A DNA stretch of 64,000 nucleotides from Pelagibacteraceae bacterium AG-422-B15 (GTDB lineage Bacteria; Pseudomonadota; Alphaproteobacteria; Pelagibacterales; AG-422-B15), in assembly GCA_905182345.1 (NCBI GenBank), contig CAJJBG010000015.1, positions 1 through 64,000 of the forward strand, given 5' to 3'. The notes under the pieces are model-generated. The model was not told where the DNA came from. It did no database searches and saw only the letters and a program-made list of their open reading frames with translations. Below are positions 1 through 64,000 of the stretch, one piece after another. A program made the position numbers and the translations under genes. Within the stretch, counting starts at the first letter, position 1. Each line of letters begins with the position of its first letter.

Positions 1-587
1 CCATCTACCAAATCATTAACATATATAGGCTGAAATTTATTTTTACCTCCTCCGAAGAGTGGAATGATTGGACTAACTTTTAATAGTTTAGCCTGTACAT
101 TAAAAAATCCATCATCTGGGCCAAAAACAATAGATGGCCTGATGATTGTTGAAGTGCCAAAAGATTCTAATATTGCTGCTTCTCCCATACCTTTAGTTTT
201 TTGATATTTAATTTCACTTTTAACATTGGCACCAATTGATGAAATATGGATTAATCGCTGAATATTATATTTTTTTGAAAGCTCTCCAATATTACTGGGC
301 CCATTAACATGAGCATTCTGGTATTTATTTTTAGAGTTTTCAGCCAAAACTCCAACTAGATTAATAATGATCTCTGAATTTTTGAAAAATTTTTCGATAG
401 TTTCTTTTTTAGTTATGTCTCCATAAGTTATATCTAGCTGTCCTATGCTGCCCATAGATCTCATAAATCCTTTTAAATACGGCTTTCTACAAACAGCTCT
501 AACTATATAACCTTGTTTTAATAATTGAAAAATCAAGCTTTTGCCTATAAATCCGACCCCAAATACTGTTATTAGTTTATTATTCAT
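1..587 (-). CDS. NAD-dependent epimerase/dehydratase-like protein (complex I NDUFA9-like), 3' end outside window
   Basis: Open minus frame from ATG at 587 to window edge; translation MNNKLITVFGVGFIGKSLIFQLLKQGYIVRAVCRKP... with GxGxxG Rossmann motif and NGPSN..RLIHISS; not in ORF track. Confidence 0.8.
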   Translation of the reverse strand, partial: MNNKLITVFGVGFIGKSLIFQLLKQGYIVRAVCRKPYLKGFMRSMGSIGQLDITYGDITKKETIEKFFKNSEIIINLVGVLAENSKNKYQNAHVNGPSNIGELSKKYNIQRLIHISSIGANVKSEIKYQKTKGMGEAAILESFGTSTIIRPSIVFGPDDGFFNVQAKLLKVSPIIPLFGGGKNKFQPIYVNDLVD

Positions 588-654
588 TTTTTATAATTTT
601 AGATAATATATACTCTTTTTGTAATATTCTACCAAATAGGCTAGTTTCACGTCA

Positions 655-1272
655 ATGCAAACACATTTATATAAAAATGACCTTCCTGATAATATTAAAT
701 TTGGAGATGCTATAGCTATAGATACAGAGGCAATGGGTCTTGACCCTGCTAGGGATAGATTGTGCCTAATACAAATGTACGATGGTGAAGGTGATTGTCA
801 TTTAGTGCAATTTGACGGCTTTGATTATAACAGTCCAAATTTGCAAAGAATTTTAAATGATAACACTAAGATTAAAATATTTCATTATGCACGTTTTGAT
901 ATGGCTGCAATAAAGCATGCTTTAGATGTAGGGATACAAAATATTTATTGTACTAAAATAGCAAGTAAAATTGCTAGAACTTACACTAACTCCCATGGCC
1001 TTAAAGATATATGCAAGGAGCTATTAGATGTTGAAATCTCTAAAAAGAAACAAAGTAGTGATTGGGGTAACGTTTCACTTTCTAAAGAACAGCTAGCTTA
1101 TGCTGCAAATGACGTAGTTTATCTTCATGGGATAAAAGATAAATTAAATGAAATATTATATCGAGAAAAAAGATTTGAGCTTGCTGAGGCTTGTTTTAAA
1201 TTTTTACCTCATCGAGTAGAGCTTGATCTTAAAGGCTGGGTTGATAAAGATATTTTTTCACACTCATCATAG
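655..1272 (+). CDS. rnd: ribonuclease D-like 3'-5' exonuclease (short form)
   Basis: DEDD motifs: AIDTEAMGLDP, YARFDMAAI, YAANDVVYLHGI; exonuclease domain only. Confidence 0.85.
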   Translation: MQTHLYKNDLPDNIKFGDAIAIDTEAMGLDPARDRLCLIQMYDGEGDCHLVQFDGFDYNSPNLQRILNDNTKIKIFHYARFDMAAIKHALDVGIQNIYCTKIASKIARTYTNSHGLKDICKELLDVEISKKKQSSDWGNVSLSKEQLAYAANDVVYLHGIKDKLNEILYREKRFELAEACFKFLPHRVELDLKGWVDKDIFSHSS

Positions 1273-1277
1273 TATGT

Positions 1278-2237
1278 ATGCAAAATAAGTTAATTATAGA
1301 GACCGCTCAAGAAGTTATTAAGATTGAGTTAAATGGAATTAATAAGTTATCTCGCTTAATTAACTTAAATTTTGCAAATATAGTTTCAAAACTTGCTAAG
1401 GTTAAAGGAAAAGTAATAATTACTGGCATCGGAAAGTCGGGTCATATTGCAAGAAAAATTTCTAGCACAATGTCTTCAACTGGAACTCAATCTCATTTTT
1501 GTCACTCTACTGAAATGTCACATGGTGATTTAGGAATCATATCTAAAAATGATGTTGTAATTATAATATCAAATTCTGGAAGTAGTACTGAATTAAATGG
1601 AGTAATTAATTTTTGTAAAAAAAATAATATATTTACTATTGGAATGTCTTCCTTAAAAAATAGCAACCTAATGAATTCTGTTAATATGGGCTTAATTATT
1701 CCTTCTGCAGAAGAGGCTTGTGTTATTGGTATGGCCCCAACAACATCAACAACAATGGCATTGGTTTTGGGTGATGCAATCTGTATAAGCCTCATGAAAA
1801 TGAAGAAATTTTCTACTAAAAATTATAGAAATATTCATCCAGGCGGCAGTCTAGGCGAAAATCTAATTCAAGTTAAAAAAATAATGCACACTGGTTCTAA
1901 GATCCCATTAATTGATGAAAATGCCTCAATGAAAGATGCTGTTATAGAAATAACTCGAAAAGCATTTGGTCATGTTGGAGTTTTAAATAAATCAAAAAAG
2001 CTCATTGGAATAATTACAGATGGTGATCTGAGAAGATCAATAAATAATAACTTGCTAGAAAAAAAAGTTAAGTATGTAATGAAAAAAAACCCTTTTTTTA
2101 TTACAGAAGAAGAGCTTGCTGTTACTGCACTTAAGTTAATGAATAGCAAGAAAATATCATGTTTATTTATTGAAAAAAAAAATATGCCTATTGGCATAAT
2201 ACATATGCATGACTGCTTAAAAATTAGCGCCCTTTAA
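1278..2237 (+). CDS. kdsD: arabinose-5-phosphate isomerase (SIS + CBS domains)
   Basis: GIGKSGHIARKISSTMSSTG SIS motif, IHPGGSLGENL, C-terminal CBS domains; next to lptCAB. Confidence 0.9.
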   Translation: MQNKLIIETAQEVIKIELNGINKLSRLINLNFANIVSKLAKVKGKVIITGIGKSGHIARKISSTMSSTGTQSHFCHSTEMSHGDLGIISKNDVVIIISNSGSSTELNGVINFCKKNNIFTIGMSSLKNSNLMNSVNMGLIIPSAEEACVIGMAPTTSTTMALVLGDAICISLMKMKKFSTKNYRNIHPGGSLGENLIQVKKIMHTGSKIPLIDENASMKDAVIEITRKAFGHVGVLNKSKKLIGIITDGDLRRSINNNLLEKKVKYVMKKNPFFITEEELAVTALKLMNSKKISCLFIEKKNMPIGIIHMHDCLKISAL

Positions 2238-2252
2238 ATCAAAAAAAATATT

Positions 2253-2807
2253 ATGAAAAAAAATTTAATAATAATTATATCCATAATTATTATAATATTT
2301 CTTGGCTTTATATTCTTAGGTAGTGACTCCTCCTTAGAAGAAAAAGTAGAATCGAAAATTAAAGCATTTAAAGATTCAAATACTTTAGGTAAAATTGAAA
2401 TATCTAACCCAACTTTTAAAAGCAAGGGACTGGAATCAGATCCTTATGAAATAAGTGCTAAAAAAGGAATTCAAATAGATGCAGATATAGAGTTGTATGA
2501 GGTAAAGGGGAAATTTATAAATCAAAATAATGAAGAGTTTTTCATTGAAGCGGACAAAGGATTTTACTCAGATAAAACTAAATTAATAAAACTTGAAGGA
2601 AACATACTACTCGCCGATAGTTTAGGTACTGTAACTCAGGCTAACAATGCGCTGATGGATTTAAATACTAAAATGATTAAATTATTTGACAAAGTGATCT
2701 CTACAAGAAATGAATCTAAGATAGAATCTAACTTTTCATTAATTGATGATGAAAATAAAACTATTACTTACTCAGGGAATGTTAACGTTGTGATAAAGAA
2801 CAATTAA
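2253..2807 (+). CDS. lptC: LPS export periplasmic protein LptC
   Basis: N-terminal TM segment, LptC-like beta-jellyroll, position before lptA/lptB. Confidence 0.8.
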   Translation: MKKNLIIIISIIIIIFLGFIFLGSDSSLEEKVESKIKAFKDSNTLGKIEISNPTFKSKGLESDPYEISAKKGIQIDADIELYEVKGKFINQNNEEFFIEADKGFYSDKTKLIKLEGNILLADSLGTVTQANNALMDLNTKMIKLFDKVISTRNESKIESNFSLIDDENKTITYSGNVNVVIKNN

Positions 2808-2813
2808 AATTAA

Positions 2814-3263
2814 ATGAAATTTTTACTTTTATTAATTATTTTAACAATCAGTACGCATGTAGTTGCAGATAAGCTAAATGCAGAAAATATTTATATAAAT
2901 TCTGAAGAATTAATTATAACATCAAACCCTTCTGTTTCAGAGTTTATTGGAATGGCCCATGCAAGAAATGGTGAAAATCAATTTTGGGGTGATAAAATTT
3001 TAGTTTATTTTAATGATAGTAATGAAATTGAACTTATTTCAATAATTGACAATGTAAAGATTAGAAACAATGAGGAAGAGATAACTGGTGATTTTGCTGA
3101 GTATACTCTTAAGTTAGAAGAAATCAAAGTAACTGGAAATGTAGTTCTTATAAAAGATAATAGCATTTTAACTGGTGACGAATTAATTGTGGATTTACTT
3201 AATTCTACTAGTATTATAAAAAGTAGTAACAATAATCAGGTTTCTGCAAAAATCATAAAATAA
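2814..3263 (+). CDS. lptA: LPS transport protein LptA (OstA-like)
   Basis: Signal peptide and OstA-like repeats; position between lptC and lptB. Confidence 0.8.
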   Translation: MKFLLLLIILTISTHVVADKLNAENIYINSEELIITSNPSVSEFIGMAHARNGENQFWGDKILVYFNDSNEIELISIIDNVKIRNNEEEITGDFAEYTLKLEEIKVTGNVVLIKDNSILTGDELIVDLLNSTSIIKSSNNNQVSAKIIK

Positions 3264-3265
3264 TT

Positions 3266-4012
3266 ATGGCGCCAAAATTAATAACATCAAATAATGGTTT
3301 AGTTATTAAAAATCTAAGAAAATCACTTTCACAAAAAACTATTGTGAGAAATGTATCTCTTAAAGTTCAAAGGGGTCAAACAATAGGGCTACTTGGACCT
3401 AATGGTGCAGGAAAAACCACAACATTCTATATGATTATGGGTTTAATTCAGCCTGATGGAGGTGAAATTAGTTTAGATGACAATAATATATCTGAGTTAT
3501 CAATGCATGAAAGAGCAAGGTTAGGTATTGGATATTTACCACAACAACCATCAATTTTTAGAGGTCTTTCAGTAGAAGACAATATAATGGCAATCCTTGA
3601 AACTAAAAAAAATAGTATTGACCAGAAACAAAATAAATTAGAAGAACTATTAACAGAGTTTTCATTAACACATCTGAGAAGAGCAATGCCATATATGCTA
3701 AGTGGCGGAGAACGTAGAAGAACTGAGATTGCAAGATGTCTTGCTGCTGATCCTAAGTTAATCTTAATGGATGAGCCTACTGCTGGTGTTGATCCTATTG
3801 GTATTAGTGATATTAAAAATTTAATTAAGCAACTTATTAAAAGAAATATAGGTGTTCTAATTACAGATCATAATGTTCGTGAGGTTCTTGATATTTGTGA
3901 CTATTCATACGTTCTACACTCAGGTGAGATTATAGCTGAGGGAGATAGCAATACAATTATTGGAAATGAGAACGCAAGGAAGCTCTACTTGGGAGATTCT
4001 TTTAGAGTATAA
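3266..4012 (+). CDS. lptB: LPS export ABC transporter ATP-binding protein LptB
   Basis: GPNGAGKTTTFYMIMGL Walker A, LSGGERRRTEIARCL signature, LILMDEPTAGVDP. Confidence 0.95.
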   Translation: MAPKLITSNNGLVIKNLRKSLSQKTIVRNVSLKVQRGQTIGLLGPNGAGKTTTFYMIMGLIQPDGGEISLDDNNISELSMHERARLGIGYLPQQPSIFRGLSVEDNIMAILETKKNSIDQKQNKLEELLTEFSLTHLRRAMPYMLSGGERRRTEIARCLAADPKLILMDEPTAGVDPIGISDIKNLIKQLIKRNIGVLITDHNVREVLDICDYSYVLHSGEIIAEGDSNTIIGNENARKLYLGDSFRV

Positions 4013-4043
4013 GTTTTTTTTATTACTAATAAAGTATCAAAAA

Positions 4044-4424
4044 TTACTCATTATCATCAATTGAAACATTAACAGCTTCATCAATATTTATATCGTCGTC
4101 AGAATCAATAACACCCAAATCATCATCAGCATCATCAAGGCTGATGGTATCATCTTCAATTAAATTTTCTGAAGAATCATCATCTAAAGTATCAGTATCT
4201 GAAAGTGATTCTGTGGCATCATCACCCACTAAGTTTCCTGTTTCTACTTCTGCAAGGTCATCCTCATGAACTTTTTTAGCATCTGAGCCATATTGTAACA
4301 TCTCATTTAAAGCTATAAAAACTCCACATCCAGTACATTCCACTGGATATTTCTTATTTAAATCATAGAACTTTGAGCTACATTCTGGACAAACAATTTT
4401 TTTACCCCATTCAGGCTTAGACAT
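4044..4424 (-). CDS. TIGR02300/FYDLN_acid family protein
   Basis: CPECSSKFYDLNKKYPVECTGCG followed by Asp/Glu-rich tail. Confidence 0.9.
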   Translation of the reverse strand: MSKPEWGKKIVCPECSSKFYDLNKKYPVECTGCGVFIALNEMLQYGSDAKKVHEDDLAEVETGNLVGDDATESLSDTDTLDDDSSENLIEDDTISLDDADDDLGVIDSDDDINIDEAVNVSIDDNE

Positions 4425-4442
4425 ACTATATTTTCTCCAAAT

Positions 4443-4461
4443 TTAGTTAGTTAGTTAGTTA
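4443..4461. repeat. TTAG tetranucleotide tandem repeat (about 4.75 copies)
   Basis: ttagttagttagttagtta read directly, in divergent intergenic region. Confidence 0.9.
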
Positions 4462-4527
4462 AATATTTCATGTTTAATGTATAGTGCGAATATTAAAATT
4501 AATATAGTAAAATCTTAAGTTCTAAAA

Positions 4528-5832
4528 TTGACAATACAAGAAAGACATAGGCTAAAAGGAACACTTAATATAAGTGGAGATAAATCTATTTCTCATAGAG
4601 CAATAATACTTGGGGCCTTATCAATTGGTGAAACTAAAATATATAATTTATTAGAATCTAAAGACATTTTGAGTACAATTAAAATTCTTAGGTGTCTTGG
4701 TATATCAATAAAAAAAGAGTCCAACTGCTGGGTAGTTAGTGGAAATGGTTCTGGGGGCTTTAAACAGCCAAGAGCAGCATTGAATGCAGGAAACTCAGGT
4801 ACAACATCTAGACTATTATATGGTGCAGTCGCAACAAATCCAATTTATTGTACTTTTATTGGAGATCATTCACTGAGTACCAGGCCAATGTCAAGAGTAA
4901 CAGAATTACTCGAAAATTTTGGAGCAAAAGTTAAATTAACAAAAAAAAATTATTTACCCTTATCAATAGAAGGTACACAGAACGCACTGCCTTTGAAGCA
5001 TGTAATAACAAAGCCATCTGCACAAATTAAATCTAGTCTTATGTTGGCTGCGTTAAATATTCATGGGCAAACAACAATTATAGAAAAACAAGCTACTAGA
5101 GATCATACTGAAATTTTATTTAGGTATCTAAATATTAAATTTAAACAAATAGACTATAAAAATGGTAGGAAGAAAATTGTATTAAATGGCCCTTATGAAA
5201 TAATTTCAAAAAACATCTATGTTGCATCTGATCCTTCTTCAGCTGCTTTTTTTACTGTTGCAGCTCTAATTACACCTAATTCTAATATTACAATAAAGAA
5301 TGTTTGTCTAAATAAGACACGGATTGCTTATATAACGGTCCTAAAAAAAATGGGAGCTAATATTAAAATAAAAAAAGAAGGCAAACTATCTGGTGAAACA
5401 ATTGGAAGCATCAATGTTAGATATAGTAAATTAAGGTCTATAGTAATTTCTAATAAAATTGCTCCCTACTTAATAGATGAATACCCAATTCTCGCAATTG
5501 CTGCAGCTCAAGCAAAAGGATCTACAATTATGAGAGGTTTAGCAGAATTAAGATATAAAGAAAGTGATCGTTTAAATAGTATTCATAAAAACTTAGAGAG
5601 TTGTGGAATTAAAACAGAAATAAAAAAAGATGATCTATACATCAATGGATGTGATTTCGCTTTGGCTGGAAATAATAAAATAAACAGTTTTAATGATCAC
5701 CGAATAGCAATGTCATTTTCAATATTAAGTTTAAGATGTAAAAAACCCCTTAAAATTAGTAACCTAAAATGTATTAATATAAGTTACCCAAATTTTCATA
5801 AGGATCTAAAAAGCATATTAAAAAGTGCCTAA
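4528..5832 (+). CDS. aroA: 3-phosphoshikimate 1-carboxyvinyltransferase
   Basis: GDKSISHRAIILGAL, NAGNSGTTSRLL, RYKESDRL; TTG start. Confidence 0.95.
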   Translation: MTIQERHRLKGTLNISGDKSISHRAIILGALSIGETKIYNLLESKDILSTIKILRCLGISIKKESNCWVVSGNGSGGFKQPRAALNAGNSGTTSRLLYGAVATNPIYCTFIGDHSLSTRPMSRVTELLENFGAKVKLTKKNYLPLSIEGTQNALPLKHVITKPSAQIKSSLMLAALNIHGQTTIIEKQATRDHTEILFRYLNIKFKQIDYKNGRKKIVLNGPYEIISKNIYVASDPSSAAFFTVAALITPNSNITIKNVCLNKTRIAYITVLKKMGANIKIKKEGKLSGETIGSINVRYSKLRSIVISNKIAPYLIDEYPILAIAAAQAKGSTIMRGLAELRYKESDRLNSIHKNLESCGIKTEIKKDDLYINGCDFALAGNNKINSFNDHRIAMSFSILSLRCKKPLKISNLKCINISYPNFHKDLKSILKSA

Positions 5833-6466
5833 TATAATTACAGTTGATGGTCCAGCAGGAGTTGGTAAGGGTACTTTATGTAAAATGCTATCTACAGCTC
5901 TTAATGCGCCAGTATTAAATAGTGGTGAAATATATCGAAGCATTGCTTATAATATATATAAGCTTAAAATTAACCCAAAACATATCTCAAAGGTTACTGC
6001 TTATATAAAAAATTATAAGTATGAGAAAGTTTCATCAAGCAAACTATATAGCAAAAAAATTGACCTAATCTCATCAGAAATTTCAACTATTAGTGAGTTA
6101 AGGAAAAAAATAGTTTATATTCAACACAGTATAATATCAAAAAATAATGATACTAATGGCTTCATAATCGCTGAAGGCAGAGACATGGGGACCAAAATAT
6201 TTCCAAAAGCACAAATAAAAATATTTTTATGGGCTAAAGCAAATGTTAGGGCAAAAAGAAGGTATCTACAAGTAATTAAGGTCAATAAAACAAGGGTTTA
6301 TGAAGATATTTTTAATGAAATAATATTGAGAGATATGAGTGATATGAGCCGGAAAACTGCTCCTCTTTGCCCAGCTGAAGATTCTTACTTGATTGATAAC
6401 TCAAACTTAGATATAGAACAGTGCTTCAATAAAATATTGAAAATAATTAAAAAATACAAAAAATAA
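5825..6466 (+). CDS. cmk: cytidylate kinase
   Basis: VDGPAGVGKGTLCKML, IIAEGRDMGTKIFP; GTG start overlapping aroA. Confidence 0.9.
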   Translation: MPNIITVDGPAGVGKGTLCKMLSTALNAPVLNSGEIYRSIAYNIYKLKINPKHISKVTAYIKNYKYEKVSSSKLYSKKIDLISSEISTISELRKKIVYIQHSIISKNNDTNGFIIAEGRDMGTKIFPKAQIKIFLWAKANVRAKRRYLQVIKVNKTRVYEDIFNEIILRDMSDMSRKTAPLCPAEDSYLIDNSNLDIEQCFNKILKIIKKYKK

Positions 6467-6469
6467 TAC

Positions 6470-8182
6470 ATGAACCAAGTAACAAACCCTGAACAAGCTC
6501 ATAGCGAATTTGAAAAGTTATTAGCTGAATCCCAAATTAATTCTGAACTAAAAGAAGGCACAATAATTAAAGGTACCATATCTGAAATAGATGATGACTC
6601 TGTAACTGTTGATATTGGAGCTAAAGTTGAAGGTAGAATAGCTAAAAGAGAATTTATATTTCTAAAAGATAAACAAGAACTAGAAATTGGTGATGTAATT
6701 GATGTCTATTTAGACAAAATTGAAAATCACCATGGTGAATGTGTCTTAAGTAGATCAAAGGCGAAAAATAAGGAGATTTGGGCTGAGATTGAAAAATCGT
6801 TTAATGCTGCTGAATTAGTTGATGGAGTCATTACAGGTAAAGTTAAAGGTGGTTTGTCATGTGAAATAGGGATAACTGCTTTCTTGCCTGGATCACAAAT
6901 TGATACGCGGCCACTACGAGATGTTAGCCATCTACTAAATGTCCCTCAAAAATTTAAAATTCTCAAAATGGACGCAAAGCGCAACAATGTTGTTGTTAGT
7001 CGTCGTGCTGTTCTTGAGGAAACTCATAAAGAACTAAGGGAAGAAAGATTTTCACAGCTTGCATTAGGTGATGTTGTTGAAGGCCGTGTAAAAGCAATCA
7101 CTGACTACGGTTGTTTTGTTGACCTTGGTGGTTATGATTCTTTATTGCACAGTTCTGATATTACTTATCGTAGAATAGGCCATCCTTCAGAGGTACTTAA
7201 AATTGATCAGGTTATTAAAGTTAAAATTATTAAAGTTGATCCAGAAAAAAATCGCGTATCTTGTGGTCTTAAGCAACTTGAGCAGGACCCTTGGACTACT
7301 GTGGAAAATAAATTTAATATTGGTGATAAGCTGCAAGGCTTAGTAACTAACGTTACCGACTATGGTATATTCATTGAAGTAGAAAATGGCATTGAAGGCC
7401 TTGCTCACAAAGACATGTTAACCTGGTCATCTAAGAAAAATTCCCAACCTGGCAACTTATATGCAAGATCACAATCAGTTGATTGTGTGATATTAGATGT
7501 TGATTATGAAAAGAAAAGATTGAGTCTTGGGGTAAAACAGTTAACTGCAAACCCATTTGAACTGTTTAATGCAAAAAATCCTATAGGTACTATTTTAGAC
7601 ACCGAAATTAAAGCTATCAAAGACAATATTATATTTTGTGAACTAGAAGAAGATATAGACGGAGCAATATTCAGTAAGGATTTATCTTGGGATATTCAAC
7701 CTAGTGACTACAAGGATATAATGAAAAATTATAGTATCGGAGATAAAGTCAAAGCTAAAATTATTGAAAATAAAAATGATAAAATCGCACTATCTATTAG
7801 AGAAGTGAATGGTAGTCCTTTTGATGAGATAAAAGATAAGAGCGTTGGTGATACCGTCACTTGTACTGTATTAGAAGTTACAGATTATGGTGTAAAAGTA
7901 GTCATAGGTGAAAATGGTCCTAAAGTTACAATTAAAAAGAATGATTTAGCTCTTAGAAAACAAGATGCTAGACCAGAAAGATGGGCAAAAAATGATAAGT
8001 TAGATGCTCAAATTTCTATGTTAGATTCTCAAAGTTTTAAGGTAGGCCTATCAATAAGGTCACTGGAAGAAACTACAGAGAAGGATGCTATGCAAAAATA
8101 TGGTAGTGCAAGTAGTGGTGCGAGCTTAGGTGATATCCTAGGTAAGGCTATAAGTGATAAAAACACTGAATCTGAAGAATAA
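6470..8182 (+). CDS. rpsA: 30S ribosomal protein S1
   Basis: Multiple S1 repeats (VTDYGIFIEVENGIEGLAH, ITDYGCFVDLGGYDSLLH). Confidence 0.95.
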   Translation: MNQVTNPEQAHSEFEKLLAESQINSELKEGTIIKGTISEIDDDSVTVDIGAKVEGRIAKREFIFLKDKQELEIGDVIDVYLDKIENHHGECVLSRSKAKNKEIWAEIEKSFNAAELVDGVITGKVKGGLSCEIGITAFLPGSQIDTRPLRDVSHLLNVPQKFKILKMDAKRNNVVVSRRAVLEETHKELREERFSQLALGDVVEGRVKAITDYGCFVDLGGYDSLLHSSDITYRRIGHPSEVLKIDQVIKVKIIKVDPEKNRVSCGLKQLEQDPWTTVENKFNIGDKLQGLVTNVTDYGIFIEVENGIEGLAHKDMLTWSSKKNSQPGNLYARSQSVDCVILDVDYEKKRLSLGVKQLTANPFELFNAKNPIGTILDTEIKAIKDNIIFCELEEDIDGAIFSKDLSWDIQPSDYKDIMKNYSIGDKVKAKIIENKNDKIALSIREVNGSPFDEIKDKSVGDTVTCTVLEVTDYGVKVVIGENGPKVTIKKNDLALRKQDARPERWAKNDKLDAQISMLDSQSFKVGLSIRSLEETTEKDAMQKYGSASSGASLGDILGKAISDKNTESEE

Positions 8183-8235
8183 TATTCATCTTAATCAATA
8201 GTTTACAATTATAGACTTAGTTCTATAATTACCTC

Positions 8236-8565
8236 ATGAGTTTAATAAAAAGCCAACTAATCCAAAATATAACAGATCTAAACCCTCATCTTTATATCAA
8301 AGATGTAGAGCGTATTATAAATACAATATTTTCTGAAATTACAAAATCTTTAGCTGAAGGAAGAAGAGTTGAGTTGCGAGGTTTTGGAGCTTTTTCTGTT
8401 CAACATCGTAAGGCTCGCATTGGACGAAACCCAAGAACTGGAGCTGCTGTTGAGGTTGAAGAAAAATATATCCCACGATTTAAAACTGGAAAAGAACTCA
8501 GAATTAAACTTAATTCTTCAACGAACTCTCAACCGTCAAAGCCTTCAACGGATGAAGCTCAATAA
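8236..8565 (+). CDS. ihfB: integration host factor beta subunit (HU/IHF family)
   Basis: [25 protein letters not shown]; follows rpsA. Confidence 0.9.
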
Positions 8566-8577
8566 GCTTAAATTAAT

Positions 8578-9267
8578 TTGACTAAGAACCCAATTTACTG
8601 TGCAATTGATACTAATAATATCAAGCAAGCATGTGAACTAGTTGGCCAGATTAAGTCCTCTGTTGGAGGGATAAAACTAGGTCTTGAGTTTTTTACGCAT
8701 TGTGGAATTGATGGGATAAATCAAATTAAAAAATTTGGCCTTCCAATATTTCTAGACTTAAAGTTATATGATATTCCACATACAGTTAAGTCAGCACTGC
8801 AAGGAATACTCGCGTTAGAGCCAGAGCTAACAACACTTCATACTTTAGGTGGATCAGAAATGCTGTCAGCTTGTACAGATTTAAGAGATACAGCTCAAAG
8901 TAAAACTAAACTAATTGGCGTTACAGTATTAACTAGCTTTGATGAGGTTGGAATAAAAGAAATAGGCATTCAAAATTCGTTAGAAGATCAAGTTATGCGA
9001 TTAACACAGTTGGCAAGTTTAAGTAAATTAGATGGCATAGTATGTTCTCCTCATGAAATTAGAAAAATTAAAAAAGAATATGGGAATACTATTCAGCTCA
9101 TAGTGCCCGGGATTAGAGATATAAATCAAACAACTAATGATCAAAAAAGAACCATGAGTGCAAAAGAAGCTGTAAATGCTGGTGCAGACATCTTAGTAAT
9201 TGGAAGACCAATAACCCAAGCTGCTGATCCTGAAAAAGCAGCTAGTGATATATTTAATTCTCTATAA
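8578..9267 (+). CDS. pyrF: orotidine-5'-phosphate decarboxylase
   Basis: FLDLKLYDIPHTV catalytic motif, IVPGIRD. Confidence 0.92.
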   Translation: MTKNPIYCAIDTNNIKQACELVGQIKSSVGGIKLGLEFFTHCGIDGINQIKKFGLPIFLDLKLYDIPHTVKSALQGILALEPELTTLHTLGGSEMLSACTDLRDTAQSKTKLIGVTVLTSFDEVGIKEIGIQNSLEDQVMRLTQLASLSKLDGIVCSPHEIRKIKKEYGNTIQLIVPGIRDINQTTNDQKRTMSAKEAVNAGADILVIGRPITQAADPEKAASDIFNSL

Positions 9268-9905
9268 TGAAATCAAATAAGATAAAAATCTGTGGTATTA
9301 CAGATTTAGAAATTGCTAACCACGCTATCCTAAGTGGGGCAGACTATTTGGGTTTTGTAGCATATAAAAAATCTCCTAGAAATATTTCATTCTGCGACAG
9401 TAAAAATATTATCTCTAAATTACAAAATCCTATAAAAACAGTTGCTGTAGTTGTTGATCCAGAGATTAATGAAATAAAAGAAATTGAAGATTCTGGTTTT
9501 AATTACATACAGTTGCATGGCAATGAAAGTATTGTGGATATGGCCCTCATAAAAAAAGAGACAAAGCTGAAGATTATTAAAGCATTTGGTATTTCTAATG
9601 AAAAAGATTTATTGCTGACTAAAGATTACATAGATTTATGTGATCTCTTCTTATTTGATGCCAAGCCCGAAGGCCATGAAATGCCCGGAGGAAATGCTAA
9701 GAAATTTGATTGGGATTTGCTAAAGAATGAAAGTATAGAAAAAGAATTCTTTTTATCAGGCGGTCTAGATCTAATAAATCTAGAAATAGCACTAAAAAAT
9801 AATATTACTTCATTTTTTGATGTATCTTCTAGTATAGAGAGTAGTCCTGGAGTAAAAGATAAGGCTAAAATAATTCAATTTATAGATAAGATTAAAAGTA
9901 GCTAA
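9267..9905 (+). CDS. trpF: phosphoribosylanthranilate isomerase
   Basis: KICGITD, DYLGFV, LHGNE, FFLSGGL; precedes trpB. Confidence 0.92.
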   Translation: MKSNKIKICGITDLEIANHAILSGADYLGFVAYKKSPRNISFCDSKNIISKLQNPIKTVAVVVDPEINEIKEIEDSGFNYIQLHGNESIVDMALIKKETKLKIIKAFGISNEKDLLLTKDYIDLCDLFLFDAKPEGHEMPGGNAKKFDWDLLKNESIEKEFFLSGGLDLINLEIALKNNITSFFDVSSSIESSPGVKDKAKIIQFIDKIKSS

Positions 9906-11126
9906 ATGTCTGATATTAATAAACCAAACTCCTTTACAACTGGTCCAGATGAAAATGGAAAGTTTGGAATATTTGGAGGAAGATTTGTGGCTGAAACTCT
10001 TATGCCTCTTGTCTTGGCTTTAGAGCAAGCATATAAATCTGCACAACAAGATCCCTCATTTAAAGCTGAAATGGATAATCTTATGCAAGATTTTGTGGGG
10101 AGGCCAAGTCCTTTATATTTTGCTGAACGCCTCACTGAATTCTATAAGGGGCCTAAAATATATTTTAAACGTGATGAACTTAATCACACAGGTGCTCACA
10201 AAATAAATAATTGTATAGGTCAAATCCTACTTGCTAAACGCATGGGTAAAACAAGAATAATAGCAGAAACTGGTGCTGGACAGCATGGTGTTGCCACCGC
10301 AACGGTAGCTGCGCGTTTCGGGCTTAAGTGTATTGTTTATATGGGAGAAGAAGATATCAGGCGGCAATCACCAAATGTGTTTAGAATGAAACTATTGGGA
10401 GCTGAAATTATCCCTGTGACTTCAGGTACAGGAACTCTAAAAGATGCAATGAATGAAGCTTTGAGAGATTGGGTGGCAAATGTTGAAGATACTTTTTATA
10501 TAATTGGTACAGTTGCTGGACCGCACCCCTATCCAATGTTGGTTAGGGATTTTCAATCGGTTATTGGAAAAGAAGCTAAAGAACAAATATTACAAAAAGA
10601 AGGTCGATTGCCCGATGTTCTACTTGCTTGCATAGGTGGTGGTTCAAATGCAATGGGACTATTTTATCCATTCTTAGACGATGCAGATGTTGATATTTAT
10701 GCTGTTGAAGCTGGTGGTCATGGCGTCAATACTGATAAACATGCTGCTTCTCTATCGGGTGGAAACCCAGGGGTTTTACATGGAAATAGGACCTACTTAT
10801 TGCAAAATCGAGATGGGCAAATAACTGATGCTCACAGCATTTCAGCTGGACTTGATTACCCAGGGATAGGACCAGAACATGCTTACTTACATGATGTAAA
10901 AAGAGTAAACTATGTTTCTATTACCGATACAGAAGCTTTAGAGGCCTTTCAACTTTGCACTAGATTAGAAGGTATTATCCCTGCATTAGAACCTGCACAT
11001 GCCCTTGCTTACTTACCTGAATTAGTTAAAAAATTTACTAGTGATCAAATCATTATAATGAATATGTGTGGCCGTGGAGATAAAGATATCTTTACTGTCG
11101 CTGAGCATTTGGGGATCGAAATTTAA
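9906..11126 (+). CDS. trpB: tryptophan synthase beta chain
   Basis: [22 protein letters not shown] site, [13 protein letters not shown]. Confidence 0.97.
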
Positions 11127-11944
11127 TGCGTCTTCAAAAAACTTTTGCCCGTCTAAAAAAAGAAAATAAATCAGCCTTCATTACATTTCTGACTGCTGGA
11201 GATCCTGATTTTAAAACTTCAAAAGAAATTATCTCATCACTCCCTAAAAAGGGTGTTGATATAATAGAAATTGGCTTTCCATTTTCCGATCCAATGGCAG
11301 ACGGTCCAGTAATTCAAGCGAGTTCACTTCGATCTTTAAAAAATGGTATGACTCTTAAAAAAACTCTGGAATTAGTTAAAGAAATTCGTAATGATAATCA
11401 AGAAACACCTATAGTTTTAATGGGCTACTACAATCCAATTTATATCTATGGAAATATTAAATTTTTAAAAGATGCTCACGATGCTGGAGTGGATGGCCTT
11501 ATTGTTGTTGATCTACCTCCTGAAGAAGATGATGAATTATGCATCCCAGCTAAAGAATATAGTATAGATTTTATAAGACTCTGCACCCCAACAACTGATG
11601 CAATTCGACTTCCTACTGTATTAAAAAATGCATCTGGGTTTATTTATTATGTTTCTATTTCTGGCATTACTGGAACAAAAACACCTGACTTTACTAATGT
11701 TGCAGAGGCGATAAAATTTTTAAAATCTCACTCTGATTTACCTATTGCGGTTGGATTTGGAATTAAGACACCTGAAAATGCAAAAGCAGTTGCAGCTAAT
11801 GCTGAAGGTACTGTGGTGGGAAGTTCAATTGTAGAAATAATACAAAAATGTAATGATGCTGGTATAACTGGTAAAGATTTAACTGCTAAAGTGCTTAGTT
11901 ATGTTGAAGAATTATCTATTAGTATTAAGGAGGCAAGAAAATGA
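11126..11944 (+). CDS. trpA: tryptophan synthase alpha chain
   Basis: [32 protein letters not shown]. Confidence 0.97.
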
Positions 11945-12804
11945 ATTGGATTACCAAATTTGTTAAGCCTAAACTTAAGTCCCTATTAGGTGGGAAAAAA
12001 AGTTTAGAAATTGGAGAAGAGGCATGGGTTAAATGTAAGCAATGCCAGACCATGCTTTACTCTGAAGACTTAGAAAAAAATCTTTATGTCTGCCCACATT
12101 GTGATTTACATCTTCATATTCATCCTAGGTTGAGAATGAAGCATTTGTTTGATGAGGGCGCTTTTAAAGAAATATCTTATCCAACTGTTCAATTAGATCC
12201 TCTAAATTTTAAGGATAAAACTTCATATAAAGATAAATTTAAAGAAGCTCAGAGAAAAACTGAAATGCAAGATGCGTTTCTTATTGGTTTTGGAAAAATT
12301 CAAGGTATTACAACAACTGTTATTGGAATGAATTTTAAATTCATGGGAGGAAGTTTATCTTCAGCCGGTGCCGAAGCCATGGTTAAAGCTGCAGAGCATG
12401 CAGTTGCAAATAATACTGCATTAGTAATATTTACAGCAAGTGGTGGAGCCCGTATGCAGGAGAATCAAATGAGTCTACAGGCTTTGCCAAAAACAACTAT
12501 TGCAGTTCAAATGGTTAAAGATGCAAAGCTACCTTACATTGTTGTGCTTACAGATCCTACAACTGGTGGCGTCACAGCATCATTTGCAATGCTTGGTGAT
12601 GTTGCTATTGCAGAACCAAAGGCTTTAATTGGTTTTGCAGGCCCAAGAGTAATTCAAAATACTGTTGGTGAAACTCTTCCAGATGGTTTTCAAAGAAGTG
12701 AGTTCCTACTTGACCATGGTTTCATTGATCAAATTGTTCATCGAAAAGATTTAAAAACTAAATTGGCACAATTATTATCACTACTTCTTAAAAGAGCAGC
12801 TTAG
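11941..12804 (+). CDS. accD: acetyl-CoA carboxylase carboxyltransferase subunit beta
   Basis: Zn-finger CKQCQ...[21 protein letters not shown]. Confidence 0.95.
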
Positions 12805-14094
12805 TTGAATACTACTGATGTGCAGATTGATGAGTTGCTTAGTCAGCTACTAGAGTTGCATCCAAAAAGAATAGATTTATCACTTGAGAGAATCCAATTA
12901 TTGCTGTCCAAACTTGGTAATCCCCAAAACCAAATAGAAAATATTATTCACATTGCAGGTACAAATGGTAAATTTTCAACTTTAAAATTTATTCAAAAAA
13001 TTCTTGAGACAGCCAATAAAACAACAAGTGCGTATATTTCACCACACTTAATAAGGTTTAATGAACGATTTGAATTAGAGCATGGCTGCATAAATAATGA
13101 AGACTTATATAATTTGCTGTATGAAGTTAAAAATACTAATGGTGTTACTCCAATTACATTTTTTGAAATTACTAGTGCCTGCTTCTTTCTAGCGGCAGCA
13201 AGATATAAAACAAATTTTACTTTATTAGAAGTTGGACTTGGTGGAAGATTAGATAGTTCAAATGTAGTAACTCCAAAAGTATCGGTTATTTCATCAATTT
13301 CCAATGACCATCATGACTTTCTTGGTGATACAGTTGAAAAAATTGCATTTGAAAAAGCCGGTATTATTAAAGCAAATGTTCCAGTCATTATTGGAAAACA
13401 ACCCTTTAAGGTAGCTGAAGAAGTTCTAATTCAACAAGCAAAAACCCTTAATACTCGAGCCTTTGTGTATGGTATCGATTGGAATATAGAAATTATAAAT
13501 AATAAAATACATTACACTGATGCAGGTGGCTTACTCGTTACTGAGCCATTAACTTTGCATGGAGAATTCCAGCTCTATAACTTTGGCTTAGCCTTGGCTA
13601 CTACAAGGCAATTTGAATCTATAAAATTAAATGAAGTTATGGCAACTAACTGTCAACAAGACGTAATTCTTCCTGGGAGAATTCAAAAAATAGATACCGG
13701 CAATTACTTAAAATTAATTACATCTAACAATGAATTATTTTTAGATGGTTCTCATAATGTAGATGCAGCATTCCATGTTAATAAGGCACTAGAAAATCTT
13801 AATACAACTAAAGATTTAGTAATTATATTAGGAATGATTAATACGAAAGATCCTATTGATTACATTAAACAATTTAAGGGAGTCAAAGAAATTAAAACAA
13901 TAACTATTCCTAATGAAGAAAGTGCTATTCTTGCAAAAGATTTAAGTGACCAGTTACAAGATATAAACACATCTGTGGCTGCATCTGAAAATATTGAAGA
14001 AGCGCTTAGCTCATTAAGTAAAAGTAACCCCAATGCTCGAATTTTGATATGTGGCTCTCTATACTTAGCTGGGCAAGTACTTAAAAATAATTAA
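12805..14094 (+). CDS. folC: bifunctional folylpolyglutamate/dihydrofolate synthase
   Basis: HIAGTNGKFSTLKF, LLEVGLGGRLDSSNV; TTG start. Confidence 0.9.
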   Translation: MNTTDVQIDELLSQLLELHPKRIDLSLERIQLLLSKLGNPQNQIENIIHIAGTNGKFSTLKFIQKILETANKTTSAYISPHLIRFNERFELEHGCINNEDLYNLLYEVKNTNGVTPITFFEITSACFFLAAARYKTNFTLLEVGLGGRLDSSNVVTPKVSVISSISNDHHDFLGDTVEKIAFEKAGIIKANVPVIIGKQPFKVAEEVLIQQAKTLNTRAFVYGIDWNIEIINNKIHYTDAGGLLVTEPLTLHGEFQLYNFGLALATTRQFESIKLNEVMATNCQQDVILPGRIQKIDTGNYLKLITSNNELFLDGSHNVDAAFHVNKALENLNTTKDLVIILGMINTKDPIDYIKQFKGVKEIKTITIPNEESAILAKDLSDQLQDINTSVAASENIEEALSSLSKSNPNARILICGSLYLAGQVLKNN

Positions 14095-14414
14095 GCAATA
14101 GAACTTTTAATCCACTCAACAATTGCAGATTTTGAAACAGCACCAACCTTAGTTGCCTTAGCTTCACCACCTTGAAATACTAACATTGTTGGAATTCCTC
14201 TTACACCAAATTTGGTTGGTGTTATAGGGTTCTCATCAATATTGACTTTAGCAACAATTATATCATCTTTCATTTCATCAGAAATTTCTTCCAATGAGGG
14301 TCCGATTTGCTTACATGGTCCACACCACGGAGCCCAAAAATCAAGCACAACTGGCTTGTCAGAATTTAATACGTCTTGTTCAAAAGTTGCGTCTGTAATA
14401 TTAATTGTAGCCAT
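14091..14414 (-). CDS. trxA: thioredoxin
   Basis: VLDFWAPWCGPCKQIGP, GIPTMLVF. Confidence 0.97.
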   Translation of the reverse strand: MATINITDATFEQDVLNSDKPVVLDFWAPWCGPCKQIGPSLEEISDEMKDDIIVAKVNIDENPITPTKFGVRGIPTMLVFQGGEAKATKVGAVSKSAIVEWIKSSIA

Positions 14415-14523
14415 AATTTTATCCTCTTAAAGTTATTTGTAATGTAGGTATTAATGCTCTCAAGTCAAGTACTATAGGTGCTTATTGTTAGTTTAAATAA
14501 TTGATTTTATTAGATTAATTTAT

Positions 14524-15573
14524 TTAATTAATCTCTGCTTTGTCATCATTGTCATTATTTTCAACTATCTCAGGTAATATTTTTTTAGTTTGCAAGCCGC
14601 CTATTTCTCTCATTTTATTAGCCTTCGAGATCAAGCTACCTTTTCCATCTTTTAGTCTATTCTTCGCTAATTCTAGATGTTTTGAATACTTACCAAGTTC
14701 ATTATGTGCTTTTTCAAAAGCATCATACACAAGTCCAACTTGATCATAAATTTCACTAGCTACTCTTGCAATATGATCGGCTTTTTCATTTCTTTTTTGT
14801 ACTGACCACATATTTTCTATAATTTTAAGAACACCAAATAAAGTTGATGGGCTAACAATAATAATTTTTTTTCTACTAGCCTCTTCAATAATTTCTTCCC
14901 CCTTTTCAGAAAAAGAATGGAATGCTGATTCAATTGGAGTAAATAATACGATTACATCAATTGTATTTATTTGGTAAAGTTTTTGATAATCAGTGCTTGC
15001 AAGCTGCTTAATGTGCCTTTGCATTGATGCTATGTGTTTTTTTAGAGCCTCTTTTCTTGAATCTTCATTTTCTGCATTCATAAACTCATACCAATCTTTA
15101 AGAGAAACTTTAGAATCAATTATGATTTGACGATTTTCAGGTAAGTTTATTATAACATCTGGTTGTTGCTTATTTTCTCCATCAGGTGAATCGTATTTTA
15201 CTTGAGAGGTATAATCTCTTCCTTCTTGAAATCCAGCATTGCTCAACAAGTTTTTTAAAATAACCTCACCCCAATTACCCTGCTGCTTGTTACTTCCGGT
15301 TAATGCAGTAGTTAATTTAGTTGTTGTTTTTTCCTGTTCCTTAATAACAGACATTACTTGCGTATACTGTTCTTGAACTTGCCCCTTAGTAATTAGACGA
15401 TCTTCCTTTGAATCAACTGCAAGACCTTTAATTTCTTCTATTGCACTCTTCATACTATTAAAATCATCTGCAGTAATATTATTATTATTATCTTTCTTAA
15501 TAGTATACTGAAATAAGTGAGTAATAATTACTCCAACAAGCAGACCTATTATTACAACTAACATTGTTTCCAT
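14524..15573 (-). CDS. rmuC: DNA recombination protein RmuC
   Basis: N-terminal TM, GNWGEVILKNLLSNAGFQEGRDY, IIDSKVSLKDW. Confidence 0.92.
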   Translation of the reverse strand: METMLVVIIGLLVGVIITHLFQYTIKKDNNNNITADDFNSMKSAIEEIKGLAVDSKEDRLITKGQVQEQYTQVMSVIKEQEKTTTKLTTALTGSNKQQGNWGEVILKNLLSNAGFQEGRDYTSQVKYDSPDGENKQQPDVIINLPENRQIIIDSKVSLKDWYEFMNAENEDSRKEALKKHIASMQRHIKQLASTDYQKLYQINTIDVIVLFTPIESAFHSFSEKGEEIIEEASRKKIIIVSPSTLFGVLKIIENMWSVQKRNEKADHIARVASEIYDQVGLVYDAFEKAHNELGKYSKHLELAKNRLKDGKGSLISKANKMREIGGLQTKKILPEIVENNDNDDKAEIN

Positions 15574-16997
15574 TATATTTTTAATTTACTGTTGTGATAT
15601 TCTTCTAGTTCTTGAACGTACTCATCTATTTCTTGAAGCACGTCCATACTAAAACTATTCTCTGACTCTCTTAAGTCATCGATTTCTTTCATTGCCTCTG
15701 GAATAGTATTCCACGGCACCTTATCCATTGTTAATATTTTAGTAGCAACTTCTTGATCTCTTTTTAACAATTCATTTTTTGGTAAAAAATCAGGATTTTC
15801 ATTATAAATTACTCTTTTTGCAAATTCTTGGATTCTACTATCCATTATTTTTAAGGCTATATCATAGCGTTTTTCCCATTCTGCAGCATGAAAATCTTGC
15901 ATCAAATAGTTATCCTTATTATCTGGAAACCCATCAAATATTCTTTGCTCAACAGTTTTTTCCGTTTGGTCATCAGCAAAGGTTTTTTCTTCACTCATAT
16001 CAATTAAAAGGTTGGTAAACTTTTCTATGAATTCTTTATTGTTACGAATTTTTAGCATACGTTCCTGTAAAATTTTCAAATCATCGTTACTAAATTCTTC
16101 TGATTGCATTAAATATTTTTCATCTAAAAGTATTGGCTGTTCATTTGCCTTAACAAGCTGAAAACATTTTTTCTTTCCTTTAAATAATTTTTTTAAATCA
16201 GAGCGATCTAGATCAAAAATCAAATCAGGATCAGTTTTAAGATCAAAACAATAAACATGATTTTGATAAGTCGGGTCAACAGCTAAATAAGCTAGGCCAT
16301 TAGTATATTCTTTGCCTCTAAAGTATCTACTCGCACAAAAAATACGATCCTCATTAATAAATTTATAAACGTCTTGCTTAGAAGTTGTTTGCATTGCAGC
16401 CGCCCATACATCGGGACATCTTTCTTTAACTAATTTACAAACACCAATGGTTGCCTCTACATCACTTAATGCATCATGGGCATTTGAATGATCAATACCA
16501 TTTGCTGGTGCAAAGCGATCTAATTTGAAAGTTATTTTGCCATTGTCATCGTTTAATGGACGCACAAAAGAATTTGGTGCTACCGCAGCAGCAGAATGAA
16601 TAATTTTAAGTGCATCTGCACGCTTATTTCCATTTGTATTAGTAAGGTAGGGTGGTAACGCATTTTGATACAAGCTTTGTCGTAGAAACCTTTCGTCAAA
16701 CCCAATAGAGTTATATCCAATATAAGTAGTCTCTCCCCAGGAAAGGAACTTTTGTTGCATTTTACTTATTAGTGCAAAGTTTGAATTTTCATGATTTTTT
16801 AAAAGATCAACACTTGTACCATTAATAAGAAGTGCTTTTGGATGTGGAACTGGATACTCTTTCTTCATGCGGCCACGCATATCAAAGCTATCAATAATAT
16901 TAAAATCTTGGTCTGTAAGTATTGCCGCAGCCTGAATTATACTATCAAATGCGTCAGATAGTCCTCCAGTTTCAAAATCATAAAATACATATCTCAC
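15573..16997 (-). CDS. sbcB: exodeoxyribonuclease I
   Basis: FYDFETGGLSDAFDSIIQAAAILTD, NSIGFDERFLRQSLYQN, HDALSDVEATIGV. Confidence 0.9.
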   Translation of the reverse strand: MRYVFYDFETGGLSDAFDSIIQAAAILTDQDFNIIDSFDMRGRMKKEYPVPHPKALLINGTSVDLLKNHENSNFALISKMQQKFLSWGETTYIGYNSIGFDERFLRQSLYQNALPPYLTNTNGNKRADALKIIHSAAAVAPNSFVRPLNDDNGKITFKLDRFAPANGIDHSNAHDALSDVEATIGVCKLVKERCPDVWAAAMQTTSKQDVYKFINEDRIFCASRYFRGKEYTNGLAYLAVDPTYQNHVYCFDLKTDPDLIFDLDRSDLKKLFKGKKKCFQLVKANEQPILLDEKYLMQSEEFSNDDLKILQERMLKIRNNKEFIEKFTNLLIDMSEEKTFADDQTEKTVEQRIFDGFPDNKDNYLMQDFHAAEWEKRYDIALKIMDSRIQEFAKRVIYNENPDFLPKNELLKRDQEVATKILTMDKVPWNTIPEAMKEIDDLRESENSFSMDVLQEIDEYVQELEEYHNSKLKI

Positions 16998-17059
16998 AGT
17001 GTAGCCCCTTTATTTAATTAAAATAATGCCTAAACATGATTAATAGCTGATTCTTCAGT

Positions 17060-17111
17060 AAGTAGACAGAAAGTAAGAAATTTAGGGGAAAATAAATTTT
17101 TCTGTCTACTT
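17060..17111. repeat. inverted repeat, 13-bp perfect arms and 26-nt spacer
   Basis: AAGTAGACAGAAA (17060-17072) and TTTCTGTCTACTT (17099-17111) are exact reverse complements. Confidence 0.85.
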
Positions 17112-17171
17112 TAAATATGGTAGGTCAAAAACAAGTCTTTATTATGGGGAAAATATGTTTAAAAAAAGTAG

Positions 17172-17660
17172 TTAGTTAATTATCTCATGATTATAAATTC
17201 CATAAAGGTTCTTTTTTTCTACAAACATTTTATAAGTTTTTTTATCAGATTTAATTACTAGGTGACACCAACTGGAATTGCAGGTTATTACTTTGGCATG
17301 TACTCCATAAGCCAATTTTGCGATGATCTCATTTTTATTAGCAGACTTGTAACCATAATTAACTTGTTTATTCGAAGTAATAACATGACGTTTATTATTA
17401 AATAAAACTCTACTCATCCAGCCTTCTGTTTTTGTTAATGGGTCGCGCACTAGCCTCCACTCTTCGTTCTGACGAATGACCTCCATAGGATAGCCTTTAA
17501 ACTGATATTGGAATTTAATTGAAGCATTTATATTAGGTCCTTTACGCATATTTGCATCGCCCTTAAGACTTAACCATCTAGGTACTGGATACTCTTCACT
17601 AAATGATTTGATGGGGAAAAATGCTAAAATAAGTAATATGATAATAGTATGTTTAGTCAT
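17172..17660 (-). CDS. exported SH3-domain protein
   Basis: Signal peptide, WLSLKGDANMRKGPNINASIKFQY bacterial SH3; start moved to internal ATG at 17660 because the track ORF overlaps the CDF gene. Confidence 0.8.
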   Translation of the reverse strand: MTKHTIIILLILAFFPIKSFSEEYPVPRWLSLKGDANMRKGPNINASIKFQYQFKGYPMEVIRQNEEWRLVRDPLTKTEGWMSRVLFNNKRHVITSNKQVNYGYKSANKNEIIAKLAYGVHAKVITCNSSWCHLVIKSDKKTYKMFVEKKNLYGIYNHEIIN

Positions 17661-18570
17661 GCCACTCCTGCTCTTCAACTAGATCGCTTGGATCAACATG
17701 TAATATAATTTGTATTTCAGGAAAACGTTCTTTTAATTTTTCCTCGACAGCATCACTAATATTATGTGACTCCAATAATGAAGTGTGCTTATTAATTTCA
17801 AGGTGCATTTGAATAAAGAAATTTTCTCGAGAACCCCCACTTCTCCGCGATTTAAAATCATGAAAACCCTCTACTTTAACTTGCGATAAAACAATTTTTT
17901 TAATCTCTTCTTTCAAATCATCATCAATCTCTTTATCTAACAAAACATCAATACTGTTTCTAATTATACCAATGCTAGAAAATAAAATATAAAATGAAAT
18001 TAGAGCGCCCATCAATGGGTCTATACGAGTAAATCCGAAGTTGGCTGCCAACACAAGTGCTACTAGGACTGCTATATTACTTAATATATCTTGCTTGTAA
18101 TGCACGTGGTCTGCAGAAATAGCCAGGCTCGAGGTTTTTTGAATAACTGTTTTTTGATATCTAACCAATAGTAGGGTTACCAGAATAGAAATTAGCATTA
18201 CCACAATACCAATAGAAGAACTCTCTATATCTTCTGGGTAAATCATTCTAACAGCAGCCATATAAAGTATAAACAATGAAGTCAGTATTAGAAATATGCC
18301 TTCTAAAAATGCAGTTACTGCCTCTAATCGCGCATGCCCCCATCGATGATCATCGTCCGCTGGTTTCAATGAAATACTAATTAAAATTAAATTGATAAAG
18401 GATATGACAAAATCTACCACTGAATCTGCAAGTGTGCTTAATATGCTAATACTACCAGTAAAAATATAGGCAAATAATTTAATTATAATTAAAAATAATA
18501 CGACACTGACAGTAATGTAAGTAGAGCGCTTGACATGGTCAGAGTAGGTAGGGTTTTGTTGTTCGTTCAT
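17653..18570 (-). CDS. cation diffusion facilitator family transporter
   Basis: Multi-TM, STLADSVVDFVISFINL, DDDHRWGHARLEA. Confidence 0.9.
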   Translation of the reverse strand: MNEQQNPTYSDHVKRSTYITVSVVLFLIIIKLFAYIFTGSISILSTLADSVVDFVISFINLILISISLKPADDDHRWGHARLEAVTAFLEGIFLILTSLFILYMAAVRMIYPEDIESSSIGIVVMLISILVTLLLVRYQKTVIQKTSSLAISADHVHYKQDILSNIAVLVALVLAANFGFTRIDPLMGALISFYILFSSIGIIRNSIDVLLDKEIDDDLKEEIKKIVLSQVKVEGFHDFKSRRSGGSRENFFIQMHLEINKHTSLLESHNISDAVEEKLKERFPEIQIILHVDPSDLVEEQEWHD

Positions 18571-19179
18571 TTATGGATACAAACGTTTCTTTTGCCATAG
18601 ATCATTTTTTAGCTCAAAGACAATTCGGTTATGTAGTCGTGAAGTGTATTCTGATGTACTTTCCCAAAATTCTATTCTAAGTGGACAAATAATAATCCCT
18701 GACCAGTGTGCAGGTCGTGGAATATTTTTTCCAGCATATTCTAATTTTGCCTTAGCAAACTCTTCTTCTAACTGTTCTCGATTTTCCACTTCTTTACTTT
18801 GTTTGGAAATTAATGCTGATATTTTTGCATCTTCTTTCCGTGAATCCCAATATGCATTTGCTACCGCATCATTTACTTGATCTACCGTTCCCTGCACTCT
18901 CACTGACTTATTTTGTGCCCGCGACCACCACGTCATTGCACCTTTGCCATTTTGAAATAGCTCTATACTTTTCTGGCTGGTTAAGTTTGTATAAAATGTA
19001 AATCCTCTTTCTGTAACATCTTTTAATAGTACATATCTACTATTTGGCATGCCATTAGTATCGACTGAGCTAATACAAATTGCATTAGGGTCACTTTTTT
19101 CTAGTTCAATTTCAGCATTGTAATAATGATGCCAGATATCAATCCAGTTTTCAGCTTCCAATATATTTGGTTTATTCAT
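18571..19179 (-). CDS. pdxH: pyridoxamine 5'-phosphate oxidase
   Basis: NSRYVLLKDVTERGFTFYTNLTSQKS, C-terminal FWESTSEYTSRLHNRIVF. Confidence 0.92.
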   Translation of the reverse strand: MNKPNILEAENWIDIWHHYYNAEIELEKSDPNAICISSVDTNGMPNSRYVLLKDVTERGFTFYTNLTSQKSIELFQNGKGAMTWWSRAQNKSVRVQGTVDQVNDAVANAYWDSRKEDAKISALISKQSKEVENREQLEEEFAKAKLEYAGKNIPRPAHWSGIIICPLRIEFWESTSEYTSRLHNRIVFELKNDLWQKKRLYP

Positions 19180-19254
19180 AGGAAAAATATAGTATAAATA
19201 TTTTTTAAAAACTAATTAAATCAAAGCTACTGATACGCATTTGCAAAAATAAAT

Positions 19255-19380
19255 ATGATTAAAGCATTACAAAAGATTTTTTGGCTACAAATGAGGTATA
19301 TTAAAATATTTTTTAATACTGGGACATACCCACCATTTATTCGTAATCGTAAAGGAACTACTTGGATAAAAAAGACTTAA
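19255..19380 (+). CDS. small hypothetical protein (41 aa)
   Basis: ATG at 19255 to TAA at 19378-19380: MIKALQKIFWLQMRYIKIFFNTGTYPPFIRNRKGTTWIKKT; below track cutoff. Confidence 0.4.
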   Translation: MIKALQKIFWLQMRYIKIFFNTGTYPPFIRNRKGTTWIKKT

Positions 19381-19381
19381 A

Positions 19382-19534
19382 TTATTCGTTATTTTCAGTA
19401 TCTTTCTTTACTACTGATTCAGAGATTCTTTGTAACATTGATTCAGTTCTAACATGATGATCTTGTAGATCTTGTCTTATCAAGTAGACGAGGTAGCTAA
19501 GGCCGATTAATACTAGTAAAATTAAAAAACTCAT
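19382..19534 (-). CDS. small membrane-anchored hypothetical protein (50 aa)
   Basis: ATG at 19534: MSFLILLVLIGLSYLVYLIRQDLQDHHVRTESMLQRISESVVKKDTENNE; N-terminal TM and polar tail. Confidence 0.5.
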   Translation of the reverse strand: MSFLILLVLIGLSYLVYLIRQDLQDHHVRTESMLQRISESVVKKDTENNE

Positions 19535-19601
19535 GAGTAACTATAACGCTGTTAAAAAAAAGTTTCTAGTCCTCGTTTATAATTATATTTAATGTATTAG
19601 C

Positions 19602-20336
19602 TTATTTTATTCCTTTTATTTTTAATATTTGTTCGTAGGCATCGTTAATTAGTTGAAACTTTTCTTTTGCCTTCCGAATAATGCTAATATCTGTAATGCC
19701 TTTAGCTCTCATTACATCAGGGTGATTTTTTCTTGCTAAAGTCCTATAAGCTTTCTTAATTTCAGCAATGCTATCAGATTTTTTTAAACCTAAAACCTTA
19801 TATGGGTCCTCTTTAACGTATTCTGGTCGAGAATTTCTGAGACGGTTAAAGGTATGTTGGTCAATTTGAAAAATATTGCTTACTTGTTTGATGAATTTAA
19901 GTTCTGGCGCTGAAAGTTCATGGTCTGCATATCCTATTTCAAATAGACCAAGAATAATTTGTTCTAGCATTTGCGGTGATCTTTTAAAAGTCTTAAATAG
20001 TTGTTGTGCGTATACTTCAAATCCTTCGCTAGTTTCTGCGGCCTGTTTCCAAATTAATCCAACTTGTTTTAAATCTGCTTTTGGAATTCTAAAAATTTTT
20101 TTAAATTTAGCTATCTCATCTGAAGTTACATGGCCATCAGCTTTTGCAAGTTTTGCAGCCAATACGATTAGGCCAATAGCATAGACACCCTGCTGTTGAT
20201 TAAATTGACCGTCTGTATTTTTGAAATTTTTTTTCCCGCCTAAAAAATAAGCTCCGGCAGTAAATGCCAAAGCTCCCAATGGGCCTGCAATCATGTTGCC
20301 CAACGATGCTGCCATTAAGTATTTCCAGACGCTCAT
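19602..20336 (-). CDS. DjlA-like co-chaperone (TerB-like + J domain)
   Basis: TerB-like core LAKADGHVTSDEIAKFKKIF and C-terminal J domain DPYKVLGLKKSDSIAEIKKAYRTLARKNHPD. Confidence 0.9.
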   Translation of the reverse strand: MSVWKYLMAASLGNMIAGPLGALAFTAGAYFLGGKKNFKNTDGQFNQQQGVYAIGLIVLAAKLAKADGHVTSDEIAKFKKIFRIPKADLKQVGLIWKQAAETSEGFEVYAQQLFKTFKRSPQMLEQIILGLFEIGYADHELSAPELKFIKQVSNIFQIDQHTFNRLRNSRPEYVKEDPYKVLGLKKSDSIAEIKKAYRTLARKNHPDVMRAKGITDISIIRKAKEKFQLINDAYEQILKIKGIK

Positions 20337-20395
20337 ATTTCAATTAGTATTAAGGTTCTATTATTGATTATATCAATTTTATTTAAAACAGTAAT

Positions 20396-21301
20396 ATGAA
20401 TAAAAATAATATACAAGCAGCTGCTTTTTTTATGCTGATTTCTGTCACAGGATTTTCTTTGATGGATCTTTCTGTCAAGTGGACAACTGCAACCTACCCA
20501 ATTGGGGAAGTTATTTTTTTTAGAATGGTATTTGGCTTAATTCCATTATTTTTAGTGGTTCCAAAAGATCGATGGAAAAATTTACTAGCTACAAAAAAAC
20601 CAGGATTGCATTTTGTTAGAGGCTTTGCTGGGACCGCTGCGCTTATCGCTATCTATGCTTCCTTACATTATTTACCTTTAGCACAAACAGTCTCACTAAC
20701 CTTTGCATCTCCAATCTTCTCAACAATACTGTCTATTGTTGTCTTGCATGAAGTTGTGCGTATGCGTCGTTGGGCAGCTATAATACTTGGATTTATTGGA
20801 GTATGTGTGCTTATAAACCCATTTTCAGCAGAATTTTCAATATATATGTTGTTGCCACTTATTTTTTGTTTTTTCTTTGGGATAGTATCAATATCAATAA
20901 GAAAACTGAGTGAGACAGAGCCTACTTATCTGGTAGCTTTATACTTTACGATATTTGGAACTATTGCGTCCCTACTTACCATTCCTTTTTTTGGAGATTG
21001 GCAATTACCAGCTTCATCATTTGACTTTTTGATTTTATCTTGTGTTGGAATTTTTGGCGGCATTGGTAATTTGGCACTTACATCTGCTTTTAAAAATGCT
21101 GAGGTGTCTATTGTAACACCCTTAAAATATATTGGTCTAATATATGCTATGATATTTGGCTACTTGATTTGGGGAGAAGTTCCAACGTGGAACACTTATC
21201 TTGGTGCAGTGCTAATTGTATTGTCTTCTATAGTCATTATTAGACGAGAGGTGATATTGAATAAAAATATCCAGCCCGAAACCCTGGCTGTTAATCGTTA
21301 G
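20396..21301 (+). CDS. DMT-superfamily EamA transporter
   Basis: Ten-TM pattern with two EamA halves. Confidence 0.88.
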   Translation: MNKNNIQAAAFFMLISVTGFSLMDLSVKWTTATYPIGEVIFFRMVFGLIPLFLVVPKDRWKNLLATKKPGLHFVRGFAGTAALIAIYASLHYLPLAQTVSLTFASPIFSTILSIVVLHEVVRMRRWAAIILGFIGVCVLINPFSAEFSIYMLLPLIFCFFFGIVSISIRKLSETEPTYLVALYFTIFGTIASLLTIPFFGDWQLPASSFDFLILSCVGIFGGIGNLALTSAFKNAEVSIVTPLKYIGLIYAMIFGYLIWGEVPTWNTYLGAVLIVLSSIVIIRREVILNKNIQPETLAVNR

Positions 21302-22076
21302 TCCACTCAGGTTTTCTTTTTTCTAAAAAAGAACTAATGCCTTCGTTAGCATCATTTAATTCTAGATTTTTTACCATATTTTGACTCGTGACAGCATATG
21401 CGTCAGTCAATCCCATTTCAATTTGTCGGTAGAAGCTTCTTTTGCCTTGAGCAATTACCTCAGCAGATTTCTGATTAATAGTTTCACACACTTTTTCTAC
21501 TTCACTATCTAGATCCGCAGAACTAATTACTTTATTTATTAGTCCAATTTTCTCAGCCTTTGCAGCATCAATCATTTCACCACTCAATAACATTTCCATT
21601 GTAGCTTTACGTCCTATTGTTCTGGAAACAGCAACTTGAGGTGTATGACAAAATAATCCTATATTTGCACCTGGCAATGCATATCTTGAATCCTCTGAGC
21701 CATAAGCAAGATCACAAGAGGCAACTAGCTGATTCCCTGCTGCGGTAGCTACTCCTCTTACTTTGGCAATTGCTGGTTTAGAAATTTTTTGAATCTGCTT
21801 CATCATCATAGAACATTGGGCAAATAATTTCTCTTGAGCTTGCACATTTTTATCGTTCATCATGCCTTTGACTTCTGTTAAACTATGCCCAGAACAAAAT
21901 ATTTTTTCATTTGCTGACTCAAACACTACGACTCTTATGGATGGATTGGTGTCTATTTCTGTTAATTCTGCTTGAATTGCTCTCATCATTTCCGATGAAA
22001 GACTATTTGCCGGATTATCATTAAGCTTTAAATAAGCAATATAGTCTTTGTCATTTCTAATTAATTTTTCAGTCAT
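21291..22076 (-). CDS. enoyl-CoA hydratase/isomerase family protein
   Basis: FCSGHSLTEVKGM, ATAAGNQLVASCDLAYGSEDSRYALPG. Confidence 0.88.
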   Translation of the reverse strand: MTEKLIRNDKDYIAYLKLNDNPANSLSSEMMRAIQAELTEIDTNPSIRVVVFESANEKIFCSGHSLTEVKGMMNDKNVQAQEKLFAQCSMMMKQIQKISKPAIAKVRGVATAAGNQLVASCDLAYGSEDSRYALPGANIGLFCHTPQVAVSRTIGRKATMEMLLSGEMIDAAKAEKIGLINKVISSADLDSEVEKVCETINQKSAEVIAQGKRSFYRQIEMGLTDAYAVTSQNMVKNLELNDANEGISSFLEKRKPEWTND

Positions 22077-22083
22077 TTAAATC

Positions 22084-23433
22084 CTATAAATAATAATCAT
22101 ATTCCTCTTTTGGTATAAAGGTAGAATTATATAAATTTTCCTCACCTCTTTTAACAGAAGAATATAGCTTAAGATAGTTTTCCCCAAAATATTCTTTTAA
22201 AATTTTTGAACTTTCAAATCTAATTAGGGAATTTTCTAATGAAGTAGGAATTTCTGAATCTGCCTGAGTTTCAATTCCAGCATTAGTGCCATACTCTATA
22301 AAGTGAGTCGGTTGTAATTTATTATTGATACCATGAAGTACACCAGCCAGAATACTAGCTAATGTTAAGTAAGCGTTTGCATCAGCTGATGCTACACGAT
22401 GCTCAATACGTCTAGCTTCATCTTTACCTGACGGAATTCTCAAGGCAACTGTTCTATTGTTATATCCCCATGATTTATTTACTGGCACAAATTGATCTGG
22501 TTTAATTCTTCTGAAACCATTTCGATTTGGAATAAAAATAGGAAAACTATCATAAAGAGATGATTGCATTCCTGCTATCGCATGTTTTAATAAATCACTA
22601 CCAAGATTATCACCTGATGAAAATAAATTGTTGTCTTTATCATCATACATTGACATATGTATATGCATACCACTTCCAGTTTGCTCTAAAAATGGCTTTG
22701 CCATAAATGTTGCTTCGTATCCATGCTTTAAAGTTGTTTCATGTATCACTCTTCTAAGAAGAGATGCATCATCAGCTGCTTTTAGTAAATCACTGGTGTG
22801 CGATAAGTTTATTTCATATTGAGTTGGAGCGAATTCACTTGTGAATGTTGAAGCTGGAATATTTTGAATTTTACAATTTTCATTTATGTCTTCTAGAAGT
22901 TTTTTAAAGATATCGAGCTCACGCATCCCATAGACATTTGTTTTATCTGCTCCTGCGGCAGGCATAGGTTTTCCTAAGTTATCTTTATTTTTATCTAATA
23001 AATAAAATTCAAGCTCAAAAGCAACCACGGGTTTTAAATTGATAGCATCAAATTTTTTTAAAATTGAAGCCAGCATATTTCTTGGGTCAAGAATAGAGGG
23101 TTTTTTTTCCTCGTCGCACATCGATACTAGTATTTGTAGAGTATTATCGTTCCATGGAACTTTTTTTATAGTGTCAGTAATGGGGAAAAATAGTCCATCT
23201 GGATCTCCATCGGCCCAACCTAGTTCAAGGTTATTGGTAACACCACCTAATGCATCTAAATAAAAAACTGAGTACGGTAGCTGAAATCCATCTTTAAATA
23301 TTTTACCCGCTTCACTTAATGGAAACCTTTTCCCCCTGACATACCCGCATAAATCAGTAAAAATAGCATCAAGATACTCAATTTTCTTATTCGAAATAAG
23401 TTGGTCTAGTTCTTTAATTTGAGCAATTTTCAT
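22084..23433 (-). CDS. puuA: glutamine synthetase family, gamma-glutamylputrescine synthetase-like
   Basis: FELEFYLLDK, TFMAKPFLEQTGSGMHIHMSM, NRTVALRIPSG; Puu-type neighbourhood. Confidence 0.75.
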   Translation of the reverse strand: MKIAQIKELDQLISNKKIEYLDAIFTDLCGYVRGKRFPLSEAGKIFKDGFQLPYSVFYLDALGGVTNNLELGWADGDPDGLFFPITDTIKKVPWNDNTLQILVSMCDEEKKPSILDPRNMLASILKKFDAINLKPVVAFELEFYLLDKNKDNLGKPMPAAGADKTNVYGMRELDIFKKLLEDINENCKIQNIPASTFTSEFAPTQYEINLSHTSDLLKAADDASLLRRVIHETTLKHGYEATFMAKPFLEQTGSGMHIHMSMYDDKDNNLFSSGDNLGSDLLKHAIAGMQSSLYDSFPIFIPNRNGFRRIKPDQFVPVNKSWGYNNRTVALRIPSGKDEARRIEHRVASADANAYLTLASILAGVLHGINNKLQPTHFIEYGTNAGIETQADSEIPTSLENSLIRFESSKILKEYFGENYLKLYSSVKRGEENLYNSTFIPKEEYDYYL

Positions 23434-23485
23434 ATGTTATTGTCACATTTCCAGTTAATTATAAATACAGGAAAAAGCTTATTAT

Positions 23486-24565
23486 TTAAAGACTGTTTTC
23501 GGTATGTCTTAAATACCAGTTTTTAAATGAGTTAACAGCTACTTCCATATGTGAAAGCTTGCCTGGAGCGTAGTGGTTTGAAAATATACCCTTTTGATTG
23601 TTTTCAATAATGGTCTTATCAGCCATAGTAGTTTGATCCCACATCCAAACCATTTTCTTAATATCATAGTCCTTACCTTCTTCGGCATCCTTATTGACTA
23701 GCCAAATTAATTCGACATCTGTATGTAATGGACCACGCGGTATAAACTTAAAAATAGTAGCAAAGTCATTGGTCATTAACAAACTGTTAAATGGAGATGG
23801 TCCTACTGAAGTATAGCCCCTATCAAAGTCTTTAAATTTGCCCATTAAAATACTAGCCGGTGTGCCGTCTCTTGTTTCAGACAATTTACCATCACTTAAA
23901 TGAGTTCTTTCAGCACTTCTGGAATATTGTGAAAAATCTTCTTCTTCATATTCACCTGTAAAGTGCCCTAGTGCTTTTACTTTATCATTCCAAGCCTCTA
24001 ACTCTTTTTTAAATTTTTCAGATACAGGTCCTGTATTTGCTCCTGCTCCATATGCTTGTATATATTCAGATGAATGCACTTCACAGTATTCTGGATGAGC
24101 AGGACCGCAATGATAACATTCGTGGAAATTATCTAAAGTTAACTTCCAATTTCCAAAAGTTGGATAAGTTTTTCGATAGGCAACTTTAGCCTTACTTAAA
24201 TCATGTAGTTCAATAAAATTTTGAACTGGTTTAATAAACTCATCAAAATTATCAGGGTTATCTGAAAAATTAAGAAAAACTAAGCCTTCATATATTTTTG
24301 AATGGCATATTCTATCATTAGAAATATATCTAGCTTCTATAGAATTTTCTAACTTTGTAACTTTTATGTCATCAGCAATAAGATTGAATATAAAATAATC
24401 TCCTATATTTTTAAAAGAACTAACGTGATCAACAAATACCCAGTGATTTAAAAAAAAGTTTGAATAATCAAGTTGGAATATATCTGGATCGAGATAGAAT
24501 GCTTGATCTAAGGTAAAGCCATCTCGTTGCTGCTTAATTAATTCTTTTAAAATTTGAGTATTCAT
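23486..24565 (-). CDS. Rieske oxygenase alpha-subunit paralog lacking the Rieske [2Fe-2S] motif
   Basis: Collinear with the 30110-31372 protein (GNWKLTLDNFHECYHCGPAH; VELIWLVNKDAEEGKDYDIKKMVWMWD) but CxH/CxxH cluster-binding segment absent. Confidence 0.85.
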   Translation of the reverse strand: MNTQILKELIKQQRDGFTLDQAFYLDPDIFQLDYSNFFLNHWVFVDHVSSFKNIGDYFIFNLIADDIKVTKLENSIEARYISNDRICHSKIYEGLVFLNFSDNPDNFDEFIKPVQNFIELHDLSKAKVAYRKTYPTFGNWKLTLDNFHECYHCGPAHPEYCEVHSSEYIQAYGAGANTGPVSEKFKKELEAWNDKVKALGHFTGEYEEEDFSQYSRSAERTHLSDGKLSETRDGTPASILMGKFKDFDRGYTSVGPSPFNSLLMTNDFATIFKFIPRGPLHTDVELIWLVNKDAEEGKDYDIKKMVWMWDQTTMADKTIIENNQKGIFSNHYAPGKLSHMEVAVNSFKNWYLRHTENSL

Positions 24566-24754
24566 TTTTTTATAAATTTGTACTGTATTTGTAGCTTATT
24601 TTATCTACAAAGAAATCTAAAAAATAAAACTCTTACAGAATAAAATGGCTGAAAATATAAGGTATTTCAAATAATTACTCAATAAATCTGAATCCATTTG
24701 ACCAATGTGAACCTGAGTGTACAATTTTATTATAAATAGTTGAAAGGAACAATA

Positions 24755-25894
24755 ATGGTAAAATTTGACGAAACTAAAAAATTCTTAGATCGCTTACATG
24801 ATGGTAAATTAAATCGTAGGTCATTTATGAAAGGCATGGGAGCCGCAGGGCTTGCTGCCGTATCAACAAGTCTTCTCTATTCTCAAACGGCACATGCTTA
24901 TGAGGGTGCAGCTAGAGTATTTCTATGGGGTGGTTATGATGACCCAGGTTTATTTGGCCCATATATCGAAAAACATGGTGATCCAGAATATGCTACATTT
25001 GGTGATGCTGAAGAAGGCTTAAAAAAATTAAAAGCTGGATTTGAGCAGGATGTAGCGTGGCCTTGCCAAGGTGAGATTAAGCGTTGGGTTAGAGGTGGTG
25101 TTTTGCAACCCTTAGACATCAGTCGAATGGAACATTGGGATGATATGTTTCCAGAGATAAGAGACTTACCTAGTGGAATTGTTAATGGTGAACATTATTT
25201 TGCACCAGTCGACTGGGGAGATACTTCTCTTACATACAATACTGCTAAAATAGACTGGATGTCACCTGCTCAGGGTAACGAAAGTCTTACTCTTATGGAG
25301 GATCCAAGATTAAAAGGTAAGCTTGGTATTCTTAATAGTGCAGCAGATAGTTTATATGTAATGATGCATTACTTAGGAACGGACATCACTAAATCTGAAT
25401 CATTAACTAAGGAAGCTATTGATCAAGGAATTAATAAGTATAGAGAGCTCAGAGACAACGGGCAAATCTTAACATTCTTTGATGATACAGCTTCAATTGC
25501 AGAAGCACTTGGTAATGAAGAAGTTTGGGCTGCAATGACTTGGAATGAAACGAGCTGGGAAACTGGTATGCCTTTCATGAAACCAAAAGAGCGTACGATG
25601 AATTGGGTCTGTGGAGTAGCACTTTGTGCAAACACGCCTAACATTGATAAAGCATACGATCTAATGAATGCTGCAACGAGTCCAGAAACTTCGGCGTATC
25701 TTTTATCAGAGTGGGGATATGGTCACAGCAATAAAAAAGGATTCAGTGCATTAACTGCAGCTGAGTTAGATGAACGAGGAGTAGCATCAAATCCTGTTGA
25801 ACACTTAGCAAATGGTGTTTTCTCAGTAATGCCTTCGGATGAAAATGCTGATTACATGGAAGCTCAGTGGGCTGAAATGGTAGCTGGTGGTTAA
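24755..25894 (+). CDS. polyamine-type ABC transporter substrate-binding protein (Tat signal)
   Basis: LNRRSFMKGMGAAGLAAV twin-arginine signal; PotD-like; ATG at 24755 preferred over the track TTG. Confidence 0.85.
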   Translation: MVKFDETKKFLDRLHDGKLNRRSFMKGMGAAGLAAVSTSLLYSQTAHAYEGAARVFLWGGYDDPGLFGPYIEKHGDPEYATFGDAEEGLKKLKAGFEQDVAWPCQGEIKRWVRGGVLQPLDISRMEHWDDMFPEIRDLPSGIVNGEHYFAPVDWGDTSLTYNTAKIDWMSPAQGNESLTLMEDPRLKGKLGILNSAADSLYVMMHYLGTDITKSESLTKEAIDQGINKYRELRDNGQILTFFDDTASIAEALGNEEVWAAMTWNETSWETGMPFMKPKERTMNWVCGVALCANTPNIDKAYDLMNAATSPETSAYLLSEWGYGHSNKKGFSALTAAELDERGVASNPVEHLANGVFSVMPSDENADYMEAQWAEMVAGG

Positions 25895-25923
25895 TTAAAA
25901 CCTTAAAAAGCTATAAGAAATTA

Positions 25924-25963
25924 AATAGCCTGTCTCTAAAATCAGAGGTAGGCTATTTTTTTT
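25924..25963 (+). terminator. intrinsic terminator after the substrate-binding protein gene, shared convergently with potA-like gene
   Basis: AATAGCCTgtCTCTaaaatcAGAGgtAGGCTATT followed by T-run. Confidence 0.85.
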
Positions 25964-27038
25964 CGAGTAGAGCAATATCTTCTAAACCAATACTTACAAA
26001 ACATTCTCCAGTTTGAAAAGATTGATTATCAAAATGCTGGGATGAAACTGTAAGCACTTGATCTATTCCTTTAACTTCAACATAAAATCTTGTCATTTCA
26101 CCATAGTATGAAGTTTGTTTAATCGAGGCAGGTAAAGAAATATCCCAATCACTTTGTACTTCCCTTGAAATCATCATGGCTTCAGGTCTGATGCTGCAAA
26201 CAATATCACTAGTATTTGCGCTAATATTTAATCTATTATCTACTTTAAAATTTCCTAACGACTCAATGGCTACATCTATCTTATCACCATGTTTTTCATT
26301 CGTTTTTCCATTTAAGAAATTAGTCTCACCAATAAAATCACTAACAAAGATATTATTTGGATTCTTATATAGTTCGTTAGGCTGTGATAGTTGTTGAATT
26401 TTTCCCTCATTCATTACTGCTACTCTATCTGACATACTTATAGCTTCTTCTTGGTCATGAGTAACAAATACAAAAGTTATACCAATTGATTTTTGTAAAT
26501 TTCTTAACTCTAATTGCATTTCATCTCTTAATTTTTTATCTAATGCACCAAGCGGTTCATCTAATAATAATACTTTTGGCCTTCTCACAAGCGCTCTAGC
26601 CAGTGCAACTCTTTGCCTTTGGCCCCCTGAGAGTTGGTTGCTATATCGCTCTTCATATCCTTCTAATTTAACTAGAGATAGAACTTCCTCAACCCGTTGA
26701 TCATTTTCTGCTTTTGTCAGTCCTAATTTTCTTAAGCCAAATTGAATATTTTTAACAACATTTATGTGAGGAAAAATTGCATAGTTCTGAAATACCATAT
26801 TTGTTGGTCGCTTATTTGGAGGCAAAGCGGTAACATCAATACCATCAATTAACAAATCACCTTTTGTAGGATATTCAAAACCAGCCAGTAATCTAAGTAG
26901 AGTTGTTTTTCCACATCCAGATGGACCTAATAAGGAGAAAAACTCACCTTCTTTAATTTCTATCGAAATATCATCTACAGCTTTAACCTTACCAAAGTGC
27001 TTTGAAATATTTCTTACTTCTATGTATTTTTCATTCAT
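25953..27038 (-). CDS. potA: spermidine/putrescine-type ABC transporter ATP-binding protein
   Basis: GPSGCGKTTLLRLLAGFE, LSGGQRQRVALARAL, LLLDEPLGALD, TOBE-like C-terminus. Confidence 0.88.
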   Translation of the reverse strand: MNEKYIEVRNISKHFGKVKAVDDISIEIKEGEFFSLLGPSGCGKTTLLRLLAGFEYPTKGDLLIDGIDVTALPPNKRPTNMVFQNYAIFPHINVVKNIQFGLRKLGLTKAENDQRVEEVLSLVKLEGYEERYSNQLSGGQRQRVALARALVRRPKVLLLDEPLGALDKKLRDEMQLELRNLQKSIGITFVFVTHDQEEAISMSDRVAVMNEGKIQQLSQPNELYKNPNNIFVSDFIGETNFLNGKTNEKHGDKIDVAIESLGNFKVDNRLNISANTSDIVCSIRPEAMMISREVQSDWDISLPASIKQTSYYGEMTRFYVEVKGIDQVLTVSSQHFDNQSFQTGECFVSIGLEDIALLEKK

Positions 27039-27051
27039 ATCTAAATCCTAT

Positions 27052-27852
27052 TTAAATTTTAAAATCTTTTTCTTTCGCTTGCCCTAGATTCATTAACCAA
27101 TAAGCCAGCAAAACAACAAACGTAGTAGCAACTATTATTATCGCACCTAAGGCTAAAACATGAGGTAGTTTTTTAATAAATCTGAGCTGATTCCACATGT
27201 ACATTGGAAGAGTTGGATCGCTACCAGACAAGAAAAAAGCTAGAATAAATTCATCAAAAGAAATTATAAATCCCAACAAAAGAGATGCAATAATGCCAGG
27301 TAGATACAAAGGGAATGAAACCTTCCAGAAAGTTCCCCAGGCATTCTCACCAAGATCACGTGACGCTTCTTCAAGACTACTATCAAATCCTTCAATCCTT
27401 GAAACTAGAATCAGCATGCAGAAGGGAGTGCAAAATAAAATATGGCCGATTGTGACTGGTACTAAGCCTAATTTAAAACCAAGACTCAACCAGATTACTA
27501 TTAATGAAACGGCAAGAATAATCTCTGGTATTAAAAATGGAAGTAAAACTGCTGCATAGGAAACTCTAGAGCCTATAAATTTATACTTTGTAAATGCTTT
27601 TGCAGCCATCAAGGCAATTACTGTGCTTACTACACTAGCAATCACACCAACTTTTACACTTACCCATAATGCTCTAAATACTGGAGTTTTTGACCACATG
27701 TCTTCATAATGTCTAAATGTAAATCCACTAAGAGGGAATGACATGTAATTAGAATCATTGAAACTAAACAAAGGTAAGAAAAGAACTGGAATATACAAAA
27801 ATAAAAAGTAAAAAATTGTATACACTAATAATGAGTTATTTTTTTGTTCCAC
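27052..27852 (-). CDS. potC: polyamine-type ABC transporter permease (PotC-like)
   Basis: EASRDLGENAWGTFWKVSFPLYLPGI EAA motif. Confidence 0.85.
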   Translation of the reverse strand: MEQKNNSLLVYTIFYFLFLYIPVLFLPLFSFNDSNYMSFPLSGFTFRHYEDMWSKTPVFRALWVSVKVGVIASVVSTVIALMAAKAFTKYKFIGSRVSYAAVLLPFLIPEIILAVSLIVIWLSLGFKLGLVPVTIGHILFCTPFCMLILVSRIEGFDSSLEEASRDLGENAWGTFWKVSFPLYLPGIIASLLLGFIISFDEFILAFFLSGSDPTLPMYMWNQLRFIKKLPHVLALGAIIIVATTFVVLLAYWLMNLGQAKEKDFKI

Positions 27853-28737
27853 TTATGCCACTCTTTGCGTTAATTTTTTTGTTGCATAAGAGACAATCAT
27901 TGTAATACTTGCAACCGCTGCAAGCATAATAACTGCTGACACTGCTCCCATGGGGATATTATTCACTTTACCAAAATATGACTGAATCATATATGATAAC
28001 ATACGTCCATCAACACCTCCCACCATCTGAGGCGTAACATAATCTCCAACAGTAGGAATAAAGATAATTAAGATTGCCCCTATTACACCAGGCAAGGAAA
28101 GGGGGAACGTAACTCTCCAGAAAGTTTCCAGTCTAGAATTACCTAAATCTCTTGAAGCTTCAATTAAAGAGTAATCAATTTTATCTAACGATACATATAA
28201 TGGTAGTAATGCAAATGCAGCCCAAGCATGTGATAAGGTAATAACAACTGCTGTTTGACTGTACATAATAAATGTTAATGGCTCACTTATAAGTCCAAGT
28301 GTTATTAGACCTGAATTAATAACTCCTTTTGTGCCTAAAATAATTTTCCAAGAAAATATTCTAAGTAAGTAAGAAGTCCAAAAAGGTAATGACATTAAGA
28401 TTAGCCATAAGGTCTTATTTTTTTTAACATAAAAAGCAATATAGTATGCTACTGGATAAGCTGTTAGTAGAGTGACAAAAGTGACAATGAATGATATTTT
28501 TACTGACTTGAACAAAAGAGAGGTTAAAAGAGGTTTATTAAAAAATTCAACATATCTATCTGTAGTGAAACTATAATCAATTTCATTCATATTAATCTGA
28601 GTAAAAAAACTAAAGGCTATAGTTAGCAGCATTGGCGTTAGCATAACGCAGAAAAAGAAAATAAGTGCAGGGGTTAAAAGAGTATAGGCTTTAACGTTAT
28701 CACTTCTTGCATACAGTTTGTTAATGTATCTCCACAT
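27853..28737 (-). CDS. potB: polyamine-type ABC transporter permease (PotB-like)
   Basis: EASRDLGNSRLETFWRVTFPLSLPGVIG EAA motif. Confidence 0.85.
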   Translation of the reverse strand: MWRYINKLYARSDNVKAYTLLTPALIFFFCVMLTPMLLTIAFSFFTQINMNEIDYSFTTDRYVEFFNKPLLTSLLFKSVKISFIVTFVTLLTAYPVAYYIAFYVKKNKTLWLILMSLPFWTSYLLRIFSWKIILGTKGVINSGLITLGLISEPLTFIMYSQTAVVITLSHAWAAFALLPLYVSLDKIDYSLIEASRDLGNSRLETFWRVTFPLSLPGVIGAILIIFIPTVGDYVTPQMVGGVDGRMLSYMIQSYFGKVNNIPMGAVSAVIMLAAVASITMIVSYATKKLTQRVA

Positions 28738-28773
28738 ACAAAAAATTTTATGTCATATTCAACTATAGTCAAT

Positions 28774-30129
28774 TTATAATTCTCTTCTAATCTCTGATAA
28801 ATTATAATACCAAAGCATAAATCTAAGGTACCATAGTCTTAAAAATGGAAATGGAATTTTTGGTGCTAAACCTGACATAACTGCTGGAATATTAACATTT
28901 CCACTATTAGATTCACAAATTAATTCGGCAAGTTTTTTGCCACAGTACACGGTCGAATTATTCCCATTAGCATGATAGCCAAATGAGAAATAAACACTTG
29001 GATCTTTTTCCAAGTTACCTACAGATGGGGTGAAGTCTCTAGTCATTACAACGGTACCTCTCCAATAATGGGAAATATCTACGGAGTTCCACTCTGGAAA
29101 TACTTGACCAAAACGCTTTGTCATCCAACTTCTCATTTTAGCTGCACTCTCATTATCTCCGTAGGTATCACCCCGAGCACCAAATAACATTCTATTGTTT
29201 GGCATTCTTCTATAGTAAAATAATAGTTCCCTGCTATTACAGATTGGAGTAAGTGTTTTAAAATTTTGTAATTCAAACTCATCTTCTGTCATTTCTCTCG
29301 TAACAATAATATTTGAGAGAACCGGCATCATACGACCTGAAAAACTTTTATGCAGAGACTCGTCTGTATAACCATTTGTTGCAACTACAACTTTGTTTGC
29401 TGTAATGGATCCATCTTTAGTAATAAGTTTATGTCGTCCATCATTTTTTTCCCATTTAATAACGTTAGAGTGTCCATGTAATTTAGCTCCTGCAAGATGT
29501 GCCGCATTTGCAAAACCCATTAGAAATTTAAGAGGATTCATTGCAAAGCCTTCATCCATATGAATAGCTCCAAACTGTTCAGTAGATTTATGTCCAATTT
29601 GATCAAATTCTTCTTTTGGAAACCAGCTAGTTTTAATATTAAAATATTTTTGAAGCTCTTCTCCCCACACTTTTAATCCGTCAGCACTATCTGGATGATG
29701 AGCTACATCATAATTACCTCGACCAGCTTTTTCACAGTCAATATTGTTTTCTTGCATTATAGATTCAAGTAAGTGTATTCCCTCAACTTGAGCTTGAAAG
29801 AATTTTTTTGTTTCTTCTATTCCATATTTTTTAAAAAGTTGCTTATTAGAAAGCTTGGTTGATGGCAAACATACAAATCCAGCATTTCTTCCAGAACTAG
29901 CCCAACCAACATGGCCAGCCTCAAGCAAATGTACATCACTTCCATACTTTTTAGCCAAGTGATAAGCAGTCGAAATTCCTGTAAAACCTCCCCCAATAAC
30001 AACTACATCACATTTCTGATCACCATTTAATTTTGGGTAATTATCTTGATTTGGATGGCTGGTTTCTTCCCAGTAGCTCTTGACTGGATTATCAAAATCG
30101 TAAATGTCCTTATGATATATGCGACCCAT
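28774..30129 (-). CDS. FAD-dependent oxidoreductase (DAO family), PuuB-like
   Basis: CDVVVIGGGFTGISTAYHLAKKYGSDVHLLEAGHVGWASSGRNAGF; LFGARGD; GYHANG. Confidence 0.85.
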   Translation of the reverse strand: MGRIYHKDIYDFDNPVKSYWEETSHPNQDNYPKLNGDQKCDVVVIGGGFTGISTAYHLAKKYGSDVHLLEAGHVGWASSGRNAGFVCLPSTKLSNKQLFKKYGIEETKKFFQAQVEGIHLLESIMQENNIDCEKAGRGNYDVAHHPDSADGLKVWGEELQKYFNIKTSWFPKEEFDQIGHKSTEQFGAIHMDEGFAMNPLKFLMGFANAAHLAGAKLHGHSNVIKWEKNDGRHKLITKDGSITANKVVVATNGYTDESLHKSFSGRMMPVLSNIIVTREMTEDEFELQNFKTLTPICNSRELLFYYRRMPNNRMLFGARGDTYGDNESAAKMRSWMTKRFGQVFPEWNSVDISHYWRGTVVMTRDFTPSVGNLEKDPSVYFSFGYHANGNNSTVYCGKKLAELICESNSGNVNIPAVMSGLAPKIPFPFLRLWYLRFMLWYYNLSEIRREL

Positions 30130-31372
30130 TTAAATTCCTCTTAACACTATTAAGATACCAATTATAGAAATAACTAACAGCACGTTCTGTTTCAGATAGT
30201 CTACCTGGTTTGTAAGATTTTGATAGAATTCCTTTGTAATTATTTTCAATAATTTGGGTATCTTCCTGTGTTGTTACATCCCACATCCAAATCATTCTTT
30301 CAATATCATACTGATCTTCGTTGACCTCTTTATCTACTAGCCAGATTAATTCGACTTCAGTATTAAAAGTGTCTATTGGCTTAAATATAAATAAAACTCC
30401 AAAATCATTATTAAAATATGTATTTGCAAATGGGTTAAAGCTAATTTGTGTAACACCACCATCAGGTCCAAATTTTTTAAATTTTCCCATTAACGTAGAG
30501 GCAAATTTTCCATTTTCAGTTTCAGATTCATTTCCATTCCCTATTGGAACTCTGTCTGCATACCGTGTAAGACCGGATTCTGTTTCAGTTTCTAAATAAC
30601 ATTGATTTATAATACCTCTTTTATCTAATTCTTCAGTCCAAGGTTTAATTTTTTCTTCATAAGCTGTAGTTTCCTCATCAGGTGCACTGCCTTTTCCAGC
30701 ACCATAAATTTTTACAAAATCTTTCTCATGAACAGCACTATATGATTGATGAGAAGGAGCACAATGATAGCACTCTTGAAAATTCTCAACTGTAGTCTTC
30801 CAGTTTGCTGATGTGGAATATTTTTTTCTGAAAGCAATTTTTGAATTTTCAGGCTCATGCAAATTAAGGTATGGAATTAATGGTGCTATAAAGTCCTCAA
30901 AACTATCTGGTTCGCCAGAGGTTAAATTTAAAAAAATTAAACCATTCTGAATTGCTAAGTTACATTTTCTTAAGCCCCATTCTTTTGGATCAAAATCATC
31001 AGGCATAAATCGAGCAGCTTTTAAGTTTCCTTCTGCATCAAAACTCCATGCATGATATGGACATACTAAAAGTTTTTTATTACCCTCTTCTTCTAAGCAG
31101 ACTCTAGAGCCTCTATGTGTACATACATTATAAAATGCTCTAATGACATCATCTCTGCCTCTAATAATAATTATAGATTCTTTTTCGACATCAAATAAAA
31201 AATAATCACCAGGATTCGGAATTCTAGAAACATGATCAACAGTTAGCCATTGGTTAAAATAAATATTTTTTATTTCATCAATATAAATTGTAGGGCTAGT
31301 ATAGAATTCTCGAGGAAGGCTTTTACCTTCTGAATAACTTTCTGTAAGTTTTTTAATGTTAATATTGCTCAT
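30110..31372 (-). CDS. Rieske 2Fe-2S aromatic-ring-hydroxylating dioxygenase-type alpha subunit
   Basis: Rieske motif CTHRGSRVCLEEEGNKKLLVCPYHAWSF; mononuclear Fe motif ENFQECYHCAPSH. Confidence 0.92.
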   Translation of the reverse strand: MSNINIKKLTESYSEGKSLPREFYTSPTIYIDEIKNIYFNQWLTVDHVSRIPNPGDYFLFDVEKESIIIIRGRDDVIRAFYNVCTHRGSRVCLEEEGNKKLLVCPYHAWSFDAEGNLKAARFMPDDFDPKEWGLRKCNLAIQNGLIFLNLTSGEPDSFEDFIAPLIPYLNLHEPENSKIAFRKKYSTSANWKTTVENFQECYHCAPSHQSYSAVHEKDFVKIYGAGKGSAPDEETTAYEEKIKPWTEELDKRGIINQCYLETETESGLTRYADRVPIGNGNESETENGKFASTLMGKFKKFGPDGGVTQISFNPFANTYFNNDFGVLFIFKPIDTFNTEVELIWLVDKEVNEDQYDIERMIWMWDVTTQEDTQIIENNYKGILSKSYKPGRLSETERAVSYFYNWYLNSVKRNLNGSHIS

Positions 31373-31388
31373 ACTTTATTTTGTATGT

Positions 31389-32774
31389 TTACCAGAGGCC
31401 TTCTTTTTTAATATCCTCAGTCGCCATAACAATGCCTTGTCTTAAAATTCCAACCAAATCATCTATTTGCTTTTTCGTTATGATTAACGATGGGGACATC
31501 ACGCACGTGCTAAATAATGGTCTTACTATTAGGCCTAAATCTTGGCAGTGCTCATTTATTCTAGATCCAATTTCATAAGATAAGTTTAGAGGGTCTTTGT
31601 TATCTTTATTTCCAACGCACTCAACTGCAGCCATAAGCCCTTCCCCTCTTACTTCACCAACGATAGGCAGATCTTCTAATTCTTTTAACTGTTCTTGAAA
31701 ATAAGGGCCTACCTCTTTGACATGATCTAAAAGATTATGCTCTTCCATATAAGTTAGGCTAGCATTTGCTGCGGCCATAGCGACTGGATGACCTGAATCA
31801 GTAAACCCATTAGAAAAAATTACTCTTTCCTTATTATCCAATTCAGCCATGAGTTTTTCAGATATTAGAACAGCACCACATGGCACATACCCACTTGTTA
31901 TTCCTTTTGCAGCAACAATTATATCAGGTGTAAAGTCAAAATAATTTTCTGATGCAAAAATATGTCCAAGTCGACCAAATGCTGTAACAATTTCATCTGA
32001 AATATAGATTACATCATATTTACGGCATACTTCAGAAGTTTTCTTATGATAGCCTTTTGGGGGAACAATAACCCCACCTGAAGCTAGTATTGGTTCTGCA
32101 ATAAAAGCTGCAACATTTTCTGGGCCAAGTTCTATAATTTTGTCTTCTAATTCTTTTACTTTTGCATCACAAAACTCATCAATTGTTAGACTACTATCTT
32201 TACGGTATGGATTTGGTGCTGATATATGATGAACAATATCTGTGGCAAAATCGAAGTTATTTTTATCTCTTTCTTTACCTGAACACGATGCTCCCAAATA
32301 TGTACTTCCATGATAACCATCGTGTCTTCCAATAATTTTCTTTTTATTTCTAAGGCCACGTACATTATTAAAAAACATAACAAACCTCAGCGCTGAATCT
32401 ACAGCAGCCGATCCTCCTGAGGTAAAGAAAACTCTTTTTAAATCACCAGGTGCATACTCTGCTATTCTTTCTGCAAATACTGCTCTTACTGAAGTTGATT
32501 CAGTGAATGGACTAGCATATGACATTGTTCGAATTTGATTTGAAACTGCATCTGCAATTTCTTCAACACCGTGACCTATATTAACATTCCACATACCACC
32601 AGGCCCATCAATGAACTTACGGCCATCTTTATCGTACAGATAAATTCCTTTGGATTTTTCAATGAAGGTTCTTCCACCTTCACCTCTATATTCCAAGTAT
32701 TCCCAAGGATGTAAGGTTGTTAAATCTTTTTTATCTAATTCTTTGGTATTTAAATTATCTACTCTCAAAACCAT
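31389..32774 (-). CDS. class III PLP-dependent aminotransferase
   Basis: FFTSGGSAAVDSALRF, YISDEIVTAFGRLG, AAKGITSGYVPCGAV; ATG at 32774 removes overlap with upstream gene. Confidence 0.88.
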   Translation of the reverse strand: MVLRVDNLNTKELDKKDLTTLHPWEYLEYRGEGGRTFIEKSKGIYLYDKDGRKFIDGPGGMWNVNIGHGVEEIADAVSNQIRTMSYASPFTESTSVRAVFAERIAEYAPGDLKRVFFTSGGSAAVDSALRFVMFFNNVRGLRNKKKIIGRHDGYHGSTYLGASCSGKERDKNNFDFATDIVHHISAPNPYRKDSSLTIDEFCDAKVKELEDKIIELGPENVAAFIAEPILASGGVIVPPKGYHKKTSEVCRKYDVIYISDEIVTAFGRLGHIFASENYFDFTPDIIVAAKGITSGYVPCGAVLISEKLMAELDNKERVIFSNGFTDSGHPVAMAAANASLTYMEEHNLLDHVKEVGPYFQEQLKELEDLPIVGEVRGEGLMAAVECVGNKDNKDPLNLSYEIGSRINEHCQDLGLIVRPLFSTCVMSPSLIITKKQIDDLVGILRQGIVMATEDIKKEGLW

Positions 32775-32782
32775 AATATTTT

Positions 32783-33979
32783 TTAATAAACCTCCGCCGG
32801 AACTGCATTTCTTCTTTCCGGTGTATAGAATTGTCGTTTTACTACTTTGCATGTCGCCCAGATCTTTCTGTATTCTAATTCTTCTGGGTGATAAATTTCT
32901 ACAAATATGTCTTCTTTAATCTTAACTCCATAAGGTCTTTTTAAAGAGGCTATTGCAATATTTCTTTTTAATGTTGGTGACCAAATAGCAGCAGTGACAA
33001 TTCCAATATCTTCTTTCTTTTTATTATAAACTACCGCTCCATGTGCAGGCTTATCTCCATCAATATCAAGTCCAACTAAAACTCTTTCTGTGGTACTGTT
33101 TTCTTTTTCTTTGATTAAAGTTCTTTTGCCCACAAAGTAATCTTCTTTGTTTAAATGAACCAGCCAACCCATGCCAATTTCATATGGCGATCTCATTCTA
33201 ACTGGTCTTAATGCATGTTCAGAACTTACAAAATCTGTTCCTGTTTGAATAAAACCAGCTTCAATTCTAACCATTTCAAGGCCATACATACCCATTGGTC
33301 TAATTTTTAGATGTTTTCCAGCTTCCATTAAACTGTCCCACATTGCTTCAGCATTTTTTGGATCAGTCCATAGTTCATAACCCAGATCTCCTGTGAATCC
33401 TGTGCGGGAAACTAAAACTTCATATCCATCAATACTATATTTTTTCATTTCAAATGGCTTTAAGGTTTCAACATCTGATGCTCCATAATTTTTAAGCGTA
33501 GAACAAGACGTAGGACCTTGCACTGATAAGGCGGCGGTTTCATCAGTCACTTCTTTAATATCGACTTCAAAACCCTCAGCTGAATCTTTAAGCCATGTTA
33601 ACATCCTTACGGCACAGCAAAGTTTAAACTCATTCTGATTCATACAAAAGACTGTCCCATCATCAACAACCTTTCCATCTTCATTGCACCAGATAACGTA
33701 GGCCACTGTATTATCTTTCATTTTTGATAAATCTCTTGTGACTAAATAATTCATAAACTGCTTAGCTCTTTCACCTTTAATGTCATATTTGTACATAGGG
33801 GTAAGATCCATAACTGAAGTTCCATTTCTTGTAGCGGTATATTCTAATTCAGTAGTCGAATACTCTGCAACAACAGTGTAGCCAGCCCATCGATACCAAG
33901 TGTTGGTTCTACAAGCTAAGCTAGTTCGTGAATGAAAGGGTGTAAGCTTTAAGGCTTCTTCTCTTAAATCTTTATTCAT
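32783..33979 (-). CDS. GcvT/aminomethyltransferase-family protein
   Basis: GTSVMDLTPMYKYDIKG, SRTGFTGDLGYELW, GMYGLEMVRIEAGF, GWLVHLNKEDYFVGKRTL. Confidence 0.88.
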   Translation of the reverse strand: MNKDLREEALKLTPFHSRTSLACRTNTWYRWAGYTVVAEYSTTELEYTATRNGTSVMDLTPMYKYDIKGERAKQFMNYLVTRDLSKMKDNTVAYVIWCNEDGKVVDDGTVFCMNQNEFKLCCAVRMLTWLKDSAEGFEVDIKEVTDETAALSVQGPTSCSTLKNYGASDVETLKPFEMKKYSIDGYEVLVSRTGFTGDLGYELWTDPKNAEAMWDSLMEAGKHLKIRPMGMYGLEMVRIEAGFIQTGTDFVSSEHALRPVRMRSPYEIGMGWLVHLNKEDYFVGKRTLIKEKENSTTERVLVGLDIDGDKPAHGAVVYNKKKEDIGIVTAAIWSPTLKRNIAIASLKRPYGVKIKEDIFVEIYHPEELEYRKIWATCKVVKRQFYTPERRNAVPAEVY

Positions 33980-33980
33980 A

Positions 33981-35510
33981 TCATAAATCCTTTAAAACTG
34001 TATTTGCAGCATTCTTACCTGGTATACCTGTCATGCCACCACCAGGATGTGTTCCTGCTCCACACATGTAAAATCCATGTAGTGGTGTTTTATACTGAGC
34101 AGCACCTGGAATTGGTCTAAGCATAAATAATTGATCGATTTGTATTTCTCCATGATGCCAATGGCCTCCACTCACATTAAAATCTTTTTCAATATCATTT
34201 GGTGAAATAAATTCTTGGCGTTCTACGCAAGCCTTTATATCTGGAGCATATTTTTCAATAGTTGATAGAACACTATTTATACACTCAGCAGATTTATTTT
34301 CCCAACCTCCTCTAACATCATAAGGTGCGTATTGAATTTGAACATTCATCACATGCATATCCTCGTCACATAATGAATTGTCATATATTGATGGAATAGA
34401 TATTTCTAATATTGGGTCTTTAGATAGATTTTCAAATTTACTGAAATTAAAATTTTCCTCAATATAATCAATTGAAGGCGCAACCACTAGCCTTTGGGAT
34501 AAATCTGACTGATCTAAACCCTTAAATTCAGGGATTTTTTTTAATTTTAAGCTAAGTTTTGCTACACGTCCTTTAGCGCGATAATGTTTTACTTTACGCT
34601 TAAAGTCTGTATCCAGATGTTCTGTTCCCAGTAAACAAAAATATGTAGATTTTGGATCAGCACTTGAAATTACAGTTTTTGCTTCAATTAATTCACCATT
34701 ATCTAATTCAACTCCCTCAACACGATCATTTTTAATAATGCACTTTTTAACTGCAGTAGATTTTCTTATTTCAACACCTCTTTTTATAATGTTATTTTCA
34801 AGTGCTTTAATAATTGAAATAACACCACCTTCATTTTGCTTTATTCCACCAAAGATCGAGTTATCATATGTGGCCATACGATAAAGAAGATTAATTAAGG
34901 TTCCCGGTGATCTAGGGCCTAAGTTTGATCCAGTTATTGAGTCATGTGCAATCAATCCCTGTAGCAATGGATTTTTAAAGTTATCCTCAAGTTCATCAGC
35001 AACATTTAAGCCTATCATGCGAGCAAACTCATTAAAGTTTTTCTTACCGAACAAGCGAACATTTAGTCCAAGTTTGAAAATTTTAAAATTATCAGAAAAA
35101 CTATTTGTCATAATTCTTGGGGGTGAAGACTGCATAAATGCTCCAAGTGTTTTTGAAAAAAGGCTAAGTTTTTTTTCTAGTGCAAGAAAATTATCTGCAT
35201 CCTCTGCAGAGAAACCTTCTAATGTCTTTTGGTCTTCATTTTTATTTCCTGAAAGTTTTAGATGCTGCCCTGTTTCAGATAATGCAATTGATTTTATAGA
35301 ACGTAGATTAGTTGAAATAGCATCAATTGAAGATGTAACATTCTTATGAAGTCCTGGAATAAAATTTGTTAATTGATTTGTAAGTAGTCCACCACACTCA
35401 TCTCTGGCTTCACAAATTAAAACTTTTTTATTTTTTTTGGATAGAATATTTGCACACACTAAGGCGTTATGACCTCCTCCAATAATAATCACATCATAAA
35501 TTTTACTCAT
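33981..35510 (-). CDS. phytoene desaturase/PYROXD2-like FAD oxidoreductase, copy 1
   Basis: IIIGGGHNALVCANILSKKNKKVLICEARDECGG; C-terminal MCGAGTHPGGGMTGIPGKNAA. Confidence 0.85.
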   Translation of the reverse strand: MSKIYDVIIIGGGHNALVCANILSKKNKKVLICEARDECGGLLTNQLTNFIPGLHKNVTSSIDAISTNLRSIKSIALSETGQHLKLSGNKNEDQKTLEGFSAEDADNFLALEKKLSLFSKTLGAFMQSSPPRIMTNSFSDNFKIFKLGLNVRLFGKKNFNEFARMIGLNVADELEDNFKNPLLQGLIAHDSITGSNLGPRSPGTLINLLYRMATYDNSIFGGIKQNEGGVISIIKALENNIIKRGVEIRKSTAVKKCIIKNDRVEGVELDNGELIEAKTVISSADPKSTYFCLLGTEHLDTDFKRKVKHYRAKGRVAKLSLKLKKIPEFKGLDQSDLSQRLVVAPSIDYIEENFNFSKFENLSKDPILEISIPSIYDNSLCDEDMHVMNVQIQYAPYDVRGGWENKSAECINSVLSTIEKYAPDIKACVERQEFISPNDIEKDFNVSGGHWHHGEIQIDQLFMLRPIPGAAQYKTPLHGFYMCGAGTHPGGGMTGIPGKNAANTVLKDL

Positions 35511-37138
35511 CAGTAGTAATTACCTTTTTGCTTAATGTTCATGTCATTTAATATTTCTCGAGCAGCGTTGGCTCCTGGTGCCCCCATAACTCCACCACCT
35601 GGATGAGTACTAGAGCTACACATGTATAAATCTTTTATAGGAGCTCGATATTGTGCATACCCAGTAATGGGTCTATTAAACATCAATTGATCCATTGTTA
35701 GTTCACCTTGAAAGATATTACCTTCTGTTAAACCAACTTCATCATGTATGTCCTTTGGAGTTCTAATCTCATAGTGGGCGATTAAGTCTTTAAAATCAGG
35801 AGAGTATTCAGAAATACGATTGATTATATGCTTACCAAATTCTTGTTTTTTTTTCTCATTCCAGCCGCCATCAGCCAGATCAAATGGAACATACTGAATA
35901 AAAACTGACATAAAGTGTTTGCCTGGAGCTGCCATAGTTGGATCACTCTTTGATGGTATACACATATCAACATATGGAAATTCTGACCATTTTCCACGCT
36001 TCCAATCATCGTACGCACCTTCCATCTCTTCTATTGTCTCTGTAAAATGCATGTCTCCACCACCACCTGGATCATCTTTTGGTATTGACGGAAATGTTGG
36101 CAATCCTTCAAGAGCTATATTCAGCTTTCCAGAAGATCCTCTAATTTTAAAATTCTTAACTCTTTTTACAAACTCTGGTTCTAAATCACTTTCATTAGTA
36201 ATTTTTAAGAATGTTCTTTTCACATCTAAGTTCGAAACAATTTTTTTAGCATAGAACTCATCACCACTTTTAGTGGCAACACCTATAGCTCTTCCATTTT
36301 TTACAATTACATTTGTTACTTCGGAACTTGCTTGAATAACTCCACCATGACTTTTAAAACATTCGCTCATCGCCTGAGTTATTGAACCCATTCCACCACG
36401 TGCATAGCCCCATGAGCCTATAGCGCCATCAACTTCACCCATATAATGATGCAACAAAACATAAGCTGACCCAGGAGAACAGGGTCCCAAGGCCGTTCCA
36501 ATAATAGCACTTCCAGATAAGTGGGCTTTTACAATATCACTTTCAAAGTATTCTTCTAAATAATCTCTGATACTCATTGTATAAAAACGTATGGTATCAT
36601 AAATTTCTTTTTCACCTAAACCACCTAATTCATCTTTTGCAGCAAAGTATTTTGCAAATTCTAATGCACCAAATATATCTTTAGGCTTAAAAGAAGTTAA
36701 GTCTGGTGGAGTCATTTTTAATAATGGTTTAATGATTTTACACTGACGCATAACATCCCGGCTATAACGATCATAAGCCTCAGCATCATGAACAGAGTGT
36801 CGTGATATAGCTTTAACCGTCATATCATGATCATGATAATTAGCATAATAATCGCCATTCTTCATCATCGTTGCACTTCCTTCATAAGGAATAATTTGCA
36901 ACCCATATTTGTATAATTCTAAATCTCTCATAATCTCGGGACGTAAAAGGCTGCAAACATAAGAACAGTTAGAATATTTCCATCCTGGATACAATTCTCT
37001 ACTTACTGCAGCTCCCCCAATATATTCATTCTTTTCTAGAACAAGAACTTTAAGGCCAGCTTTTGCCATATAGGACGCTGCTGTGAGACCATTGTGGCCA
37101 GCACCGACAACTATTGCATCATAAGTATCTTTAGACAT
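35510..37138 (-). CDS. phytoene desaturase/PYROXD2-like FAD oxidoreductase, copy 2
   Basis: IVVGAGHNGLTAASYMAKAGLKVLVLEKNEYIGG; C-terminal MCSSSTHPGGGVMGAPGANAA. Confidence 0.87.
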   Translation of the reverse strand: MSKDTYDAIVVGAGHNGLTAASYMAKAGLKVLVLEKNEYIGGAAVSRELYPGWKYSNCSYVCSLLRPEIMRDLELYKYGLQIIPYEGSATMMKNGDYYANYHDHDMTVKAISRHSVHDAEAYDRYSRDVMRQCKIIKPLLKMTPPDLTSFKPKDIFGALEFAKYFAAKDELGGLGEKEIYDTIRFYTMSIRDYLEEYFESDIVKAHLSGSAIIGTALGPCSPGSAYVLLHHYMGEVDGAIGSWGYARGGMGSITQAMSECFKSHGGVIQASSEVTNVIVKNGRAIGVATKSGDEFYAKKIVSNLDVKRTFLKITNESDLEPEFVKRVKNFKIRGSSGKLNIALEGLPTFPSIPKDDPGGGGDMHFTETIEEMEGAYDDWKRGKWSEFPYVDMCIPSKSDPTMAAPGKHFMSVFIQYVPFDLADGGWNEKKKQEFGKHIINRISEYSPDFKDLIAHYEIRTPKDIHDEVGLTEGNIFQGELTMDQLMFNRPITGYAQYRAPIKDLYMCSSSTHPGGGVMGAPGANAAREILNDMNIKQKGNYY

Positions 37139-37158
37139 ATAATGGTTATTTTACATAT

Positions 37159-37180
37159 ATTGAATGAATATTCAATCAAT
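37159..37180. promoter_or_regulatory. candidate operator for the adjacent TetR-family regulator
   Basis: ATTGAATGAATATTCAATCAAT, imperfect palindrome (one symmetric mismatch pair) in divergent intergenic region. Confidence 0.65.
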
Positions 37181-37239
37181 ATTGTATATTTTTTACTGAA
37201 ATTGTTATACTAATTGATAATAATTAGGTTTTTAAAAAA

Positions 37240-37872
37240 GTGAAAAAAGCTTTAAATACAGATAGCGATAATCTCTCTGCTAACCATCAAAAATTGGTAG
37301 ATGCAACAATTGAAAGTATATCCCAAAGAGGACTAAGTGAGACTACGATTGCACATGTATCTACTTTAGCTGGCGTTTCGCAGGGCTATGCACATTTTAG
37401 ATTTAAGTCTAAAGAAAATCTTTTGATAAGCTCGCTTCAATATTTATCAAATGAATATATGGATTCATGGAGCAGAATTTTTGAAGAAGAAAATCTACCT
37501 GCTTTAGACCGTCTCATCAAAATTATAGAAAATGATTTTCATAGTCGGATTGCAAGTAGAAAGAAAATAGCGGTATGGTTTTCATTCTATAGTGAGGTTA
37601 AATTTATTCCAGCTTATCAATCAATATGTCAGGATCAAGATAAGGTATATTTTGATCAATTAAAAAAAGTTCTTGAAGGAGTCATTGGTGATAATAGCTA
37701 TAAAGATTTAGATGCCTCTGAAATTAGTGAAACCTATTTAGCTTTAGTTGATGGATTGTGGCAAAAAATACTTTTTGATCGAAAAAACTATTCAAATGAA
37801 TTCTGCAAAGGTTTAGTTTACAAATATTTCAGAAGTATTTTTCCCAACGAAAATATCCTTGATATTAAATAA
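37240..37872 (+). CDS. TetR/AcrR-family regulator (BetI-like)
   Basis: N-terminal HTH ISQRGLSETTIAHVSTLAGVSQGYAHFRFKSKENLL; IAVWFSFYSEVKF as in BetI-like proteins. Confidence 0.85.
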   Translation: MKKALNTDSDNLSANHQKLVDATIESISQRGLSETTIAHVSTLAGVSQGYAHFRFKSKENLLISSLQYLSNEYMDSWSRIFEEENLPALDRLIKIIENDFHSRIASRKKIAVWFSFYSEVKFIPAYQSICQDQDKVYFDQLKKVLEGVIGDNSYKDLDASEISETYLALVDGLWQKILFDRKNYSNEFCKGLVYKYFRSIFPNENILDIK

Positions 37873-39024
37873 ATGATTTTAGAAAAGTACATCGGTAAAA
37901 ATTATAAGACATACCTAATTCTTTTTTTATGCTCTCTTATTATTGGAATTAAGCTTGGTACATTATTTCCATTACTGTCATTAATCTTAGAATCTCAGGG
38001 ATACAGCAATACGCAAATTGGTCTTAATACTATTGCTCAGCCTATTGCTATAATTTTATTTGTTCGAGTAACTCCTATTATAATCCACAAAATTGGGTTA
38101 GCGCGTTCAATAATTATTGCGCAATTTTTTACAATCGCACTTTATTTTTCCTTTCCTCTCTTTGAAGGGCTTACGGCGTGGTTTATTATTAGATTTGTAA
38201 TTGGCTTTGCAGGAGCCCTGGCTTGGAATGCTTTCGATACATGGATGTTGTCTATGGCCGATGATTCAAATCGAGGTAAAATAGTAACAATTTATAATAC
38301 AATTTTTGTTTTAGGGTTTGCCATTGGCCCAATTGTTTTATCCTTTACTGGTATTGAGGGATGGCTACCATTTATAGTTATTGGTAGTCTATCATTTGTA
38401 GCAACACTGCCACTCATTTTACTTAAAGTAGAAAAAATTCAACTTCCAAAACATAGATCTTTACCGGTTTTTTCAGCGATAATTGCTGCGCCTACAATAT
38501 TTGGTGCTGCAATTTTATGTGGCTTGGAAGATGTTATGTTTGTTACTTTTTTCCCTATTTTCTTAATAAAAAATAACCTTACACAAGAACTTGCTCTTCA
38601 ATACGTTTTTATTGCGTTGTTAGGAGGGATTTTATTTACCCCAATAATTGGTATATTGTTAGACAAATATAATAAAAGACTCATTCTAAATATTACAGTT
38701 CTATTAATTTTAGTTGCTCCTATTATTGTTTGTTTCAATTTAGATAAATTTTATTTGTGTGTACTTTTTTTAGTACTTTGGGGCGGAGCATCAAGTGGCC
38801 TGTTTGTAATATCTTTAACAATGCTTGGAGAACGCTACTCTTCATCTCAAGTAGCAGGTGCAACAGCAATTTTAGTGATGGTTTTTGAAGTTGGTTCTGC
38901 AACCGGTCCTATCATTGGAGGGAAGGTAATGGATACAGTTGGACCAGATGGCTTTATTTACACATTATCAGCTTTAGCATTTATATTTTTACTGGTATCA
39001 ATCTATAGAACCATTAGGCGATAA
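37873..39024 (+). CDS. MFS transporter
   Basis: Twelve-TM pattern, ALAWNAFDTWMLSMADDSNRGKIVTIYNT. Confidence 0.87.
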   Translation: MILEKYIGKNYKTYLILFLCSLIIGIKLGTLFPLLSLILESQGYSNTQIGLNTIAQPIAIILFVRVTPIIIHKIGLARSIIIAQFFTIALYFSFPLFEGLTAWFIIRFVIGFAGALAWNAFDTWMLSMADDSNRGKIVTIYNTIFVLGFAIGPIVLSFTGIEGWLPFIVIGSLSFVATLPLILLKVEKIQLPKHRSLPVFSAIIAAPTIFGAAILCGLEDVMFVTFFPIFLIKNNLTQELALQYVFIALLGGILFTPIIGILLDKYNKRLILNITVLLILVAPIIVCFNLDKFYLCVLFLVLWGGASSGLFVISLTMLGERYSSSQVAGATAILVMVFEVGSATGPIIGGKVMDTVGPDGFIYTLSALAFIFLLVSIYRTIRR

Positions 39025-39026
39025 TT

Positions 39027-39473
39027 ATGCAATATGAACTACATCAAGCTAATTTAAATGATTATAAAATAATAAGTTCAACTTTTGACCAGTATAGATT
39101 ATTTTATAAACAAGAGTCAGACATTGAAGGTGCTGGAAAATATATCAAAGAAAGATTAAAGAATAATGAAGCTGTAATTTTTTTTATCAATATTAATAAT
39201 AAATGTGCTGGCTTTACACAACTATATCCTACATTCGACTCTGTAAGACTTAGAAAAAAAATTGTTTTATATGATTTATTTGTCTGTGAAGAGTTTAGAC
39301 GCCAAGGGTTTGGGAAAGTATTGATGAATGCAGCAAAGGGATATGCAGAATTAAATAGTTTTGGATCTATTGAGCTGTCTACGGCAAAGAAAAATTTAGC
39401 CGGACAATCTCTTTATGAGTCTCTTGGCTATATTCAAGATCAAGAATTTTACAGTTATGATTTAGAAATATGA
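39027..39473 (+). CDS. GNAT-family N-acetyltransferase
   Basis: LYDLFVCEEFRRQGFGKVLMNAAKGYAELN motif A. Confidence 0.88.
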   Translation: MQYELHQANLNDYKIISSTFDQYRLFYKQESDIEGAGKYIKERLKNNEAVIFFININNKCAGFTQLYPTFDSVRLRKKIVLYDLFVCEEFRRQGFGKVLMNAAKGYAELNSFGSIELSTAKKNLAGQSLYESLGYIQDQEFYSYDLEI

Positions 39474-40822
39474 TCCTGTGTTTGATCTAAGGATTTTTTT
39501 AACTTTTCAACAAGCTCATCAATATGATTATTGTTAAAAATTAAAGGTGGGCAAAATATCATACCATCTCTAACTGCACGCATTACTAAGCCATTCTCAG
39601 TACAATAATCTCTACAAATTCCACCTACAACTCCTGTCTCTGCAAACATTTCTTTTTTTTCTTTATTTTTTACAAGCTCCACGGCACCTATAAAACTTTT
39701 CATTCTAACCTCTCCCACAAGAGAGTGTTCTGCAATTTCTTTCATGCGCTTTTCTAAATAAACTGAAGTTTTGCTAGAGTTTTCTATAAGGTTTTCTTCC
39801 CGAATAATCTTTAAATTTTCAATAGCTACTGCACAAGCAACTGGGTGTCCTGAGTATGTGTAGCCATGATTAAAGTCTCCACCTTTTTCAATAAGGATAT
39901 CAGTAACCCTTTTTCCTACCATGATGCCAGAAAGTGGTATGTATCCTGAGCTTATACCTTTGGCCATCGTAATAATGTCGGGCTTTATATTATAAGTATC
40001 ACTGCCAAACCAATTTCCAGTACGTCCAAATCCACAAATCACCTCATCAACAACTAATAAAATATCATATTCTTTACAAATCTCTTGAACTCTAGGCCAA
40101 TAAGTTTCTGGTGGAATTATAACTCCTCCTGCACCTTGAATTGGCTCGCCTATAAATGCTGCTATATTTTCAGCTCCAATTTCATTGATTTTTTCTTCTA
40201 TTTTATTGGCTGTAAAAATTCCAAATTCTGCTGGAGTCATTTCTGCTCCATATTTATACCAATATGGTGGCATAACATGTTCAAAGCCAGGCATCAATCC
40301 GCCCTGTTCATGCATCCCCGTCATACCACCCAAGCTAACTCCAGCCATCGTACTTCCATGGTAGGCATATTCACGGCTTATAAATGTCTTTTTTTTAGGC
40401 TGCTCTTTTAAGTCCCAATAACGTCTGACCATTCTGACAACAGTATCATTTGCTTCGGATCCACTAGATGAAAAGAATGCATGATTTAAATCATTCGGAG
40501 CAATTTCTGCAAGTTGTTGTGCAAGCTCAATAGATGGTGTTGTTGCTGTTTTAAAAAAAGAATTATAATAGGGTAATTCTTGCATTTGTTTATAAGCAAC
40601 TTCAGCTAAATTTTTTCTACCATAACCGACATTAACACACCAAAGGCCGGACATAGCATCTAAGAACTGCTTATTATCACTATTTGTTAAATAAACTCCA
40701 TCGGCCTTAACAATAATATTACTACCTTCTTTTGCTAGTGCTTTATAATTAGTAAATGGATGAAGGTGATGTGCAGTATCCATATCTTGCCATTGTTTTG
40801 TTGTTCTATTTAGATATGCCAT
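39455..40822 (-). CDS. class III omega-aminotransferase
   Basis: FFSSSGSEANDTVVRM, LLVVDEVICGFGRTG, ITMAKGISSGYIPLSG. Confidence 0.9.
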   Translation of the reverse strand: MAYLNRTTKQWQDMDTAHHLHPFTNYKALAKEGSNIIVKADGVYLTNSDNKQFLDAMSGLWCVNVGYGRKNLAEVAYKQMQELPYYNSFFKTATTPSIELAQQLAEIAPNDLNHAFFSSSGSEANDTVVRMVRRYWDLKEQPKKKTFISREYAYHGSTMAGVSLGGMTGMHEQGGLMPGFEHVMPPYWYKYGAEMTPAEFGIFTANKIEEKINEIGAENIAAFIGEPIQGAGGVIIPPETYWPRVQEICKEYDILLVVDEVICGFGRTGNWFGSDTYNIKPDIITMAKGISSGYIPLSGIMVGKRVTDILIEKGGDFNHGYTYSGHPVACAVAIENLKIIREENLIENSSKTSVYLEKRMKEIAEHSLVGEVRMKSFIGAVELVKNKEKKEMFAETGVVGGICRDYCTENGLVMRAVRDGMIFCPPLIFNNNHIDELVEKLKKSLDQTQDHISKS

Positions 40823-40824
40823 GA

Positions 40825-42030
40825 TTATTTAAATGCCTGTATTCCTGTTATTGATTTACCCAATATTAAAGTGTGGATATCATGAGTTCCTTCGTAAGTT
40901 TTTACTGTTTCAAGATTCATCATATGTCTCATAACATGATACTCATCTGATATTCCATTGCCACCTAAAATATCTCTCGAATTTCTGGCAATGTCTAGAG
41001 CTTTTGAACAATTATTTCTCTTAATCAAGCTTACCATATCACTATTATTATTACCCGATTCTATCAATCTACCCACTTTAATTGCAGCCTGCAGCCCAAG
41101 AGCAATTTCAGTTTGCATATCTACTAACTTAGTTTGCACAAGTTGAGTTGCTGCAATAGGTTTTTCAAACATTATTCGATCTAGTGCATACTGCCTTGCA
41201 GTTGCATAACAGAATTCTGCAGCGCCAAGAACACCCCAAGCAATTCCATATCGAGCACTGTTTAAGCAACTAAATGGTCCTTTTAATCCAATAACATTTG
41301 GAAGGACTTTGTCATGTGGACATAAGACATCTTCTAACACAATCTGACCTGTAATAGATGCTCTCAATGAAAGTTTGCCTTCTATCTTTGGCGTAGAAAG
41401 TCCCTTGATTCCCTTATCAACAATAAATCCTAAAATTTTTCCTTCTTCATTTTTAGCCCAAACAATTAAAACATCGGCTACTGGTGAATTGCTTATCCAC
41501 GTTTTAGTTCCATTTAAGATATAACCATCCGTTGTTTTTTTAGCTGTAGTTCTCATTGAATTTGGATCACTGCCTGCATCTGGTTCTGTTAAGCCAAAGC
41601 TTCCTATCATTTCACCTTTAGCTAGTTTTGGTAAATAAAAATTTTTCTGTTCTTCGGAGCCATATTTATAGATAGGAAACATAACTAAACTAGACTGTAC
41701 AGACATCATAGAGCGATAGCCGCTATCCACTCTTTCTATCTCTCTTGTGATCAGGCCATATGTAATATAATTAGTTCCAGCACACCCATAGCCTTCTATC
41801 ATTGGCCCTAGAATTCCTAGGGCACCCATCTCTTTAATTATATCTGGATTAAAATGCTCATGCCTATTTTCCTTAATAATCCTAGGCATAAGCTTATCTT
41901 GACAGTAATTTTTTACAGAAGTTTGAACTAATTTTTCCTCTGAAGTTAATTGACCCTCGCTTATAAGCGGATCATCCCAAGATAACTCTTGTTTTGCATT
42001 TTCAGATTTATTTTTTATACTAAAGACCAT
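40825..42030 (-). CDS. acyl-CoA dehydrogenase, glutaryl-CoA dehydrogenase-like
   Basis: [59 protein letters not shown] at 42030 removes overlap with next gene. Confidence 0.87.
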
Positions 42031-42086
42031 ATCTATAAGAAATAAATGATATATATAATATATAAGAAGTAAATTTAAATTAAGAC

Positions 42087-42848
42087 ATGTATTCACCAAC
42101 AAAACCAATAGTAGCTTTATTTGCTGATATTATTACAAAACCTGATGATAAAAGAATTTATCATGGGTCTGGTGCTAATTATATAAAGGCTCTGGCAACA
42201 GCTACTAATTGTGCTCCTATTATTTTGCCTGCTCTTCCTGGTATAAATAATTATAGAAAAATTCTTGATAGAGTTGATGGAGTTATGCTTACTGGAAGCT
42301 TATCAAATGTTCATCCTGGTTTTTATAATAAAGATAAATTAGTAGAACCGTCTGACCTGGATAGAGATAAAACAGTCCTGCCATTAATTGACCACATCTT
42401 TAATAAGGAGATCCCAATGCTTGCAATATGTAGAGGGTTTCAAGAAGTTAATGTTGCAATGGGTGGATCGCTTCATGCAGATATTCATGATGTCCCTGGT
42501 CGAATGGATCATCGCGCTCCAAAAAAAGGTAGTTTGGAAAGTCAGTATGACAAGCAACATGAAATTTTTCTAACTGAAAATGGTAAGCTTGAAAAATTAG
42601 CTGGCTCTCCTACGCTTGAAGTAAATTCACTTCACACACAAGGAATTGATCAACTAGGAAAATCTTTAGTTATTGAAGCCGTAGCCAAAGATGAAACTAT
42701 TGAAGCTATAAGCTTAGATAATTATAGTGGATTTTTCTATGGTGTACAATGGCATCCAGAGACTAGCGTCGAAACAGATGATTTTTCTAAAAAACTCTTT
42801 TCTCAGTTTAATGATGCTGTTGAGTCTAGAAACTTAAATGGAAAATAA
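42087..42848 (+). CDS. puuD: class I glutamine amidotransferase, gamma-glutamyl-gamma-aminobutyrate hydrolase-like
   Basis: [35 protein letters not shown]. Confidence 0.82.
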
Positions 42849-42849
42849 C

Positions 42850-43851
42850 TTATCTTTTATTAATTCGGCTTTTAGATATTCTTGCCGCTTCATTAATCGC
42901 AGCAATTAAGCTGCTTTCATTAGCAATAAACTTTTTGGCAATATCAAACCCTGTTCCATGATCTGGGCTTGTTCTTACTAGGTTTAATCCAACTGTAAAA
43001 TTTATTGTATTATAAAAATCAATTGTTTTTACTGGAATTAAAGCTTGATCATGATACATGCATAAAACCGCATCATAGTTTTTAAGATTCTCCGGAGTAA
43101 AGGCTGTATCTGCAGCAACAGGTCCTTCAACTTTTATTATTTTTTTTAATGCATTAATAGCTGGTTTAATAACTTTATTTTCCTCATTACCCAACAAGCC
43201 ATTATCACTAGCATGTGGGTTTAATCCTGTAACTATAATTTTTGGCGATTTAATATTAAAATCATTTTTTAAAGATCGATTCATTAATATAAGGGTGTCT
43301 TTAATGGTCTTTTTTGTTATTAATTTACTTACTTTTTTAAGCGGTACGTGAACAGTTAATGGGACTACTTTAAGAGTTTTATTAATTAACATCATACAAA
43401 AATTTTTTGATTTACTTTTTTTTGCTAAATACTCTGTGTGTCCCCTGAAGCTCTTTAAGGCGTAGCTAATAATTTCTTTAGAAACTGGATTAGTAACTAT
43501 TGCCGACACTTTTTTAGTTTTTATAAATCCTAAAGCTAAATCAATTGCCTTTAAAATTATTCTTGCATTTTTTTTACTTGGTTTTCCCAATTGGGTATTT
43601 TTGCATACATCTAGATGGTAAATAGGCAAAAAACTCTTAAACACCCTATTGACATCTTCTATTGAATCTATCTTTTTTAAAGGCACATTAATCTTCATTG
43701 CTTTTGTAATAGCTAAAACATACTCATAATCATGGATTAAAAAGAAAGGATTTTTCCCATTATTTTTTTTCCATGCTTTTAATGTTATTTCAATTCCAAT
43801 ACCAGATGGATCTCCCATAGTCACTGCAATTGGTTTATTTAGATCACTCAT
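42850..43851 (-). CDS. pdxA: 4-hydroxythreonine-4-phosphate dehydrogenase
   Basis: VTMGDPSGIGIEI, GHTEYLAK, GLNPHASDNGLLGNEE, YHDQALIPVKT. Confidence 0.92.
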   Translation of the reverse strand: MSDLNKPIAVTMGDPSGIGIEITLKAWKKNNGKNPFFLIHDYEYVLAITKAMKINVPLKKIDSIEDVNRVFKSFLPIYHLDVCKNTQLGKPSKKNARIILKAIDLALGFIKTKKVSAIVTNPVSKEIISYALKSFRGHTEYLAKKSKSKNFCMMLINKTLKVVPLTVHVPLKKVSKLITKKTIKDTLILMNRSLKNDFNIKSPKIIVTGLNPHASDNGLLGNEENKVIKPAINALKKIIKVEGPVAADTAFTPENLKNYDAVLCMYHDQALIPVKTIDFYNTINFTVGLNLVRTSPDHGTGFDIAKKFIANESSLIAAINEAARISKSRINKR

Positions 43852-43857
43852 TTTGTT

Positions 43858-44460
43858 TTAAAAAATTCCAAAAATTTTCTTTTTGAATTGATTTTTACAT
43901 TTATCAAGTTGTTGTTTATATTTCTTTGATCGTTTATCTACTATCTTTGCAGTATTAATCAGCCATTGTTGATTTTTATAAGTCTTATTCTTATAACCAC
44001 CATGGCCTTCATGGTATGCGAGGTATTGATTGTATGCATCATTTTTTTTAATACCGTTTATTTTATAAGTTTTATTAATATACCAGCCTGTAAAATCAAC
44101 TGCATCTGCAAAATTAACTCTTGATGCTAGCGGTCTATTTTCCTCTTTCTTGTACCAGTTCCAAGTTGAGTCAATTGCTTGTGAATAGCCAAACGCACTA
44201 GATTTTCTTTTCCACGGAATAAGGCCCAGTAATTTTGTTCTTTCTGGCTTAACTCTATTTTGAAATGAAGACTCTTGTCGCAAAATAGACATTTGAACAT
44301 GAATAGGTGCTCCCCATTGTTCTTCTGATCTATTAACCAAGCGATACCACGATGATTTATCTTTAAATATTTGACAAATATTCTCTTGCTGTTGTGGGGG
44401 TTTGCTCGCACAGCCAGATAAAATAAGTCCTATTAGTAAAAAAGAAGTGATGAATTTCAT
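43858..44460 (-). CDS. lytic transglycosylase (SLT) family lipoprotein
   Basis: Lipobox LSGCAS; ILRQESSFQNRV, AFGYSQAIDSTWNWYK, YLAYHEGHGGY. Confidence 0.8.
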   Translation of the reverse strand: MKFITSFLLIGLILSGCASKPPQQQENICQIFKDKSSWYRLVNRSEEQWGAPIHVQMSILRQESSFQNRVKPERTKLLGLIPWKRKSSAFGYSQAIDSTWNWYKKEENRPLASRVNFADAVDFTGWYINKTYKINGIKKNDAYNQYLAYHEGHGGYKNKTYKNQQWLINTAKIVDKRSKKYKQQLDKCKNQFKKKIFGIF

Positions 44461-44510
44461 AATTTATATTTACTTAAAGTTATATAAATAATACCTTTCG
44501 CAAGTCTTAA

Positions 44511-45425
44511 ATGAAACCTCTATTTAAACCAGAATTATTAAGTTGGCTATGCCTAGTTACACTGGCCATAGTTTGGGGCTTAAACTTTATCTTTATTAAG
44601 ATAAGTGTGGAAGATGTTGGACCTACAGTTAATGTTTTTTTAAGGCTTCTTTTAGGCTCAGCTATTCTTTCCATATATTTAAAAAGCTCTAAGCGCTCAC
44701 TTCCTCTAAAAAATAAAAATATAATATTTTATTTAATCGTTGGACTACTTGGAATGGCACTACCATTCTTTTTGATTTCTTCTGCAGAAGTTCATATTGA
44801 TTCTGGTATTGCTGGATTGCTAATGTCGCCAATGCCACTACTTACTTTAGGCCTATCTGCACTTTTTCTTAAAGATGAAATTATTAATAAAACAAAAATT
44901 TTATCTTTCATTGTGGCTTTTTGTGGATTGATTGTCTTATTTGGTCCTGAGAATATATTATCCTTGGGAGGTGAAAATAGAATCCAATTTTATAGTCAAA
45001 TTATAGTTTTTATAGCAGCATGTAGCTATGGCACTAATGCTATTATATCTAAACTTGCTCCCAAAATAGATGTTGTTGCAATGGCAACTGGTGCCTGTGT
45101 CGGTGGTTTAATTTTTATTACACCTTTGGCTGTTTTCTATGATCCCATATTTGCAGCAACCTTCACTAATGAATCTATTGTTGCAATAATTATTCAAGGT
45201 GTATTTGGTACTGCTATAGCCAACATTCTATTTTTTAAGATCATTGAACTTAGGGGGCCGGTCTTTTTATCTCTAATTAATTTTATGATACCTCCAATCG
45301 CTTTCTTTTCTGGTGTTCTATTTTTGAATGAAACAATTAAGATTAATGCCTTATTAGCATTGTTAATGATATTATTGGCTTTGTTTATAAATTATAGATC
45401 CTCAAAAACTAACTCAACAAATTGA
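44511..45425 (+). CDS. DMT-superfamily EamA transporter
   Basis: AIVWGLNFIFIKISVEDVGPTVNVFLRLLLG and duplicated EamA topology. Confidence 0.87.
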   Translation: MKPLFKPELLSWLCLVTLAIVWGLNFIFIKISVEDVGPTVNVFLRLLLGSAILSIYLKSSKRSLPLKNKNIIFYLIVGLLGMALPFFLISSAEVHIDSGIAGLLMSPMPLLTLGLSALFLKDEIINKTKILSFIVAFCGLIVLFGPENILSLGGENRIQFYSQIIVFIAACSYGTNAIISKLAPKIDVVAMATGACVGGLIFITPLAVFYDPIFAATFTNESIVAIIIQGVFGTAIANILFFKIIELRGPVFLSLINFMIPPIAFFSGVLFLNETIKINALLALLMILLALFINYRSSKTNSTN

Positions 45426-45465
45426 TTGCTCACTTATATCTGGTGAAATATATTTAAAGCAACTT

Positions 45466-46227
45466 ATGCTCTCAATTCAAAATCTTTCGAAAAACTTTGG
45501 CGGAATAAAAGCTGTTAATAATGTTTCACTGAATATAAAAAAAGGCTCAATCACTGGTCTCATAGGGCCAAATGGAGCTGGAAAAACAACACTATTTAAT
45601 ATCATTGCTGGAAATATTAAAAATAATTCTGGTCAAATCTTTCTTGAGAATGATGATATTACACATCTGCCATCACATGAATTATTTGATAAAGGTTTAT
45701 TAAGAACTTTTCAAATAGCACATGAGTTTTCAAGACTTACTGTGCTGGAAAATTTAATGGTAGTTCCAGGGGCACAAACTGGTGAAAAATTAATTGGTAC
45801 TTGGTTTAATTATTCAAAAGTAAAGACTGAAGAAATTGCTATTCGTGAGAAAGCTGAAGAAGTAATTGAATTTTTAAAACTTACTCACTTAACACACGAG
45901 TTGGCTGGAAATCTTTCTGGAGGACAAAAAAAACTTTTAGAGCTTGGAAGAACCATGATGGTTGATGCAAAACTAGTACTCTTAGATGAAGTGGGTGCAG
46001 GAGTAAATAGAACTTTACTAAAAGATATAGCATCAACTATTTTAAGATTAAACCAGGAACGGGGCTATACATTCTGCATGATTGAACATGATATAGATTT
46101 TATTAGTGAACTTTGTGACTGGGTGATTGTTATGGCTGAAGGAAGCATATTGACTCAAGGAAAAATAGAAGAAATTAAAAATAATGAATCTGTTATTGAG
46201 GCCTACCTAGGAAAGACAAAATTATAA
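45466..46227 (+). CDS. livG: branched-chain amino acid-type ABC transporter ATP-binding protein
   Basis: GPNGAGKTTLFNIIAGN, NLSGGQKKLLELGRTMM. Confidence 0.87.
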   Translation: MLSIQNLSKNFGGIKAVNNVSLNIKKGSITGLIGPNGAGKTTLFNIIAGNIKNNSGQIFLENDDITHLPSHELFDKGLLRTFQIAHEFSRLTVLENLMVVPGAQTGEKLIGTWFNYSKVKTEEIAIREKAEEVIEFLKLTHLTHELAGNLSGGQKKLLELGRTMMVDAKLVLLDEVGAGVNRTLLKDIASTILRLNQERGYTFCMIEHDIDFISELCDWVIVMAEGSILTQGKIEEIKNNESVIEAYLGKTKL

Positions 46228-46937
46228 TGCAAAATAAATACTTTGAATGTCATAATTTAATAGGTGGATATGGTGGTGCTGATATTCTTCATGGTTGTAG
46301 TATTGCAATTGATAAAAATGAAATTGTAGTAATTGTTGGTCCTAATGGTGCTGGTAAATCTACGGCTATGAAAGCTATGCTTGGGATGATTCAAATAAAA
46401 TCTGGAACAATCTCTTTTAATGGTAATGATATTTCAAAGCTTTCTCCTCAAGATAGAATTAATCAGGGTCTTAGCTTTGTACCGCAAACAAATAATGTCT
46501 TTACAGAGCTTACTGTTAGAGAAAATTTAGAAATTGGAGCTTATATTAGAAAAGATAATTTTGAGGAAACAATAGAACAGATTTATGATTTATTTCCTGT
46601 GTTAAAAGATAAGCGTTCCCAGTTAGCTGGAGAATTGTCAGGTGGACAAAGACAGCAGGTCGCCGTAGGCCGAGCTTTAATGACCAAGCCTTCAGTTCTA
46701 ATGCTTGATGAGCCTACAGCTGGTGTTTCACCAATTGTTATGGATGAATTATTTGAGCGCATAATTGAAATAAAAAAAACTGGTATGGCTATATTGATTG
46801 TTGAACAAAATGCTAAACAAGCTCTCAATATTGCAGACTATGGCTATGTTTTGGTAAATGGAGAAAATAAACATTTTGGCACAGGTGCTGAGCTGTTAGA
46901 CAACAAAGAAGTAAGACAATCTTTTTTAGGGGGTTAA
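46227..46937 (+). CDS. livF: branched-chain amino acid-type ABC transporter ATP-binding protein
   Basis: GPNGAGKSTAMKAMLGM, LSGGQRQQVAVGRALM, MLDEPTAGVSP. Confidence 0.87.
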   Translation: MQNKYFECHNLIGGYGGADILHGCSIAIDKNEIVVIVGPNGAGKSTAMKAMLGMIQIKSGTISFNGNDISKLSPQDRINQGLSFVPQTNNVFTELTVRENLEIGAYIRKDNFEETIEQIYDLFPVLKDKRSQLAGELSGGQRQQVAVGRALMTKPSVLMLDEPTAGVSPIVMDELFERIIEIKKTGMAILIVEQNAKQALNIADYGYVLVNGENKHFGTGAELLDNKEVRQSFLGG

Positions 46938-46944
46938 TTTTAAA

Positions 46945-47964
46945 TTGGAATATATAGATATAATAAACGCAATTGTTTTGCTTTCTAATTTTGTTTTATT
47001 GCCTGCAATTACTTATGGCTCGCAACTAGCTTTAGCTGCATTGGGTGTTACTTTAATCTATGCAGTTTTAAGATTTTCAAATTTTGCACATGGTGATTTA
47101 ATGTCATTTGGTACGATGGCAACTATTTTAATTACATGGTGGCTACAAAGCATAGGAATAACTGGAGGCATATTGCCAACAGCCCTAATTGCTTTACCAT
47201 TTGGAATTTTAGCAACAATCATCTTATGTTTATTTATTGATCGAAGTGTTTATAAATTTTATAGAAAACAAAAAAGTGTTCCTGTGGTTTTTATGATTGT
47301 CTCAGTTGGTGTTATGTTTACTTTAAATGCACTTGTTAGATTTATTATTGGGCCTAATGATCGTAAATTTTTTGATGGTGAAAAATTTATCATTAAAGCG
47401 ATTGAGTTTAAAAATTTAACTGGACTTGATGAGGGTCTTGCAATCAGATCAACCCAAGTAATTACAATTGTTGTTGCTATAGTAACAATGGTATTATTAT
47501 TTTGGTTTTTGCAAAAATCTAAAACTGGAAAATCTATGCGTGCATTTTCTAACAATGAAGACTTAGCCTTGCTTTCAGGTATTAATCCAGATCGAGTAGT
47601 CTTATACACTTGGATTATTGTAGGTGCGTTAGCAACTATTGCTGGTGTTTTATATGGATTAGATAAAAGCTTTAAACCTTATACATATTTTTCACTCGTA
47701 CTGCCTATGTTTGCTGCAGCAATTATTGGTGGAGTTGGTAGTCCGATAGGTGCAATTGTTGGCGGCTATATTATTGGATTTTCAGAAGTAATGCTTACAT
47801 ATGCTTATAAAAAATTCTTAATGTATATTTTACCAACTAACCTGGAGCCATCTGGTCTAGTGCAATTTCTATCTACTGATTATAAATTTGCTATATCTTT
47901 TATCATACTTGTCATTGTTCTAATAATTAGGCCAACTGGAATATTTAAAGGAAAAACATTATGA
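46945..47964 (+). CDS. livH: branched-chain amino acid-type ABC transporter permease
   Basis: LAALGVTLIYAVLRFSNFAHGDLM; AAIIGGVGSPIGAIVGGYIIG; TTG start. Confidence 0.87.
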   Translation: MEYIDIINAIVLLSNFVLLPAITYGSQLALAALGVTLIYAVLRFSNFAHGDLMSFGTMATILITWWLQSIGITGGILPTALIALPFGILATIILCLFIDRSVYKFYRKQKSVPVVFMIVSVGVMFTLNALVRFIIGPNDRKFFDGEKFIIKAIEFKNLTGLDEGLAIRSTQVITIVVAIVTMVLLFWFLQKSKTGKSMRAFSNNEDLALLSGINPDRVVLYTWIIVGALATIAGVLYGLDKSFKPYTYFSLVLPMFAAAIIGGVGSPIGAIVGGYIIGFSEVMLTYAYKKFLMYILPTNLEPSGLVQFLSTDYKFAISFIILVIVLIIRPTGIFKGKTL

Positions 47965-49331
47965 TTGAAAAGTTAAGAGCCCCTATTGCCTTCTTATTTA
48001 TGGGGCTCTTATTGTTATCAGTTGGGTTTGGACAATCTTGGTCAGTTGCATTAGGAATTATTAACCTATGTTTAATTTCAGCGATTATGTCACTTGGGGT
48101 CAATATTCAGTGGGGATATGCTGGATTATTTAATGCAGGCATTATGGGTTTTGTTGCAATAGGTGGTGTCTCGGCAGTACTGGTGTCACATGAGCCGGTC
48201 CAGGAGGCGTGGTCTTTAGGTGGTTTCGGATTATTAACAAGTTTGTTAGTTATAGTATCAGGTTATATTTTAGTTTTACTTATACGAAAAAATTTAAGTT
48301 CTCTTTTATTAAGAAGAATAATGATCACCACAATATCATTACTAGGCTTATTTATCGTTTTATACTTTTATAAACCCGCTGTAAGTTCAATTGAATCAAT
48401 TAATCCAGCTAAAACTGGATTTCTTGGTGGGCTTGGTTTGCCTATTATTTATTCTTGGTTAGTAGGTGGAATTTTTGCTGGCATAGTTGCCTTCTTTATA
48501 GGGAAAATTACCCTTGGCCTAAGATCTGATTATTTAGCAATAGCAACATTGGGTATTTCTGAGATTGTTATTGCAATATTAAAGCATGAGGATTGGCTGT
48601 CACGAGGTGTAAAAAATGTTACTGGACTCAGTAGGCCTGTGCCATACGAAGTTGATTTACAACAAGCCGATTGGTTTATTACTTTAGTATCATGGATTAA
48701 TCATCAAAAGATATCAGCTATTTTAAATTTAACAGATCAACAAATTTATATTAATCAACTAATAATTGATTCATCTGGTTTATATGTAAAAATTTGTTAT
48801 GCGCTTTTATTTACAGTTGTTTTATTGATAATTCTTGCTTTTAGCAATCGTGCGTTAAATTCTCCCTGGGGTAGAATGATGAGAGCAATTAGAGACAATG
48901 AGGATGCAGCAAGCGCTATCGGTAAAAATATTTTTAAACAACATCTCCAAGTATTTATAATTGGATCGGCTGTTGTGGGAATTGCTGGTGCAATGCTTAC
49001 TACTTTAGATGGTCAATTCACTCCTGGCAGCTATCAGCCTCTTAGATTCACATTTATTGTTTGGATTATGGTAATTGTAGGTGGAAGTGGAAACAATCTT
49101 GGTTCAATTTTTGGAGGTTTTTTTGTATGGTTTATGTGGATAGAGGCGGAACCCTTATCAATATTTATAGTTCATGCGTTAACAGGTGGCCTGGATTTTG
49201 ACAATGTAATTAGATTGCATCTAATTAAAAGTGCACCACATTTAAGGTTATTCTTGATGGGAATGATATTACTGCTGACAATGCGATTTATGCCACAAGG
49301 TGTAATACCAGAAACTATAAAGCGGACATAA
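47961..49331 (+). CDS. livM: branched-chain amino acid-type ABC transporter permease
   Basis: GVNIQWGYAGLFNAGIMGFVAIG; WGRMMRAIRDNEDAASAIGKN. Confidence 0.87.
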   Translation: MIEKLRAPIAFLFMGLLLLSVGFGQSWSVALGIINLCLISAIMSLGVNIQWGYAGLFNAGIMGFVAIGGVSAVLVSHEPVQEAWSLGGFGLLTSLLVIVSGYILVLLIRKNLSSLLLRRIMITTISLLGLFIVLYFYKPAVSSIESINPAKTGFLGGLGLPIIYSWLVGGIFAGIVAFFIGKITLGLRSDYLAIATLGISEIVIAILKHEDWLSRGVKNVTGLSRPVPYEVDLQQADWFITLVSWINHQKISAILNLTDQQIYINQLIIDSSGLYVKICYALLFTVVLLIILAFSNRALNSPWGRMMRAIRDNEDAASAIGKNIFKQHLQVFIIGSAVVGIAGAMLTTLDGQFTPGSYQPLRFTFIVWIMVIVGGSGNNLGSIFGGFFVWFMWIEAEPLSIFIVHALTGGLDFDNVIRLHLIKSAPHLRLFLMGMILLLTMRFMPQGVIPETIKRT

Positions 49332-49367
49332 AAAAACTCGACAGCCCTTTTTAAGACTGCCGAGTTT
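49331..49367 (-). terminator. intrinsic terminator of livK-like gene
   Basis: Minus strand AAACTCGGCAGTC-loop-GGCTGTCGAGTTTTTTT; the two stem irregularities are G-U wobbles only on the minus strand, followed by U-run. Confidence 0.85.
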
Positions 49368-49380
49368 GAAAGTTAGCTTA

Positions 49381-50568
49381 TTATCTAAATTTAATTGTAT
49401 TAAATTTACCACCACCAATTTCTAGTTCTTTAAATGAACCTGTAGATTCACCAACTTCAGTAAACTCTACATTAGTAGCTCCTTGATAGTTTACTTGGCC
49501 GCCATTGCTTAAAATATCTAAAGCTTTAGCTAGTTCTCCTGGCAATATTATTTCACCCGGTGCATTAGCTACGTTCATAATATTTGCCGCAATTGAAGCG
49601 CGATCAGAAGAGTTGCCTGCTTGCATTGCTAAGATCATTAGCGCCGCTGCGTCGTAAGACTCTGGTTCGTATGGTCCGTCACCTGGAATTCCATTTGCGC
49701 TTGCAACTGCTTTGAAGACATTCGCTCCTTCAGAATCAGATCCTGCAATTGTTCCGAATGTTCCACTTAAGTCACCGTCAACATTATCTATTAAGCTTTG
49801 TCCAATCATACCATCACTTAAAATAAATCTTGAAAATGCCCCTGAATCAATTGAGCTTTGAATAATTCCTCTTCCACCTTGATCAAGATATCCAATTACC
49901 AAAAGTTCTTGCGCACCAGAGGCAGACAAGGCAGCAACTTCAGCTGAATAATCTCCCTTACCATCTTCATGTGCAGCATCCATTGTAACTGTTCCACCTA
50001 GTGTTTTAAATGCAGAACTAAAGCTATCCGCCAAACCTTTGCCATAGTCATTGTTTGTATAGGTAACTGCAACTTCTGAAATACCTCTTTCAATTACAAC
50101 CTGTGCTAAAATTTCTCCACCTCTTGCATCAGATGGCGCAGTTCTAAAAAAATAACCATTGTCATCTATGTCTGTTAAAGCTGGTGATGTTGCTGATGGT
50201 GAAATCATTGTTACACCATTTGGTATTGCAACATTATTAGCTATTGCAGTTGTTACACCTGAACAGTCAGCGCCCATTATGCCTGCCACCCTATCTGATG
50301 TTACTAATCTATCTGCTGCTGAAGTAGCTGCAGCTGCATCAATACATGTGGAATCTGCTCTCACAACTTCTATAGTAGATCCACCCAATAGCTTGCCTGA
50401 ATCAGAGGCTTCTTTAAAAGCTAGTTCTGCTGAAGCTGCCATAGTTGGTGTTAGTGATTCAATTGGTCCTGTAAAACCAAGAATGACTCCCATTTTAATA
50501 TTTTCTGCCACTACTGACGTAGTTAGCATTGCTACACTTAATATTGCAGCTATCATTACTTTTTTCAT
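49381..50568 (-). CDS. livK: branched-chain amino acid-type ABC transporter substrate-binding protein
   Basis: Signal peptide, KMGVILGFTGPIESLTPTMAASAELAFKEA; type I periplasmic-binding fold pattern. Confidence 0.87.
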   Translation of the reverse strand: MKKVMIAAILSVAMLTTSVVAENIKMGVILGFTGPIESLTPTMAASAELAFKEASDSGKLLGGSTIEVVRADSTCIDAAAATSAADRLVTSDRVAGIMGADCSGVTTAIANNVAIPNGVTMISPSATSPALTDIDDNGYFFRTAPSDARGGEILAQVVIERGISEVAVTYTNNDYGKGLADSFSSAFKTLGGTVTMDAAHEDGKGDYSAEVAALSASGAQELLVIGYLDQGGRGIIQSSIDSGAFSRFILSDGMIGQSLIDNVDGDLSGTFGTIAGSDSEGANVFKAVASANGIPGDGPYEPESYDAAALMILAMQAGNSSDRASIAANIMNVANAPGEIILPGELAKALDILSNGGQVNYQGATNVEFTEVGESTGSFKELEIGGGKFNTIKFR

Positions 50569-50641
50569 CTTCTTTTGTACTCCAAATTAATAAACTGTTT
50601 TTATGCTAGCAAATACTTTTAGTTCAAGCAATGCTTCATTT

Positions 50642-51907
50642 TTAGTCAACATTTAGTACTGCATCGATGTTTGTGGTATAGTTTGGAGAACAATTTTCCT
50701 TCTTTTGAGCCCATACTCCTGAGAGCTGCTCTGAAGCAATTTTAATGGTATTCCCTCCATGTCTTAAATTAATCTTGTCTATGGCTACCATTAACTCATC
50801 TCTTATTGTAGAATTTTTTGAGAATAGGTCTACAGGTTCCTCACCTTCAGGATAAAATCCAGAAAGCAACACACCCGCTTTTTGATAAGCATAGCCTGTC
50901 TTAAATATTTTTCTTGTTAAATTTGATGCAACTTTGACAACCTCAATTGTATCGTTTGAAGGTTTAGATAAATGAATAGATGTTGTATTAAAATAATATT
51001 TATTTTTCTTATCAAATGGATTAGTTCTTAAAAAAACTGTAACTGAAGATGTTAACAGTTGTTCTTTTCTAATGCGCTCTACAGCTCTACGTGCAAATAT
51101 TGAAACTGCCTGTTGAATATCAGCTAATTCTTTTAGACTTTGTCCAAAAGATCTTGAGGTGCAACAACTTTTTCTAGTTGTACGAACTTCCTCTAATGGC
51201 AAGCATGACGTCCCTCTTAATTCAAAGACAGTTTTTAACCCATTAATACTCATTAATTTTCTAATCCTTGAATCTTCAGCATCCTTTAGTTGTTTAATAT
51301 TATAAATGCCATGCATATTTAATTTTTTTGAAAGTTGTCTTCCAATACCCCAAACTTCACCTACTTCTATGCAAGATAGAACTGCATCAATATTTTTTAG
51401 ATTTAATAGAGAGCATACTCCATTAAAAGACTCATCATCTTTTGCTAAATGATTTGCAGTCTTTGCTAAAGTTTTTGTATTTGCAATTCCAATACTGACT
51501 GGGATGCCTGTATATTGTAGTATCACTTTTCTTATCTTATGCGCGTACTTTAAGAGATCTCCTGGAATTCCTGTTAATCCTATAAAAGCCTCATCTATAG
51601 AATATACTTCTATGTCATTAGTGAACTCAGCAATAGTATTCATTACTCTTCGAGACATGTCTCCGTACAAGGTATAATTAGATGAAAACACATGAACTTT
51701 TTCTCTTCTAATAATGTCTTTGACTTTAAATAACGGCACACCCATTTTTATGCCAAGTGCTTTTGCTTCTTTAGATCTAGCAATTATACATCCGTCATTA
51801 TTTGATAATGCAACAACAGGCTTATTATTTAATTTTGGATTAAAAACTCGTTCACATGATACATAGAAAGCATTACAATCAATTAGTGCAAAAACTTCAT
51901 TTGTCAT
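50642..51907 (-). CDS. umuC: DNA polymerase V catalytic subunit UmuC-like (Y-family)
   Basis: FALIDCNAFYVSCERVFNPKL, VYSIDEAFIGLTG, GIANTKTLAKTANHLAK; ATG at 51907. Confidence 0.92.
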   Translation of the reverse strand: MTNEVFALIDCNAFYVSCERVFNPKLNNKPVVALSNNDGCIIARSKEAKALGIKMGVPLFKVKDIIRREKVHVFSSNYTLYGDMSRRVMNTIAEFTNDIEVYSIDEAFIGLTGIPGDLLKYAHKIRKVILQYTGIPVSIGIANTKTLAKTANHLAKDDESFNGVCSLLNLKNIDAVLSCIEVGEVWGIGRQLSKKLNMHGIYNIKQLKDAEDSRIRKLMSINGLKTVFELRGTSCLPLEEVRTTRKSCCTSRSFGQSLKELADIQQAVSIFARRAVERIRKEQLLTSSVTVFLRTNPFDKKNKYYFNTTSIHLSKPSNDTIEVVKVASNLTRKIFKTGYAYQKAGVLLSGFYPEGEEPVDLFSKNSTIRDELMVAIDKINLRHGGNTIKIASEQLSGVWAQKKENCSPNYTTNIDAVLNVD

Positions 51908-51908
51908 T

Positions 51909-52301
51909 TTATTTTTTATACAACTTATGAATTGAGTGAATGCAGACACCCCAAATAATTAAATCCATTTCCTCTGAAACATGGGCACTAGAATAATCAT
52001 TGTTTGCTGAAAGTAATGTAACTTCATTTTTTTTTATTTGTAAAATCTTAATACTGAGCTCACCATCTAGTACTGCAACAACTATTGTTCCATTGGTTGG
52101 CTTAATGCTTCGATCCACTATAATTAAGTCACCTGGATAAATACCAACACCTGTCATTGATTTACCACGAGCTTTTACAATGAATGTTGCATTGGGATTA
52201 AGGATTAGTTTTTTATTTAGATCAATGGATCCTTCAGTGTAATCTCTTGCTGGAGAAGGGAATCCACATTCAACTCCCTCATTATAAAAGGTTAATTTCA
52301 T
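51909..52301 (-). CDS. umuD: UmuD-like SOS autopeptidase subunit
   Basis: VECGFPSP Cys-Gly cleavage site, GKSMTGVGIYPGD catalytic Ser, LDGELSIKIL catalytic Lys; ATG at 52301 fits UmuD length. Confidence 0.9.
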   Translation of the reverse strand: MKLTFYNEGVECGFPSPARDYTEGSIDLNKKLILNPNATFIVKARGKSMTGVGIYPGDLIIVDRSIKPTNGTIVVAVLDGELSIKILQIKKNEVTLLSANNDYSSAHVSEEMDLIIWGVCIHSIHKLYKK

Positions 52302-52318
52302 TATATAAATAAGATATT

Positions 52319-52333
52319 GTTCTTGTTTTGTTC
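52319..52333 (-). promoter_or_regulatory. candidate LexA/SOS box, GTTC-N7-GTTC type
   Basis: gttcttgttttgttc immediately upstream of umuD ATG. Confidence 0.75.
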
Positions 52334-52377
52334 TATTATTGCACCGCCAAAGAACAGAGTCAACTACATATAAAATA

Positions 52378-53322
52378 TTAAGATAAAAACTGTTTCTTAA
52401 AAAAAGAAACGACATCTAAATGGGATTGTCTTCGTGCATCCCAATTGCCGCCTGCGTGAGCACCTAATATATCTGGTGTTTCTTTAATCAGTCTAATGCG
52501 GCCTTCTTTTTCGTCACAATTAATAATATTATCATTAATCGTGAAAGTTAGGTGGCCTTTCTTATCAATAATAGCAAACTTTTCCGTAAGTTTTACTGCA
52601 TAAGGCATAAACTCTATAGGATCTATAGAGTCGAATGAATGATGTGCATTCGGATAAACAATTAAACTAACATTAGGCTTTGATGGTTTTATATACTCAA
52701 TAATGTTTTGTACCAAACTTGTCGGAGTATAGTCATCATCATTACCACATAGTATATGCATTGGTGCATCAGACCACTCATTAATATTTGGTTTAATGTG
52801 CGTACCAGGATACAAAGGTAGATGTGCTGAGAATTTTTCATCTCCAGTAGTTAGGGAATCAATAATAGGTTTCCACGCTGAATAAAAAGCTGCACTACCA
52901 CCAAGACTCCATCCCATAATACCAATTTTATTGGAATCAATATCTGGATGCTGTGACATAAAAGATAATCCACGAAAGGCATCTGTAATCATTGTAGCTA
53001 ATGTAACAGCTATTTGATCTTCAATAATTGACATCAAGCCTCTTGCTTCAAAACTATGAATTCTAAAAACAGCTATGCCTGCCTCTAATAAATTAACCAT
53101 ATGATCATGATGATTTCCTCTTAAGCCTGCACTACCATGAATTGCGATTACTAATGGACAAGGTAATTTGGCATTTTCTGGAAATATTAATGTGCCGTAT
53201 ATTTGTTCTTTTGGCTCCAGATCAATATTATTTAAGATGTGATAAAATTCGAATGGACTTGATGATTTAAAAAAGAAAACACCTGCTTTTTTTTTATCAA
53301 ATTTATTATTTATATCATCCAT
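52378..53322 (-). CDS. alpha/beta hydrolase, dienelactone hydrolase-like
   Basis: LVIAIHGSAGLRGN, IGIMGWSLGGSAAF, YPNAHHSFD. Confidence 0.85.
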   Translation of the reverse strand: MDDINNKFDKKKAGVFFFKSSSPFEFYHILNNIDLEPKEQIYGTLIFPENAKLPCPLVIAIHGSAGLRGNHHDHMVNLLEAGIAVFRIHSFEARGLMSIIEDQIAVTLATMITDAFRGLSFMSQHPDIDSNKIGIMGWSLGGSAAFYSAWKPIIDSLTTGDEKFSAHLPLYPGTHIKPNINEWSDAPMHILCGNDDDYTPTSLVQNIIEYIKPSKPNVSLIVYPNAHHSFDSIDPIEFMPYAVKLTEKFAIIDKKGHLTFTINDNIINCDEKEGRIRLIKETPDILGAHAGGNWDARRQSHLDVVSFFKKQFLS

Positions 53323-53362
53323 TAAAAAATGACTCTAATAGAAATATATATATTATCCATAT

Positions 53363-53402
53363 AAAAATTGGGCCTAAGCAAAACTGCAAAGGTCCAATTT
53401 TT
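53363..53402. terminator. candidate terminator between amt copy 1 and the hydrolase gene
   Basis: AAAAATTGGGCCT / AGGTCCAATTTTT arms with one mismatch and A/T flanks; orientation ambiguous. Confidence 0.55.
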
Positions 53403-53418
53403 TATTTAGAGCTTTGAC

Positions 53419-54699
53419 TTAGTCTCTAATAGAGTAAGCAACAACACCAACTTCAGATTTATCAGTTCCAATTTTTTCTGCTTCAGCACTAATTCTTAAC
53501 CCGATAGTTTGCTTAATCAGTAAAAGTATTATGTATGAAATTACAAACACAAAGATAGATACAGAAAATAAACCAATAAACTGGGTTCCATATGAAGTAC
53601 CAGGAGTTGTCCACGGAACAATTAAAGTGCCCCAAATACCAGCAAATAAATGCACTGGTATAGCTCCAACCACATCATCAATTTTTAATGAGTTTAAAAT
53701 ACCTGTACCCACATACATAATTGCACCACCAACAGCGCCAATTAAAATTGCTTCTATTGGGCTTGCGTATAATGGCGCTGCAGTAATTGAAACCAACCCT
53801 GCAAGAGCTCCGTTTAACATCATAATGATATCTGTCTTGCCACCAATTACACGAGTTATCAAGGCGCCAATTACACAGCCACCACAACCAGCAAGCTGAG
53901 TGTTCATAAATATTGTAGACATTGCATTTGCATCCTCAAATGACCCAAGAGCTAATTGAGAGCCACCATTAAAGCCATACCAACCCATCCATAAAATAAA
54001 TGTTCCAAGTGTAACAAGTGGTATTGATGATGCAGCAAAAGGTTCCATAGATTGAATCTCACCTTTATTACTAAAACGTCCTAAGCGTGGCCCTAATAAA
54101 AGCACCCCTGCTAGAGCTGCCGAGCCGCCAACCGCATGTACAAGTGTTGAACCTGCAAAATCATAAAAACCAAGAGTAGCTAACCAACCACCGCCCCACT
54201 GCCAACCCATAGTAATAGGATAAATAAATCCACCTATTGCTGCTGCAAATAAAAAGAATGGCCAAATTTTAATTCGCTCCGCTACTGCACCAGAAACAAT
54301 TGATGCTGTCGCACAAACAAATAAAGTTTGGAAAAACCAAAATGATGCGGGTGCCCAGTTACCTTGTGGTGCAGACGTATCACTCCAGATAGCTAGTGTG
54401 CCTATGTAGCCACCTTCTGGGATTCCAAAACCAAGATTATAGCCAACTAAATAAAACATTACTGAAACGATTGCAAATTTTCCAATATTCTTGGCAGCAA
54501 TTGTTGTAACACTTTTTGTTGTTACCAAGCCTGACTCTAACATGCAAAATCCTGCTGCCATCCACATGACTAAAAAACCACAAACTAAAAATGAAAAAGT
54601 GTTAAAAATATATGCCACTTCTGTGTCAATTTCAGCAAAAGCTGATGGCATAAATAATGACGATAAAATAATTGTTAAAATAATAATGCGATTAATCAT
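53419..54699 (-). CDS. amt: ammonium transporter, copy 1
   Basis: Signal peptide, FCMLESGLVTTKSVTTIAAKN, DFAGSTLVHAVGGSAAL, GWYGFNGGSQLALG, VGAIPVHLFAGIWGT. Confidence 0.93.
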   Translation of the reverse strand: MINRIIILTIILSSLFMPSAFAEIDTEVAYIFNTFSFLVCGFLVMWMAAGFCMLESGLVTTKSVTTIAAKNIGKFAIVSVMFYLVGYNLGFGIPEGGYIGTLAIWSDTSAPQGNWAPASFWFFQTLFVCATASIVSGAVAERIKIWPFFLFAAAIGGFIYPITMGWQWGGGWLATLGFYDFAGSTLVHAVGGSAALAGVLLLGPRLGRFSNKGEIQSMEPFAASSIPLVTLGTFILWMGWYGFNGGSQLALGSFEDANAMSTIFMNTQLAGCGGCVIGALITRVIGGKTDIIMMLNGALAGLVSITAAPLYASPIEAILIGAVGGAIMYVGTGILNSLKIDDVVGAIPVHLFAGIWGTLIVPWTTPGTSYGTQFIGLFSVSIFVFVISYIILLLIKQTIGLRISAEAEKIGTDKSEVGVVAYSIRD

Positions 54700-54809
54700 A
54701 GTGAGTCCCTTATTTAATTTCTAGACCTACAAGAAAATAAAAACTAAGTAGTGACCACTATGAACTGCTGCCAGAATGGCACTAAAGATAAAATTTACTA
54801 GTTTTAGGT

Positions 54810-54852
54810 AGAAGCAGACTCTCATGAAATAAGGGATGGAGAGTCTACTTCT
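54810..54852 (-). other. 14-bp-arm hairpin downstream of amt copy 2
   Basis: agaagcagactctc (54810-54823) and gagagtctacttct (54839-54852); single C/A mismatch becomes G-U on the minus strand; no clear U-tract. Confidence 0.6.
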
Positions 54853-54868
54853 TAACTAACAGAAAGAG

Positions 54869-56137
54869 TTAGTCTCTTATTGAGTAAGCTATCACGCCTG
54901 TCTCAACAATATCTGTACCTTCTTTTTGGGCTTCATCACTTAGTCGTATTCCAATTGTTGCATTCATAATCATCCAAATTATATATGAAACAACAAACAC
55001 GGCAGCTACAACTGAAGCTGTGCCAAGCAACTGGGTACCAAAGTTTGTATCACTATTTGATAATGGTACAGCCAATGTTCCAAATATACCTGCTAATAAA
55101 TGTACAGGTATAGCTCCAACTACATCATCAATTTTTAACTTTGTTAAAACCTCTGTACCTATGATTACAACCAAACCACCCACAGCACCAATTGCAATTG
55201 CTAGTCCTGGTGTTGGCATTAAAGGTTCAGCAGTAATTGCAACCAAGCCTCCCAAGGCCCCGTTTAACATCATAACTACATCTGTTTTACCTTTCCACAA
55301 TCTAGTAACAACAGCACAAGCCATTACACCGGCACAAGCTGCAAGATTAGTGTTTATATAAATTGTACCAATAGCATTGATATCATCAAAAGTGCCCATT
55401 GCTAGTTGAGATCCACCATTAAAGCCAAACCAACCAAACCATAGTATAAAAGTACCAGCAGTTGCTAGTGGAATAGATGAGCTTGCAAATGGAATGAGTT
55501 TACCACCGTCAAACCTACCTAATCTTGGTCCAAGAATAATTGCACCAGCTAAGGCCGCAGCACCGCCAGCAGCATGCACTAAAGTTGAGCCAGCAAAGTC
55601 AGAAAATCCTGCTACAGATAACCATCCGCCGCCCCACTGCCAACCCATAGTAATAGGATAAATAATTCCAGTTAAAATTGCAGTGAATAAAAAGAAGGGC
55701 CAGATTTTAATTCTTTCAGCTAAAGTTCCTGAAACAATTGAGGCTGTTGTTGCACAAAATACCATCTGGAAAAACCAGTCAGAACTAGCTGAATAACCAT
55801 CCGCTAATGCAGAGCCATCAGTCCAAATTGAGAAGGAGCCAATATAACCACCTTCTGGAATGCCATATGCAAGATTATAGCCTACAAGCCAGAACATCAT
55901 TCCAGCAATTGAGTATAAGCCGATATTTTTAGCAGCAATGGCTGATACACTTTTAGATGTAACAAGTCCTGATTCTAGCATACAGAATCCTAGTGCCATC
56001 AACATCACTAAGAATCCAGATACTAGAAATAGGAAACTATTTAAAATATAAGCTGTTTCTTCTGCAACTTCAGCAAAAGCTGTAGATACAAATAGTGATA
56101 AGAAAACTATTGTTAAAGATAAGGTTCGTTTAAACAT
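54869..56137 (-). CDS. amt: ammonium transporter, copy 2
   Basis: FCMLESGLVTSKSVSAIAAKNIG, DFAGSTLVHAAGGAAAL, VGAIPVHLLAGIFGT. Confidence 0.93.
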   Translation of the reverse strand: MFKRTLSLTIVFLSLFVSTAFAEVAEETAYILNSFLFLVSGFLVMLMALGFCMLESGLVTSKSVSAIAAKNIGLYSIAGMMFWLVGYNLAYGIPEGGYIGSFSIWTDGSALADGYSASSDWFFQMVFCATTASIVSGTLAERIKIWPFFLFTAILTGIIYPITMGWQWGGGWLSVAGFSDFAGSTLVHAAGGAAALAGAIILGPRLGRFDGGKLIPFASSSIPLATAGTFILWFGWFGFNGGSQLAMGTFDDINAIGTIYINTNLAACAGVMACAVVTRLWKGKTDVVMMLNGALGGLVAITAEPLMPTPGLAIAIGAVGGLVVIIGTEVLTKLKIDDVVGAIPVHLLAGIFGTLAVPLSNSDTNFGTQLLGTASVVAAVFVVSYIIWMIMNATIGIRLSDEAQKEGTDIVETGVIAYSIRD

Positions 56138-56477
56138 TTTTTTTTCTCCATTGATTAATTTAATAAATTAAATATCACTTAAAAATGTTGCTTCTCAATT
56201 ATCTTTGTATGCCAAACTGTCAGAAAGAAATGCATAAGCAGCTAAAAAATAAGTATAGATTTTATTTACTTGCTCTGAATTCCATCGTTTGGTGAGTAGT
56301 TTCATGGCCTGATTTTTGTTATGGCTCCTGCTTTATATAATTCTATTTCTGGGTGCTGAGGTATTTGAGTTATAAACAACTATTTTATTTTCAGTAACAA
56401 CTGAATTTTAAATAACGACCATCTAATTCAAAAATAATTTTCTTAGTATTGTTAACAGTTATAAAAGCTGCCGAGTA

Positions 56478-58859
56478 TTATTTATAGTCAATATATATCG
56501 GTGAAGACCAAGCTCTTGGTTCATCTAACTCTGAGCAAGCATCGACATCTGCTGGCATTCTCCAATCTCGGGTACATAGATTGATGCTAATACAGTTGCC
56601 TTCAGAGTCCCGTTCGCATCTAGCGCCTTTAGTATTAATTTGCAGCGATGGTTCTTCAATTGCTCTTACGTAATAACTCGTATCGATTTTAGATGATGCA
56701 AACTCATTGTCTGTAAAGTTAAATTCACAACCCACTTGGTTTTCAGGGCAATTATGAACAAGCCAAGGATCTTGTATACGATCTACAACTGGTTGATTTT
56801 CATATTCTTGTGGCATAACACGAACTACTTCTATTCGAGTTATTGCTTTCCTTATGTCGCTTGGATTGTAACATTCGTTATAACAAAGTTGTTCAATACG
56901 CTCTGCACCAAGTGCTGTATAAGCATCTTCAGGGCAGCCTTCTTTTTGCTCAAATGAGCCCATAGCCTTTACTTCGAAAGTTGGATTATTGTTTTGTTCG
57001 CTTACTGCACCCATGGGAATTTTTTCGTTTCCTTTCAGCATATTAAACCAAAGTAATATTCTAGGTCCACTAGTTGCATATGTCTCATGGCGTTTAAAAG
57101 CATTCCAAATTTGTTCTTTTGAGCGACCTTCTGAATGAACAGCTGCTAATCCACCAGTTTGCAGAAAACCTCTTTGTCTTTCAAACTCAATTGTATTAAA
57201 GCCCAATTTAAGATCTGATGTTTCATATTCAATCGGTCTATCATCTGATATATAATTTTCTGTTACTGGATCAACAAAATCTCTATCTTGTAAATCATAA
57301 GTTGGACCATGAAGAAGTTTATCTACAAGTTCTGATGTAGGACCTGTAAAGTCTATGTTGTTTCCAAAAAGTTCCTTGTAGCCTGAGCCAGGTGAGGCTT
57401 GGTGATTATCACTTGAAGAAATAAAACCATATCGAAAACGATGCTTAGTTCCATCTTCATTGAATTTAGTCAGCGCCATACCATATTGAGCACTTCCTCC
57501 GGGAACATAGTTAAAAGCAGGGGCAAAGCAATCGGTGCACTGACCTGAGTCTTGTCTTTCTAACAAACTAAAATGTGGCACAACTTGAAATCCATTGCGG
57601 CCTTTATTTGCTACCTCTTTTTCAGTATACTTTCTTCTCTTATCACACTCAATTATACCTGCCCCTGTTTCAATACAGCGATCATAAATTACTTGGCCTG
57701 CTCTTGCACAAATTGGTGTAAATGTTAGTGATGGTGATGGGCAGGTCTGTGTACCAATGTCAAAAGCTTTGCCATCATCATCTGTAAAAATACCCTTTTC
57801 TGTATCGGCATAACCATCTTGCAGACCAAAATACCTATCTAATATTAATTCGCCTTCTCTAACTATATTAGCAGCTCGCCAAGGCCTATACTCTTCTGAA
57901 TTTCCATGCCCTGAATGCATTTCAAGCAAATCAAATTGTTGAGGGTATTGTTTTGAAAGTTCTAACCCCTTATCAAGCGTGTATGCTTTAGGAGTATAAA
58001 AACCCCAAGTTTGTCCGTGTGGAATAATTAAATAATCTTTTGTATGTTCTTCAATTTTATTAGCTAGTGATAGCGGTGTAATTGCTTCTTCATGACAATT
58101 GAGTGGCAAGTCTTTTGATAAAACATCCGCTGAGCAAATTGGAACCTTTTTTGTCTCAGAAATATATCTTCTAAAATCATTATAATTTTTAAAATTTTCT
58201 ATATCTATAAATGGAAATGCTAATGCTGGCCATATAGGCGCATTATCAAGCAATGCATCACGTGCTACACTTTGAGATGCAATTGCTCTAGGTGGCAGTA
58301 ATTCATCTGCCTCATCTTTAAGAATAACATTGTGATGACCCCAGTGTGTATTTCTAGTAGCACCTACTTGAGTCCACTCCCAACCAATAAAAGCGACACA
58401 ATCTGGGTTTGTTTTGTCTGCAGATAGTGCATTACATTTCCTAACAGTCTCTTTTGTTTCTTGCCAACGTTTTGGAGTAGTAGCTTCCGCATGGTCTGTT
58501 ATTGCCCAGAAATCAATTGCTGAACAGTGGCGAGCAAAATCACAAGCATCAGCAACTGGATGGACTCCTGTGCCACCGACTATAGGTAAATTACCTTGGT
58601 GAGCATCAGCAGAAAATGTTGAGTGCACATGTAAATCTCCAAATAAGATTTGTTTATTCGATGGCACATCTAAATCATTTTTTGCATTATTTTGTTTATC
58701 TATTTTATTCTCAACAAACTGAGCTGTATTTGAAATTCCGGTTATTTCACCGGGCCCAAGATCTTCGCTAAATAATGTGAAGTTAATAATCACTATCATT
58801 GAAAATAAAAACAACAGGACTAGTGATATAAAATATATAATGATACGCTTAATAGTCAT
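56478..58859 (-). CDS. DUF3604-family protein
   Basis: N-terminal TM, ILFGDLHVHSTFSADAHQGN, FWAITDHAE, RHETYATSGPRILLWF. Confidence 0.85.
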   Translation of the reverse strand: MTIKRIIIYFISLVLLFLFSMIVIINFTLFSEDLGPGEITGISNTAQFVENKIDKQNNAKNDLDVPSNKQILFGDLHVHSTFSADAHQGNLPIVGGTGVHPVADACDFARHCSAIDFWAITDHAEATTPKRWQETKETVRKCNALSADKTNPDCVAFIGWEWTQVGATRNTHWGHHNVILKDEADELLPPRAIASQSVARDALLDNAPIWPALAFPFIDIENFKNYNDFRRYISETKKVPICSADVLSKDLPLNCHEEAITPLSLANKIEEHTKDYLIIPHGQTWGFYTPKAYTLDKGLELSKQYPQQFDLLEMHSGHGNSEEYRPWRAANIVREGELILDRYFGLQDGYADTEKGIFTDDDGKAFDIGTQTCPSPSLTFTPICARAGQVIYDRCIETGAGIIECDKRRKYTEKEVANKGRNGFQVVPHFSLLERQDSGQCTDCFAPAFNYVPGGSAQYGMALTKFNEDGTKHRFRYGFISSSDNHQASPGSGYKELFGNNIDFTGPTSELVDKLLHGPTYDLQDRDFVDPVTENYISDDRPIEYETSDLKLGFNTIEFERQRGFLQTGGLAAVHSEGRSKEQIWNAFKRHETYATSGPRILLWFNMLKGNEKIPMGAVSEQNNNPTFEVKAMGSFEQKEGCPEDAYTALGAERIEQLCYNECYNPSDIRKAITRIEVVRVMPQEYENQPVVDRIQDPWLVHNCPENQVGCEFNFTDNEFASSKIDTSYYVRAIEEPSLQINTKGARCERDSEGNCISINLCTRDWRMPADVDACSELDEPRAWSSPIYIDYK

Positions 58860-58900
58860 AAAACCTAAATCTAAAAGTTAATTAAGAAGAGACTAGACTA

Positions 58901-59827
58901 TTGACTCTTACTACGTCAATTTATAAAAAAATGCTAAAAAATAAAAATATATTTCTATTTATCCTGTCTTTATTTATAGGTTTATTGCTCTTAGGGATTG
59001 ATATTTTTACCCTTCAATCAACTAAGCAGCCTTTAAACAGTAAGGCGATTGCTAAAGTAAATAATCAATATATCAATGAAGACCAATTCTTGAAATATGC
59101 AGTTTCTTTAGGGGCAGATTTTAGAGCTGAAGAAGATCAAGAATTAATAGATCTTGTTTTAGAAAGAATGATAGAAGAAGAACTTCTTGTACAGCGGGCA
59201 ATAGAATTAAAATTACATCATCAGGATATTCAAGTTCGAAAAGTATTAATAGAACAAATTATAGAATTTATTTTACAGCTAGACAATTCAAATCCTAGTG
59301 ATTTAGAGTTAGAAAAATTTTTTACTGATAATATTAATAGGTACAACTCTAATTCAGATATCAAAATAGAAACTATTTTTATTAAGTCGATGAATCAAGA
59401 CTCTGCAATGCTAGGGAGCAAGTATGATTTTCAATTTCATCAGAGTAAATTTGATATCATTTATGATCATATTGAGAAAAATGATTTCGCAACTGCGCAA
59501 ACATTATTTTCAGATCCTCAATTTATGTCTATTCCTAAACAATTTATAAAATTAAAAGATTGTATTAAATATGTTGGCCCAAGCATTTGTAAAGAAATAA
59601 AAAGCATGCAAGTTAATTCTATAAGCTCGCCAACATTTTATAATAATGGTTTTTATATTTTTAAAATGATTGATATTAAAAAACAAGAAGTGACTCTAGC
59701 TGACTTTTTAAAATTTAAAGAGCAAGTATCATTTGATTATAAAAATTCTAAAGATGATCAGTCTTTTATTGACTATATTGAATTTTTAAAATCTAGAGCA
59801 ATAATTACTAGATATGATGAACAATGA
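58901..59827 (+). CDS. membrane-anchored parvulin-like/PpiC-family peptidyl-prolyl isomerase-like protein
   Basis: N-terminal TM and SurA/PpiC-like helical region VNNQYINEDQFLKYA...MIEEELLVQRAIEL; true start may be ATG at 58931. Confidence 0.7.
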   Translation: MTLTTSIYKKMLKNKNIFLFILSLFIGLLLLGIDIFTLQSTKQPLNSKAIAKVNNQYINEDQFLKYAVSLGADFRAEEDQELIDLVLERMIEEELLVQRAIELKLHHQDIQVRKVLIEQIIEFILQLDNSNPSDLELEKFFTDNINRYNSNSDIKIETIFIKSMNQDSAMLGSKYDFQFHQSKFDIIYDHIEKNDFATAQTLFSDPQFMSIPKQFIKLKDCIKYVGPSICKEIKSMQVNSISSPTFYNNGFYIFKMIDIKKQEVTLADFLKFKEQVSFDYKNSKDDQSFIDYIEFLKSRAIITRYDEQ

Positions 59828-61047
59828 GAAACATAATTTTTTCATTATTAGTGCTATTTATAAGTAGCCAAACTGCTTCTGCTCACTATTTCAGCGAGTC
59901 CTATTCAAATTGGATTATAAACAAGCATAAGATTTCAGCAAATTTCTCAATTTTAAAACTTGAGGCTACACGAATACTACAAATAGATAGCTATCAGGAA
60001 TTAGGCAAAGAAGGCAATTTGTCAGAAGGCGAGGTATTTTTAGAATATTTTAAAGAAAGAATAGCTGTATTTAGCACTGGTGTTAAATGCAAGTCTGATA
60101 AGCAAGCTACATTAGTTAATGGAAAAGAAGAATACCTTAATATTGAAATTTCATTTCTATGCAGTAGTTCCAATCAAATAAAGATTATTAACAATGTGCT
60201 TTTTGATATAGCACAAAGCCACGTACATTTGAGTAGAATTAAAATGAATGATGATATTCTTGAAAAAGCTTTGTTTTATAATGATCAGACTATTGAAGTT
60301 GATGATTTAATTGATACTAACGATATAACTTTTTTTTCAAAAATTACTAAGTTTATTTATTCTGGTGTAATTCATATTTTATCTGGATTTGATCACTTGA
60401 TATTTTTATTAGGCTTACTAATCCTGATACAGAATATACGCCATATATTTATTGCAATTACTGGATTTACTATTGGTCACAGTATAACTTTGGCCTTAGC
60501 AGCACTGGATATTGTAGTGCCGAATACCTTCGTAATTGAAGCTCTAATTGGTTTTACTATTTTATTTATTTCTACTGAATATATGCTGAAGGAAGCACGA
60601 TCATATATACCTATATTAAGCATACTATTATTAATACTATTTTTTGTTGGATTAAGTACTCTCTTCTTAGAAATATCTATTTCTTTAATTAGCGTCATTG
60701 GGCTAATTTTATTAACTATAGGATATTTTGGTATTACCAGTTCTTTGACAAATAATGCTAACTTTAGAATAATTATAACCAGTTTATTTGGTCTAATTCA
60801 TGGTTTTGGATTTGGAGCTTTCTTGCTAAATTCAGATTTTGATAAATCTAATGCTATAGCTGCACTGTTTGGGTTTAATTTAGGAGTTGAGCTAGGTCAA
60901 ATTATATTTGTTTTAGTTTTTTTAATAATTTCAGGAATAGCGATAAGGTTTTTAACAGCCAACTCCTATATATATCTCATGAATACGTTAATGATAATGG
61001 TATCAAGCTTAGGATTTTACTGGTTTATTCAAAGGTTATACTTTTAG
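59824..61047 (+). CDS. HupE/UreJ-family membrane protein with exported N-terminal domain
   Basis: Signal peptide, GVIHILSGFDHLIFLLGLL, TGFTIGHSITLALAAL, GLIHGFGFGAFL. Confidence 0.82.
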   Translation: MRNIIFSLLVLFISSQTASAHYFSESYSNWIINKHKISANFSILKLEATRILQIDSYQELGKEGNLSEGEVFLEYFKERIAVFSTGVKCKSDKQATLVNGKEEYLNIEISFLCSSSNQIKIINNVLFDIAQSHVHLSRIKMNDDILEKALFYNDQTIEVDDLIDTNDITFFSKITKFIYSGVIHILSGFDHLIFLLGLLILIQNIRHIFIAITGFTIGHSITLALAALDIVVPNTFVIEALIGFTILFISTEYMLKEARSYIPILSILLLILFFVGLSTLFLEISISLISVIGLILLTIGYFGITSSLTNNANFRIIITSLFGLIHGFGFGAFLLNSDFDKSNAIAALFGFNLGVELGQIIFVLVFLIISGIAIRFLTANSYIYLMNTLMIMVSSLGFYWFIQRLYF

Positions 61048-61493
61048 TTTATCTCTCGAATTAAAAGTATAAAAGTCATCACAATAACTATAGCTGACAA
61101 TGGAACTCGAATATTCAAAAACCAATATGGAGTGGCTTTCTTATTATATAAATAAAAATCATGCATTGACGCTACGAAAAAAGATATAATAATTAATGTT
61201 AGTGAGAAGACTAATGAATGAAGAACTAGCAATGCTGACCAAGCAATTAATGCAGGAGCCACTGATATAGTTAAGGGAAAGCTAATATTAAATAATTGAT
61301 CTGCTTTTGTTATAATCATACCCCATTGAATACCTCCAAGAAATGATGCAATAATTGCACCATAGGCCACAAAAAGATAAATTAAGAAATTATAAATTTG
61401 TTCTTCAGGTGGTGAAATAAAGTATGCTGCAAAAATTAAAATAAAAGGTAACAAACCTAAGGTAGCCAAGACTAATGATGCTCGTTGTCCCAT
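61044..61493 (-). CDS. DUF3429-like small membrane protein
   Basis: Multi-TM, FLGGIQWGM motif. Confidence 0.7.
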   Translation of the reverse strand: MGQRASLVLATLGLLPFILIFAAYFISPPEEQIYNFLIYLFVAYGAIIASFLGGIQWGMIITKADQLFNISFPLTISVAPALIAWSALLVLHSLVFSLTLIIISFFVASMHDFYLYNKKATPYWFLNIRVPLSAIVIVMTFILLIREIN

Positions 61494-61496
61494 AAG

Positions 61497-63218
61497 TTAA
61501 TCTGTAAAATAGCTTAAAGTTTTTAAAAATTCAAGACGACCGCCTTCTACAATGATTGTGCCATCGGTAAGGGCAAGTGAAATTTGTGCAATGTTTTTTA
61601 GACCTGCTAAAATTTCTTTAATATCATGTTGCTTTGAAGTAATAATTAAATCAGAATCTGTAATTTCACTAAAACCTAATTCAAGAATACCACGTCGAAT
61701 ATTTAATACAAATACTTCTTCAGAATCTAAAAATTTAAACATTACTTTTTTATTAGTATCTAAAGTTTTGTCCGCATTTAAATTCACTGGTAATGATTTC
61801 ATAATCGATTTAATTGGAATTGCTTTGAGTTGATTAGATGTTGCTTTGATATCTCTAAAATAAACCTCAAAATCACCCCTTAGTTCACCTGCGACTGTTT
61901 TATAAAAGTAGTAATCATTAGATGCTGTTTGTGTTAATGCAAATTTATCTGCTGCTTTAGCTTTTATATTCTTTGCCTGTTGATCATTTTGATCAATAGC
62001 AATAAGTGAATCTGCTAATTCCATTGCCCACTGGTATTCACCATTTTCTACTGCTTGCTCAGCTGCTACTTTTAAATCAGTTTGCTTACTAGCTAATTCC
62101 ATCATTTTTACAGCTTTCTCTTTTGCATTTAATGGATGAAGGGTTGTAATATTACCATTAAACCAGCCAATATAACCAACAAAAATTGATCTTACGTAAG
62201 AGCTAATAGAACCATAAAACTCTTGTAAGTAAGGAGATTTTCTTAAGTGTTGCGGTAGATTTATTTTTGCAACAATTTCATCTGGCAATAATCCATTATT
62301 CATATGCCTTACAGTTTGATCATGTACAAATTGAATTGCATCTCGATAATCTGTTAATGCATTATAGATATTTTCTTTACCAGATATTGGCCTGCTGTGG
62401 CTAGGTATTAAATATTTGGCATTTAATGCTCTAATTTTATCTAAACTATGAACCCACTCCATTGGATTACGATATTTAGTTCCTCTGATTGCATATAGGT
62501 TTGCAAATGATCGGTAGAAATTATCGCCAACCATTACTGCTTCTTGCTTAGGTAACCAAACATATAAGTGGTCATCTGTCTCTCCTGGAACATGCTGTAG
62601 CTTGACCTCAATATTATCAATATTTAAATCTAAATTCTGATCAAAAGTAACTGTAGGTCGAAGTAGACCTGTGGTTGTTTGTGCAGAAATTTCTAAAAAA
62701 CCTCCTATACCCTGATGAATAATTTCATCTTTGTTTAATGGAATGCCAAATTGCCTTGCTGATCTCTCATATATTATAGGCCTAATAATTGTAGAAATAT
62801 TATCGATGTTATAAAGTATATTTTCCTGCCCATAAATATTAGCATCTGTGCTATTAGCAAATATTGTTGCCCCACCTATGTGATCAGGGTGATTGTGCGT
62901 ATAAAAAATATTATTAACTGGTTTGTTAGAAATTTTATCAAACTCCTTTTTAACTATCTTCGCTGCTTCCTCACTTCCTGTAGTGTCAATAATTAATGAC
63001 TCATTTTCACCAGTTACCATAATTACATTAGCTAGAGCAAAACCAACCGCTACATATATATTGTCTGCTATTTTAATTATATCTTCTTTAAACTCATTAG
63101 CATGTTCCAAGCTCAAACCTTTTTCACTAATTTTACTACCGCTTGAAGATTGCTGCTCACTACATGAGATAGTGGTGAATATAAAAATTAGGATAACCAG
63201 GTACTTATTCATAATCAT
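61497..63218 (-). CDS. alkylsulfatase-like metallo-beta-lactamase-fold lipoprotein
   Basis: Lipobox ISCSE; THNHPDHIGGA; alkylsulfatase dimerisation/SCP2-like C-terminus. Confidence 0.85.
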   Translation of the reverse strand: MIMNKYLVILIFIFTTISCSEQQSSSGSKISEKGLSLEHANEFKEDIIKIADNIYVAVGFALANVIMVTGENESLIIDTTGSEEAAKIVKKEFDKISNKPVNNIFYTHNHPDHIGGATIFANSTDANIYGQENILYNIDNISTIIRPIIYERSARQFGIPLNKDEIIHQGIGGFLEISAQTTTGLLRPTVTFDQNLDLNIDNIEVKLQHVPGETDDHLYVWLPKQEAVMVGDNFYRSFANLYAIRGTKYRNPMEWVHSLDKIRALNAKYLIPSHSRPISGKENIYNALTDYRDAIQFVHDQTVRHMNNGLLPDEIVAKINLPQHLRKSPYLQEFYGSISSYVRSIFVGYIGWFNGNITTLHPLNAKEKAVKMMELASKQTDLKVAAEQAVENGEYQWAMELADSLIAIDQNDQQAKNIKAKAADKFALTQTASNDYYFYKTVAGELRGDFEVYFRDIKATSNQLKAIPIKSIMKSLPVNLNADKTLDTNKKVMFKFLDSEEVFVLNIRRGILELGFSEITDSDLIITSKQHDIKEILAGLKNIAQISLALTDGTIIVEGGRLEFLKTLSYFTD

Positions 63219-63293
63219 GGTCTTTCATTGCTAAAATAGCTAATATATATAAGTTTTTATTAGATTTTAGAGGCTACAATATAAATTCTTGAA

Positions 63294-64000
63294 ATGAAAT
63301 ATAATAATCAAACATTAGGTACGCTTGCACTGCTGTTTGCTGGGGTCTTCTTAAGTTTTGGTGGCACATTAATTCAATATATGGATTCTGCTACTGCAAT
63401 TGAAATCACTACATTTAGATCAATCACTTTTTCTTTAATCATGCTTCTCTATATTTTAGTAAAGTTTAAAAGAAAAACACCACAAGCTTTTAAAGCCATT
63501 GGAAAAAGTGGAATATTAATAGGTTTTATTATTGGGATTAGTAATATTTGTTATGTATTTGGAATGAGCAATACTTCAGTTGCTAACGGTGGTTTTATTT
63601 TAAGTACAGGACCATTGTTTGCAGCGCTGGCAAGCTACTTCTTCCTGAAAAAAAAAATAAGTTTAAAAACATTAATCGCAATAGGTGGATCAATGTTCGG
63701 TGTCGGTGTTATGTTCTCAGGAGGAATTCAAGCATCACATGCAATCGGGAATTTAATCATGCTATTGGTTCCAATATGTTTTGCATTCCAATTAACACTA
63801 ATCAATCGCTCACCTGAAATCGACTTTATGCCAGCAACATTTCTTGGTGGAATTGTCGCTTTTCTTATAGGATTCTCATTCATCGGTGAATATACAATTA
63901 ACAATCATGACCTAATGATTGCATTGTTTATAGGAGCATTTCAAGTTGGGATAGGTTTTATATTAATTACAATTGGTTCAAGATATATTCCACCTCATCG
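63294..64000 (+). CDS. DMT-superfamily EamA transporter, truncated by window edge
   Basis: Open frame from ATG at 63294: MKYNNQTLGTLALLFAGVFLSFGGTLIQYMDSATAIEITTFRS...; not in track. Confidence 0.85.
   Translation, partial: MKYNNQTLGTLALLFAGVFLSFGGTLIQYMDSATAIEITTFRSITFSLIMLLYILVKFKRKTPQAFKAIGKSGILIGFIIGISNICYVFGMSNTSVANGGFILSTGPLFAALASYFFLKKKISLKTLIAIGGSMFGVGVMFSGGIQASHAIGNLIMLLVPICFAFQLTLINRSPEIDFMPATFLGGIVAFLIGFSFIGEYTINNHDLMIALFIGAFQVGIGFILITIGSRYIPPH

Follow-up and report, generated by a model that had tools for sequence, protein, structure and literature searches.

Within the window, the whole 64,000-nucleotide stretch of contig CAJJBG010000015.1 analysed here, the minus strand encodes two related proteins of the Rieske oxygenase type: one without a Rieske cluster, which we term B', and an intact alpha subunit, which we term A (Table 1). 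The first-pass annotation of this DNA had described the frame of B' as open throughout, which it is. Both reading frames are real, but their strand required correction. A plus-strand reading of either coordinate range is ruled out by stops throughout, and both genes lie on the minus strand.

Table 1 Features of the B'/A locus and its neighbourhood, with coordinates in the window.
Feature	Position	Strand	Basis
Rieske-less oxygenase alpha-prime subunit (B', P0001, 359 aa)	23486..24565	-	ORF, ATG start; PF00848 only; AlphaFold2 pLDDT 93; Foldseek to Stc2 (3vca) TM 0.88
Junction, about residues 72-86 of B', where the cluster-binding part is missing	24308..24352	-	Sequence comparison
ECYHCGPAH of B': bridging Glu149, Cys150/Cys153 pair, Fe ligands His152 and His157	24095..24121	-	Invariant in the alignment and in 30/30 B'; roles by alignment to CntA E205/C206/H208/C209/H213 (PMC7948474, PMC10952381)
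Asp316 of B', third Fe ligand, equivalent of CntA Asp323	23618..23620	-	Invariant in alignments; role by homology (PMC7948474)
Intact Rieske oxygenase alpha subunit (A, P0002, 420 aa), proposed electron donor partner	30110..31372	-	PF00355 and PF00848; both metal sites complete
Rieske cluster ligands of A (C84, H86 ... C104, H107)	31052..31123	-	Sequence
FAD-dependent oxidoreductase (DAO), same block	28774..30129	-	PF01266 5e-57; synteny
ABC transporter, spermidine/putrescine type: ATPase 25953-27038, permeases 27052-27852 and 27853-28737	25953..28737	-	Synteny with the family operon; type inferred from gene order and linked binding protein
Substrate-binding protein (PotD/PotF-like), divergent, between B' and the transporter	24740..25894	+	Profile match
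Glutamine-synthetase-like (gamma-glutamylputrescine synthetase-like), directly downstream of B'	22084..23433	-	NF045547 3.8e-62, below its cut-off; synteny
Upstream operon genes: class III aminotransferase, GcvT-like folate-dependent demethylase-like protein, two CrtI-type FAD oxidoreductases	31389..37138	-	ORFs, profiles, synteny

As had been proposed, B' aligned with A from end to end (BLASTP: 36% identity over 410 columns, E 2e-91; 359 against 420 residues), and the 57 gap positions in the alignment were concentrated at the site of the Rieske cluster. Searches against Pfam matched A to both the Rieske domain (PF00355, 1.7e-16) and Ring_hydroxyl_A (PF00848), and matched B' to PF00848 only (2.7e-27). 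Neither a PF00355 match nor the CxH...CxxH motif of Rieske non-heme iron oxygenase alpha subunits was found in B' by profile and motif checks. Indeed, the counterparts of A's C84, H86, C104 and H107 are all missing, bearing out the reported loss of every cluster ligand.

What has gone from B' is less than the complete Rieske domain that it had been said to lack. The cluster-binding part (~57 residues) is absent; the beta-strands of the Rieske base, however, remain and were confidently predicted by AlphaFold2, extending from E43-47 to E95-99 (span 43-99) with a pLDDT of about 95. According to the predicted structure, only the cluster-binding part is excised and the rest of the fold is kept. In each of the five B' types that were measured, 45-46 residues separate the HWVF/QWVF motif from the CH/SH motif. 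The full model (pLDDT 93.0, pTM 0.91, from 21 aligned sequences) found its best PDB matches in TM1040_3219 (3n0q) and the stachydrine demethylase Stc2 (3vca), with TM scores of about 0.88-0.89 by Foldseek. A model of the B' protein from another family member (pLDDT 91.9) retrieved the same best matches.

The two stretches singled out by the first-pass annotation as catalytic, the motif DNFHECYHCGPAH and the candidate Asp ligand region MADKTIIENNQ, are both present in B'. In CntA, E205 is the bridging glutamate, H208, H213 and D323 are the iron ligands, and C206 and C209 form a cysteine pair (PMC7948474, PMC10952381); a Cys pair adjoining the iron site is a feature of group V oxygenases (PMC10952381). 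B' possesses the 2-His-1-Asp iron site and bridging carboxylate of oxygenase alpha subunits (E149, H152, H157 and D316), together with the Cys-X-X-Cys pair (C150, C153) of the group V, or quaternary amine, Rieske oxygenases. Its best named match in both fold and sequence is the group Vb enzyme Stc2 (PDB 3vca/4qup; phmmer 1.9e-47; TM 0.88), with which it has in common the catalytic domain, the Cys pair, the iron ligands and the bridging Glu. Stc2, however, forms an alpha3 homotrimer whose subunits each carry a Rieske cluster, whereas B' has none. For both B' and A the best NCBIfam model was that of the glycine betaine monooxygenase GbcA (NF058607), with scores (188.7 and 275 bits, respectively) far below its cut-off of 670 bits.

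The distribution of the pair was assessed in a sample of 54 genomes of the family; the genome of the window (G000, 1.2 Mb) is 98.7% complete. A full-length Rieske-less B' was present in 40 of the 54 and a fragment in three more, while four genomes had A only and seven had neither. Where A stood alone, the contig ended before B' could be reached (contigs of 3.8, 6.5 and 7.5 kb; in G067, 4.6 kb remained), and the seven genomes with neither gene are at most 77% complete. On all 30 contigs read, A and B' share the strand and belong to one operon, with 5.5-7.2 kb between them. Orthologs of B' in sister genomes are likewise devoid of the Rieske motif and occupy the same locus across the family, and the two paralogs occur together always unless a contig end intervenes. 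The first-pass proposal thus withstood both of these checks, which it had itself named as able to overturn it. Beyond the family, no Rieske-less form was found in samples of the order (398 genomes), the class (387) or the phylum (399), which contained only intact forms.

Two candidates for further Rieske-less genes were set aside. The oxygenase at L065:663-1646 (AG-447-L18) still carries half of the motif, CPYH, and its 5' part is broken, probably through a frameshift or assembly fault, so it was not counted; in L006/L106 (G008) the motif is missing only since the ORF runs off the contig start.

Median pairwise dN/dS, calculated without the window's own sequences (which have no close relatives), was 0.066 for B' and 0.038 for A; by this measure, B' is under purifying selection. 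Residues E149, C150, H152, C153, H157 and D316 were invariant in 30 of 30 B' sequences. Across 39 intact enzymes, 48 catalytic-domain positions show conservation of at least 93%, and 47 of these are retained in the window's B'. The remaining four B' types retain the iron site and have lost several such positions, Y151 for example, and a three-residue insert (ECAHCWGGEFTH) stands between the iron histidines in the B' of other family members. In these proteins (e.g. L094:11824-12909) the spacing of the histidines is HX7H rather than HX4H and an otherwise invariant Tyr is lost, which would constitute an unusual iron site if iron is bound.

The family operon runs in the order CrtI - GcvT - aminotransferase - A - FAD oxidase - two permeases - ATPase, followed by a reversed binding protein and amidase, then B' and the glutamine-synthetase-like gene. 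The amidase gene (~500 aa, PF01425) that the other family members (L088-L107) carry between the binding protein and B' is absent from the window's operon.

Comparison of G000 with two genomes of the same genus (G001 and G003) gave protein identities of 93-95% for the aminotransferase and 94-95% for the glutamine-synthetase-like protein. The corresponding values were 60-63% for A, about 70% for the oxidase, 72-79% for the permeases and ATPase, 64-66% for the binding protein and 40% for B'. Across these genes, G001 and G004 are 84-94% identical. At the DNA level, identity between G000 and G001 exceeds 90% before dropping to about 55% at 23.3-23.5 kb, and it recovers to 79-87% at 31.5-31.75 kb, delimiting a block of ~8 kb (23.4-31.4 kb) that is discordant with the genus and has B' at one boundary and A at the other. 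The block is most simply read as a replacement of the whole A-to-B' cassette by recombination. Since A and B' bound it, the two appear to have been exchanged together in the window's genome. In the operon of a further genome, G009 (L088), the transporter (66-71%) and the binding protein (42%) are outliers and A is not; judging from this case, exchange may also have affected the uptake genes alone.

The closest Rieske-intact relatives of B' are single oxygenases of other marine bacteria, at 66-67% identity over the catalytic part; the corresponding identity to the neighbouring A is 44%, and A forms a separate clade in the tree. B' descends from the lineage to which the intact single oxygenases of MarineAlpha5-type Alphaproteobacteria and marine Bacteroidota belong. 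Twelve genomes with such an oxygenase showed no A-type gene next to it. The cluster might have been lost on two occasions, once in the family's common B' and once in the window's B', the latter being a horizontally acquired MarineAlpha5-like enzyme. The window's B' is not grouped with the others in free trees; over the catalytic domain it shares 66% identity with intact MarineAlpha5 enzymes and 42-44% with other B' proteins. Even so, a single origin was not rejected (AU p 0.10 and 0.096 for the catalytic domain, 0.47 with the N-terminal part added), and the common locus, the common junction length (45-46 residues) and the S-x-F that replaces S-R-I just before the site lend support to one loss. 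We regard two independent losses as unlikely, though deserving of serious consideration. Such a history is compatible with every functional reading of B'; a repeated loss at one locus would, if true, make the functional case stronger.

A PF00355 scan of the whole G000 genome identified four Rieske proteins: A, two other intact oxygenases and a 183-aa protein whose designation as bc1-type is inferred from its size and family. As these are the only Rieske domains, a split-off domain encoded elsewhere is ruled out, and so is an NdmD-like donor: no Rieske-reductase was present, and a search for FNR-type reductases (PF00175) that works in controls detected none in this 98.7% complete genome. A GbcB-type reductase was not found in G000 either. 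The only linked Rieske cluster available to B' is thus that of A. G000 also encodes a small [2Fe-2S] ferredoxin-like ORF of 112 aa, on contig C7. As an observation in its own right, the genome holds three Rieske oxygenases without any FNR-type reductase.

NdmC, of caffeine N7-demethylation, had been put forward as a precedent for B'. Like B', it is a non-heme iron oxygenase without a Rieske cluster of its own, and to this extent the comparison stands. Its proposed donor, however, is the extra Rieske cluster fused to the reductase NdmD, acting with NdmE, and not that of a paralog (PMC4408171), whereas the cluster linked to B' resides on a full paralog. By the whole-genome Rieske scan and the PF00175 search, the B' system has no NdmD-type companion reductase.

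We interpret A and B' as a real, conserved and rare division of labour in which, judging from the sequences, B' most likely borrows the electrons of A. Specifically, with a probability of roughly 0.6, B' is the catalytic alpha-prime subunit of a group V oxygenase, fed by the Rieske cluster of A in a mixed assembly; complex formation, electron transfer and substrate we infer as follows. B' would have arisen from a Rieske oxygenase that lost its cluster-binding subdomain and kept the remaining fold, and would join A in a C3-type oligomer, whether a mixed trimer or an A3/B'3 assembly. The Rieske cluster of A would adjoin the mononuclear iron of B', with electrons passing via Glu149; this step would be what each subunit of a normal homotrimer does for its neighbour. 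Intersubunit transfer through the bridging Glu is established for CntA (E205; PMC7948474), and the cluster of one subunit lies about 12 Å from the Glu-bridged iron of the next (PMC7948474, PMC12445004). Because B' retains the bridging Glu of this route, a mixed assembly in which A reduces B' appears to be the best reading. Oxygenases with mixed subunits have a precedent in the alpha3-alpha-prime3 complex of NdmA and NdmB (PMC12445004). In a head-to-tail trimer each B' leaves one neighbouring iron site without a Rieske partner, so that a mixed trimer would have at most two fed sites. The reaction may be an oxidative N-dealkylation, with a methylated amine, betaine or polyamine-like compound imported by the linked transporter as its substrate.

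The invariance of the iron site, the 47 retained positions, the dN/dS values, the operon linkage, the jointly exchanged block, the confident folds and the lack of another Rieske donor in G000 all point towards electron supply from A to B', within what sequences and predicted models can convey. Against this, A is a complete enzyme that could work alone, and G000 has no FNR-type reductase to bring electrons into A. Additionally, the insert and the lost invariant positions of other family members could signify an altered or abolished iron chemistry there.

The same divergence at otherwise invariant positions, and the insert between the iron histidines, would suit a pseudo-enzyme, that is, a non-catalytic structural or regulatory subunit that would assemble with A and influence stability or the access of substrate. 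The constant pairing with A agrees with such a role, and non-redox partners are common in the superfamily, as exemplified by the beta subunits of alpha3beta3 oxygenases (PMC12445004). We nevertheless judge a pseudo-enzyme to be distinctly unlikely: H152, H157, D316, E149 and both cysteines are invariant in 30/30 B' proteins despite the loss of other conserved positions, 47 of the 48 positions survive in the window's B', and a purely structural subunit would have no need of a full iron site and bridging Glu. More doubtful again is a B' that is catalytic without A, in an oligomer of its own and with another source of electrons (a small ferredoxin, the Rieske cluster of another oxygenase, or peroxide). 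The ferredoxin-like ORF on C7 might act in this way, NdmC is a Rieske-less oxygenase served by a cluster on another protein (PMC4408171), and CntA displays a peroxide shunt (PMC10952381); yet the constant linkage and joint exchange of A and B' would be left unexplained, and neither a Rieske-bearing reductase nor a stand-alone Rieske ferredoxin was found in G000. Gene decay, strain-specific deletion or assembly error has virtually no chance of accounting for B': in-frame deletions do happen as a general fact, but 40 full-length Rieske-less genes in 54 genomes, a common junction length, a dN/dS of 0.066 and frames open throughout stand against it, and the sister genomes rule out assembly error or local decay as the source of the Rieske loss. 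Thus, the earlier proposal that B' is not a dead gene is well supported by Rieske-less orthologs at the same locus, iron ligands invariant in 30/30, the dN/dS value and the constant pairing with A.

Returning to A as the donor of B', a more far-reaching version can be entertained tentatively, at less than even odds. Here the two would form an obligate two-subunit group V oxygenase, B' being the substrate-specific catalytic subunit and A mainly the electron donor, and in streamlined marine bacteria the pair and its linked binding protein would diversify together as one exchangeable cassette. If true, this would represent a third way of separating the two metal sites, besides NdmCDE and the chlorophyllide a oxygenase (CAO) of Micromonas. 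In the latter, the Rieske and iron sites are reportedly split between two chains, one site each, a finding attributed to Kunugi in 2013. Micromonas CAO works as two polypeptide chains (PMC9615114); A differs in keeping both sites, and belongs to a different oxygenase subfamily. NdmA and NdmB are two paralogous alpha subunits within one alpha3-alpha-prime3 complex (PMC12445004, Table 1 therein) but, unlike B', both carry Rieske clusters. A literature search for an oxygenase described with the wording 'lacks the Rieske' found none.

Rieske oxygenases are a textbook example of intersubunit electron transfer, and in homotrimers the roles of donor and acceptor cannot be separated. A natural pair with one cluster would allow cluster-to-iron assignment, stoichiometry and one-sided mutation to be addressed. 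It also shows that the Rieske fold can lose its cluster-binding part, with the base kept and the protein maintained by selection.

The context of the operon, together with kinship to Stc2 and GbcA, suggests a methylated amine, betaine or polyamine-type substrate. The pair is widespread in a marine family of small genomes and its operon resembles one for methylated-amine or polyamine use; it may therefore matter for marine nitrogen and C1 cycling. In a MarineAlpha5-like genome (L036, about 4.6-6.7 kb), genes for a carbon-nitrogen hydrolase and an agmatine-deiminase-type protein (PAD_porph) lie a few kb from an intact B-type oxygenase, hinting at polyamine or guanidino substrates there.
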